Positions 1 through 53,654 of a DNA stretch of 53,654 nt are shown in pieces. Numbering within the stretch: position 1 is the stretch's first letter; every line of letters begins with the position of its first letter. The translations under genes were made by a program, and so were the position numbers. Location: positions 1 to 53,654 of the forward strand of contig CALHLB010000081.1 in assembly GCA_938034375.1 (NCBI GenBank). The letters are read 5' to 3'. This DNA comes from an uncultured Alphaproteobacteria bacterium (lineage in GTDB: Bacteria; Pseudomonadota; Alphaproteobacteria; Rhizobiales; JACESI01). The notes below the pieces were generated by a model, which was given only the letters and a program-made list of their open reading frames with translations, ran no database searches and was not told the origin of the DNA.

Positions 1-302
1 GCCGCATCCGCCACTATCTCGCTCGTTTCCATAGAAAAACATTCTGCTATTCCAAAGCAATACATATGGTGCAAGCTACACTTATCGTCTTCTTTACCGA
101 TAACTGGAATGATTATCTATTTTAATGCACCAATGCCGAAAATATTACACCATCAAAATCTGGATTCAAACACCTAGACTCATGAAAGCCATCTAAAATA
201 CTTGTTTTAGCCTCATTCCTCAAACAAAGAAAACGGAGGCAAAAGAATGCACCTTTCTTCTCCGTTTTCTAAGGCCCGCCGCTTGGGCATACTGTTATAA
301 AG

Positions 303-1310
303 TCAATTAGCAACTGATTTTAAATAGGCAATCACGTTTTGAACGTCTTCTTCTTTTTTCAATCCAGGAAAAGACATTCTATTACCCTTAATGAAAGCTC
401 TTGGCTTAGCGAGGAACTGGGCCAGGTTTTCTTCATTCCATCTTATATCAACCGCCTTAAAAGCTTTAGAATAATTAAACCCATCTATGCTGGCGGCTTT
501 ACGGCCAACAACACCCTTTAAATAAGGACCAACCTTGTTTTTAGCTTCTTCCGCCACGTGGCACGCGCGGCAAAGGCGAAATACCTTTTTTCCTGCAACT
601 GCATCGCCTGCATTCAAGCTATCTGATGTTGAGGCGACTTTTATCTCATCGACTTGTTGCTCCAGAGCAGCGCCTTTTGTCGCGTTATCTTGTTGCAAAT
701 CACCTTGCAAACTGGCAAACATGAGACGCAGGCTTACAGGTACTACACGCGTAATACCAGGCAGTTTGGCAAGTTTCACCAACTTATCAATCCCCTCATC
801 AATGCCCAAATCCTTTGTACCAACGACAATCATTTCATCGGTTGTTACAAGGACCTTTTCATCACTTAAACGGGCGATAAAAAGAGAAGCCTCAACTGCA
901 ACATCAACACCAGAAAGGGTTAAAACACCTTCAACATCTTTTACAACTGTGTCCCCCACCTCAAGCTTGGAAAGGGCCGTAGTATCAATCTTGGCTTTCA
1001 ATGTTGCTGTTGGTTGCGCTACATCAAAAACATGGGCAATCATCCGTTCATTACGAATATCAATATTTGTTTGAACAGAAGTCACATCAATATTGATGGT
1101 CACATTGCCATTTTCCAAAACCTCACCAGAAACCTTACCGAATGAGTTAACCTCACCCACAGTATTTTTTTTGATGGAAACATAAGATATTTTAGAAGTC
1201 TCACCATCCAGTTTCCAAATAGCTTTATCTGCCAGAGCGAGGCTTGAAAAGCTGAAAACCATAAGGAAAAAAGACAGTAAAAAACGACTTAAAATATTGA
1301 AATAAAACAT
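303..1310 (-). CDS. Secreted YceI-domain protein fused to a C-terminal class I cytochrome c domain
   Basis: N-terminal signal-like segment; YceI-like region (WKLDGETSKISYVSIKKNTVGEVNSFGKVSGEV); C-terminal heme motif CRACH with GPYLKGVVGR and a downstream Met (RMSFPG). Confidence 0.85.
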   Translation of the reverse strand: MFYFNILSRFLLSFFLMVFSFSSLALADKAIWKLDGETSKISYVSIKKNTVGEVNSFGKVSGEVLENGNVTINIDVTSVQTNIDIRNERMIAHVFDVAQPTATLKAKIDTTALSKLEVGDTVVKDVEGVLTLSGVDVAVEASLFIARLSDEKVLVTTDEMIVVGTKDLGIDEGIDKLVKLAKLPGITRVVPVSLRLMFASLQGDLQQDNATKGAALEQQVDEIKVASTSDSLNAGDAVAGKKVFRLCRACHVAEEAKNKVGPYLKGVVGRKAASIDGFNYSKAFKAVDIRWNEENLAQFLAKPRAFIKGNRMSFPGLKKEEDVQNVIAYLKSVAN

Positions 1311-1500
1311 AGTTCATAATCTCCGATTAATTTTTCTTCATAAAACGTTAAATAAATTTTTACACTTTAAAATAGAATAATCGATCAATAGCAAGTAACG
1401 CCAGATGACATTTTTGAGAGTATGAGAAAGATTTCAAGTTCTTCTTATATGAAAACAGCACCACTATGGGCGCTGCCGTCAATTTCATTCTTTTAAGAAA

Positions 1501-3177
1501 TTACATATTCGGATAATTTGGACCGCCTGCCCCTTCTGGAACAGTCCAGTTAATGTTCTGGTTCGGATCTTTAATGTCGCATGTTTTACAATGTACGCAG
1601 TTTTGTGAATTAATCACAAATTTGGGTTCACTGCCATCATCTTCGCTCATCCACTCATAAACGCCGGCAGGGCAATAACGGTTGGATGGACCTTGAAACA
1701 CCTTCCATTCAGAAGAAAGCTGCAAATCTTCATCTTTCAACTTCAAATGAATGGGCTGATCTTCTTCATGGTTCGTTGCAGAAAGAAAAACGGATGATAG
1801 GCGATCAAAAGAAATTTTTCCATCCGGTTTAGGGTAAGAAATTTTCTTGCAAGAATCAGCAGGCTTTAGCGCCTCAAAGTCAGCCTTGCCATGTTTCTGT
1901 GTACCAAAAAATGAAAAGCCAAACAATTCATTCGTCCACATATCAAGTCCACCAAGTGCAATACCGATGTAAAGACCATATTTACTCCATAAAGGTTTAA
2001 CATTGCGAACCTTATAGAGATCTTTGCCAATATCACTGGAGCGCCATTCATCTTCATAGGCAGACAATTCATCTTGCGCGCGCCCTTGCTCAAGCGCTTC
2101 ATAAGTTTTTTCAGCCGCCAACATGCCTGATAACATGGCATTATGAGACCCTTTAATACGCGGTACATTCACAAAGCCGGCAGAGCAACCAATCAAAACA
2201 CCACCAGGGAAAGCAAGCTTTGGAACGGATTGATAACCACCCTCTGTAATAGCCCGCGCCCCGTAAGAAATGCGCTTACCGCCTTCAAAAACATCCCGAA
2301 TAGATGGGTGCGTTTTGAAGCGTTGAAATTCCTCAAACGGAGAAAGCCACGGATTTTCATAATTTAGATGCGTAACAAAACCAACAGCCACCTGATTGTC
2401 TTCAAGGTGATAAAGGAAAGATCCTCCACCAGCCTGATTGCCCAACGGCCAGCCAAAGGAATGTCGTACCAAACCCTGTTTGTGCTTTTCAGGGGCGACT
2501 TGCCAAAGTTCTTTGATACCAATACCAAATTTCGTAGGTTCCCGCCCCTCACTTAAACCAAATTTTCCAATAATTTTCTTGGAAAGAGAGCCGCGCACCC
2601 CCTCACCCAAAAAGACATATTTACCCAGAAGCGCCATGCCGCGCTCAAAACCTGGCTTTGGTTTACCATCGCGGCCAATACCCATATCGCCCGTTGCAAC
2701 ACCTATAACACGATCTTGATCATCATAAAGAATTTCAGCCGCAGCAAAACCAGGGAAAATTTCAACGCCAAGAGCTTCAGCTTTTTCTGCCAACCAACGG
2801 CAGACATTTCCAAGCGAAACAACAAAATTGCCATGATTGTTCATTAACTTAGGCAACATGAAATTGGGAATACGCAAAGACCCAGCAGGGCCTAAAAACA
2901 GGAACTGGTCATCTTTTACAGGCGTTTTAAAAGGTGTGTCTTTTTCTTTGCGCCATTCAGGTAAAAGCCTGTCAACAGCAATTGGGTCAATAACAGCACC
3001 AGAAACGATATGCGCCCCAACTTCTGAGCCTTTTTCAATAACCACAACACTTAAATCTTCATTAAGCTGTTTTAATCGAATAGCAGCCGCAAGGCCGGCA
3101 GGACCAGCACCAACGATGACAACATCAAAATCCATGCTTTCGCGTTCTGGCATCACCTGTTCATTTTCGTTTGCCAT
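1501..3177 (-). CDS. Electron transfer flavoprotein-ubiquinone oxidoreductase
   Basis: FAD motif DVVIVGAGPAGLAAAIRL; C-terminal 4Fe-4S region CVHCKTCDIKDPNQNINWTVPEGAGGPNYPNM typical of ETF-QO. Confidence 0.95.
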   Translation of the reverse strand: MANENEQVMPERESMDFDVVIVGAGPAGLAAAIRLKQLNEDLSVVVIEKGSEVGAHIVSGAVIDPIAVDRLLPEWRKEKDTPFKTPVKDDQFLFLGPAGSLRIPNFMLPKLMNNHGNFVVSLGNVCRWLAEKAEALGVEIFPGFAAAEILYDDQDRVIGVATGDMGIGRDGKPKPGFERGMALLGKYVFLGEGVRGSLSKKIIGKFGLSEGREPTKFGIGIKELWQVAPEKHKQGLVRHSFGWPLGNQAGGGSFLYHLEDNQVAVGFVTHLNYENPWLSPFEEFQRFKTHPSIRDVFEGGKRISYGARAITEGGYQSVPKLAFPGGVLIGCSAGFVNVPRIKGSHNAMLSGMLAAEKTYEALEQGRAQDELSAYEDEWRSSDIGKDLYKVRNVKPLWSKYGLYIGIALGGLDMWTNELFGFSFFGTQKHGKADFEALKPADSCKKISYPKPDGKISFDRLSSVFLSATNHEEDQPIHLKLKDEDLQLSSEWKVFQGPSNRYCPAGVYEWMSEDDGSEPKFVINSQNCVHCKTCDIKDPNQNINWTVPEGAGGPNYPNM

Positions 3178-3400
3178 TATGGCACCCCTTCCATCTTTTA
3201 ATTGCCCAACTTCGTATAATAGCCTAGAAAGCTATGACTAGAAGCGCTTTTACTTAAAAAGGAATAGCCTTAAAGTCAAAGCGTTTATGCTTTAGATGCT
3301 TCTCTTTAGCCATAATTTTATGGTCATGATAGTATCAATAAAAAGCAATCAAAAATTAATTTGGCCCCATAGCCATAGGGAAGTTTGTGTTTGAGTAAAG

Positions 3401-4270
3401 ATGAAAACTGTTCAGGAATTTGAAGCATTAATTGAATTTTATGCCGCCAACGACCTTGATTATGCCTTGGATGAAAATCCACATAACAGGTTTGAAGAAG
3501 TGCGACAAAAACGTGCTGTAAGGCTACAACAACAAACAAGCCTGCCTGCTGCCCAACAAATACTCACTCCCCCAACAAACACCTCTGGTGCGTTACAAAG
3601 ATCACCTTCTTCAAAAGCGGCCCCTCTTATTGCGCCCACCTCTCCCCCTCAGGTTCTACCTGATGCAGCAACAATGCAAGATGCACGAAAACTTGCTGAA
3701 AGCGCCAAGAACCTGGAAGAGTTAAAAGAACTTCTTTCACATTTCGAAGGGTGCAATTTAAAACGAACCGCCAAAAATCTCGTTTTTGGCGATGGCAGCC
3801 CAAATGCCAAAATCATGTTTATAGGAGAAGCGCCAGGACGTGATGAAGATATAAATGGCCTTCCTTTTGTTGGAAGGTCTGGCCTGTTGCTTGATAAGAT
3901 GCTCGCTGCTATTGGTCTTTTGCGCGCTCGCGATGTTTATATCGCTAATTCAGTCCCGTGGCGCCCTCCCGGCAATCGTACCCCCACACCCCTTGAAAGC
4001 GAATTATGCCGTCCCTTTATTGAACGACAAATTACGCTTGTTAAACCCAAAATTTTGGTACCACTTGGCGCGCCAGCTACGCGCCAATTATTAAAGACCA
4101 AAGAAGGCATCATGAAAATGCGCGGTAAAATAATAAATTATCAATTAGGGGATGTGAAAATCAAAGCCATCGCAACATTGCATCCAGCCTATCTATTGCG
4201 TCAACCAGCGCAAAAACGCCTTGTCTGGCAAGATTTGTTAAAAATCAAGAATCTTTTAAAAGACATATAA
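3401..4270 (+). CDS. Uracil-DNA glycosylase, family 4 type
   Basis: Motifs IMFIGEAPGRDEDINGLPFVGRSGLLLDKML, VPWRPPGNRTPTPLE, LHPAYLLRQPAQKRLVWQDL. Confidence 0.93.
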   Translation: MKTVQEFEALIEFYAANDLDYALDENPHNRFEEVRQKRAVRLQQQTSLPAAQQILTPPTNTSGALQRSPSSKAAPLIAPTSPPQVLPDAATMQDARKLAESAKNLEELKELLSHFEGCNLKRTAKNLVFGDGSPNAKIMFIGEAPGRDEDINGLPFVGRSGLLLDKMLAAIGLLRARDVYIANSVPWRPPGNRTPTPLESELCRPFIERQITLVKPKILVPLGAPATRQLLKTKEGIMKMRGKIINYQLGDVKIKAIATLHPAYLLRQPAQKRLVWQDLLKIKNLLKDI

Positions 4271-4299
4271 AGCGAACAATAAAAGCACGAACAAGTTTT

Positions 4300-5433
4300 A
4301 TGATGAAGCACCTATCCTTGCTCAAAAAAATATGCACCGTTTTTGCAGTCTCCATCATTTTTTTGGCGTCACCTGCGCTTGCAGAAATAAGAATAGGCGT
4401 TGCCCTTCCTCTAAGCGGCCTTTATGCTCCTTTAAGCCAACAAATTATAAATGGTGCAAAATTAGCACTAGAAAAAACAAATATATCCAGCGGTGCATTA
4501 AATGAAAAAATCAGCTTGGTTATACTTGATGATAAATGCAGCGCCCAAGAAGCAAAAGAAATTGCAAATCAACTCGTTGGGCAAAAAGTTATTGCCGTTA
4601 TAGGCCACCTTTGTGATAGATCCAGCATTGAAGCATCTGAAATTTATGCAAAAAATAAGATTATACAAATCTCACCAGCAAGCCAAAATGCCGCCCTCAC
4701 AACGAATCGGCCAAACCCGAAAGGCGGCACCTATCGCTTGGCACCGCGCAATGAACAGCAAGCCACAGCCATAATCGACTTTCTAACAAACCAGAAAAAC
4801 AAACCTTCCATCGCGCTTATTTACGATGGCACAGCTTATGGGAATGCTTTTAAAGCAAATCTGGAAAAAAAATTCACCGAAAAGCCAATCTTTAAAGAAC
4901 GCCTTGATATCGGCAAACCAAATTACGACCAACTCGCAAACAGGCTTGCTGATTCTGGCGCGACACACATCATCATCGCGGCCCTTCACCTTGATGCTAC
5001 AAGATTAATTCGTGGGTTAGATAAAGTAGAAAGCAATGCAATTATTCTAGGTGGTGAGGCTTGGGTCCAAAAAGATTTCCCGGCTTTAATCCTGGAAGGA
5101 AATAACAATCGCCAGACATTGGATCAAATCTATATCAGCTTCCCTCCCGATGATAGAAAAAGGCCAGAAGCAAAAAACATCGTTCAAGAATTCCAACAAA
5201 AAAATATCCGACCATCTGGCCTTACTTTGCGCGGGTATACTGCTTTAAAAATTCTGTCTGAAGCCTTAGGCAAAGCTAAAACAAAAGAATATGATGCCCT
5301 AATTCAAATCTTGAATTCGGAAACGTTTCAAACACCTTTGGGAACAATCAACTTCAATAATATTGGCGATGCCTCCCTTAAAGGTTACGAGCTTCATCAA
5401 TGGAATGGCAAGACCTTAGAACCCTTACAATAA
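4300..5433 (+). CDS. Branched-chain amino acid-type ABC transporter substrate-binding protein
   Basis: Signal peptide then IRIGVALPLSGLYAPLSQQIINGAKLA, a LivK/periplasmic-binding-protein fold pattern. Confidence 0.85.
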   Translation: MMKHLSLLKKICTVFAVSIIFLASPALAEIRIGVALPLSGLYAPLSQQIINGAKLALEKTNISSGALNEKISLVILDDKCSAQEAKEIANQLVGQKVIAVIGHLCDRSSIEASEIYAKNKIIQISPASQNAALTTNRPNPKGGTYRLAPRNEQQATAIIDFLTNQKNKPSIALIYDGTAYGNAFKANLEKKFTEKPIFKERLDIGKPNYDQLANRLADSGATHIIIAALHLDATRLIRGLDKVESNAIILGGEAWVQKDFPALILEGNNNRQTLDQIYISFPPDDRKRPEAKNIVQEFQQKNIRPSGLTLRGYTALKILSEALGKAKTKEYDALIQILNSETFQTPLGTINFNNIGDASLKGYELHQWNGKTLEPLQ

Positions 5434-5450
5434 TGATAATTTCTGACCCT

Positions 5451-5495
5451 ATAGCCAAACTCGTATAAAATGATAACGGATTTTGGCTATATTCT
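5451..5495 (+). terminator. Possible rho-independent terminator after the LivK-like gene
   Basis: Inverted repeat ATAGCCAAA...TTTGGCTAT followed by a T-rich tract; the loop is long (22 nt). Confidence 0.35.
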
Positions 5496-5623
5496 TTTGT
5501 TTTCGCTCATCTTTTCTTTTAAGCTGAGGATCATTTTAAAAGGATTCCCCAATAGCCATTGAGGAAAGGAAGATTTATAGTTATAGGCATCAACAGATAT
5601 ATTTGTAAATCAAGGCGCACCGC

Positions 5624-6298
5624 ATGACATCTCCTATTTTAATTGCACCTTCTATTTTAGCTGCTGATTTTGCAAATTTAGGGGAGGAAGTTCGTGCCAT
5701 TTGTGAAGGTGGCGCCGACTGGGTTCATGTAGATATTATGGATGGTCATTTTGTCCCCAATATTTCATTTGGTCCTATTGTTTTAAATGCTATTCGCCCT
5801 GTCACAGATAAAGTCATGGATGTTCATCTGATGATTTCTCCCGTTGACATTTATGTCGATGACTTTGCTAAGGCCGGCGCAGACACGATCACCATTCACG
5901 CTGAAGCTGGACCCCATGCACACCGCACCCTACAGAAGATAAAGGCCCTCGGCAAAAAAGCAGGAATCGTTCTAAATCCAGCAACCCCTGCAAGTGTTGT
6001 TGACCCCCTACTCGATGACATCGATATTATCCTTGTCATGACGGTAAACCCCGGTTTTGGGGGGCAAAAATTTATCACCACCATGGAACCAAAAATTGCT
6101 CAATTACGCGCAATGATCGGCAATCGAAATATCGATTTGGAAATTGATGGCGGCGTTACAGTTGAAACCGCACCTATTTGCGCGCGTGCGGGTGCGAATG
6201 TTTTAGTTGCTGGTTCTGCTGTTTTCAAAGGCGATGATTATGCAGCAAATATCAAAGCCATACGTGAGGCGGCAGAACAAGCAGCCAATGCCCGCTAA
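5624..6298 (+). CDS. rpe: Ribulose-phosphate 3-epimerase
   Basis: [45 protein letters not shown]. Confidence 0.97.
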
Positions 6299-6776
6299 AA
6301 AATATATATTAAGAAAACGTTTTATTCTTTTTGCCTTTTTCTGGGCTGGCTTAACCGGGTTTTCTTTCACCCTCAATGCTCTTTTCTGGCATAAATTATT
6401 CGATGAAAAGCTTCTTCTTCTTATAGGCTTCACTATTTGCGCTGCTTTCATCGCAGCCCCTATCGCTTCTTATATAGAGAATATTTTCACAAAAACACGG
6501 CCACTCACAGCACGCTTTGCAGCCATTTATTTTCTCCTTGCTGTTGTGACATCTGGTGCGATTTATCTTTCAAGTCTTTTTTATGCGATAAGCTTTACTA
6601 GCGATTCACTTGGAAGCGCATTTCACTTAACCACAATAAAAAAATACCTTTTGTTTTCCTTAGCTCACGGCTACGCCTTTGCCGCCTCTACGGCCCGTTT
6701 GTTTTTGCCCATAGGCGTTTTATCTCTCGCTGCAGGTGCGTTTTTTCACTGCATTATAACCTCAAAAGACGATTGA
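6288..6776 (+). CDS. Hypothetical multi-pass membrane protein
   Basis: The ORF starts inside rpe; ATG at 6288 ([12 protein letters not shown]...) is the likelier start. Several hydrophobic helices. Confidence 0.6.
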
Positions 6777-6845
6777 ACATTTGCACTTGATCGCACGCTT
6801 TGCTAAAGCCCGTAGCAATACATTATAAAGACAAGGAACATCCCT

Positions 6846-8153
6846 ATGATTCCCCGTTATGCACGCGATGAAATGGTTGCCATCTGGAGCCCTGAAACAA
6901 AATTCCGCATTTGGTTTGAAATCGAAGCTCACGCCTGTGATGCTTTGGCAAAATGTGGAGTAATACCGGAAAGTGCCGCTAAAACCATCTGGGAAAAAGG
7001 AGGCAAAGCCACCTTTGATATTGCACGCATTGATGAAATCGAGCGGGAAACCAAACATGATGTGATTGCCTTTCTTACCCATCTGGCAGAAATCGTTGGA
7101 GAGGATGCCAGATTCGTTCACCAAGGCATGACATCTTCTGATGTCCTCGACACTTGTCTAAACGTTCAGCTCATGCGTGCTGCCGATATTTTAATAGCTG
7201 ATATTGAAAAACTTTTGGAAGCCCTAAAACGCCGCGCTTATGAGCATAAGGATACCATCACCATTGGTCGCTCCCACGGCATTCATGCAGAGCCTGTTAC
7301 ATTTGGCCTGAAAATGGCACAAGCTTATGCCGAGTTTGACAGAAACTTGAGCCGCCTAAAAGCTGCACGAGAAGAAATTGCCACTTGTGCTATTTCTGGT
7401 GCTGTTGGCACCTTTGCCAATATCGATCCTTCTATTGAAGAGCATGTAGCCCAAGCCATGGGCTTAAAAGCCGAACCTGTTTCAACACAGGTAATCCCGC
7501 GTGACAGACACGCCATGTTTTTTGCGACCTTAGGTGTCATTGCTTCTTCCATCGAACGATTGGCAACGGAAGTACGGCATTTACAGCGCACCGAGGTTTT
7601 GGAGGCTGAAGAATTTTTCTCTAAGGGACAAAAAGGCTCATCTGCCATGCCCCATAAGCGCAACCCTGTATTAACAGAAAACCTTACAGGTCTTGCCCGT
7701 TTAGTGCGCGGCATGGCCCTTCCCGCCATGGAAAACGTTGCTTTATGGCATGAACGCGATATTTCCCACTCATCTGTTGAACGCATGATTGGCCCTGATG
7801 CCACCATTACACTGGACTTTGCCCTTGCTCGCTTAACAGGCGTGATGGACAAACTTGTTGTTTATCCTGAAAATATGCTAAACAACATGAATAAGTTCAA
7901 AGGATTGGTGCATTCTCAACGGGTTCTTTTAGCGCTTACACAAGCGGGTTTAAGTCGTGAAGATTCCTATCGCCTCGTTCAAAGAAACGCCATGAAAGTT
8001 TGGGAACAGGGTAAGGACTTTTTGGAAGAATTATTAAACGATGAAGAGGTTTGTGCAGCTTTAAGCAAGCAAGAAATTGAAGAGAAATTCGACCTTGCCT
8101 ATCATACAAAACACGTTGATACGATTTTCAACCGTGTTTTTAAAAACAATTAA
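6846..8153 (+). CDS. purB: Adenylosuccinate lyase
   Basis: MIPRYARDEMVAIWSPETKFRIWFEIE; signature GSSAMPHKRNPVLTENL. Confidence 0.97.
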   Translation: MIPRYARDEMVAIWSPETKFRIWFEIEAHACDALAKCGVIPESAAKTIWEKGGKATFDIARIDEIERETKHDVIAFLTHLAEIVGEDARFVHQGMTSSDVLDTCLNVQLMRAADILIADIEKLLEALKRRAYEHKDTITIGRSHGIHAEPVTFGLKMAQAYAEFDRNLSRLKAAREEIATCAISGAVGTFANIDPSIEEHVAQAMGLKAEPVSTQVIPRDRHAMFFATLGVIASSIERLATEVRHLQRTEVLEAEEFFSKGQKGSSAMPHKRNPVLTENLTGLARLVRGMALPAMENVALWHERDISHSSVERMIGPDATITLDFALARLTGVMDKLVVYPENMLNNMNKFKGLVHSQRVLLALTQAGLSREDSYRLVQRNAMKVWEQGKDFLEELLNDEEVCAALSKQEIEEKFDLAYHTKHVDTIFNRVFKNN

Positions 8154-8159
8154 AAAGCC

Positions 8160-8711
8160 ATGAAAACATCTGAAGCCGATATTTTAATTGTTCCAGGCCT
8201 TGGAGGTGGTAATAACAATTATTGGTATGCCCGTTGGGAAACAAAATTAAAGACGGCCCGTTTGATTGAACAGAAAGACTGGCAAAAGCCCCGCCTTTCA
8301 GATTGGGCAGACACAATTATTCAAACTGTCGAACAGGCAGAACGTTCCGTTGTGCTGGTTGCTCATTCATTAGGCGTTGTAGCCAGCATTCATGCCAGTG
8401 AAAATTTTCCCCATCAAAAAGTAGCAGGCGGCTATTTTGTTGCCTTGCCAGATATGGGAAAGCTAGCAGATACTCTGCCAGAAACAGCTACTTTTAAAAA
8501 TCTGCCTGAGGCGCCCCTCACATTCCCCTCTATTCTAGTCGCCAGTCAAACAGATCCTTATTGCGATTTTTCTCATGCAGAAAACATGTCTTACAGTTGG
8601 GGATCAAAACTGGAAAATGCAGGCGATTGTGGTCATATAAATGCGGAAAGTGGTCAAGGCCCTTGGCCAGAAGGTTTACTAAGCTTTGCTAATTTTATGG
8701 CACAACTTTAA
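8160..8711 (+). CDS. RBBP9/YdeN-family alpha/beta hydrolase
   Basis: ILIVPGLGGGNNNYWYARWE, nucleophile motif VAHSLG, C-terminal GDCGHINAESG. Confidence 0.88.
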   Translation: MKTSEADILIVPGLGGGNNNYWYARWETKLKTARLIEQKDWQKPRLSDWADTIIQTVEQAERSVVLVAHSLGVVASIHASENFPHQKVAGGYFVALPDMGKLADTLPETATFKNLPEAPLTFPSILVASQTDPYCDFSHAENMSYSWGSKLENAGDCGHINAESGQGPWPEGLLSFANFMAQL

Positions 8712-9180
8712 AATTCAACAAATAAACAGCGATTCTTTTGAAATCATTTCAAAATCATCCGACCTAACCAGACCTGATTCTCTATACAAAACGTCAAAAT
8801 AAACAGAAAATCTGTAAGAGTATTATTTGCAACGCCAAAAAATCGTATCTTTTTTGCAACAAAAATATAGAACAACAAAACTTATGGTCAAAAAGCAAAA
8901 CGAAAATTCTGTTACAAAACTTTATAACCAAGCATTTCTCTAGTGCAAAACCATAATCATTCACCTGAATGTTGCTAGAAAAACACATAAAAGCTCCAAA
9001 AAATCTGATTCTTTTAGTGCTTTATTAAACTTTAAAAACATTAAGCCAGACCGAACTTAGGTGCAAAGATGTCACACTTTTCAAAGAAGCGATTTTAGGT
9101 GGTTTACTTATCGTCACAAATATGGCGAATTGCATTTGTCCGGAATGCGTAAAGGCACTCCAATAACGACTAATTAAACT

Positions 9181-9199
9181 ATTTGTCCGGAGACAAACT
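9181..9199 (+). promoter_or_regulatory. Leader hairpin overlapping the porin ribosome-binding site
   Basis: TTTGTC-CGGA-GACAAA ends 2 nt before the ATG at 9200; ATTTGTCCGGA is duplicated at 9134-9144. Confidence 0.4.
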
Positions 9200-10492
9200 A
9201 TGACAATCAAAACAACCACAAAAGCGCTCCTGGGTACAGCAGTGTCTTTTGCACTTCTCGGTTCTGTTGCAAACGCAGCTGATCTTGACAACTTGTCTGA
9301 TAACGACCTTCTAGAGCGTATTGAGCGTCTTGAAGCAATTATCGGCCCTGGTGACAAATACGCTGTTCGTTCAGGCAACAACAAAGTTCGCATCTCTCTA
9401 AGTGGTCAAGTTAACGTTCTTGCTCTTGGTTTTGCTGATGGCGAAAATGCTGGCCTTTCCGTTGCAGACAATACAAACTCAGGTACACGTTTCCGTATCT
9501 TGGGTGAAGCTAAAATCAATGAATCATGGTCTGCTGCTACTGAATTAGAATTCCAAGCAAACGATCGCGGTTCATTTGTTATTAGCCAAAACAACCGTAA
9601 CCCTCTAGGTTCAACAGCTGGTGCATTTGGTACTCGCCTAGCAAACCTTTCTTTCAAGCATAAAGATTTCGGTCGTGTCCGCATCGGTCAACAACACACA
9701 GCATCTGAAGGCACTTCAGAAGTTGATCTTTCAGGCACTGGTGTTGCATCTTACTCATCAGTAACTGATATTGGTGCCGGTCTTGAGTTTGTTAACTCAA
9801 CAACAGACGCCCTTTCAGGTTTCACTGTTGGAAATGTATTCACAAACCTTGATGGCGCTGGCCGTGATGACGCAATCCGTTATGACACACCAACTATCGC
9901 TGGTTTCACACTAGCTACATCATATATCTCAGATGATTCTAATCCAGGTTTTGACGTTTCACTTAAATATAGAAACAAAGACTTTGCTGGTTTTGGTATT
10001 TCTGCTGCTGTTGCTTATTTAGACCAAGATACTTCAACAGGTGGTGATAACCGCGTAAACGGTTCTGTTTCCGTAATTCACTTAGCATCAGGCATCAACG
10101 CAACATTCGCGGCTGGTGATGACAATGATGATGGCCAGTTCCTATATGGTAAACTAGGTATCATTACTGAGTTGAATTCACTTGGTAAAACAGCATTCTC
10201 TGGTGATGTGAACTACTCAACAAACGTTGGTAATGGCACAAATAACTTCCAAGCAGCTTCTTTGAATACCACAACAGGTGTTATTACTGCTCCAACTGCA
10301 GCGACTATTGAACTTTCAGATACCGAAGCATTAAACTTTGGTTTCCAAGCTGTTCAAAACATCGATGCTGCAGCAGCTCAAGTTTACGTTGGTTACAAAT
10401 ACTTTGACCTTGATGCAGACAATTCATTGGGTGCAAATGTAGACTTTGAAAACGTTCACGTATTTTATGCGGGTAGCCGCATCAAGTTCTAA
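9200..10492 (+). CDS. Alphaproteobacterial outer-membrane porin
   Basis: Signal peptide, N-terminal LSDNDLLERIERLEA helix, beta-rich repeats, C-terminal HVFYAGSRIKF ending in Phe. Confidence 0.85.
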   Translation: MTIKTTTKALLGTAVSFALLGSVANAADLDNLSDNDLLERIERLEAIIGPGDKYAVRSGNNKVRISLSGQVNVLALGFADGENAGLSVADNTNSGTRFRILGEAKINESWSAATELEFQANDRGSFVISQNNRNPLGSTAGAFGTRLANLSFKHKDFGRVRIGQQHTASEGTSEVDLSGTGVASYSSVTDIGAGLEFVNSTTDALSGFTVGNVFTNLDGAGRDDAIRYDTPTIAGFTLATSYISDDSNPGFDVSLKYRNKDFAGFGISAAVAYLDQDTSTGGDNRVNGSVSVIHLASGINATFAAGDDNDDGQFLYGKLGIITELNSLGKTAFSGDVNYSTNVGNGTNNFQAASLNTTTGVITAPTAATIELSDTEALNFGFQAVQNIDAAAAQVYVGYKYFDLDADNSLGANVDFENVHVFYAGSRIKF

Positions 10493-10501
10493 TCTTCCGA
10501 T

Positions 10502-10708
10502 ATGGAGTTAGACATCGTGAAATGCACAAGTAAAAAATCAGGGGTGGCGCTTTTAAAAGCGCTGCCTTTTATTGCGTTAGTTATTCTTTCAGGCTGTAGT
10601 AACAGCGACCCTATTGATATCGATTCATTAGCGGTACCAGGTGAAATTCCACCAGGGCCCGGCATTATCGAAACCCAGACAGGTAAAAAACTGGAAGTGA
10701 CGTTTTAA
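10502..10708 (+). CDS. Small putative lipoprotein
   Basis: 68 aa with a lipobox-like VILSGCSN after a hydrophobic stretch; directly downstream of the porin and before a terminator. Confidence 0.55.
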   Translation: MELDIVKCTSKKSGVALLKALPFIALVILSGCSNSDPIDIDSLAVPGEIPPGPGIIETQTGKKLEVTF

Positions 10709-10713
10709 AAAAT

Positions 10714-10750
10714 AAAACACCCGACAATTAAATTGCCGGGTGTTTATTTT
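10714..10750. terminator. Rho-independent terminator, probably bidirectional
   Basis: AAACACCCGACAATT...AATTGCCGGGTGTTT with one mismatch and T-rich flank, between convergent genes. Confidence 0.8.
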
Positions 10751-10764
10751 TCCAATTTATAAAT

Positions 10765-11088
10765 TTAAACTTCATTTTTAATCTGCTCTCTGGCCTCGGC
10801 CATCAATTCAGACATTTTTGAACGAATTTCAGTTTCTGCAAGATTAATGGAAGCTTCATCAAAATCACCTTTGATTTTGCGATAAACATCTTCTTCGCCC
10901 GGCTCTTCAAAATCAGACCGCACGACAGACTTTGCATATTCATCCGCTTCATCGCCATTAAGGCCAAGTTTTTCAGCGACCCAAAGCCCTAAAAGCTTGT
11001 TGCGACGCGCTGTTGCTTTAAATTGCAACGCTTCATCATGGGCAAATTTCTTTTCAAAAGCATCTTCGCGCTCATCAAAACCACTCAT
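10765..11088 (-). CDS. DUF1476 / F1-ATPase inhibitor zeta subunit family protein
   Basis: MSGFDEREDAFEKKFAHDEALQFKATARRNKLLGLWVAEKLG; internal Met preferred over the 11124 start of the track ORF. Confidence 0.9.
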   Translation of the reverse strand: MSGFDEREDAFEKKFAHDEALQFKATARRNKLLGLWVAEKLGLNGDEADEYAKSVVRSDFEEPGEEDVYRKIKGDFDEASINLAETEIRSKMSELMAEAREQIKNEV

Positions 11089-11357
11089 ATAAAATAACCT
11101 TTCAGGCGTTCGTCTTATTTTCACCCTTCATATAAGACCAAGAGGTGAGAGTTTGAAGACAATTCTTTATTAAAAATCATTCTAACCCTAGATTTTTCAA
11201 CATTAAATACCAAGAAAGTGTCAATTGCCGGTTTTCAGAATTGTATCAATGAGCAAGATAGAGTAAATCCTATTACAAAGTAATGTGTGCCTTTGAAAAG
11301 CAATGCTCATATGTTATTGGCTCACATTAGCAACTAACAAATAAGGTACAAAACCCC

Positions 11358-12122
11358 ATGAAAAGCCGCCGGCGCATTTATGAAGGCAAGGCCAAAATTT
11401 TATATGAAGGCCCAGAACCTGGCACTCTTGTTCAATTTTTTAAAGATGATGCAACTGCCTTTAATAATAAAAAACATGAAGTAGTAGACGGCAAGGGCGT
11501 TTTAAACAATCGCATATCCGAATTTGTTTTTGGTCACCTAAACAATATCGGCATTCCTACGCACTTTATTAAACGCCTCAACATGCGTGAACAACTTATA
11601 AAAGAAGTTGAAATCATCCCTCTGGAAGTAGTTGTTCGTAACATTGCAGCCGGTTCATTAGCAAAACGCCTTGGTATTGAAGAAGGCGAGGTTCTACCGC
11701 GCTCCATCATTGAATTTTACTATAAAAATGATGTCCTGGATGACCCAATGGTATCAGAGGAGCATGTTACAGCCTTTGGTTGGGCCTCACCACAGGAAAT
11801 TGATGACATGATGGCGCTTGCTATTCGTATCAACGATTTTCTGTCCGGCATCTTTTTAGGTGTTGGCATACAATTGGTTGATTTCAAAATCGAATTTGGT
11901 CGCCATTGGGAAAATGATACAATGCGCGTTATCTTAGCCGATGAAATTTCGCCAGATAGCTGCCGACTATGGGATATTGAAACAAAAGACAAACTCGACA
12001 AAGATCGCTTCCGCCGTGATATGGGCGGCATGTTGGAAGCCTATCGCGATGTTGCCCAACGCCTAGGTATTTTAACTGAAAACGAACCTGTAAAAGGTAC
12101 TGGCCCCCGATTGGTAAAATAA
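11358..12122 (+). CDS. purC: Phosphoribosylaminoimidazole-succinocarboxamide synthase
   Basis: [46 protein letters not shown]. Confidence 0.97.
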
Positions 12123-12150
12123 CTAAGTGAAATAAATAGGATTTGGAATA

Positions 12151-12396
12151 ATGAAAGCACGCGTTACCGTTACATTGAAAAACGGCGTTTTAGATCCACA
12201 GGGCAAAGCTATTGAAGGGGCGCTAAGCTCTCTTGATTTTTCAGGCATCAATGAAGTGCGACAAGGCAAGGTTTTTGATGTAGACCTTGAAAATACGAAT
12301 AAAAATGAAGCAGAAAAACAGCTTGAAACCATGTGTGAAAAACTCCTTGCCAATACCGTTATTGAGGATTATTCATTTGAATGGATAAACTCATGA
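12151..12396 (+). CDS. purS: Phosphoribosylformylglycinamidine synthase subunit PurS
   Basis: [25 protein letters not shown]; located between purC and purQ. Confidence 0.95.
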
Positions 12397-13061
12397 AATC
12401 AGCCCTCATCCAGTTTCCAGGCTCCAACCGAGACCGCGACATGATCGCAGCCATCACTAAAATTTCAGGCGAAAAACCTGATTTGGTTTGGCATACCCAA
12501 TCAGAGCTTGGAGACTACGATTTAATTGTTATTCCTGGTGGTTTTTCATATGGCGATTATTTGCGCGCAGGCGCCATTGCTGCCCGCTCCCCTATTATGG
12601 ATGCTGTGCGAGAGAAAGCCGGTAAAGGTACAAAAATTCTAGGTGTTTGCAATGGTTTTCAAACCCTGTGTGAAGCTGGTCTTCTACCAGGTGCCTTAAT
12701 GCGAAATGCATCCCTACGCTTTGTCTGTCGTGAAGTTAAATTACTGGTTTCCAATAATAAAACAGCATTTTCAAATCAATATAATGAGAATGAAATCATC
12801 CGTTGCCCTGTTGCCCATCATGACGGTAATTTTTTTGCCGATGAGAAAACATTAAACCAGATTGAAGAAAACGGACAAGTCGTCTTTCGCTATGCTGAAG
12901 ACACTAACCCTAATGGCTCCGTTAATAATATTGCCGGCATTGTTAATGAAAAAGGCAATGTTTTAGGCATGATGCCACACCCTGAAAATCTTATTGAAGC
13001 CTTCCACCATGGCTTAGATGGCCGCCCCCTCTTTGAAAGTGCCTTAAACAAGGTTGCATAA
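12393..13061 (+). CDS. purQ: Phosphoribosylformylglycinamidine synthase subunit PurQ
   Basis: [39 protein letters not shown]; start chosen at the internal ATG ([14 protein letters not shown]). Confidence 0.96.
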
Positions 13062-15262
13062 TGATACCCAATAATACCCCCATCACTGATGAGTTAATTG
13101 CTAATCACGGCTTAAAACCCGATGAATATCAACGTATTTTAAATTTGATTGGCCGTGAGCCGACAATCACTGAACTTGGCATCTTTTCAGCCATGTGGAA
13201 CGAGCATTGCTCTTATAAATCATCTAAAATTTGGCTAAAAACTTTGCCAACAAAAGGCCCACGTGTCCTGCAAGGCCCTGGCGAAAATGCTGGTGTGGTT
13301 GATATTGATGATGGCCAAGTGGTTGTTTTCAAAATGGAAAGCCACAACCACCCCTCTTATATTGAGCCTTATCAGGGGGCTGCAACTGGTGTTGGCGGCA
13401 TTTTACGTGACGTATTTACTATGGGCGCTCGACCGATTGCAGCCATGAATGCCTTACGATTTGGTGAACCTGATCACCCCAAAACCCGTCACCTTGTATC
13501 CGGCGTTGTGGCTGGCGTTGGTGGCTATGGCAATTCCTTTGGTGTTCCAACTGTTGGTGGCGAGGTTGAATTTAACGCTCGTTATAATGGCAATATTTTG
13601 GTAAATGCTTTTGCAGCAGGCCTTGCAGATAGCGATAAAATTTTTCTATCAGAAGCTAAAGGCGTTGGACTTCCCATTGTTTATCTAGGCGCAAAAACAG
13701 GCCGTGATGGTGTGGGTGGGGCCACAATGGCATCAGCTGAATTTGATGATGACATTGATGAAAAACGTCCCACCGTTCAAGTAGGTGATCCATTCACAGA
13801 AAAATGCTTGCTTGAAGCCTGCCTTGAACTCATGAAAACCGGTGCTGTTATTGCCATTCAGGATATGGGGGCTGCAGGCCTTACATGCTCTGCTGTTGAA
13901 ATGGGAGCCAAAGGCAATTTGGGCGTTGAACTCGATCTTGATAAAGTGCCTGTACGTGAAGAACGCATGAATGCTTATGAAATGATGCTTTCTGAAAGTC
14001 AGGAACGCATGTTAATGGTTTTGGAACCTTCCAAAGAAGCTGTAGCTAGCGATATTTTCAAAAAATGGGGCCTTGATTTCGCAATTGTTGGCATCACGAC
14101 AGATGATTTACGCTTCCGTGTGAATTTTCAAGGCGAGGAAGTGGCCAATCTTCCAATTAAAAAGCTGGGCGATGAAGCGCCGGAATACGATCGACCGTGG
14201 GTAGAACCCAAAAAACCGGACCCCATTCCAGCACTTGATTTACCGGAGGGTGAGGCTGTCGTTGAACTTCTTCTCAAATTAATGGGTTCGCCCAACGTTG
14301 CTTCAAAACGCTGGGTTTATGAGCAATATGACACCTATATTCAAGGAAATTCGGCTCAGCGTCCAGGCGGCGATGCAGGTGTTGTGCGTGTACCATCATC
14401 CACAGGAGAAGACACGAAAAAGGGCCTTGCATTCTCATCAGATGTAAACCCCGTCTATTGTGAAGCAGATGCCTATGAAGGCGGAAAACAGGCCGTAGCA
14501 GAACTTTGGCGCAATTTAACAGCTGTTGGTGCAGAGCCTTTAGCTGCAACTGATAATCTTAATTTCGGAAATCCGGAACGCCCTGAAATTATGGGACAGT
14601 TCGTCCACGCTATCAAAGGTATTGGCGAGGCTTGTAAAGCCCTCGCTTTCCCGATTGTTTCCGGCAATGTCTCACTATATAATGAAACAAATGGTGTTGG
14701 TATATTACCAACCCCCACTATGGCAGGTGTTGGTCTTTTACCTGATATCGATAAAATGGCAACAATCGCCTTTAAAGATTCAGGCGAGGATATTATTTTA
14801 ATTGGTAGCCATGGCACCCATATGGGCCAAACCCTTGCTTTTAACGCGCTTACAGGCGGCGATTATGGTCCACCACCACCGGTAGATTTGGCAGAAGAAA
14901 AGAAAAACGGGGATTTTGTACGCAGCCTAATTCGCAACGAAAGAGTAACTGCGTGCCATGATATTTCATCAGGCGGCCTTGGTGTTGCCGTTACTGAAAT
15001 GGCACTTAAAGGTAAAATAGGCGCAACATTTTCTTTACCGAAAGATAAAGTAACAACCCTATTTTCTGAAGATCAAGCACGCTATATAGTAACTTGCAAA
15101 CGATCTGACAGAGAGCTTATCCTTAAAAGTGCTGAAGAATCAGGGATAAATCTTGAAATAATAGGCAAGACAGGCGGCAATTTCATTGATTTTGGTGAAA
15201 AAATAGACCTAACAAGCTTAGAACAAGCCTATGAAGGCTGGTTCCCTTCCTATATGGCTTAA
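13061..15262 (+). CDS. purL: Phosphoribosylformylglycinamidine synthase subunit PurL
   Basis: [43 protein letters not shown]. Confidence 0.98.
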
Positions 15263-15281
15263 GAAAAATGGAGAAAATATC

Positions 15282-15515
15282 ATGCCTATGAGTGCAGTAG
15301 AAATTGAAAGCATGATTAAGGAAGCCCTGCCCGATGCAGAGGTGACAATAGAAGATTTAGCAGGTGACGGCGACCATTATCGCGCCATCGTTGTTTCGGA
15401 AAATTTTCGCGGCAAAACCCGTGTACAGCAACATCAACTTGTCTATGATGCCTTAAAAGGAAATATGGGCGGCGTTTTACATGCTCTTGCATTGCAAACA
15501 AGCGCCCCCAAATAA
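15282..15515 (+). CDS. BolA family protein
   Basis: EALPDAEVTIEDLAGDGDHYRAIVVSENFRGKTRVQQHQLVYDALK. Confidence 0.93.
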   Translation: MPMSAVEIESMIKEALPDAEVTIEDLAGDGDHYRAIVVSENFRGKTRVQQHQLVYDALKGNMGGVLHALALQTSAPK

Positions 15516-15558
15516 AAGACATGATCTGCAAAAAGTAGGCTATAAGGAGATTTTTAAT

Positions 15559-15900
15559 ATGAGCGATATGAAAGACTTCATCGATAATGAAGTAAAAAAT
15601 TCAGACATGGTGCTTTTCATGAAAGGCACACCAAACTTTCCGCAATGCGGCTTTTCTGGTCAGGTTATCCAGATTTTAGATTATCTGGGCACCGATTATA
15701 AGGGAATCAATGTGCTGGAAGTTGACGACCTGCGCCAGGGTATCAAAGACTATTCCAACTGGCCAACTGTACCGCAACTTTACATCAAGGGCGAATTTGT
15801 AGGCGGCTGCGACATTATCCGCGAAATGTTTCAGGCAGGTGAATTGCAAACCTATCTGGAAGAAAAAGGCATCGCCATGAATAAACAGGCGATGGCTTAA
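15559..15900 (+). CDS. grxD: Monothiol glutaredoxin, Grx4 family
   Basis: VLFMKGTPNFPQCGFSGQVIQIL (CGFS active site), NWPTVPQLYIKGEFVGGCDI. Confidence 0.95.
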   Translation: MSDMKDFIDNEVKNSDMVLFMKGTPNFPQCGFSGQVIQILDYLGTDYKGINVLEVDDLRQGIKDYSNWPTVPQLYIKGEFVGGCDIIREMFQAGELQTYLEEKGIAMNKQAMA

Positions 15901-16110
15901 AACGACATCAGGCTGAGAATTATAGTTTTCAGCCTGATAAAATGTGACAAGAACACAGCCACTCGACAGCATTGCATTTCAATCATATCACAATGATTAA
16001 ACTAGCAAAATACTTTAAAAATACTGCCGCCCCTTAATCATAAGCCTGTTATTATGAGAATAATACTCAAAAAATAATAGGAATGGTTGATTGCAACACA
16101 ATAAATTAAA

Positions 16111-17013
16111 ATGACTATAAAATATATGAAATCTCTGGGGATTGGCTCCGTTCTTGTTGCAACCACTCTTTGGGGAAGTACGGGTACACTTCAATCCTTA
16201 TTGCCTGAAAGCCGTGAGCCATTGGCCGTTGGGGCGTTAAGATTATTATTTGGTGCCCTGTTTTTATTTCTCCTTGCAGTTCTAAACCAGCCATGCCGCC
16301 AAAACATACGAAAACTGCCTTGGTTTTTGATTATATTTGCCGGAATTTCAATAGGATTTTACAATCTGTTTTTCTTCTGGGCCGTAACAAAGGCTGGTGT
16401 CGGCGTTGGAACCGCTATCACCATCGGCTCCGCCCCTGTTTGGGTTACGGTCTATGAAATTTTGGTTACGAAACAATGGCCAAGACGCATGCGCGCCTTA
16501 GGGCAGTTTATTTCAATTGGTGGTGTTGGCCTTCTTGCGACAACAGGTGCTGGAGGGCGATGGAACCGTAAGTGGTATTCTCCTCTCACTGGCGGCAGGT
16601 GCCTGCTATGCAGCTTATTCTTTAGCAACCAGCAAAATGGGAGACCGCGCACCGTCAACCCTTATTGCCGCAAGCACCTTTTGCATAGCCGCACTAATTA
16701 CCAGCCCTGTCTTTTTCTTTGTGCCAATAACATGGCTGTCCGGATCGTTTGATTGGAGCATCATCCTAATTTTAGGGTTGGTACTACTGGAATATCCTAT
16801 TTTTTATATACATGGGGACTGAGACATATCGCAGCTTCTACCGCAGTTACCCTCGCATTGGTCGAACCTGTTACAGCATGGTTTCTTGCTATGATTGCTG
16901 TAGGGGAAGCAGCCACTCTTCACAATATTCTGGGCGTATCTTTTATTATAACCGGACTTACTTTCGTTACAATTTTTTCAAACAGAAAACCTTATAATAC
17001 TTTGAGAGATTAG
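16111..17013 (+). pseudogene. EamA/DMT-family transporter broken by two frameshifts
   Basis: N-terminal half in frame 1 (16111-~16555), middle in frame 2 (EGDGTVSGILLSLAAGACYAAYSL...), C-terminal part back in frame 1 (TGISYFLYTWGLRHIAASTAVTLALVEPVTAWFLAMIAVGE). Confidence 0.8.
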
Positions 17014-17099
17014 GCAGAAAATCTCAAACATTCATCTTTCATGAAGTTGCGCTGCAAAGAATATTCATGAAAGGAAATCTTTCTCTAAAACGATTTTTA

Positions 17100-17954
17100 T
17101 TACCCATTATTTTGCTCTCTTTGGCCCAAGCCCAGCCCCGCAAAATCAAACAGCTTACGGTCCAGTAGGTGCGACGGGCGGGCATTTGTGAGCGCCCTTA
17201 ACATGACATCTTTGCGACCTGGCATTTTCTTTTCAATGTCACTTAGCATCTGCTTCATAATATTGCGCTGAAGCCCGTCTTGAGAGCCACATAAATCACA
17301 TGGGATGATGGGAAATTGCATGGCGGTGGAAAACTTTTCGATATCCTCTTCAGCACAATAAGATAAAGGGCGCATAACGAAAAGATCCCCCTCATCATTC
17401 ACCAATTTTGGCGGCATGGAAGCCAAACGACCGCCATGAAAAAGATTGAGGAAGAAAGTTTCCAAAATATCATCCCGATGATGCCCCAAAATCACGGCAG
17501 CACACCCCTCTTCACGCGCGATACGATATAAATTACCACGGCGAAGGCGGGAACATAAGGCACAATAAGTTGCCCCTTCAGGCACTTTATCAGTCACGAT
17601 GGAATAAGTATCTTCCCGCTCAATCCGGTAGGGTATCGCATGTCTTTCAAAAAAATCTGGTAAAATATGCGTTGGAAAACCAGGCTGTGCTTGATCCAGA
17701 TTGCAAGCCAACAGCTCAACAGGAAGGTGACCGCGCCACTTAAGGTCTAAAAGCAACGATAAAAGCGTATAAGAGTCTTTTCCACCAGAAAGACACACCA
17801 GCCATTTATCGCCGGCACGAATCATTGAAAAATCACCCAGTGTCTCACGTGTTTGACGTATCAATCGTTTTCGCGTTTTCTTGAAAGAAACTGTTGAAGG
17901 CGCCTCTTTAAAAAGACTATGGCAACTGGTTTCAAGCCCATCTTCTGTCATCAT
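17100..17954 (-). CDS. ttcA: tRNA 2-thiocytidine biosynthesis protein TtcA
   Basis: PP-loop [40 protein letters not shown]. Confidence 0.92.
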
Positions 17955-18130
17955 ACATAAATTACCCTATGGCATCTTGCCCTGCTTTTTGTCAGGCAAA
18001 GGGCATATCGTCAAGCTCACACAACACGCAATACTCAATATATCGTGATCGAATGTTAAAACTCTTGGTTGGTCTTTTTAAAAAGAAACCATAGATTAAA
18101 ACCATCAAATCAATCATTAGAGGGTTTTCA

Positions 18131-18556
18131 ATGTCCCAATTTCTTGAAAATAAATTATCACGCCGCCAATTTGCTGGTTTGGCCTTGTCTGCTTTTGCAG
18201 CCACAGCTATGAACATCACCCCGGCCCTTGCGACCAATTTTCGCAAAGGAACCTTTAAAGGCAAAAGTGGGCATGTCACCAAAGGCAGCGTTAAAGTGAA
18301 AGTTAAAGACGGAAAGGCATTTGTTCTTTTAGGCGATGACTTCTTCTTTGACGGAGGCCCAGACCCTAAATTGGCGTTTGGTAAAGATGGTAAACATGAT
18401 GCAAGCACATATTTGCACAAAATCTTACCTAAAAAACAATGGAAAGGTGCTTCAAAACATAAAGTAGCTGCCAATATTGATGTAAGCAAATATAACGAAG
18501 TTTATGTTTGGTGCGAGAAATTCAACGTACCACTAGGTGTTGCAAAAATTAAGTAA
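18131..18556 (+). CDS. Tat-exported DM13-like domain protein
   Basis: SRRQFAGLALSAFAA twin-arginine signal; KVKDGKAFVLLGDDFFFDGGPDPKLAFG and YVWCEKFNVPLGVAKI resemble DM13. Confidence 0.7.
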   Translation: MSQFLENKLSRRQFAGLALSAFAATAMNITPALATNFRKGTFKGKSGHVTKGSVKVKVKDGKAFVLLGDDFFFDGGPDPKLAFGKDGKHDASTYLHKILPKKQWKGASKHKVAANIDVSKYNEVYVWCEKFNVPLGVAKIK

Positions 18557-18577
18557 ACTTAATCTTATCTAAAAATA

Positions 18578-18605
18578 AAAAAGCTGCCCAAAGGACAGCT
18601 TTTAA
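18578..18605. terminator. Rho-independent terminator between convergent genes
   Basis: AAAAGCTGCCCAAAGGACAGCTTTT with flanking A/T tracts. Confidence 0.75.
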
Positions 18606-18623
18606 AAAATGAATTGCCTAATT

Positions 18624-19241
18624 TTAGCGGGAGTAAAACTCGACTACTAGATTTGGTTCCATAATAACAGGATAAGGTACATCTGAAAGTGTCGGTACAC
18701 GCACCAATGTTGCAGACATTTTGCCATGATCAGCTTCAACATAATCAGGAACTTCACGCTCTGTTAGGCCTGTTGCTTCAATCACGATAACCAACTGCTT
18801 GGAGCTTTCCTTAACTTCAATAACATCGCCTAATTTACAGCGATAAGAAGGCACATTAACTTTCTTGCCATTAACAGTAATATGCCCATGATTGATGAAT
18901 TGACGTGCAGCAAAAACTGTTGGTACAAATTTCGCGCGATATATAATTGCATCCAAACGACGCTCCAAAAGGCCAATCAGATTTTCTGATGTATCACCTT
19001 TCATACGCACTGCTTCAGCATAAATACGGCGAAAATGCTTTTCTGAAATATTGCCGTAATATCCTTTTAATTTCTGCTTAGCGCGCAACTGAATACCAAA
19101 ATCAGATAGTTTGCCTTTGCGGCGCTGACCATGCTGGCCTGGTCCATAATCGCGGCGGTTTACAGGGCTTTTTGGACGACCCCAAATATTTTCGCCCATA
19201 CGGCGGTCAATTTTATATTTTGCTTGTTCACGCTTTGCCAT
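18624..19241 (-). CDS. rpsD: 30S ribosomal protein S4
   Basis: [43 protein letters not shown]4 RNA-binding domain [35 protein letters not shown]. Confidence 0.98.
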
Positions 19242-19394
19242 CGTGGTTCCTTGATTTTATTAAACGAATAGAAACAACGCCCTCCTCTTTTCATAAAATG
19301 AAACGACAGAAGTTCAGCGCGCAACGCAGAAACTTCACGGGAGTTTATGTCAATTAAGACATTAGATGATTTTTAATAGAGCCTTTTTTCAAAG

Positions 19395-20156
19395 TCAAGC
19401 TGAAAGGACTCTGTAGGGAAAGTCCTTTCCCGATGTCATGATACCTGAAATTCTTCCATGCCTATGTTTTCTATCTGGCAAAAGAGAAAGGGCTCTTTGC
19501 GCGATGGCTGGCGCGGGGTCAAACCACTTAACCGGCCAAGGCGCAAGCTTTTCTAAAACAGGAAGCAAAAGCGGATAATGCGTGCAGGCAAGAGCAATAA
19601 AATCTGTTCTGGCTCCTTTATTGTCTTCAATAAAACAGGGCAATATTTCCTCAAACACAGCCGCTTCATCCAGTCTGTCCTCCAAAAGATATTTTTCAGC
19701 CATTCCAGCAAGGTGATTGCTTCCAACAAGAGCAACCTTACAATTATTGGCATAAGTGTTTATCAAAGCTTTGGTATAGTCCCGTTTAACGGTTCCAGCA
19801 GTTGCCAACACACTAACATAACCGCTTTTTGTTTGTTCTGCTGCCGGTTTTATGGCCGGTACAGTCCCAACAAACGGAAGGGCATGAACCTTTCTTAAAG
19901 CGGGTAAAATCAGCGTGGATTCCGTATTACAGGCTATAACCACCATTGAGGGCTTAAATTTTTCAATTAAACTGGAAAGTGTCTTCATACAATGAAGAAG
20001 GAGATCGTCATCCCGCCAGCCCCCAACGGGAAAACTTAAATCATCCGCTACATAAAGATGGTCATGATTAGGAAGTTCTTTTAAAAGGTGCCGAAAAACA
20101 GTCAACCCGCCAAAACCAGAATCAAAAGTTAGAATAGGTGCATGAAGCTCAACCAT
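19395..20156 (-). CDS. murI: Glutamate racemase
   Basis: PILTFDSGFGGLTVFRHL, VIACNTEST, ALACTHYPLLLP. Confidence 0.93.
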   Translation of the reverse strand: MVELHAPILTFDSGFGGLTVFRHLLKELPNHDHLYVADDLSFPVGGWRDDDLLLHCMKTLSSLIEKFKPSMVVIACNTESTLILPALRKVHALPFVGTVPAIKPAAEQTKSGYVSVLATAGTVKRDYTKALINTYANNCKVALVGSNHLAGMAEKYLLEDRLDEAAVFEEILPCFIEDNKGARTDFIALACTHYPLLLPVLEKLAPWPVKWFDPAPAIAQRALSLLPDRKHRHGRISGIMTSGKDFPYRVLSA

Positions 20157-20158
20157 TC

Positions 20159-20986
20159 TTATGCCTCATCATTAGGACAGCTTTCAATCAATGCTTTTAG
20201 ATCTGCTAATTTTCCGCGGGTCTTGCGGCGATCAAGGGCTGCAATAACGCCTCGAAAATTTCGAACTTCAGGTCCTGTGAAATTGGTTTTTGAAAGCGTT
20301 ACCCTTAAATTTTGAATAAGATGCTCCCGTCTTTCTTCTGGGTAAAAATAATCCACCCGGTCAAGCGCTTCAACCATATGGTCAATCAAGCCCACAATCT
20401 CTTTGCGTGTTGCTTTTTTAAAGGCCGGCGCTTCAAAACCGACATCAGGCTCAATTCTATTAGCGCGCAAAGCACCCTGCATCCATTCATAAGACATAAG
20501 CAAGACGGCCTGAGCAATATTAAGGGAAGCAAATGCCGGATTAACAGGAAAAGTAACAATTTCATTAGCAAATCCTACTTCCCAATTTTTAAGCCCCCAT
20601 CGTTCCCGACCAAAAAGAATACCTGTTTTTTCTCCTTTTGCATCTTTATCAACTAATATATTGGCAGCCTCTGTCGGCCCTTGAACAGGTTTATTCATCC
20701 CTCTCTCACGGGCCGTTGTTGCATAAACATACTGCAAGTCACCGATTGCTTCTTCCAATGTATCAAAAACCAGAACATGATCGATAACATGATGGGCGCC
20801 ACTGGAAGCAGCACGTGCCGGTTGTGAAGGCCAGCCATCCCTAGGGTTAACCAGACGCATTTGCGACAGGCCAAAATTGGCCATAGCACGCGCCGCTGTT
20901 CCAATATTTTCCCCCAATTGCGGTTCTACAAGTATAATTACGGGACCACCCGTTATTAAATCGCGCTCTTTATCAGTGCCAGACAT
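20159..20986 (-). CDS. trmJ: tRNA/rRNA methyltransferase of the TrmJ (SpoU) family
   Basis: IILVEPQLGENIGTAARAMANFGL, GILFGRERWGLKNWEV, NIAQAVLLMSYEW. Confidence 0.9.
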   Translation of the reverse strand: MSGTDKERDLITGGPVIILVEPQLGENIGTAARAMANFGLSQMRLVNPRDGWPSQPARAASSGAHHVIDHVLVFDTLEEAIGDLQYVYATTARERGMNKPVQGPTEAANILVDKDAKGEKTGILFGRERWGLKNWEVGFANEIVTFPVNPAFASLNIAQAVLLMSYEWMQGALRANRIEPDVGFEAPAFKKATRKEIVGLIDHMVEALDRVDYFYPEERREHLIQNLRVTLSKTNFTGPEVRNFRGVIAALDRRKTRGKLADLKALIESCPNDEA

Positions 20987-21159
20987 TATTAACTTTCTAT
21001 GATTGACCCAAAATCAACTTTAAAACATCTTTATCAAATCAAAATTCATGAACCAAGCATATTTTAACTGTCCCAGCTCTTCCAGTCTTTAAAAGCCTTT
21101 GCTATAGACCGCAGTAACGTTCATAAACAATATGGATGTTACCAGTCAGAGAGGGAATT

Positions 21160-22377
21160 ATGGATAAAATTAAAGTTGCTAATCCGGTTGTAGAACTTGA
21201 CGGCGACGAGATGACTCGCATCATCTGGGCCTTTATTAAAGACAAGTTGATACATCCTTATCTTGATATTGATCTACATTACTATGATTTGGGTATTGAA
21301 GAACGCGACCATACAGACGACAAAATAACCGTTGATTCTGCTGAAGCTATCAAAAAATACGGGGTCGGCATCAAATGCGCCACAATCACCCCTGATGAAG
21401 CCCGTGTCGAAGAATTCAACTTGAAAGCCATGTGGCGCTCACCCAATGGAACAATCCGCAATATTCTGGGCGGTGTCATTTTCCGTGAGCCTATTATTTG
21501 CAGAAATGTCCCTCGCCTCGTTCCCGGCTGGACACAGCCAATAATTGTGGGCCGCCACGCCTTTGGTGATCAATATCGCGCCACCGATTTCAGATTCCCT
21601 GGAAAAGGCAAGCTTACCATGAAATTTGTTGGCGATGATGGCCAGGAAATTGAACATGAAATCTATGACGCACCCGCTGCTGGCGTTGCTATGGGCATGT
21701 ATAATCAAGATGAATCAATTCGTGATTTTGCACGCGCCTCTATGAATTACGGTCTGCAACGCAAAGTGCCGGTTTATTTATCTACCAAAAACACAATCCT
21801 AAAAGTCTACGATGGTCGCTTTAAAGATATTTTTGAAGAGATTTATGAAGCAGAATTCAAACAACAATTTGAAGAGGCAAAAATCTGGTACGAACACCGT
21901 TTGATCGATGATATGGTAGCTTCAGCCTTGAAATGGTCTGGCGGTTATGTCTGGGCCTGCAAAAACTATGATGGCGATGTTCAATCAGATACCGTCGCCC
22001 AAGGCTTTGGTTCTCTCGGCCTTATGACATCTGTCTTAATGACACCAGACGGTAAAACCGTTGAATCAGAAGCCGCACACGGCACCGTAACACGCCACTA
22101 TCGCCAGCACCAAAAAGGCGAAGAGACATCAACAAACTCAATCGCCTCAATTTTTGCCTGGACAAGAGGACTTGCCCATCGTGCAAAACTAGATGAAAAT
22201 TCTAAACTGATTGAATTTGCAAAAACACTGGAAAAAGTTTGTGTGAATACCGTAGAAACAGGCTATATGACAAAGGATCTAGCACTCCTTATCGGGCCTG
22301 ATCAACCGTGGCTTTCAACAATCGGCTTCCTGGATAAGGTAGATGAAAACCTCCAAAAAGCCATTGGAAAACAATAA
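21160..22377 (+). CDS. icd: NADP-dependent isocitrate dehydrogenase
   Basis: [55 protein letters not shown]; internal Met start. Confidence 0.97.
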
Positions 22378-22462
22378 TACTGCTTTTAGGGGGTGCCAAA
22401 TATGACACCCCCTCATAAGAAACCTACTTAAGAATACTGGTAATTTCAATTATAGCGCAAGC

Positions 22463-22489
22463 CTTTTAAAGTGATTATCATTTTAAAAG
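22463..22489. repeat. 27-bp near-palindrome, related copy at 5516-5542
   Basis: CTTTTAAAGTGATTATCATTTTAAAAG (12/13 arm pairs); 23/27 identical to CTTTTAAGCTGAGGATCATTTTAAAAG. Confidence 0.5.
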
Positions 22490-22576
22490 AAAGCTTAGGC
22501 TTAAACAAAGAGATTTAACCAAGATTTATTATCAATTTATGTAAGCTTGGCTATATCAATATTCAATCAAAATAAC

Positions 22577-23059
22577 TTATTCAGCATTTAATAATGAAGC
22601 CCCATGGGGATTATCAATAACCAGTTTCCAGCTACCATCTGCTTGCTTACGCAAAACTGAAACACTTAAACCGGACTGGCTAATAACCTGACCATCAGGG
22701 CTTACGCCTTTCATTGACCATGGCGCGATATGCACCGCTAAATCACCATTTACGATGACATCATGGCCTGCATATTCAAAAACCGGTTTAATTGCAGACA
22801 TAGCGTTAAACATTTCTCTAATCTGTTCTTGATCTGAAACCGTACTTTTCGGTTCAAAAGCAATGCTGGCTTTTTCTTCATAAGAAGACATGACAGCATC
22901 AATATTGCCGGCTTCAAAGGCCTGAGTCATATTTTTAACTGTATTTAAAACGTTATTTTCTACTTCTGTCATGGTATCTCCTGATTGTGCAACAGTAGTG
23001 GTTAAAAAAAGGGCAAGCGAAATTGCCCATGGTAAAACACGGCTCATAAAAATCTCCAT
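22577..23059 (-). CDS. Secreted SnoaL/NTF2-like protein
   Basis: Signal peptide, then VKNMTQAFEAGNIDAVMSSYEEKASIAFEPKSTVSDQEQIREMFNAM. Confidence 0.75.
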   Translation of the reverse strand: MEIFMSRVLPWAISLALFLTTTVAQSGDTMTEVENNVLNTVKNMTQAFEAGNIDAVMSSYEEKASIAFEPKSTVSDQEQIREMFNAMSAIKPVFEYAGHDVIVNGDLAVHIAPWSMKGVSPDGQVISQSGLSVSVLRKQADGSWKLVIDNPHGASLLNAE

Positions 23060-23081
23060 TTTGTCGTGCGGTTAAAACTCT

Positions 23082-23894
23082 CTAAACTTGTTGTTCCACA
23101 AGCCTTAAAATATTTTTGGCAAAATCTTTTTGAGGCACTAAAGGTCCTGTTGCTTGTTGAAGTTTTGCGGCAACTAACGCTTTATTCGTATTTGTAGCTA
23201 ACTCTTTTACAGCCTTAAAATTTGGAGCCTCCAAAAGATCACCAGACGGCTGGGAGCCAATGCGCCCTAATTCAACAGCGATGGGTAAACGTTTTTTACA
23301 ATGACACGCAGCGTTTTCATTTGCCAATCCACAAGCATTTTTTGCAAAATTTGTCACATCTTGCCGCGCCCGCGATAAGCGTTTTCGAAAATTAGCTGGC
23401 TCAATTTGCAATATATCGGCCGATAAACGATGCTCAAACTCCAAAATTTCACCTAAAATATAACAGGCCCTATGATTAGGATCCAGACATAAAAGCATCG
23501 CCATTGTGCAAGTAACACGAAGCTCATTAAGCATAATATGATCATCGGGCGCGGCATTCGTATCATCTGCAAGGCCTGCTATCAAATCATCGCCAAAATC
23601 CGAGAAGGTAATATTACGTTCACGCTCCAACATCTTTCGTGCTGTTAAAAGGTAATTGAAGGCAACCTTATAAGCCCAAGTATCAAACTTGCTCTCACCA
23701 CGAAAAGTAGCAAGTTTTGTAATGATAAGAATGAGGATTTCCTGCGTAGCATCCGTAGCCGATTCTGGGTCAACAACCATGCGTCGCGCAAGTGGATAAA
23801 GCTTATTCTGACAATGACGAACGAGTTCTTCCAGTGCAGGCGCATCGCCAGTATTAGCTTTTAAAACAATATCTTCAATTTCAGCTGTCATCAT
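23082..23894 (-). CDS. ECF-type RNA polymerase sigma factor with C-terminal extension
   Basis: DAPALEELVRHCQNKLYPLARRMVVDPESATDATQEILILIITKLATFRGESKFDTWAYKVAFN (region 2); C-terminal tail with CHCKKRLPIAV. Confidence 0.85.
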   Translation of the reverse strand: MMTAEIEDIVLKANTGDAPALEELVRHCQNKLYPLARRMVVDPESATDATQEILILIITKLATFRGESKFDTWAYKVAFNYLLTARKMLERERNITFSDFGDDLIAGLADDTNAAPDDHIMLNELRVTCTMAMLLCLDPNHRACYILGEILEFEHRLSADILQIEPANFRKRLSRARQDVTNFAKNACGLANENAACHCKKRLPIAVELGRIGSQPSGDLLEAPNFKAVKELATNTNKALVAAKLQQATGPLVPQKDFAKNILRLVEQQV

Positions 23895-24089
23895 AAAAAC
23901 GCCTTTTTATTGCCGCATATTAAGTTAGACGACAGTAACAAGCGATGTGTGACAAATTATAGTGTAATAATCTATTTTTTTCAAAAAAAATATTTTCATT
24001 GTAAAACAAATACTTGAAGAAAAAGAAACACAAAAAGATTCAAAAAGAAAATAAACAACTTGAAGGACTTAACAAAAAGAAACATTCAT

Positions 24090-26756
24090 CTATAAAGATG
24101 ATTCAAGTTCTTGCCTTATCACCTTGATAGCCTCATCAACTTTATCGCCATCAGGCCCTCCTGCTTGTGCCATATCAGGGCGCCCACCACCACCCTTTCC
24201 ACCTATTGCTTTTGATCCAATTCTAACAAGATCAACAGCATTAAAACGGTTCGTTAAATCATTGGTAACACCAACAACAATAGCAGCTTTGTTATCAGCA
24301 CTGATTCCGATAAAAACAACAACCCCAGAACCAAGATTTTTTTTCGCTTCATCAACAATGCCTTTCAACTCTTTTGAAGCAATGCCGGTAACCACACGCG
24401 GTAAATAAGAAACATCATTCACTTTTTCAGGTTCGTCCTTTGAGTGTTCATCACCCGAAAGCGCTAGTTTTTTCCTTAAATCTGAAAGTTCTTTCTCAAG
24501 ATTCCTGCGCTCATCAAAAAGATTTGAAACACGTTCAGCAACTTCATTTTTAGTTACCTTTAAAAGAGAAGCAATTTTATGTAATTGCTTATCGTAATTG
24601 TCAAAGGTTTCAAGTGCAGCTTTTCCTGTTATCGCCTCAACACGGCGGACACCAGAAGCAGAGGCTGTTTCTTGCGTTAATTTCACAAGCCCAATATCAC
24701 CTGTTCTTTGAACGTGGGTTCCTCCACAAAGCTCTAATGAATAAGTCTTGCCGGCCTTATTACCATGGCGCGCTTGCCCCATGGAAACAACACGCACTTC
24801 ATCACCATATTTTTCACCAAAAAGCGCCATAGCCCCTGCTTTAATAGCGTCATCAACGGCCATGATGCGGGTTAAAACCTCATCATTTTGCTGAATAATT
24901 TCATTAGCCATTGTTTCCACATTTAGAAGTTCCAGCTCACTTAATGGCTTAGGGTGAGAAAAATCAAACCGCAAACGTTCATCAGATACCAAAGACCCTT
25001 TTTGAGCAACATGGTCTCCTAAAACTTCTCTCAACGCTTCGTGAATTAAATGTGTCGCAGAATGATTGGAGCGTATAGCATCACGCCGTTCCTTATTAAT
25101 CCGCATTTCAACAGCATCATGTATTTTCAAACAGCCCTTGCTCATTTCACCATAATGCACAAAAAGCCCATCCGCTTTTTTCTTTGTATCTGTAACGGTG
25201 AAAAGCGCATCATCTCCTAAACGAATGGTACCCTGATCCCCGACTTGCCCACCAGATTCACCGTAAAAAGGTGTCTGGTTACAAATAAGGGCAGCCTTAT
25301 CCCCCGTTGAAAGAGCTTCAACCTCTTCCCCATATTTCACAAGCGCAACAATTACCGCTTCAGCTTCTTCCATCTTGTAACCAAGAAATTCTGTTGCTCC
25401 GCAATTTTCGCGTAAAGTTAGCCAGATTTTTTCAGCACCCTGATCGCCAGATCCAGCCCATGAAGCGCGCGCTTCATCTTTTTGCTGTTGCATCGCAACC
25501 TTAAAATCATCGACAGCAACATCGATCTCACGCACACGCAATGCATCCTGCGTCAAATCTAACGGAAATCCATATGTATCATAAAGTTTAAAAGCTGTTT
25601 TACCATCAAGCACATCACCTGCAGCAAGATTTTTTGTTGCTTCATCAAGAATAATTAAACCGCGAGAAAGTGTTTTTCTAAAACGTTCTTCTTCAAGTTT
25701 CAAAGTCTCTGTAATAAGTGCTTCACCACGCAGTAATTCAGGATAAGCTTGTCCCATTTCTGAAATTAAAGTTGGCACCAGTTTCCAGATAAGCGGTTCT
25801 TTCGCGCCAAGAAGATGGGCATGACGCATAGCGCGGCGCATTATGCGGCGTAAAACATAACCACGCCCCTCATTTGAAGGAAGAACACCATCTGCAATCA
25901 AAAAACTTGTCGCCCGCAAGTGATCTGCAATAACCCGGTGACTAGCCCTGTTTACCCCTCCTGCTTTAACACCCGTTTCATCAACAGAAGCCGCGATGAG
26001 AGAGCGAAAAAGATCAATATCGTAATTATCATGCTTACCTTGTAAAAGGGCCGCAATACGTTCCAGCCCCATACCAGTATCAATGGAAGGTTTTGGCAGA
26101 TTAATACGTTCTTTCGCATTCACCTGCTCATATTGCATAAAGACAAGATTCCATATTTCTATAAATCTATCGCCATCTTCCTGTGCACTGCCTGGGGGAC
26201 CACCCCAAATATGATCACCATGGTCATAAAAAATCTCAGAACATGGCCCGCAAGGTCCAGTATCACCCATAGACCAAAAATTATCAGAAGTCGCAATTCG
26301 GATAATTTTTTCATCTGGAAGGCCTGCAATTTTTTTCCATAAATTAAAGGCTTCATCATCTTCATGATAAACGGTAACAAGAAGACGATCTTTGTTAATT
26401 TCGAAGTCACGTGTAATCAACTGCCATGCATGTTCAATGGCTTGCTCCTTGAAGTAATCTCCAAAGGAAAAATTACCCAGCATTTCAAAAAATGTATGGT
26501 GGCGAGCCGTATAACCAACATTATCAAGATCATTATGCTTACCACCAGCACGTACACATTTTTGCGATGTTGCAGCACGTGGATAAGGGGGGGTCTCAAG
26601 GCCGGTAAAATAGTTTTTGAAAGGCACCATACCAGCGTTTGTGAACATTAACGTTGGATCATTTTGGGGTACCAATGGTCCAGAAGAGACAATTTCATGC
26701 CCCCCCTCTTTAAAGTAAGACAGAAATGATTTTCTTATATCGTTGACACTTGTCAT
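24090..26756 (-). CDS. alaS: Alanyl-tRNA synthetase
   Basis: [52 protein letters not shown]; editing site [17 protein letters not shown]1 tail. Internal Met preferred as start. Confidence 0.98.
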
Positions 26757-26936
26757 TCTGGTTGCACCCGTTATGCCTTTTTCAAATCTGGGAAACTTCT
26801 CAAAACATTTAAAGCCGCACCAGCTCAATTCATTCTTCTTAAGCAGACTAAAAATTCTTGTCCAGCACTAAGTGTTTCTTAAGGGGAACACAAAAAAGAA
26901 TATTAAATGAGTGCATTTCAAAAACCTGAAAAGGCC

Positions 26937-28040
26937 TTATGCCTCCTCACCGTCTTGATCGTCTTCGCTCTTGCCACCTTCTTCAAGAAATTTTTCAGCA
27001 ATAAGGCCGGCATTCTGCCTTATGGACGTTTCAATCTCATCTGCGACCTCTGGGTGATCGGCAAGAAACTGCTTGGAGTTTTCACGCCCCTGCCCCAACC
27101 TTTGACTATCATAGGAAAACCATGCGCCTGATTTTTCAACAATTCCAGCCTTCACGCCAAGATCAAGAAGTTCTCCCGTTTTAGAAACGCCCTTGCCATA
27201 CATGATATCAAACTCAACCTGTTTAAAAGGAGGAGCAACCTTGTTTTTAACAACCTTGACACGGGTTTGATTACCGGTCACCTCATCGCGCTCCTTGATT
27301 GCACCAATACGGCGAATATCAAGACGAACGGAAGCATAAAACTTCAACGCATTACCGCCGGTCGTTGTTTCGGGCGAACCAAACATCACACCAATTTTCA
27401 TACGAATTTGGTTAATAAAGATCACCATAGTCCGGGAACGCGAAATAGAGGCCGTCAATTTCCTTAAAGCCTGGCTCATCAAACGTGCTTGCATACCAGG
27501 CAGGCTATCCCCCATTTCACCTTCAATTTCAGCACGAGGCGTTAAGGCTGCAACGGAATCAACCACCAAAACATCAACCGCACCCGAACGAACAAGCGTA
27601 TCTGTAATTTCCAGTGCCTGCTCGCCTGTATCTGGCTGGGAAATAAGTAATTCATCCAGATCGACACCAAGTTTACGTGCATAAACGGGATCAAGCGCGT
27701 GTTCTGCATCAACAAAAGCACAAATACCGCCGGTCTTTTGCGCCTCAGCAACTGTATGGAGGGCCAAAGTTGTTTTACCAGAGGATTCTGGACCATAAAT
27801 TTCGATAATCCGTCCCCGTGGCAAGCCGCCAACACCTAGCGCAATATCAAGCCCTAACGAGCCTGTCGACACAGTCTCAATATCAAGCTCGGTGCCGGCT
27901 TTGCCCAATTTCATAATTGAGCCTTTGCCAAAAGCACGCTCAATCTGACTTAAAGCCGCATCCAGCGCCTTTGTTTTATCCATGCTGCTTCCTTCAACCA
28001 AACGCAAACCACTTTGAGCCAAAATACTGCCCTTTCCCAT
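26937..28040 (-). CDS. recA: Recombinase RecA
   Basis: [64 protein letters not shown]. Confidence 0.98.
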
Positions 28041-28092
28041 TCTTGCAAGCGATACGAGGGTAATTTTTTACCTTTACCCATCTATTAATTTT

Positions 28093-28107
28093 GTACTCTT
28101 TTTGTTC
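28093..28107. promoter_or_regulatory. Putative alphaproteobacterial LexA (SOS) box upstream of recA
   Basis: GTACTCTTTTTGTTC matches GTTC-N7-GTTC with one mismatch, about 55-70 bp upstream of the recA start. Confidence 0.5.
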
Positions 28108-28151
28108 TATTATTGCAAGTCTTTTTTAAAAGTTTGTTTTTGTTATTTTAT

Positions 28152-28182
28152 TTGACAAATGTTCTGATTTTGTATCTGATAA
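28152..28182 (+). promoter_or_regulatory. Putative sigma70-type promoter for the MpgP-like gene
   Basis: Perfect TTGACA -35 at 28152-28157 with a weak -10 (TCTGAT/CTGATA) at 17-18 bp spacing. Confidence 0.4.
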
Positions 28183-28208
28183 GATCTGATAGAGTAGAAC
28201 GATAAACC

Positions 28209-28997
28209 ATGTCATTACCTTTTGATAAAACAATCATTTTTACAGATCTTGATGGCACATTATTAGATCATTACAATTATTCATTTAAGCCCGCCCAATC
28301 AGCTTTGAATTTTTTGAAAAAGAATAATGTACCTGTCATATTTACAAGCAGCAAAACACGCCCTGAAGTTGTAAGCCTACAAATTGAAGCAGGCATTAAA
28401 TACCCATACTGCACTGAAAATGGCGGGGCGCTTATTCTACCAGCCGGTACTTTTGATAAAGAGGAAAAAATCATTCATTTAGGTGCTTCCTACCATGAAA
28501 TTCGCTCTTTTTTATCAACCATGCAGCTCAAAGGCTTCAAGTTTGAAGGTTTTGGTGACATGATCATAAAAAAAATCAGCCAGATAACTGGGCTTGATGA
28601 AATTTCAGCAAAAAAAGCAGCCCAACGAAATGCAAGCGAACCTCTTTTATGGCTAGGAGATGAAGAGCAAAAACGGCACTTTATAAAACTCGCTGAAAAC
28701 CATGGATTACAGGCTATGCAGGGCGGGCGTTTTTTAAGTGTTGGCGGGCAGACAGACAAAGGAAAGGCCGCCTTAAAGTTGATTGAATTATATCAACAAA
28801 ATGGCTTTGACATTCAAAATATCGTTGCCTTGGGAGATAGTGAAAATGATAAAGCTTTATTGTCCATCGCAACACATCCCATATGGATTAAAAAAAGTGG
28901 ACCAACACCCCAAACTCCCTTTTTAAATAAAGCACGTTGCACCATCAGTTATGGGCCACAAGGGTGGGCCGAGAGTATTTTTCAAATTTTTTTATGA
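28209..28997 (+). CDS. HAD-IIB phosphatase, mannosyl/glucosyl-3-phosphoglycerate phosphatase type
   Basis: IIFTDLDGTLLDHYNYSFKPAQSALNFLKKNNVPVIFTSSKTRPEV; VALGDSENDKALL. Confidence 0.85.
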   Translation: MSLPFDKTIIFTDLDGTLLDHYNYSFKPAQSALNFLKKNNVPVIFTSSKTRPEVVSLQIEAGIKYPYCTENGGALILPAGTFDKEEKIIHLGASYHEIRSFLSTMQLKGFKFEGFGDMIIKKISQITGLDEISAKKAAQRNASEPLLWLGDEEQKRHFIKLAENHGLQAMQGGRFLSVGGQTDKGKAALKLIELYQQNGFDIQNIVALGDSENDKALLSIATHPIWIKKSGPTPQTPFLNKARCTISYGPQGWAESIFQIFL

Positions 28998-29107
28998 CTC
29001 TCATTTGTTTTTAAATATTGCATTGCAAAAAATATATTACAAAGCCTTTCGCTTTTTCACCAGACTCGTTACCTTGCGCTAAATAGACTTCAGGCAGGAC
29101 GATTTCA

Positions 29108-30328
29108 ATGGCAGACTTTTATCAAAATGGCGTTGTTACAACACTTCACAATATTACACGACGTTCAGCCGATGAATTGGATTACGAACTCAATTCCTTT
29201 GCCCGTTTTCGCCGGTTAGGCCTTGTTTTACCCTCCCTTTATTCTGAACTACAAGGGGACGCTCTTGAGAAAATAATACAAGAATTACAACCTGTTAATT
29301 ATTTAAACCGCATCATCATAGGTCTTGATCGAGCCAATGAAGACCAATACAATCATGCAAAAGAATATTTTGGCCGCCTACCACAAGAACATCATATTTT
29401 ATGGAATGATGGCCCGCGCCTTACTGAAATTCATGGAATGCTTGCAAATGAAGGCCTCGCCCCAACAGAACCAGGCAAAGGGCGCAATGTCTGGTATTGT
29501 TTTGGTTATGTTTTAGCAAGAGGCGACCTTGACGGCGTTGCTCTTCATGATTGTGATATTGTAACCTATAAGCGTGAACTTTTGTCACGCCTGATTTACC
29601 CAATAGCCCACCCCCAATTCAATTATGCTTTTGCAAAAGGTTTTTATGCCCGCGCCGGCAGCGACAATAATATGAATGGCCGCGCTGCAAGGCTTTTTGT
29701 CACCCCTCTAATCCGCGCCCTAAAGCGTGTTTGCGGCCAGTCTGATTACCTTGATTATCTTGATACATTTCGCTATCCCTTATGTGGTGAAATGGCTCTT
29801 AGAACCGGCACACTGGCCGATATGCGAATTCCTTCAGATTGGGGACTTGAGATTGGCATTTTATCTGAAATGAACCGCAACTATTCCACAAATCGTATCT
29901 GCCAGGTTGATATTGCTGATATTTACGACCATAAGCACCAAAAACTTTCAGCAAATGACCAAACAACGGGTCTTTCCCGCATGACACTGGATATTGCTCT
30001 TGCCCTATTTAGGAAGCTAGCAACGCAAGGTGTTATTTTTAGTCCTGAAAGCTTTAGAAGTGTCAAGGCAACCTATCTTAGAATAGCACTCGACCTTATT
30101 GAGACCTATGCCAATGATGCTCGTATGAACGGCCTTGCCATTGATCGCCATAAGGAGGAGCGGGCTGTTGAAGTTTTTGCTGAAAATATTCTTGATGCTG
30201 GCGTCCGCTTTCTCGATGCCCCCAAAGAAGCAGCCTATATTCCAAGCTGGCGCCGTGTTGTTTCTGCCATTCCTGATATTTTTGAAAAGCTGGTAGCAGC
30301 CGTTGAAGCAGACAACAAAAGTCCCTAA
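29108..30328 (+). CDS. Glucosyl-3-phosphoglycerate synthase-like glycosyltransferase
   Basis: VLPSLYSELQGDALEKIIQEL, IIIGLDRANEDQY, GKGRNVWYCFGYVLARGDLDGVALHDCDIVTY; adjacent to an MpgP-type phosphatase. Confidence 0.78.
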   Translation: MADFYQNGVVTTLHNITRRSADELDYELNSFARFRRLGLVLPSLYSELQGDALEKIIQELQPVNYLNRIIIGLDRANEDQYNHAKEYFGRLPQEHHILWNDGPRLTEIHGMLANEGLAPTEPGKGRNVWYCFGYVLARGDLDGVALHDCDIVTYKRELLSRLIYPIAHPQFNYAFAKGFYARAGSDNNMNGRAARLFVTPLIRALKRVCGQSDYLDYLDTFRYPLCGEMALRTGTLADMRIPSDWGLEIGILSEMNRNYSTNRICQVDIADIYDHKHQKLSANDQTTGLSRMTLDIALALFRKLATQGVIFSPESFRSVKATYLRIALDLIETYANDARMNGLAIDRHKEERAVEVFAENILDAGVRFLDAPKEAAYIPSWRRVVSAIPDIFEKLVAAVEADNKSP

Positions 30329-30444
30329 TGTCATGGCACTAGCTCATCACAATTAGCTTATCCAGCACTCTGGCGTCTTGTAATTTGGCTCAATTATGTC
30401 ATCTAGATAAATAATATCAACCACCTTAAGCCTCAGGGAAGATA

Positions 30445-31437
30445 ATGGAAAACCTTAATCAAAGTGATTGCCTGGAACAGATTGAGGAAGCGCTTGAAAC
30501 GATACCTTCAAAAAAGAAAAAATTCTCTCATTATCAAAAAACAGCCAAAGGGGAAGACCGCGCCTTTGTCGACCTTGAAAAACTTGAGACGTTCTGGATT
30601 AATACTGGCACACTTTGCAATATTGCCTGCGTTAATTGTTATATTGAATCATCGCCCAAAAATGGCCGACTTGTTTACATAACCCATGATGAAGTTAAAA
30701 CTTATCTGGATGAAATTGAAACAGAAAAACTCGGCACTCGTGAAATTGGTTTAACGGGCGGCGAGCCTTTTATGAACCGTGATATTCTTCTAATTATTGA
30801 AGAATGCCTCAGCCGTGGCTTTGAATTAATCGTACTCACCAATGCCATGCGCCCCATGATGCGCTTTCAAGAAAAACTTCTTGAGATAAAAAATCGGTTA
30901 GGCGAAAAATTAACCATGCGCGTTTCCGTTGATCACTATGACCCAAAAATGCATGAAGAAGAGCGCGGCCCCAAAAGCTGGGATCCTATGCTTGAAGGGC
31001 TTAAATGGCTTTCAGACAATGATTTTACCATCGATATAGCCGGACGCACAAGATGGGGGGAAGATGAAGCTGTTTTACGCCAGGGTTTTGAGGCTTTATT
31101 TAACAAACACGCCATAAAAATTGATGCCCATAGCGCAAAACAACTTGTTCTCTTCCCTGAAATGGAAGAAAATCAGAATGTACCAGAAATTACGACAGCC
31201 TGTTGGGATATTTTAAATGTAAGCCCCAGTACCATGATGTGCGCCAATTCACGAATGGTGGTTAAACGCAAAGGTGCAGAAAAACCAGCCGTCATTGCCT
31301 GTACACTTCTACCTTATGAAAAAGAGTTTGAATTTGAAAGCACTCTAAAAGACAGCAGCAAACGCACTTATTTAAACCATTCTTATTGTTCAAAGTTCTG
31401 TGTTCTGGGTGGTGGTGCCTGTAGTATTAAAGAATAG
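30445..31437 (+). CDS. Radical SAM protein of unknown function
   Basis: CNIACVNCYIESSP (CX3CX2C), GLTGGEPFMNRDILLIIEECLSRGFELIVLTNA; C-terminal Cys-rich YCSKFCVLGGGAC. Confidence 0.88.
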   Translation: MENLNQSDCLEQIEEALETIPSKKKKFSHYQKTAKGEDRAFVDLEKLETFWINTGTLCNIACVNCYIESSPKNGRLVYITHDEVKTYLDEIETEKLGTREIGLTGGEPFMNRDILLIIEECLSRGFELIVLTNAMRPMMRFQEKLLEIKNRLGEKLTMRVSVDHYDPKMHEEERGPKSWDPMLEGLKWLSDNDFTIDIAGRTRWGEDEAVLRQGFEALFNKHAIKIDAHSAKQLVLFPEMEENQNVPEITTACWDILNVSPSTMMCANSRMVVKRKGAEKPAVIACTLLPYEKEFEFESTLKDSSKRTYLNHSYCSKFCVLGGGACSIKE

Positions 31438-31478
31438 AATCCAATCATTACACATAATTGTCAAAGACAGTGTGAAAC

Positions 31479-32292
31479 ATGAATATTGCAACAATTTTGG
31501 AAATTGAACACCTACAGGACTATAAGTTGCATGCAGCACGTTACAACGGTAGTGAGCAGCCACTAGATGTATTTGTAAAAGATCGCAAAGAATGGGATAA
31601 CTGGAATAGCTGGCAAGGCACAAAAAACGAGTTTAACCGCAATTATGTGGTTTCATTTATCAAATTTTATCCAGAGCAGGAAACATGGCTTTTCGGAGGT
31701 ATTTATAAAATTTTGGGAAGGAGACCAGAAAAAAATACACACAGCTATAACATTGAATTAACTGATAAGGGCAAAGACCTTATTGGTCGGTTGAAAATTA
31801 CAGCAAAACTTTCTCGTGGCAGAGCCTTCAATTTAGAAACCGTATATAATCGCTTATCAGTCTGCGAAATTTTGCGTGAATCCTATAGCGGTGAGTTTTT
31901 TTGTGGTTACGAAAATATCAGCCAAGATTTCTTCATGCTTGAAGTTATTTTCAAAAACGAGAGAACAAATTGGAAAAGCGCATTGGAAAACATCAAAGGC
32001 GTATATGTAATTACCGATAAGAAAACGGGTAAAAAATATATTGGCTCTGCTTATGGTGATACAGGGATCTGGTCACGCTGGGCTAGTTATATGAAAACAG
32101 GACATGGATGGAAATAAAGAACTTACCGGATTAATCAAAGGTATGGGCATCGATTATGCAAGGAAGAATTTTCGCCTTACGTTAATTGAATGCTGGCCGT
32201 TTAAAACCGATGATCGCATGATTATTGCAAGAGAAAGTTTCTGGAAAGAAGCCTTACTAACCAGAGGTGCATACGGTTATAATTGCAATTAA
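31479..32292 (+). pseudogene. GIY-YIG nuclease-family protein with a single frameshift
   Basis: GVYVITDKKTGKKYIGSAYGDTGIWSRWASYMKTGHG in frame 3 continues in frame 1 as GNKELTGLIKGMGIDYARKNFRLTLIECWPF...ARESFWKEALLTRGAYGYN; removing one T at ~32109 restores the frame. Confidence 0.8.
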
Positions 32293-32352
32293 GAAAGACA
32301 GGCCACGACAAACTTATCATGGCATTGCACTTTTAAAAAATTGAGAAGCAGC

Positions 32353-34893
32353 TTAATCATTATCCAGCACTTCTTTCACCTTGGTTGCAAGTTGCTTGAG
32401 GGAAAATGGTTTGGCTAGAAATTCAAACTTCTGACCTTCCACAAGGTGCTTTTCAAAAGCATCCTCTGCATAGCCTGAGACAAAAATTATTTTCAGTTCA
32501 GGACGCACCTTTCGCAATTCACCCAAAAGGGTTGGCCCGTCCATTTCTGGCATAACAACATCTGAAACCACAAGATCAATCTCGCCGCCAACTTCTTCCA
32601 TAACCTCCAAAGCATGGGCACCACTTGAAGCTTCATGCACCGTATGACCGCGTGCTTGAAGGGCGCGGGCAGAAAATGCCCTTACAGCTTCTTCATCTTC
32701 CACCAGAAGAATATTCGCAGAACCGGAAAGATCACGCGGCTTCTCAATGGGTTGGTTCGTTTGCTCTTCTTCTGATTCAACAATCTCATGGCGGGGTAGA
32801 AAAATATGAAAGACAGTCCCCTCACCAACACGGCTAACAGGATAGATATAACCATCGCTCTGCTTGATGATACCATAAACTGTCGCAAGGCCAAGGCCTG
32901 TACCCTCACCAACGCCCTTGGTAGAGAAGAAGGGCTCAAAAATTTTAGCCATGACTTCCGGCGTCATGCCCGTTCCCGTATCAGCAACTTTAATAAGCAC
33001 ATAATCCGCTGGAACCAACTCTTCCATAACACTATTGTCACAAGCATCTTTCGTGATATTTTCAGTGCTAATAGTTAAATCGCCACCTTGTTTCATAGCG
33101 TCACGCGCATTAACAGAAAGATTGATAATAACTTGCTCAAGCTGGTTTAAATCAGCCTTAACCGGCCATAAATCACGACCATGTGTCACGTGAAGACGAA
33201 CATTTTCACCCAATAGGCGTTCCAACAAGATGGAAAGATCTTCCACAATATCCCGAAGATCAATCACTTTAGGTCGCAATGTCTGGCGCCTTGAAAAGGC
33301 AAGCAGCTGGCGCACAAGTCCTGCAGCTCTGTTGGCGTTATTCTTAATATTCATAATATCTTGAAAGGATGGATCAGCAGGACCATGATTTTGAAGCAAT
33401 AAATCAGAAAAGCCGATAATCGCCGTCAACATATTATTGAAATCATGGGCAATACCACCGGCAAGTTGGCCGATTGCCTGCATTTTCTGGCCTTGAGCAA
33501 ATTGCTGTTCCAAAGCACGCTGTCGGGTAATATCAATAGCATAAATAATAACCCCTTCATCTAAAGAAGCATCAACACGGCCTATAACCGAGCTGATAAA
33601 TAACCTGGCACTACTCTCATCTTCTCCCTTAAGGGCCACATCAACGGGGTCAATTTCTCCTTGTCCCTCTTGTGCAGCTTTAATCGCATCCCCTAATTTT
33701 TCCCTTTCATTTTCAGAGACAAGGTCAACCAAAGCCTGTTTACCAGATTCACATTTTCCTGTTTTGAAAAGACTTAAAAAAGAGGCATTAGCGCGAACCA
33801 TCAGACCCTTGGAATCAAGAGAAGTTATCGCCACTGGTGCTGAATTAAAGAACCTTGAAAATTGAGCTGCTCCTTCAAGGTTCTCTTCTTCAGCATCACC
33901 GCTTTCTAAGCGATTAATAACGATTGTACGCGTTGCGCCTGGCGCACCATCTTTCTTGAAAGGTGTTAAATGCAATAAACGAACAGGAAGACTTTGGCCG
34001 TTTCGTTTTACAAAATCCAGATCAATAATTTCAGTGCGTGTCTCGCCTGACTTAGCAGGAACAGTGTTTAATAAAGCCGCACCATCGCCGCGAATAATAT
34101 CATGAACATGAACTCTACCAACTTCAAATTCTGTTAAATCATAGCCAAGCCAATAGGCAAGGGTAGCATTGATATAGACAATTTTGCCATCAGGTTCTGA
34201 TGAGAAAAAGCCCGCAGGAGCATGATCAAGATAATTGATAACATTTTGCAATTCCTGAAAGGCAAATTCTTGGTTTTCGCGATCTTTCGTAATATCACGC
34301 ACACGCCAAAGGTTAAGTTTTTTGCCATCATCTATGTTGGCATTAAACAACACAGGACGAACAGAAAGTTGATACCAGCTTGCATCGCGCGCATCTTTCA
34401 AATCAGTTACTGAGGAAGCCAAAGGCCTTTCAAGGCGAACTTCCTCACTCCCAAAGCGCCCTTCATTGACAGCAAGAGAAAGTCTGAAAACTGTTTCAGA
34501 AACATTCTCTTCCATAGCAAATGCCCGTTCAATAGAAGGGACGTCCATATGATATTCGGTGCCAGTCAAATCGCGATATTCTTTATCGGCATATAATATC
34601 TGCCCATCACTTCCTGTAACAAGATGCGCATCTTCAAGTGCTTCCAAAAAAGCATAAGGGGAGCTTTCAGTTTTTCCCACCCCGCCAATTTTAATAAGGC
34701 CAATTGTGGAAGCAAAAACAGTAAAAATTCCAATAACTGCAAAAATACCAAGAAGAAAAAGAACAATCGCCCCCATTGATTCTTCAAAAAAGAACAGAAA
34801 TATCCCAATAAGAGCCGCAATCAAAAAGCCGATAAGGGCAAGAAATAAAACGCCAGAACGTTTTTTGTTTTCTATTTTTTCATCAATAATCAT
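32353..34893 (-). CDS. cckA: Hybrid sensor histidine kinase CckA
   Basis: Two N-terminal TM segments, PAS repeats, H-box [27 protein letters not shown]-box [19 protein letters not shown]-terminal receiver [16 protein letters not shown]. Confidence 0.93.
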
Positions 34894-35077
34894 AATGGTA
34901 AAATCGCTTATTCTCCATTATCGGGCAAAAGCACCCAATTCCTGTTTCTGGCGTATAAAGACTGTTTATTCCCATCTTGTTAAAATCGTGATTTGAAGAA
35001 AAAGCACGAAAAAAGCATTATAAAAGGGAATCGCCTTCAACGATTCATACCTTAGCGACAATCAAGCTATAAGCAAC

Positions 35078-35115
35078 AAAAAGCCGTGTCTGCTTGATAA
35101 GCAACACGGCTTTTT
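35078..35115 (-). terminator. Rho-independent terminator after the TadG-like gene
   Basis: AAAAAGCCGTGT...ACACGGCTTTTT strong stem. Confidence 0.8.
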
Positions 35116-35134
35116 AAACGAAATTATTGCAATT

Positions 35135-36667
35135 TTATTGAGTTAAAACAGGTGTTCCAATTTCCTGCTGAACTATGGCTTTAAAGACGGCGGTTAACTC
35201 TCCAACAGATGATGCCGTTAGAAAATGCGGTACTTCACCTGGACTGTCTAAAGAGGAGCAATCTCTTAAAACAAGATTAGCCGCTGTTTCAGGATTACCG
35301 ACTTCAATTTGTGGACCCAGCGCGACTGTATAGACCTCAACATTGCGGTTTGCCTCTTTCGCAAGATCGCAGAAGTTTCTTGCACTTTTAAAAGCAACAT
35401 TTCTAGCCGCCCGGCTACCTGGATTACGGATCCCCGGCTTATTATCAAATAGATGGGTATTAAATTCGCCATCCGTCATGACAATAAGCACTTTACGAAC
35501 ATTTTCTTCATTATATGAGGCTGGTTTTGAAGCCTTGGGCCAGAATGATTGCCAATTTTCAGAAAGTAAATTAAGCCCCCAATTAATGCCATTGTGACCC
35601 GCTGTATAACCTGAAGGTTTCATAGATTTTATATCAAAAATCAAATCAGCCCTGTTATTTGTTAAAGGGCGAATGGCAACATCGGGGCAAATGGGCAATC
35701 TCTTAAAGCGGCTTACACTACGTAGCAATTTATCAGTCTCATAAAAACTTGCCCTTTGCTGTTTAAACTTACGGTATGTATCAACATTTTGAGAAGGCGC
35801 CCTATCGCCAAAACTGTTTGCACCTTCCCTCTCGCTAACACATTGATGGGCAAGATTATCAAAAACCCTCTGCTTTTGATCTTCATTCAAAGTCGCATTT
35901 AGACGGCGCGCCCGCTGTAAAAAACGCTGTGTTGGATTATTAACATTTCCCAAAACACTATCACTGAAAATATTCACAGAATCCAGATAATAGCTCCCCA
36001 AATTAACGGATGTTGCATAAGGAACTAATCCAACACGAACAAGATCATCATTTTGCCCATCCAGCGGCAATACAATGTCTATGGTTTCTAGCATGGCACT
36101 TTTAAGCGCATTAATGCGTTCATTATTCTTTCTGCCATTAGGATTATTAATTTGACGCGCCATTGAACCTGTATTGTCCAGAACGAAGACAAGTTCCGTT
36201 TTTTGCTCTAATCCATTGCCAAAATCAGCACTGGAAACAAGGTTGCGATTGATTGTGTTAAGCCCAAAAATGCTACTAAAATAAGTTGGAACCTTAAGAT
36301 TGGCTGTAGCCGTTATCTCGTTCGTACCAGGCTTTTGCTGAATATTCAAACTGCCTGTAACGGCATTAAAATCAATGACAGATGTCTCCTGCAAATTCAG
36401 TACAAATGCCTGTTCAGCCTTTTTTCTGGCTGAGCGCTCCAGTGTTCCTCCCTGATCCAGGTCAATAGCAGCAGCAAGACTGGCACTGTCCAAAGAAGCC
36501 TCCACAATTCTGCTGATGGTTATATAATTGGTATAGTCAACAGCAAAACCAGAGATAAAAATAAATATAGGCAAAGTAATCGCAATAATGATTGCGAAAA
36601 CACCCCTCACATCACGCTTAAAACAGTCCACTTTACTCTTAAGAAATTCTCGCATCTTATCTCTCAT
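35135..36667 (-). CDS. TadE/TadG-like pilus assembly protein with VWA domain
   Basis: RDVRGVFAIIIAITLPIFIFISGFAVDYTNY; ELVFVLDNTGSMA; VLIVMTDGEFN. Confidence 0.85.
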   Translation of the reverse strand: MRDKMREFLKSKVDCFKRDVRGVFAIIIAITLPIFIFISGFAVDYTNYITISRIVEASLDSASLAAAIDLDQGGTLERSARKKAEQAFVLNLQETSVIDFNAVTGSLNIQQKPGTNEITATANLKVPTYFSSIFGLNTINRNLVSSADFGNGLEQKTELVFVLDNTGSMARQINNPNGRKNNERINALKSAMLETIDIVLPLDGQNDDLVRVGLVPYATSVNLGSYYLDSVNIFSDSVLGNVNNPTQRFLQRARRLNATLNEDQKQRVFDNLAHQCVSEREGANSFGDRAPSQNVDTYRKFKQQRASFYETDKLLRSVSRFKRLPICPDVAIRPLTNNRADLIFDIKSMKPSGYTAGHNGINWGLNLLSENWQSFWPKASKPASYNEENVRKVLIVMTDGEFNTHLFDNKPGIRNPGSRAARNVAFKSARNFCDLAKEANRNVEVYTVALGPQIEVGNPETAANLVLRDCSSLDSPGEVPHFLTASSVGELTAVFKAIVQQEIGTPVLTQ

Positions 36668-36857
36668 TCATAAAAATGATAATTGATGCGTTAATATAAT
36701 ATAAATAATCATTAAAAAAATAATTTTAACAATTAACCATAAACAAACAAGATTAACAAATATAAGTCATTAAAAAACAAAATCAAAATAGAACAAACAA
36801 TATTTAATTTAATAAAAATTTAAATTTAAAAATTAACGAAATATATTAACCTATTCA

Positions 36858-37943
36858 CTATTTTTTACTTCGCCACGCCTTCCTCGAATTCAATTTCATG
36901 ACATAGCTGATAACATCTGCGACAGCCTTATAATGTTCAGATGGCACTTCCTCATCAATTTCAACCGTAGCATAAAGCGCGCGGGCAAGAGGTGGATTTG
37001 CAACCAAAGGAATATCATGCTCCTGCGCCAGCTCCCGAATTCTAAAGGCAACATCATCCACCCCTTTTGCAAGAACAAGCGGTGCATTCATGCCCTGCTC
37101 ATATTTTAACGCAACAGAATAGTGCGTGGGGTTTGTAACAATAACATCAGCTTGGGGGACAGCCGCCATCATGCGTTTTCTGGCTCTCTCCTGTCTGATC
37201 TGGCGAATGCGACCTTTAATCTGCGGATCCCCTTCCTGGGCCTTGAACTCGTCTTTCACCTCTTTCAGGGTCATTTTCTGTTTTTGCATCCAGCGCCATT
37301 TTTCGTAGGAATAATCAACAATGGCAATGACAGTAAAAAGAATAAATGTTGCTCCCAAAAGCTTTAAAGTTAGCTCTTGCATAATAGGCATGAGCTGCGC
37401 CAGGTCTGTGCGGACCAGAAGATCAAAACGGTCTCTCTCCGGCCAAATCACTACAACTAGGATGATGCTCACGAGCGTAATTTTAACAACACCTTTGCCA
37501 AAATTCAAAAGGCTCTGCGTTGAAAAAAGACGGCCAAAGCCAGCGATAGGCGATATTTTGGACAATTTGGGTGTAAGAGGTTCTGTTGAAAAAACCGGAG
37601 CATGTTGAATAATATTTCCAAGAAGACCCGCCGCAGCCAAAATAAGAAGCGGTATCATAAGAGGCATTAGCAGCGTTTTACCAACAAGCGCCCATAATTT
37701 TCGTAAGCCACCATTATCAACCGGAATACTATCAGAATGCTCCACAAGGCCAGAAAGTTCATGCATCAAGGATGACGCCATGCTAGATCCAAAACCAGCA
37801 ATGACAATAAGAGAAGCCGCCATAATAAACCAGGTATTTACCTCTTGGCTTTTGGCAACATCACCTTTTTCTTGTGCGTCTCGTAATCGTTTGTCGGTTG
37901 GGTCTTCGGTTTTTTCACCGCCATCTTCTGCTTCTTCTGCCAT
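36858..37943 (-). CDS. flhB: Flagellar biosynthesis protein FlhB
   Basis: EKTEDPTDKRLRDAQEKGDVAKSQEVN; autocleavage motif VTNPTHYSVALKY. Confidence 0.97.
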   Translation of the reverse strand: MAEEAEDGGEKTEDPTDKRLRDAQEKGDVAKSQEVNTWFIMAASLIVIAGFGSSMASSLMHELSGLVEHSDSIPVDNGGLRKLWALVGKTLLMPLMIPLLILAAAGLLGNIIQHAPVFSTEPLTPKLSKISPIAGFGRLFSTQSLLNFGKGVVKITLVSIILVVVIWPERDRFDLLVRTDLAQLMPIMQELTLKLLGATFILFTVIAIVDYSYEKWRWMQKQKMTLKEVKDEFKAQEGDPQIKGRIRQIRQERARKRMMAAVPQADVIVTNPTHYSVALKYEQGMNAPLVLAKGVDDVAFRIRELAQEHDIPLVANPPLARALYATVEIDEEVPSEHYKAVADVISYVMKLNSRKAWRSKK

Positions 37944-37952
37944 ACTCTCCCC

Positions 37953-38714
37953 CTACTTTACCAAAAAAACAGAGAGACCCTGCTGCACATGTTCAATATA
38001 CCAGAACATCATCGTACCAATTAAGGCAAAAAGCGCAAAAAAGCCGATCATAATATTGGCCGGCAATAAAACCAGTAAAACTTGAAATTGCGGCATAAGG
38101 CGCGATAAAATACCAACACCCACATTAAACACAAAGCCAATAACAATAAATGGCGCTGAAAGCTGCACGCCAATTAAAAAAGAACGAGCAAATAGCATAA
38201 CACCCGCTTCAACAACGTCCCCCACAGGCATTAATTCACCCGGTTTAAAAAGTTGATAGCTATCATGCATTGCAGCAATAATGATGTGGTGAACATCCAT
38301 TGCAAAAATTAAAGTTAAACTCAAAGTAGAAAGAAAACTGGCAATCAACGTACCTTGAACAGCCGTAGATAAATCTGTGTTTTGCGCTGATGACAAACTG
38401 GTTTGAAAAGCGATAGAAGCGCCTGCTGTCTGCAAAGCAGCTGTTAACATGCTGCCCGTCATACCAATAAATAATCCCACAATCATTTCTGATATAAGCA
38501 GGAAAACAAGGGCAAAAAGCCCTGTTGGCAAAGCTGGCAATACCTCTTCAACAACAGGCACCAGCACAATTGTGATAAGAAGTGCGGTTGAAAGTCTGAT
38601 GCGCTGCGGAATACTTTGAGCACCAATTGCAGGCATAAGAGATAAAATCATCGCCGTACGAGCAAAAACCAACATATAATGAAAAGCAAACAGGGGTAAG
38701 AAACCAAATTCCAC
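37953..38714 (-). CDS. fliR: Flagellar biosynthesis protein FliR
   Basis: FARTAMILSLMPAIGAQSIPQRIRLSTALLITIVL; between flhB and fliQ. Confidence 0.94.
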   Translation of the reverse strand: MEFGFLPLFAFHYMLVFARTAMILSLMPAIGAQSIPQRIRLSTALLITIVLVPVVEEVLPALPTGLFALVFLLISEMIVGLFIGMTGSMLTAALQTAGASIAFQTSLSSAQNTDLSTAVQGTLIASFLSTLSLTLIFAMDVHHIIIAAMHDSYQLFKPGELMPVGDVVEAGVMLFARSFLIGVQLSAPFIVIGFVFNVGVGILSRLMPQFQVLLVLLPANIMIGFFALFALIGTMMFWYIEHVQQGLSVFLVK

Positions 38715-38719
38715 CGCCC

Positions 38720-38986
38720 TTACCCACCTGATACAATTTTTTCAAAGATACGTTCTGAAAAGCTGTTCATCAAAGCCCCCATAAAAGGTAACGTAATAAG
38801 GGCTGCCAAAAACATGGCAATAATTTTAGGAATAAAAACAAGCGTTAGTTCCTGCACCTGCGTCAAGGCTTGCAACAAAGCCACAATCAAACCAACAAAA
38901 AGCCCTGTTAGCATTGTCGGCAAACCAACATATAGCAAGGTCCAAATGCTATCTCTTGCAATATCTAAAACTTCAGCACCGCTCAT
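38720..38986 (-). CDS. fliQ: Flagellar biosynthesis protein FliQ
   Basis: LPTMLTGLFVGLIVALLQALTQVQELTLVFIPKI. Confidence 0.95.
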   Translation of the reverse strand: MSGAEVLDIARDSIWTLLYVGLPTMLTGLFVGLIVALLQALTQVQELTLVFIPKIIAMFLAALITLPFMGALMNSFSERIFEKIVSGG

Positions 38987-39016
38987 CTTTTTTCCTTAAA
39001 AACGATGCCCTATTAG

Positions 39017-39343
39017 CTAGATAGGCATACGCATAATTTCTTCATATGATTGAATAACACGGTCGCGCATTGAAACCATGGATTGCAGCGCAACCTCTGT
39101 TTCAGCAACAGCAGTTACCACATCAATCATATCACCTTGCCCCTGAACGGCAGAAAGTGTTTGAGTTTCAACACTTTTCCCCGCTGCAGTAACATTTTCA
39201 ACAGTCTGGCTTAAAAACTGTTCAAAATTTTCCCCTATAGACTGTGTTAGCGATGATGCCTGATTCTGTCCTTGAGAGATAGTATCAACAAGGTTGGCTG
39301 TTGACTGATAAGCAGATAACGCGGCTGATGTCGGTAAAGTCAT
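39017..39343 (-). CDS. fliE: Flagellar hook-basal body complex protein FliE
   Basis: VVTAVAETEVALQSMVSMRDRVIQSYEEIMRMPI C-terminal signature. Confidence 0.93.
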   Translation of the reverse strand: MTLPTSAALSAYQSTANLVDTISQGQNQASSLTQSIGENFEQFLSQTVENVTAAGKSVETQTLSAVQGQGDMIDVVTAVAETEVALQSMVSMRDRVIQSYEEIMRMPI

Positions 39344-39361
39344 GGTTATTATCCTTTAAAA

Positions 39362-39772
39362 TCAGGCTCGCAAAATTTCCAGAGTTCTGGCAAGCATGGT
39401 TCTGGTTGATGTAATGACGTTAAGGTTTGCCTCATAACTGCGCTGCGCTTCACGCATATCAACAGCCTCAACAAGGCGGTCGACATTTGGCATTTTAACA
39501 TATCCGTCACCATTCGCAGCAGGATGGGAAGGGTTAAAACGCAATGTAAAATCAGAGTTATCTTTTTCAATGCGCCCCAATTCCACTTTATTGGCTTTCA
39601 TTTTAGAATCATAAACAGCCTCAAAAGTTGGTATTTTGCGACGATAAGGATCCCCGTTCGGTGTTCTTGCGGTTGAATCTGCGTTAGCAATATTTTCCGC
39701 AATAACCCGCATCCGGCCAGATTGAGCTTTCAAGCCAGAGGCTGCAACAAAAAGAGACTTCATAAAATCCAT
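39362..39772 (-). CDS. flgC: Flagellar basal-body rod protein FlgC
   Basis: ASGLKAQSGRMRVIAENIANADSTARTPNGDPYRRKIPTFE. Confidence 0.95.
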   Translation of the reverse strand: MDFMKSLFVAASGLKAQSGRMRVIAENIANADSTARTPNGDPYRRKIPTFEAVYDSKMKANKVELGRIEKDNSDFTLRFNPSHPAANGDGYVKMPNVDRLVEAVDMREAQRSYEANLNVITSTRTMLARTLEILRA

Positions 39773-39795
39773 AAGATATTCTCCATAAAATCAGC

Positions 39796-40212
39796 CTATT
39801 GGCCACGCCCCATCGCTGTTTTCAAAAGACCCAGATTGGAAGTATAAAGCGATGTTACGGCTTCATAATCCATTTGATTAGACGCAATTTTCGACATTTG
39901 CTCTTCAAGAACAACGGAATTGCCATCTGGTGTGATTTCAAAAGAATCACTTTCAATCGCACCAGATGAAAGCCTTGACGGCGCCACACTTCCAGCAATG
40001 TGGTTTTTATGCGTTAAAAACGTCTCAAAACCACCCGATGATTGTGCTGAAGCAAGTTTAAGGCCCGATTTATCAAGGGGTTTCAATTCCATCGCCATAT
40101 AGCCAGGCGTTGCCGCATTAGCTATATTTTCAGATAAAACACCCTGACGTGCCTGATGCCACTGCATCTTATTTTTAAGCGCGGTAAAAACCGACAATCC
40201 CATAAAGTCCAT
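39796..40212 (-). CDS. flgB: Flagellar basal-body rod protein FlgB
   Basis: MDFMGLSVFTALKNKMQWHQARQGVLSENIANAATPGYMAMELKPLD. ATG at 40212 is preceded by GGGGAG at SD distance; the 40230 start in the track is a TTG. Confidence 0.93.
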   Translation of the reverse strand: MDFMGLSVFTALKNKMQWHQARQGVLSENIANAATPGYMAMELKPLDKSGLKLASAQSSGGFETFLTHKNHIAGSVAPSRLSSGAIESDSFEITPDGNSVVLEEQMSKIASNQMDYEAVTSLYTSNLGLLKTAMGRGQ

Positions 40213-40528
40213 CGCGATGCTCCCCAGCAATTCGCTTAGGTTAAAAAGATTCTAATCGCTCCCCAACCAGAATCATCATAGGAAAATCTTGCCTGCTTAT
40301 GGTTAATCAAGTGTTAACAACTAGGTAAGGATTGCCTGGCAAATCTTAATAAAATGCAAATTGGCAACACTTAACGAGATAAAACACAAGCGAATAAAAG
40401 ACCTGTTGCAACTGTTTTTTTAATAACGCCTAATGAAAACAAATTACAGATACATTGCTAAATCATTTAAAAATCATGGAACGGTTTAGAAAGCATCTTT
40501 TCATTTACGCCATATCAGGGCCAATAGA

Positions 40529-41065
40529 ATGACAGAATGGTTAAACCCGATTGTTGGGGAAGAATATGCAAACTACGCCTCTATAGGCATCGCACTCATT
40601 ATTGTTTTTCTTTTAATTTCATTTTTGTTTAGAATTTTAAACGCCTTTCGTGCCGGTGGCTTTAACGGTAAACGTCAAAACAGACTTGGCATAACCCAAG
40701 CCATTGCCCTGGAAGGAAAAAGACGCATTGTTCTTGTAAGGCGCGATGATGTGGAACATCTCATCATGATTGGGGGTGAAAATGATCTTGTTATTGAAAA
40801 AAACATAGAGGGTAAAGTGCCAAAGCCCCTACCCAATAAAAAAGAAGTAACAGAAAAAAAACAAGCAGTCATAACCAATAATGACGAACAAACCCTTGTT
40901 AAAAAAAAGCCTTTAAACAACAAAACCGATAACGTTCCAGTCACAATTTCTGAACCGGCCCTCGAACGGAAAAGAAAAACTGTTAGTAACCCACAAACCC
41001 CTAACGACTCAGCTAAAATAACAAAAGAAATGGATCTTCTTTTGGACCAGATAGCTGGAGATTAA
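40529..41065 (+). CDS. fliO: FliO-like flagellar biosynthetic protein
   Basis: Single N-terminal TM, then LGITQAIALEGKRRIVLVRRDDVEHLIMIGGENDLVIEKNI; directly upstream of fliP. Confidence 0.85.
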   Translation: MTEWLNPIVGEEYANYASIGIALIIVFLLISFLFRILNAFRAGGFNGKRQNRLGITQAIALEGKRRIVLVRRDDVEHLIMIGGENDLVIEKNIEGKVPKPLPNKKEVTEKKQAVITNNDEQTLVKKKPLNNKTDNVPVTISEPALERKRKTVSNPQTPNDSAKITKEMDLLLDQIAGD

Positions 41066-41069
41066 AAAT

Positions 41070-41906
41070 ATGCCCATTGCCTTTTTAAGGAAGGCACAAA
41101 AAATAAAGCAGATAAACACTCAATTTACTCAAAAAAACATACACCATCATACAAAAAAGCCTAAAGGCTTTTGGGCCAAGTTTGTTTTGTGTTCAATATG
41201 CTTTATATTTGCCCTATATCCTGATTATGGTCACACTCAAGGTGTAACACTTGATTTTACAGGCGACACATCAGTCACCGAGCGAGCCATTCAACTTGTC
41301 GCGCTGGTCACGATTTTAGGTCTGGCACCTTCCATTCTGGTTATGGTAACTTCTTTCACCCGCATTGTTGTCGTTCTTTCACTTTTGCGCTCGGCCATCG
41401 GTCTCCAAACCGCCCCGCCAAATTCCGTTATGATCGGGCTGGCCCTTTTTTTAACAAGCTTCATTATGATGCCAACATTGGAAGAGGCTTATAATACAGG
41501 CCTAGAGCCTTTAATTAATGAAGAAATTGAATTAAATGAAGCCTTGCAACTTTCTGCAAAACCATTTCATGCATTTATGCTTAGCCATGTTAGAGAAAAA
41601 GATATTGAGCTTTTTCAATCATTAAGCGGCAATCCGCTGCCCGATACTCCGCAAGATCTGGAGCTTAGAATTTTAATACCAGCCTTTATGATTGGTGAGT
41701 TAAAACGCGCTTTTGAAATAGGTTTTCTGCTTTATCTACCATTTGTCATCATAGACCTTGTTGTTGCTTCAATATTAATGTCGATGGGTATGATGATGCT
41801 ACCCCCTATCGTGATTTCCCTTCCCTTTAAACTCATCTTCTTTGTCTTGATAGACGGTTGGCACTTATTAGCTGGATCTCTTATCCGTAGTTTTGGTATA
41901 GGTTAG
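41070..41906 (+). CDS. fliP: Flagellar biosynthesis protein FliP
   Basis: ILGLAPSILVMVTSFTRIVVVLSLLRSAIGLQTAPPNSVMIGLALFLTSFIMMP. Confidence 0.97.
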   Translation: MPIAFLRKAQKIKQINTQFTQKNIHHHTKKPKGFWAKFVLCSICFIFALYPDYGHTQGVTLDFTGDTSVTERAIQLVALVTILGLAPSILVMVTSFTRIVVVLSLLRSAIGLQTAPPNSVMIGLALFLTSFIMMPTLEEAYNTGLEPLINEEIELNEALQLSAKPFHAFMLSHVREKDIELFQSLSGNPLPDTPQDLELRILIPAFMIGELKRAFEIGFLLYLPFVIIDLVVASILMSMGMMMLPPIVISLPFKLIFFVLIDGWHLLAGSLIRSFGIG

Positions 41907-41918
41907 AAAAGAATATCC

Positions 41919-44900
41919 CTAAGCATCCGGCGCTTTGGGAAGTGCATTACGTGTGCGCGATAAATAGCGACGGCGATAATCACGTAAAAAAGAATCCACT
42001 GTACCAATATTCAAGATACTGTCTACAGCAACATCTCGCTCAAAACTCTGTTCATCTTGTGGCTGAACCAAAACCTGAAAAATTGAAGCATCTTGACTTT
42101 CAGCCATTTTTTGTCCGAACTTCTGGTTCAGACGGTTAAGAGCAAAATCATCTTTACCAAGAGAAAAAGCAATAGCCGCACGCATAATATCAAGTCTTAC
42201 ATGAGGCTCCAGCGGGTCGACATCAGCCCATCGGCCACTATGTGCTTTTTCTAAAAGTTCACCAGCTGCACTCCAGCGACGCGCATCCCAATTAATGTTA
42301 GCCCGTAACCTGTTCACATCTCCTCCCTCAAGACTTTCTAAAAGCTCAAGTGCAATATCGTATTTGCCAATTTCAGAAAGAGCATAAGCTTCAACCAATC
42401 GCCTTTGACGTTTTAGTGTTGCAGGAATACTGGCAGAACGCGTTTTATGTATCGTGGTTATAGCCTTATGAGGTTCATGGTCCAAAAGCTGCACCACTGC
42501 CAAATCGGCTGCAACCCTTGCTCTTGCAGAACCTTTGAGGCGTTTATCAATCTGATGCTGCAATAAATCCGCTGCCTGCGGCAAAAGATCAAGATCAACC
42601 AATCTTCTGGAAAGGTAGCGCACAATCTCATCGCCTACACGACCAATTGGGGTTAAATGTTTAAAGTCATAATAAAGACTAAGTGCCTCAATAGGTTCAA
42701 GGTTATCAGCCTTACCGTCATGAAACAAATCCACAAACAAAGCTTTCATATCATCTTGAAGGCCATAGGTAATGGACGAAGTATTATCTGAGATTGTCGC
42801 CGTTTTTACCAATTTAAAAGCCTTGCGGTATTCTCCTTCTTCAGCCAGAACACCACTTAGATTTCTTAAGGCTTGCAATTCAAGGTCATCATTACGCCAA
42901 ATTGCGACAAATTTTTCATATTCTTCAATCGTATCCTTGTTGGCGACTTTGCCAGTCTTATGATTTAAATCGATAAGACCGAGACGAGCCTCTGATACAA
43001 TACGCGGATCATTAAAAACAACGGCTCGGTTATAAAAAAAGCGGGCATCTTCATTGCGCCCTTCTTCTATTGCCAATTGCGCCTGCAAAAGCTCATATCG
43101 TCCGAGATTATAACGTGATGCATCCCGTAAAACGAGATTGCTTAGATAATTCTTAGCGCTGCTCAAATCTTTCAAAACAAGAGAAGCTTTGGCAGCTGAC
43201 AAAAAAAAGTCTTGTTGGGTTTCTGGATAATAGGAAGAAAGCCTCACTTTGCCAAGAACAGCGCTTTCAGCTGCTATAGACCATTTACCTTCATTAACAG
43301 CTGCAATTGTGCGCCAAACAGCGGCATCTTGATCCTTATGATAACTTTCCTCCCCTAAAGTTTTGATAGCATCATCAAAGCGCCCCATTGTTATTTGAGC
43401 AGCCGCCCTTGATAAAACAAATGTTCGTTTATTTTCTAAAAGCGGTTGAATAGCTAAAGCCCTATCAATGTTGGCTAGCGCCTCAGGTCCATAATGGTTA
43501 GCAACATAAAACTTGGCTAGAGAAAGATGTGCTTTAGGTAATTCTTCATCTGAAGCAGAAATAATCTGATTAATCAAATCGGCTTCCCGTGTCGCAAACC
43601 GCACTCTTTCAGCCTTATCAGCAGTCGTAATTTCTAAAGGTTCATCATACCATTCACCGGTAATAATCTTACCACTGGCAGAAGCACGTAATTCCTTAAG
43701 TGTTGAGAGGTTAAGCGCCCGCTCAGAACTTTCAATAGCAACGCCACTTTCTTCAATACGCGCTCTTACCGTATCGCCTAGAGGAACAAAAGCAACCGCA
43801 TGCGTTGAAGGTAAAATTGTTAGCATTACAAATTTTTGAGAACGAATAAGTCCACGCGAGGGAGGATCAGCCACGACAACATGAACTTTATCGCCAACAT
43901 CTGGATCGGTAAAAATCTCACTTCCTCTGGCATTATTAAGAGTCACATTCAAAAACAGGCCTTGCTCACTTAATTGTCTCTCTACTATTAAAGGTTCTGA
44001 TGCTCGAATAACTGAATTACCAATAGAAACAATCCAGCTATTCTCATCAATCGCGGCAGAAGCAAGTTGCGCCGTTGGTAAAACTATACGAACGGCTTTA
44101 TAATTTCCTTTTTCAATGATTTCTACCTTACGTAAGAACTCACCTTTAAGATTATCCAACCCGCTTATATCAATCTCATCTTCTGTTAAAAAAACCATCC
44201 AGACGGATTTATCCCGACGAAAAATAGCCGATGGCGTTTGCTTATCAAAAGGAAATACAACCCTTAAAGCGTCATTATTTTCATTAATGCTTGCCTCAAC
44301 AGCACTAACACCTTGAACTTTTTTGTCTGCCTCATCCACTTTTTCAGGGTTTAAGGCAAAGCCCTGTTCACCAGTCAACTGCTCAGAGTTTGATTTGTCT
44401 TTCTCTTCTGCAACATTTTTCAACGCATTATTTTCACGGCCATCTCTTGGAACAGCGCTTGGTGGATCCCCTTGCTTATTTTCCTGCTGTATGGTCTGTG
44501 ATCTTGTTTGCGTCTCTTGCGGGATTTGTGCATGATCTTCAGCCAACCCTCTTGGCGCAATGCTTGGCGGAGCAACTTGCGAAACATCGCGCGCTGTATC
44601 AGGAACCGCCGGTAAGCCACCAATGACAAACGGAGCACCATTTTTATTATCTAACTGGTCACCCGTAATATCAATGATATAATCATCCCCATCTATATAA
44701 GAGCGGATGCGCGCCTTTTTATCCAACTTCATACGAACAATGGTTTGATCTTTTCCTAACTGGCCAATAATACGTTTTACAAATGCTGGCGGCGCGGCAT
44801 TGATTGGGCCAAAGTCATATTTGCCAACCTTATCAAAAACTAGAATGGCAATATCATCCTCCCTCTTAAATGAAACACCATAGGGAACATTCCATGAAAA

Positions 44901-45521
44901 AACAAAACGACTAAAAGTTGGGTGCCGACCAAGGCGAACATTTAAAACAACCTTCTTTTCATCGTCATCATCGCTATTTAAAAGAGCATTTTGCTTGGCA
45001 AGAGCAAGAGCAGCTTCGGCTCTGCTTTCCAGTTTTCTAACAACATCTTCCGGAATTGAAGGATTTTCTGCAGTCCACGTCCTTGGTAAAAAGTCAATAT
45101 AAAAGTGTTCACCAGCGGCAAGCGTATTTACCCTAACGCCAGCAGCAAGAGCAAATCTTAAAACGGTGCCTTCTGGATCTTGGCGAGCAATTAAAACATA
45201 ATCTTTTAGAGGTTCAGCAGCTTTAACAAGGTCAATATTAATCGGTTCATCAAGACGCAAAACCACAACATTATCATCCGTTGAAATCGTATGATTAAGA
45301 AATTTTGTCCTGTCTGGTAAGCTTAGTGAAAATCGACCAAAGCCCCGATCTGTTTCAACATCAACACGTACATTAACCGCTTCTGGTTCTTGCGCTAAGC
45401 CGTTTGAAATCCCTGAAAGAATAGCTAAAGCAAAGGCAAGTATAAATAGAAGGCAGAAAAAACACTTCCCAACCTCTAATAAATGGCCCTTAAGCCTGTT
45501 ATGGAAACAACATAAATTCAA
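41919..45521 (-). CDS. Large (1200 aa) secreted TPR-repeat protein in the flagellar cluster
   Basis: Signal-anchor-like N-terminus; beta-rich repeats (FGRFSLSLPDRTKF..., FSRFVFSWNVPYGVSF...); C-terminal TPR-like helices. Confidence 0.7.
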   Translation of the reverse strand: MNLCCFHNRLKGHLLEVGKCFFCLLFILAFALAILSGISNGLAQEPEAVNVRVDVETDRGFGRFSLSLPDRTKFLNHTISTDDNVVVLRLDEPINIDLVKAAEPLKDYVLIARQDPEGTVLRFALAAGVRVNTLAAGEHFYIDFLPRTWTAENPSIPEDVVRKLESRAEAALALAKQNALLNSDDDDEKKVVLNVRLGRHPTFSRFVFSWNVPYGVSFKREDDIAILVFDKVGKYDFGPINAAPPAFVKRIIGQLGKDQTIVRMKLDKKARIRSYIDGDDYIIDITGDQLDNKNGAPFVIGGLPAVPDTARDVSQVAPPSIAPRGLAEDHAQIPQETQTRSQTIQQENKQGDPPSAVPRDGRENNALKNVAEEKDKSNSEQLTGEQGFALNPEKVDEADKKVQGVSAVEASINENNDALRVVFPFDKQTPSAIFRRDKSVWMVFLTEDEIDISGLDNLKGEFLRKVEIIEKGNYKAVRIVLPTAQLASAAIDENSWIVSIGNSVIRASEPLIVERQLSEQGLFLNVTLNNARGSEIFTDPDVGDKVHVVVADPPSRGLIRSQKFVMLTILPSTHAVAFVPLGDTVRARIEESGVAIESSERALNLSTLKELRASASGKIITGEWYDEPLEITTADKAERVRFATREADLINQIISASDEELPKAHLSLAKFYVANHYGPEALANIDRALAIQPLLENKRTFVLSRAAAQITMGRFDDAIKTLGEESYHKDQDAAVWRTIAAVNEGKWSIAAESAVLGKVRLSSYYPETQQDFFLSAAKASLVLKDLSSAKNYLSNLVLRDASRYNLGRYELLQAQLAIEEGRNEDARFFYNRAVVFNDPRIVSEARLGLIDLNHKTGKVANKDTIEEYEKFVAIWRNDDLELQALRNLSGVLAEEGEYRKAFKLVKTATISDNTSSITYGLQDDMKALFVDLFHDGKADNLEPIEALSLYYDFKHLTPIGRVGDEIVRYLSRRLVDLDLLPQAADLLQHQIDKRLKGSARARVAADLAVVQLLDHEPHKAITTIHKTRSASIPATLKRQRRLVEAYALSEIGKYDIALELLESLEGGDVNRLRANINWDARRWSAAGELLEKAHSGRWADVDPLEPHVRLDIMRAAIAFSLGKDDFALNRLNQKFGQKMAESQDASIFQVLVQPQDEQSFERDVAVDSILNIGTVDSFLRDYRRRYLSRTRNALPKAPDA

Positions 45522-45596
45522 CAGACCGACTTCATATCCTCTTTCATTGATTTACATAAAGTATCATTAGGATGTTAATGGGCGATTACTGACTGG

Positions 45597-46241
45597 TCAT
45601 TGACCAATTTTTGAAAGCTGCCTTTTATTTTTGTTGGTGCGATTATGGGCCTGTGCGGCTATTTCAACAGTTAACCGCTCTGCCGCTTTCACGTCCATTT
45701 CAGCCAAGATTCCAGACATTTTTCTAGGATTCATCGAGGTGGCTAATTCATGTAAAATATCCAGCGATAAGGCATCAAAAATACGAGCAGCATCTTTTGG
45801 CTTCATATTTTCATAAATAATCACCAAATCTTTTATGCTTTGCTTTTGAGACTTCTCACCGGATTTTTCTGCGTCTTCCAGTTCTTTCAGTTTGGATAAC
45901 TTTGATTGAAGGCGTTTTTCTGCAGCTTGTAAGAGTTCCTCGCGCAATTTTAAATCTTGCTCACGTTTTTCCAAAACGTCACGCCGTTCCCCTAATCTTT
46001 GCAAAAGGCTGGCTTTACTTCCTTTAGCATCCTTCACATCATCTTGAGCACTAGCCCGTAAGGTATTTTCATTCTCATTCGTTTCATTTCCAGGGATCGC
46101 ATCCGCCTTTTCTTCTGGCGTATTTTGCGCGGCTGCCTCTTGAACAGCCAAACCCTCAAAGGCCCCGCGTGCAGCAAGGCCAATTAATTTAAAAGAAACA
46201 AGAGCAATGGCAGCCAGAGCCAGAATTTGCAAAAGTCGCAT
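45597..46241 (-). CDS. MotE/MgtE_N-like flagellar protein
   Basis: N-terminal TM, coiled coil, then VIIYENMKPKDAARIFDALSLDILHELATSMNPRKMSGILAEMDVKAAERLTVEIA. Confidence 0.8.
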   Translation of the reverse strand: MRLLQILALAAIALVSFKLIGLAARGAFEGLAVQEAAAQNTPEEKADAIPGNETNENENTLRASAQDDVKDAKGSKASLLQRLGERRDVLEKREQDLKLREELLQAAEKRLQSKLSKLKELEDAEKSGEKSQKQSIKDLVIIYENMKPKDAARIFDALSLDILHELATSMNPRKMSGILAEMDVKAAERLTVEIAAQAHNRTNKNKRQLSKIGQ

Positions 46242-46242
46242 A

Positions 46243-46683
46243 TTATCCCCCGCCCTGCCTCAATGCGTTAATTCTTGCTGTTGCTTTAGCGGCAAGCTCA
46301 CTCACCTGTCGTGGGTTGGAAGGAACAGGCGTCCTTTGCGCTGTTCGTCTTGGCTGAGCAACAGGAGCCGCCTTTGTAATAGCAATCAATCTCTCCATAA
46401 GCGCATCACCTTCATCAAGCCTGGCTTGCAATTCAATATTAAGGCGCTCACCGTCTTTAACGCGAAGTCCTAGCGTTTTTTGATGCTCATTGGCCGTTAT
46501 TTTCAACCCCCTAATCGCGCGCTCTGCCAATTCTGTCGCTGTCAACAATTCAGCAATGGTTGAACGCAAAGCAGATTCCTCCGATTTTAGTTTCTTCAAA
46601 CGACCACTTAAAACAGCGCAATAACCAATTGTCGCAACAAGAAGGACAATAACCAGACCCTCAATTAAAATACCTGGTGTCAT
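46243..46683 (-). CDS. DUF6468-type membrane-anchored protein, possible PflI-like
   Basis: N-terminal TM, then RLKKLKSEESALRSTIAELLTATELAERAIRGLK; directly downstream of fliM. Confidence 0.65.
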   Translation of the reverse strand: MTPGILIEGLVIVLLVATIGYCAVLSGRLKKLKSEESALRSTIAELLTATELAERAIRGLKITANEHQKTLGLRVKDGERLNIELQARLDEGDALMERLIAITKAAPVAQPRRTAQRTPVPSNPRQVSELAAKATARINALRQGGG

Positions 46684-47849
46684 GGGCTTCCCCCTTCCAT
46701 TTCTGCAATGGCGCGCTCATAGCCTTCCATTGTCATTCTTTGCGGCTTCAAATTACGCGTTACCTGAACAGATACATGGTCGTTAATACGCCCGATCTGC
46801 CCTTCACTCATTGTTATATTACCAACCCTCAATTCAACAGGTTCACTAGGGCTTTTCCTAAGTAACAGTGTTTGCCCCACTTCAAGATCCAACACTTCTT
46901 CCAAAGGAATATCTTTTTCAAACAAAACGGCATCCAACTGGATTTGGGCAACACTTGTCTGTGTTGCCAAATGACTTTCCCATTCAAGATCACGTCCAAA
47001 TTTATCGCCAATAAACATTTGCAATAAAAGATGGCGAATGGGTTCAATGGTTTCATAAGGCAAAAGAAATTCGATATTTCCGCCTCGATCTTCCATATCG
47101 ATGCGAAACCGAACCAAAATAGCAGCATTAGCAGGCCTGATTAACGTTGCAAATCTTGGATTTGTTTCCATACGATCTAACTTGAAATGCACAGGTGCAA
47201 CCGGTTCAAAAGCCTGTTCAGTATCACGCAAAATCCGTTCAACAAGCTGTTGAACAAGGCTCAATTCAATCGCGGTATAAGGCCGCCCCTCAACGCGGGC
47301 AGCAGCCATACCGCGCCCGCCCCCTAAAAGCACATCAACAATTGTATAGATGAGAGGTGAATCGGTTGTAATAAGACCAAAGCCGTCCCATTCTTCCGCA
47401 CGAAAAACGGATAAAATAGCAGGCAAGGGAATAGAATTGAGGTAATCTCCAAAACGAACAGAAGAAATGGAAGCAAGAGAAACTTCAACATTATCTGATG
47501 TCAAATTACGGAGTGACGTGGTTGATAGCCGCACAAGATTATTGAAAACAACTTCAAGCATTGGTAGACGTTCATAAGAAACCAATGCTGAATTTACAAG
47601 CGCACGCACACCGCTTTGATCAGCCAGAAGAAGTTCATCAACCCGAAAGCCCATCAGGTTATCAATTTCATCCTGATTCATTAAACGGTCTGAATTTTGG
47701 CCCGCCCCATCGGCTTCCTCATCAGAACCATCCATCATGGAAGCCCATTGGGCTGTCAGGGTTTCAGCATCGCCAACCCCCTGCTCTTCCATCGCCTCAC
47801 CCCAGGCGGCGGCTAAATCATCTTCAACAAAATCATCTTCTTCAGCCAT
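46680..47849 (-). CDS. fliM: Flagellar motor switch protein FliM
   Basis: LMNQDEIDNLMGF, VVDVLLGGGRG, SPOA-like C-terminus. Confidence 0.96.
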   Translation of the reverse strand: MAEEDDFVEDDLAAAWGEAMEEQGVGDAETLTAQWASMMDGSDEEADGAGQNSDRLMNQDEIDNLMGFRVDELLLADQSGVRALVNSALVSYERLPMLEVVFNNLVRLSTTSLRNLTSDNVEVSLASISSVRFGDYLNSIPLPAILSVFRAEEWDGFGLITTDSPLIYTIVDVLLGGGRGMAAARVEGRPYTAIELSLVQQLVERILRDTEQAFEPVAPVHFKLDRMETNPRFATLIRPANAAILVRFRIDMEDRGGNIEFLLPYETIEPIRHLLLQMFIGDKFGRDLEWESHLATQTSVAQIQLDAVLFEKDIPLEEVLDLEVGQTLLLRKSPSEPVELRVGNITMSEGQIGRINDHVSVQVTRNLKPQRMTMEGYERAIAEMEGGSP

Positions 47850-47857
47850 ATCACCCC

Positions 47858-48364
47858 CTATTGGATCAAAATTTCTTCAAACAAAATTTTACGCACTTCA
47901 ACAGGATAAACGGCAACATTTATGCGGCGTTGCAATTCTTCTTTTAGACGAAACATACCAGCAGACCCTTCAAGGTCACTCGTCCTAAGTTCACGCAAAT
48001 ACACCTGAAAAGCATCCAGAACCCGCGGCATGAAAGGCTCAATGGCGCTAACATCTTCTTGCGATCTAAGTTCCAGCGTAGCCTTTAACTTCAAATATTG
48101 TTGACGGCCAGCCACATTTTCCAGGTTCACCGTAATTTCAGGCATAGAAAAAAAAACAACAGGCTCAGGTTCTGGCACAGCTTCTTCAACCAGTTCCTCC
48201 TCCGCTGGTGAAGAAATAAATAGAAAATAGGCCGCCACCCCGCCACCAATCAGCAACAAGGCAACAACAGCCAATATAATAACTTTCATTTTGCCAGAGC
48301 CAGAGGTTTCATCTTCCCCGGCGCCATCTTCAGCATTCACTGAATCATCTGACATGCTATTCAC
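47858..48364 (-). CDS. fliL: Flagellar basal body-associated protein FliL
   Basis: Single TM, then EITVNLENVAGRQQYLKLKATLELRSQEDVSAIEPFMPRVLDAFQVYLREL. Confidence 0.94.
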   Translation of the reverse strand: MNSMSDDSVNAEDGAGEDETSGSGKMKVIILAVVALLLIGGGVAAYFLFISSPAEEELVEEAVPEPEPVVFFSMPEITVNLENVAGRQQYLKLKATLELRSQEDVSAIEPFMPRVLDAFQVYLRELRTSDLEGSAGMFRLKEELQRRINVAVYPVEVRKILFEEILIQ

Positions 48365-48481
48365 CTATCATGTTGCAATCAAACAATAATTCTAAAAATC
48401 AATCATGAATGATTCTCTGTGGAATTAATATTACGATCATAATGGTTAACGAATTCTTGCATTTTATTAACAAAGAATAAG

Positions 48482-48532
48482 GCGCTAGGCACATATTGCC
48501 GACCATTTTTGCCGCTAGGCAAACCTTACCGA
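48482..48532. promoter_or_regulatory. Tandem dyad-containing direct repeats in the fliL/flgF intergenic region
   Basis: CGCTAGGCACATATTGCCGA (48483) and CGCTAGGCAAACCTTACCGA (48513) exactly 30 bp apart; overlapping dyad TTTGCC-GCTA-GGCAAA. Confidence 0.5.
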
Positions 48533-48586
48533 GTCAAGATCATCCAATAAAAATAAAAAATACAATAAAATCATATACTTAATAAG

Positions 48587-48604
48587 TTGGCATAGTTTCT
48601 GCTT
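48587..48604 (+). promoter_or_regulatory. Putative sigma54 (-24/-12) promoter of flgF
   Basis: TTGGCATAGTTTCTGCTT has GG-N10-GC spacing and a good match to TTGGCAC-N5-TTGCT; about 95 bp upstream of the flgF ATG. Confidence 0.6.
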
Positions 48605-48619
48605 ACATGAAAATGTGTC

Positions 48620-48677
48620 ATCCACTGGGGAGTGGGTAACACAAACCTGAACTGGGGAGTTCGGGTCACATTGGGGA
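48620..48677 (+). promoter_or_regulatory. flgF 5' leader with two GGGG-loop hairpins
   Basis: ATCCACT-GGGG-AGTGGGT (48620-48637) and ACCTGAACT-GGGG-AGTTCGGGT (48645-48666); a third ATTGGGGA at 48670-48677. Confidence 0.6.
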
Positions 48678-48698
48678 AAAAAGAAAAGGTGCTTCGTT

Positions 48699-49442
48699 AT
48701 GGAGAATGCACAGTTAATTACTCTGTCGCGTATATCTACGTTAAACAGACAAATGAGTGTTGTTGCCAATAATTTGGCAAATATGAATACAACAGGTTTC
48801 AAGAGCGAAAATATGCTCTTTGAAGAATATATAAGCCCTGTTGGCAGCGCTGAAAGTTTTGAATTCGGCGATCGCGATCTTAGTTTCGTTCTTGATGACC
48901 GGACAGTTGGCAATTTTAATGTTGGCGCTTTGGAAACAACAGGCAACCAGCTGGATGTAGCTCTTCAAAGTGAAGGTTTTTTTGCTATTCAAACCCCTGC
49001 TGGTGAACGTTACACAAGAACCGGTGGTTTTACCCTTGATCCAACAGGACAGCTCACAACCCATGACGGATTTCCCGTTCTTGGTGAAGATGGGCCAATT
49101 ATCTTTGATCCAGATGAAACAAATATTTCAATAACAGGCGATGGCGCCATTTCTGGAAGGGAAGGCGAAATTGGTCGCCTCCGTATTGTTACTTTTGATG
49201 ATCCGCAACAATTAGACAGAATTGGTAATAATCTTTTTGAAGGCGCTAATCCCCTCCTCGCAGAAACACCACGTGTTGTACAATTTGCGCGTGAACGTTC
49301 CAATGTTGATCCAATTTCAGAAATTTCCCAAATGATTGAAGTACAGCGGGCCTATGATCAACTGGCCAACATTATGCGCCAGCAAAATGATCTGCGCGAA
49401 ACTGCCATTCAACGCCTTGGCCGTGTCCAAGTTAACGCATAA
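48699..49442 (+). CDS. flgF: Flagellar basal-body rod protein FlgF
   Basis: ITLSRISTLNRQMSVVANNLANMNTTGFKSENMLFEEYI; C-terminal EISQMIEVQRAYDQLANIM. Confidence 0.95.
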   Translation: MENAQLITLSRISTLNRQMSVVANNLANMNTTGFKSENMLFEEYISPVGSAESFEFGDRDLSFVLDDRTVGNFNVGALETTGNQLDVALQSEGFFAIQTPAGERYTRTGGFTLDPTGQLTTHDGFPVLGEDGPIIFDPDETNISITGDGAISGREGEIGRLRIVTFDDPQQLDRIGNNLFEGANPLLAETPRVVQFARERSNVDPISEISQMIEVQRAYDQLANIMRQQNDLRETAIQRLGRVQVNA

Positions 49443-49456
49443 GGGGAGATGATAAA

Positions 49457-50245
49457 ATGCAAGCACTTCACACAGCAGCCACCGGAATGCGCGCCCAGGA
49501 ACTGAATGTTCAAACCGTTGCCAATAACATTTCAAATATTAGGACAACAGGCTTTAAAAAACAAAATGCCGAATTTCAGGACCTTCTTTATGAAAACGTT
49601 CGTCGTGTCGGGTCCAGTTCTTCCAATTCAGGTACAATTGTACCAACCGGTGTACAAATTGGTTCTGGCGTTAAATTTGCTGCAACAAGCCGCGTTTTAA
49701 CGCAAGGGCCATTAGAACAAACACAACAACCGCTTAACCTAGCCATTCGAGGCGAAGGTTATTTTGAAATTCAGCTGCCAGACGGACGCACAGCTTACAC
49801 ACGCGATGGTTCTTTTGAACGTAATCAGGATGGTGAGGTTGTTACACTGGATGGATATCAAGTGGGTGGCGGTATCACTATTCCACAGGACGCGCGCTCT
49901 ATCAATATTTCAACTGATGGACAAATTGAAGTTGTTGCAGGCGATGATGCAAACCCCACCAATGTTGGCCAGGTAGATATTATCAACTTTATCAATCCAG
50001 GCGGGCTTGAAGCGATAGGCGACAATCTATTTGTCGAAACAGCCGCAAGCGGCAACCCACAAACAGGCACACCAGGTGAAGAAGGGGTTGGCGATGTTTT
50101 GCAAGGATTTCTTGAAGGCTCAAACGTTGAGGCCGTTCGTGAAATTTCAGATCTAATCGCAGCTCAACGCGCTTATGAATTAAATTCACGGGTTATCTCT
50201 GCTGCCGATGAGATGATGCAATCAGCAGGGCAGATTTTACGTTAA
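49457..50245 (+). CDS. flgG: Flagellar basal-body rod protein FlgG
   Basis: MQALHTAATGMRAQELNVQTVANNISNIRTTGFKKQNAEFQDLLYE. Confidence 0.97.
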   Translation: MQALHTAATGMRAQELNVQTVANNISNIRTTGFKKQNAEFQDLLYENVRRVGSSSSNSGTIVPTGVQIGSGVKFAATSRVLTQGPLEQTQQPLNLAIRGEGYFEIQLPDGRTAYTRDGSFERNQDGEVVTLDGYQVGGGITIPQDARSINISTDGQIEVVAGDDANPTNVGQVDIINFINPGGLEAIGDNLFVETAASGNPQTGTPGEEGVGDVLQGFLEGSNVEAVREISDLIAAQRAYELNSRVISAADEMMQSAGQILR

Positions 50246-50270
50246 ACGCACTGATCCCTAAAAGGAGGTC

Positions 50271-51269
50271 ATGACAATGTTGAAATTTATTAAAAAATTT
50301 GGGCCTTTTATTCCAGCCCTTTTCTTAACGTTACTTGTTGGTCACGCTTCTGCAGCCAGTATAAAAAGTACCGTAACTGTCTATTCCAATATTGTGACCG
50401 TAAAAGACCTTTTTGAAAATGCCGACAAGCTTGCCAATGAACCTTTATTTCTATCACCTGATATAGGAAAAAGCGGCACAATCAGCGCACAACGCGTTGC
50501 AAATGAAGCGTATAATATTGGTCTATACAATATTGAACTTAATAATATTGAAACGGTCACGGTCCATCGCCCAAGCCAAAAAATAAACCGTGACCGCCTT
50601 CAGGCCGAATTAAGGGATATTGTTACAAAAAAGCTATCTACAAAAATCGATTTTGAGTTAACAACAAATAGCTTGCCCAAACTTGTTCATGCAGATGCCC
50701 GCATCAGTGATGCCGTTAAGGTGCGTGACTTCAGGCTTTTTGAAAATGAAAAGCGCTTTGAGGCAATATTTGAAATTAGCAGCTATAATCGTCCAACAAA
50801 TATTCCCGTACGGGGCGCCATTATAGAAATGACAAAAGTTATTACCCCAACCCGCGCACTTCAAAGGGATGAAGTGATTGGGGCCGGTGATGTGGAAGAA
50901 AAACGCGTTCCACTGGCACGTGTTCGTCCAGGCACTTTATCTTCTTTAGAAGCTTTTATTGGCAAAGCTGCAACAAGAAATTTGGCACAAGGTAATGCCT
51001 TGCGCGAAAAAGATGTCACAGAACCCATATTGGTGCGTTCAAATGACTCTGTTTCCATTCTTTATTCAATTCCAGGTTTAATTTTAACATCTCAAGGCCG
51101 CGCGCTCGATCCTGGCGCTAAAGATGACATTATCTCGGTCATGAATCTACAATCAAGACGTATCATTCGTGGTCGTGTCACCAATAGAGGGGAAGTGATT
51201 GTTGATGTTAAGAAACCGCTTTTCGCCAATACTCAAATCCCATCACAAAATCCGCAAGAGGTTCGTTAG
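50271..51269 (+). CDS. flgA: Flagellar P-ring assembly chaperone FlgA
   Basis: Signal peptide; ALQRDEVIGAGDVEEKRVPLAR (SAF-like); C-terminal GRALDPGAKDDIISVMNLQSRRIIRGRV. Confidence 0.94.
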   Translation: MTMLKFIKKFGPFIPALFLTLLVGHASAASIKSTVTVYSNIVTVKDLFENADKLANEPLFLSPDIGKSGTISAQRVANEAYNIGLYNIELNNIETVTVHRPSQKINRDRLQAELRDIVTKKLSTKIDFELTTNSLPKLVHADARISDAVKVRDFRLFENEKRFEAIFEISSYNRPTNIPVRGAIIEMTKVITPTRALQRDEVIGAGDVEEKRVPLARVRPGTLSSLEAFIGKAATRNLAQGNALREKDVTEPILVRSNDSVSILYSIPGLILTSQGRALDPGAKDDIISVMNLQSRRIIRGRVTNRGEVIVDVKKPLFANTQIPSQNPQEVR

Positions 51270-51271
51270 TT

Positions 51272-52042
51272 ATGCGTATTCATGCCTTATTTAAACACCA
51301 TGGTCGCCCAAAAAAGACTTTGTTAATCACCCTCACCCTTGCAACAGCTTTAACCGGATGTGGCGCGGCCAACCAATTATCCGAAATTGGCAAAACACCG
51401 AAACTTTCCGCGATTGAAGACCCAACGGCGCAACCAGGTTATAAACCCGTTAGTTTGCCACAACCAGCACCTGAACCAGCGGTTTATACCGCAAATTCTC
51501 TTTGGCGATCAAACGATCAATCCTTTTTCAGAGATGGCAGAGCCCGCCGTGTCGGCGACATTTTAACCATCAATGTTACAATCAATGATGAAGCCGAGTT
51601 TGAAAACACAACAGAACGCAACAAAACATCAAACCGAAGCTTAGGAGTTGGTACAGGGGTTTTAGGTTCAATTTTCAGCCTTATACCTGGCATTTCAGAT
51701 ACAAGCGCGGTTTTAAGCGCTAATGCCTCCAGCGATACAGAAGGTGAAGGCACAATCGAACGTTCAGAAGCACTCACAACAACGATTGCAGCCGTGATCG
51801 TACAACAATTGCCCAATGGCAACCTTGTTATTGAAGGCAAACAGGAAGTACGGGTTAATTTTGAAATTCGAGAGCTTGTTGTTGCTGGTATTATCAGGCC
51901 AGATGATATTCAACCCGATAATACAATTGAATCTTCTAAAATCGCACAGGCGCGTATTTCTTATGGCGGGCGCGGCCAAATAAGTACATTGCAACAACCA
52001 GGTTACGGTGATCAGATCGTTGATATTGTTGCACCATTCTAA
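51272..52042 (+). CDS. flgH: Flagellar L-ring protein FlgH
   Basis: Lipobox ALTGCGA; SLWRSNDQSFFRDGRARRVGDILTINVTINDEAEFENTTER. Confidence 0.96.
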   Translation: MRIHALFKHHGRPKKTLLITLTLATALTGCGAANQLSEIGKTPKLSAIEDPTAQPGYKPVSLPQPAPEPAVYTANSLWRSNDQSFFRDGRARRVGDILTINVTINDEAEFENTTERNKTSNRSLGVGTGVLGSIFSLIPGISDTSAVLSANASSDTEGEGTIERSEALTTTIAAVIVQQLPNGNLVIEGKQEVRVNFEIRELVVAGIIRPDDIQPDNTIESSKIAQARISYGGRGQISTLQQPGYGDQIVDIVAPF

Positions 52043-52165
52043 AAAGTTCAAAAAAGCTCCCCAGCCGTTCGCCTCCCCAATTGAGCGGCTAGAGGTTCGT
52101 TCGCTTCCCAATTGAACAACCTCAAAAACGGCACCTGTAGCCATAACTACAGGTGCCGTATTTTA
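52043..52165 (+). ncRNA. Candidate 3'UTR-derived sRNA downstream of flgH
   Basis: Hairpin 1 at 52063-52090 (loop GCCTCCCCAATT), hairpin 2 at 52092-52123 (loop GCTTCCCAATT), then a 13-bp terminator stem at 52128-52159; CTCCCCAG/CTCCCCAA elements complement the flgB and flgF leaders. Confidence 0.55.
52124..52165. terminator. Strong rho-independent terminator after flgH, probably bidirectional
   Basis: ACGGCACCTGTAG-CCATAA-CTACAGGTGCCGT perfect 13-bp stem flanked by AAAA and ATTTTATT. Confidence 0.9.
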
Positions 52166-53257
52166 TTAACCAATAGAAGAATTACGATCGGCAAGTTTTT
52201 TCTCGAAATGAAACTTAAACTTTTTACGGAAAAAAATATCAACACGTTTTGATAACGAATGAATTGGAATTGAAATGAGCAAGCTAAAAATACAAACCAA
52301 TAAACTTTTAGGAGCAAGCTCAAAAAATGATGGTGAAAAAATATAAGAAACAAAAGTTAAAATAGGAACATGAATTAGGTATATTGGATACGATAATTCT
52401 CCTAAAAATCGGTCAAAAGAATTTTTTTTCGTAGCATGAAAACAAAGTGGGGAAGAAATTATTAATAACATGATTAAAAAACAACCAGTAAACTGTGCTC
52501 CAAAATTATGAGCGAACCAATCCCATTTATAAAAAGAGTATGAAATTGCAAATATCAACGCCCATCCAATAAAATTATGAGCCCTGCCAATAAATATAGC
52601 TTTAAATTTATGAGCCAGCATCCCAAGACAAAATACAGTTAATTCATTGGGCATAAAACGATAATTCCATGGATCATGTTGACCAAAGGCGGAATACGTC
52701 ACAACAATTGACAGCACAGAAAATGAAAAAAACAACAAAATCACTCTTATTGATTTGATCATAAACGGTGCAAGAAGGTAAAAAGACAATTCTACAGGTA
52801 AAGACCATGCTGGTGAAATATAAAAAAATGGATGGAAACGATATTCTTCCAATGCAAAATTTGATGTAAATTCAATCCCATCGGGTGTTGGATGTGTGAA
52901 CATGGCCCAATCAGAGCCAAACAGAAGCAAATTTGAAAAAAGCAGAAATAGTTTTGCCGAAAAAGTAAACGGTGCCTGAATAATATTCCAAAATTCATTA
53001 ATTCCAATCAATTGCAACAAAAATATTGATACAATCAAACAGACCTAATACCCTGAAAAGATTCTCGAAAAACGATTCCAATAAAAATGTGCAGGATTTG
53101 CATATTTTGCTTCTGAGACCATGGCCATATAAAAACCAGAGAGAGCGAAAAAAGCTTTTACTGCAAAGGAGCCAGGTAATAAACTGCCCAAAATAGGAAG
53201 CGGGCCTGCATGCGCCGTTAAAACTGATAGCGCCAATAAAATTCGTATAATGCCCAT
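52166..53257 (-). pseudogene. Acyltransferase 3-family membrane protein interrupted by an in-frame TAG
   Basis: MGIIRILLALSVLTAHAGPLPILGS...FFALSGFYMAMV...NRFSRIFSGY-[TAG]-VCLIVSIFLLQLIGINEFW...; both parts share one frame (offset 219 nt). Confidence 0.8.
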
Positions 53258-53294
53258 TTAGCCCCAAGCCCAAAAATACTTAGCCCATCAAAAT

Positions 53295-53654
53295 TTAATC
53301 GTCACGATAAACTTTTTCACGCTTTTCGTGGCGTTCTTGTGCTTCCAGTGAGAGGGTTGCAACGGGGCGCGCTTCAAGTCTACCAACACCTATTGGCTCC
53401 CCAGTTTCTTCACAATAACCGTAGGTGGCATCCTCAATACGGGCAAGAGCTGCATCGATTTTTGATATTAATTTGCGTTGACGATCCCGCGCCCTAAGCT
53501 CAACCGAACGATCTGCCTCTGAAGAAGCTCTATCGGCAATATCGGGGTGGTTTTGGCTTTCTTTTTGAAGAGCCTCCAATGTTCCCTTGGATTCTTCAAG
53601 AATTTCATTTTTCCAGGCTAAAAGCTTGTCTTGAAAGTACTTTACTTGACGAGG
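53295..53654 (-). CDS. dksA: DksA/TraR family protein, 5' end beyond the window
   Basis: RDRQRKLISKIDAALARIEDATYGYCEETGEPIGVGRLEARPVATLSLEAQERHEKREK; the frame stays open upstream to the edge (VKYFQDKLLAWKNEILEESKGTLEAL). Confidence 0.9.
   Translation of the reverse strand, partial: PRQVKYFQDKLLAWKNEILEESKGTLEALQKESQNHPDIADRASSEADRSVELRARDRQRKLISKIDAALARIEDATYGYCEETGEPIGVGRLEARPVATLSLEAQERHEKREKVYRDD

Follow-up and report, generated by a model that had tools for sequence, protein, structure and literature searches.

What kind of RNA follows flgH, the final gene of the flagellar operon flgF-flgG-flgA-flgH, is the question raised by the stretch of DNA analyzed here (hereafter the window, 53,654 nucleotides of a 2.5-Mb genome). 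The genome is assigned to the order Rhizobiales/Hyphomicrobiales on the basis of its best named FlgH relatives. A first-pass annotation had proposed that two hairpins and a 13-bp terminator hairpin directly downstream of the flgH stop codon constitute a small RNA (sRNA) derived from the 3′ untranslated region (3′UTR), and all three structures were recovered at the positions given for them. Behind flgH (51272–52042, plus strand; stop codon at 52040–52042), the trailer begins with an element, E0 (GCUCCCCAGC, 52056–52065, plus strand; read as GCTCCCCAGC), that lies 5′ of hairpin 1 and overlaps it. Hairpin 1 (52063–52090, plus strand) consists of the stem AGCCGUUC/GAGCGGCU and the loop GCCUCCCCAAUU at 52071–52082 (letters GCCTCCCCAATT), and hairpin 2 (52092–52123, plus strand) of the stem GAGGUU(c)GUUC/GAACAACCUC, with one bulged C at 52098, and the loop GCUUCCCAAUU at 52103–52113 (letters GCTTCCCAATT). 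The loops had been described as almost the same; both are indeed C-rich, but the second reads CUUCCC rather than CUCCCC. The last structure, matched by a terminator scanner, is an intrinsic terminator-like hairpin of 13 bp (52128–52159, plus strand) with a weak U-tail (ATTTTATTAA). No promoter-like sequence was found in the trailer.

The predicted folding energy of the 123 nt trailer (−48.6 kcal/mol) was far below the mean of shuffled sequences (−21.9 kcal/mol; z = −8.96, with 0 of 200 shuffles as low), partly because the terminator is included. Across four species of the genus, all pairs of hairpin 1 and of the terminator are kept (100%), with three two-sided compensatory changes, and each species is also predicted to have a second C-rich loop, borne on a hairpin whose stem differs between species. 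An Rfam scan of the window returned nothing at the gathering thresholds, and the comparison with Rfam families suggested for the trailer thus yielded no match. Searches for FlgH relatives among viral contigs and for plasmid matches were likewise negative. Downstream of the trailer, between flgH and a dksA-like gene, lies an acyltransferase-like frame (52166–53273, minus strand) that appears broken into two overlapping frames (52166–53038 and 52998–53273, minus strand); several relatives have dksA immediately after the trailer.

Complementarity of the trailer to the leaders of flgB and flgF, also proposed in the first-pass annotation, was borne out when the trailer elements were compared with the leaders of the 46 open reading frames (ORFs) in the window, among which flgB was the best predicted duplex partner and flgF the second (−25.3 and −18.9 kcal/mol). 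The flgF leader, which we infer to extend from about 48613 to 48698 based on a sigma54-type −24/−12 promoter-like sequence upstream (TTGGCATAGTTTCTGC, GG-N10-GC, 48587–48602, plus strand), carries two hairpins with GGGG tetraloops in front of flgF (48699–49442, plus strand), the first gene of the operon and the one putatively regulated. These are hairpin A (AUCCACU[GGGG]AGUGGGU, 48620–48637, plus strand; core CCACU[GGGG]AGUGG) and hairpin B (ACCUGAACU[GGGG]AGUUCGGGU, 48645–48666, plus strand; core GAACU[GGGG]AGUUC). They are followed by a third unit of the UUGGGGA type, given as AUUGGGGA (AUUGGGGAAAA, 48670–48680, plus strand), which is able to pair with UCCCCAAU in the loop of hairpin 1. The likely Shine-Dalgarno sequence of flgF in the window is not a GGGGA unit. 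In this genome, CTGGGGAG sites number only 16, and of the stems carrying a GGGG loop, the longest two, at 7 and 9 bp, belong to the flgF leader. A further GGGG-tetraloop hairpin with a 6-bp stem (UUUACU[GGGG]AGUAAA, around position 1501 of locus L223, contig C17) was dropped, as it lies within the gene for an amino-acid ABC transporter permease, in antisense orientation. A weak Rfam match of the flgF leader to P11 (E ≤ 1) was taken as chance.

The flgB leader contains the perfect 10-nt complement of E0 (GCUGGGGAGC) and a short hairpin, UGCU[GGGG]AGCA (40218–40229, minus strand), shared by all four species compared in the genus. Its GGGGAG (40225–40220, minus strand), which precedes the ATG at 40212 by 7 nt, is likely to be the flgB Shine-Dalgarno sequence. 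Since flgB is on a separate transcript, any action of the trailer there would need to occur in trans. A second flgB leader hairpin (GAUUCU[GGUUGGGGAGCGAUU]AGAAUC, 40248–40274, minus strand) has a loop, GGUUGGGGAGCGAUU, that could pair with UCGCUUCCCAA in the hairpin-2 region over 11 nt, including one G-U pair; the genus's other species showed no such feature. We also searched genome-wide for the doubled CTCCCCA as an independent sRNA family. That idea was rejected, as matches in relatives were mostly scattered; in the genome containing the window, there were two matches, namely the flgB and flgF leaders on the opposite strand.

To place these elements in a wider context, we drew the leaders of flgF and the trailers of flgH from 80 named loci in addition to 41 Rhizobiales genomes, and counted motifs in 70 representatives (one per family or genus; trailers cut off at 200 nt). 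Leader GGGGA and trailer TCCCC were strongly associated, with 42 representatives having both, 3 the leader motif only, 4 the trailer motif only, and 21 neither (Fisher P = 5e-11); two loci counted as leader-only (L164 and L202) carry the trailer motif just past the cut-off. The same count in reverse orientation gave no association (0/5/9/56), and a blind scan of all 1,024 5-mers ranked GGGAG, GGGGA, and TGGGG at the top. The earlier claim that the C-rich loops are conserved while their stems diverge yet stay paired held for relatives well outside the genus, and G-rich loops matching them were found order-wide in the flgF leader. In the flgB leader, they occur in the window's genus only (with one weak likeness elsewhere), and flgB was therefore rejected as an order-wide target. 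Both halves are absent from Methylobacterium and some other Rhizobiales clades. In alphaproteobacteria of other orders, 40 families sharing the flgF to flgH gene order showed no co-occurrence (both motifs in 1, the leader motif alone in 4, the trailer motif alone in 8, and neither in 27). A comparable sigma54-type sequence precedes all 50 motif-bearing leaders, yet it also precedes 38 of 40 leaders from those other orders.

Motif counts were about three-fold higher than in dinucleotide shuffles for leader and trailer alike, and the motifs are predicted to be accessible. Trailer TCCCC was 82% unpaired in predicted folds, versus 29% for GC-matched pentamers, and leader GGGG was 53% unpaired, versus 21%. 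These results bear on the possibility that the trailer is an ordinary 3′ end, whose hairpins merely terminate the mRNA or protect it, leaving the C-rich loops partnerless. While the last hairpin is a terminator-like stem, as such an explanation would predict, TCCCC occurs 2.5 times per trailer in motif-bearing genomes, compared with 0.76 times in shuffles, is situated in loops, and is tied to the leader motif, making this explanation hardly credible. Instead, the trailer and the flgF leader are probably the C-rich and G-rich halves, respectively, of a two-part RNA element of the Rhizobiales.

If the halves pair, then changes flanking the core in one should be mirrored in the other, and several variant pairs conform to this. 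They include CUGGGGAG/CUCCCCA in the window's genus, Pleomorphomonas, and Bosea; CAGGGGAG/CUCCCCUG in Bradyrhizobium and its kin; and GGGGAAG/CUUCCCC in genomes near Devosia and one other. Stappia sediminis has CCGGGGAGC/GCUCCCCGG and Roseibium sediminicola UCGGGGAGC/GCUCCCCGA, with perfect pairs in both species (CCGGGGAGC/GCTCCCCGG and TCGGGGAGC/GCTCCCCGA, respectively). The longest duplex around the core averaged 8.5 nt for a genome's own leader and trailer, compared with 7.3 nt for swapped pairs (z 6.9), and the 5′ flank matched in 33 of 42 cases, where 22 were expected (P < 5e-5). The difference between own and swapped pairs is partly explained by relatedness. Own pairs retained an advantage when swaps were kept within ten clades (z 2.95, P 0.003), but were not significantly longer when the swap involved the single nearest relative only (P 0.10). 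Among the flank codes compared, A-with-U scored best; the A/U flank drives the signal and the C/G flank contributes weakly, and one code keeping A-U but not C-G scored slightly above the full Watson-Crick code.

Leader units and trailer loops could also be separate sites that bind proteins or ribosomes, with their complementarity a by-product of Shine-Dalgarno-like and C-rich composition. GGGGA does resemble a Shine-Dalgarno sequence, overall composition differs between clades, and changes independent of the tree are few: presence and absence are clustered, and independent pairs gave about three changes in the same direction and none in the opposite direction, too small a number to reach significance. 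On the other hand, flank variants change together in leader and trailer, and own pairs outperform swapped ones even within clades; many of the leader units are in hairpin loops well upstream of the start, and other orders with the same genes lack both motifs. We therefore regard separate, unpaired sites as very unlikely. Several G-runs in the genus may alternatively form a G-quadruplex in the leader, although this would leave the trailer unexplained.

The leader half of the putative pair is in part already catalogued. In Bradyrhizobium and Rhodopseudomonas, the flgF leader is the Rfam motif flg-Rhizobiales (RF01736, 88–125 bits). In several other families, RF01736 matches were weak; all 10 of the relatives' matches checked by tblastn adjoin flgF. 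To our knowledge, the motif has no tested function, and no mention of the trailer or any other partner was found in the literature searched, where two papers name the motif. Like flg-Rhizobiales, the window's leader has a sigma54-type promoter-like sequence upstream and lies directly in front of flgF. The layouts also agree, as flg-Rhizobiales has two hairpins with uGGGAg loops and then an AgGGGAGA unit at Shine-Dalgarno distance, and the window's leader has two hairpins with GGGG loops and a third GGGGA unit near the start codon. The GGGG tetraloops are a difference, and the window's leader falls below the 55-bit gathering cut-off, with no RF01736 match in the window at gathering and none over the leader at E ≤ 1. 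Given the shared place and layout without a score, the window's leader seems to be a diverged counterpart, and we do not file it as a member. RF01736 matches at three loci (L142:2171–2317, L157:2208–2341, and L133:2120–2274) run into the flgF coding sequence. The model thus includes conserved coding bases, and diverged leaders, such as that of Stappia, consequently score weakly, and the window's does not score at all. It is likely, from the co-occurrence of the two halves, that this orphan motif gains the trailer as its partner. Described in a 2010 computational screen by Weinberg et al. (PMC2864571), the motif would thereby acquire a specific partner, open to testing, at the opposite end of its own operon.

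Taken together, the trailer and the flgF leader probably pair by loop-loop contacts that exert negative feedback on flgF translation. The leader displays (U/A/C)GGGGA(G/A) in predicted hairpin loops, with the Shine-Dalgarno sequence itself often being such a unit, and the trailer presents UCCCC in several predicted hairpin loops. Each completed flgF-flgG-flgA-flgH transcript would supply trailer RNA, either clipped off as a 3′UTR-derived sRNA or still attached. By covering the flgF translation start, this RNA would lower synthesis of the rod and L-ring proteins. In the window's genus, the trailer may also cover the flgB start in trans, balancing the two rod operons. Repression is the favored sign because 25 of 49 leaders have GGGGA at Shine-Dalgarno distance and because, in the window's genus, such a unit is the likely Shine-Dalgarno sequence of flgB. 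The main text of a transcription-start paper on Bradyrhizobium does not mention flagellar genes. Feedback of this type would mean that, across the order, matched RNA loops at the 5′ and 3′ ends control flagellar rod genes post-transcriptionally, including in well-studied genera (Bradyrhizobium, Rhodopseudomonas, Stappia, and Devosia).

The opposite sign, whereby trailer-leader pairing opens the leader or makes the mRNA more stable, restricting efficient translation to complete transcripts, is equally compatible with the pairing data, and leader hairpins could hide the start region in some species. Pairing at units placed as in half of the leaders should nonetheless block ribosomes, and we deem positive control quite unlikely. 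With regard to the route of repression, a processed 3′UTR sRNA and a 5′–3′ contact within one mRNA would fit the flgF sequences equally well. A strictly cis arrangement, in which the operon mRNA bends back so that its 3′ end contacts its own 5′ leader and controls translation or decay (via RNase III) with no sRNA involved, would resemble icaR of Staphylococcus aureus, where translation is blocked when UCCCCUG in the 3′UTR pairs with the GGGG Shine-Dalgarno region of that mRNA (PMC3868564). The partner leader is in the same operon throughout the order, and the Bradyrhizobium pair CAGGGGAG/CUCCCCUG contains the icaR heptamer UCCCCUG. However, leader and trailer are more than 3 kb apart in one mRNA, the flgB leader of the window's genus has a GGGGA unit as its Shine-Dalgarno sequence on another transcript, and work on OppZ of Vibrio cholerae excluded cis pairing in favor of a processed sRNA (PMC7398697). 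An exclusively cis mechanism is thus doubtful. Only tentatively do we extend the feedback model to a Rhizobiales-wide riboregulator, i.e., a multi-loop RNA, released where the flgF-flgH operon ends, that would form several kissing loops on flg-Rhizobiales-type leaders and, in the window's genus, regulate both rod operons in trans, such that completed transcripts set the supply of rod proteins. If so, flg-Rhizobiales would be the receiver half of an sRNA-target pair.

Several known systems resemble parts of this arrangement. Tandem C-rich hairpin loops are shared with the CcsR/cuckoo sRNAs of alphaproteobacteria, for which the loop motif CUCCUCCC is typical. The trailer lacks CUCCUCCC and an Rfam match, and has CUCCCC loops and flagellar neighbors, whereas CcsR/cuckoo RNAs adjoin DUF1127 genes (PMC10253847); the likeness is best read as analogy only. 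In Escherichia coli, UTR-derived, sigma28-dependent sRNAs from flagellar transcripts act in flagellum synthesis (PMC10578931), but these are gammaproteobacterial, and we do not claim homology to the trailer. Beyond the shared heptamer, icaR differs in having a single site for a single gene in a Gram-positive bacterium, compared with several hairpin loops at both ends of a four-gene operon that co-vary order-wide. It pairs at the Shine-Dalgarno sequence, a placement of GGGGA seen in about half of the leaders counted above but not in the window's flgF. OppZ and CarZ of V. cholerae are RNase E-processed, Hfq-dependent sRNAs that come from an operon's 3′ end and exert negative feedback by pairing with a 5′ region of that operon (PMC7398697). 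Their sequences are unrelated to the trailer. The trailer is similarly complementary to the 5′ region of its own operon, and an hfq gene is present in the window's genome. The element proposed here would therefore be of a known kind, either 5′–3′ UTR pairing or a 3′UTR-derived feedback RNA, and what would be new is a co-varying partner for an orphan motif.
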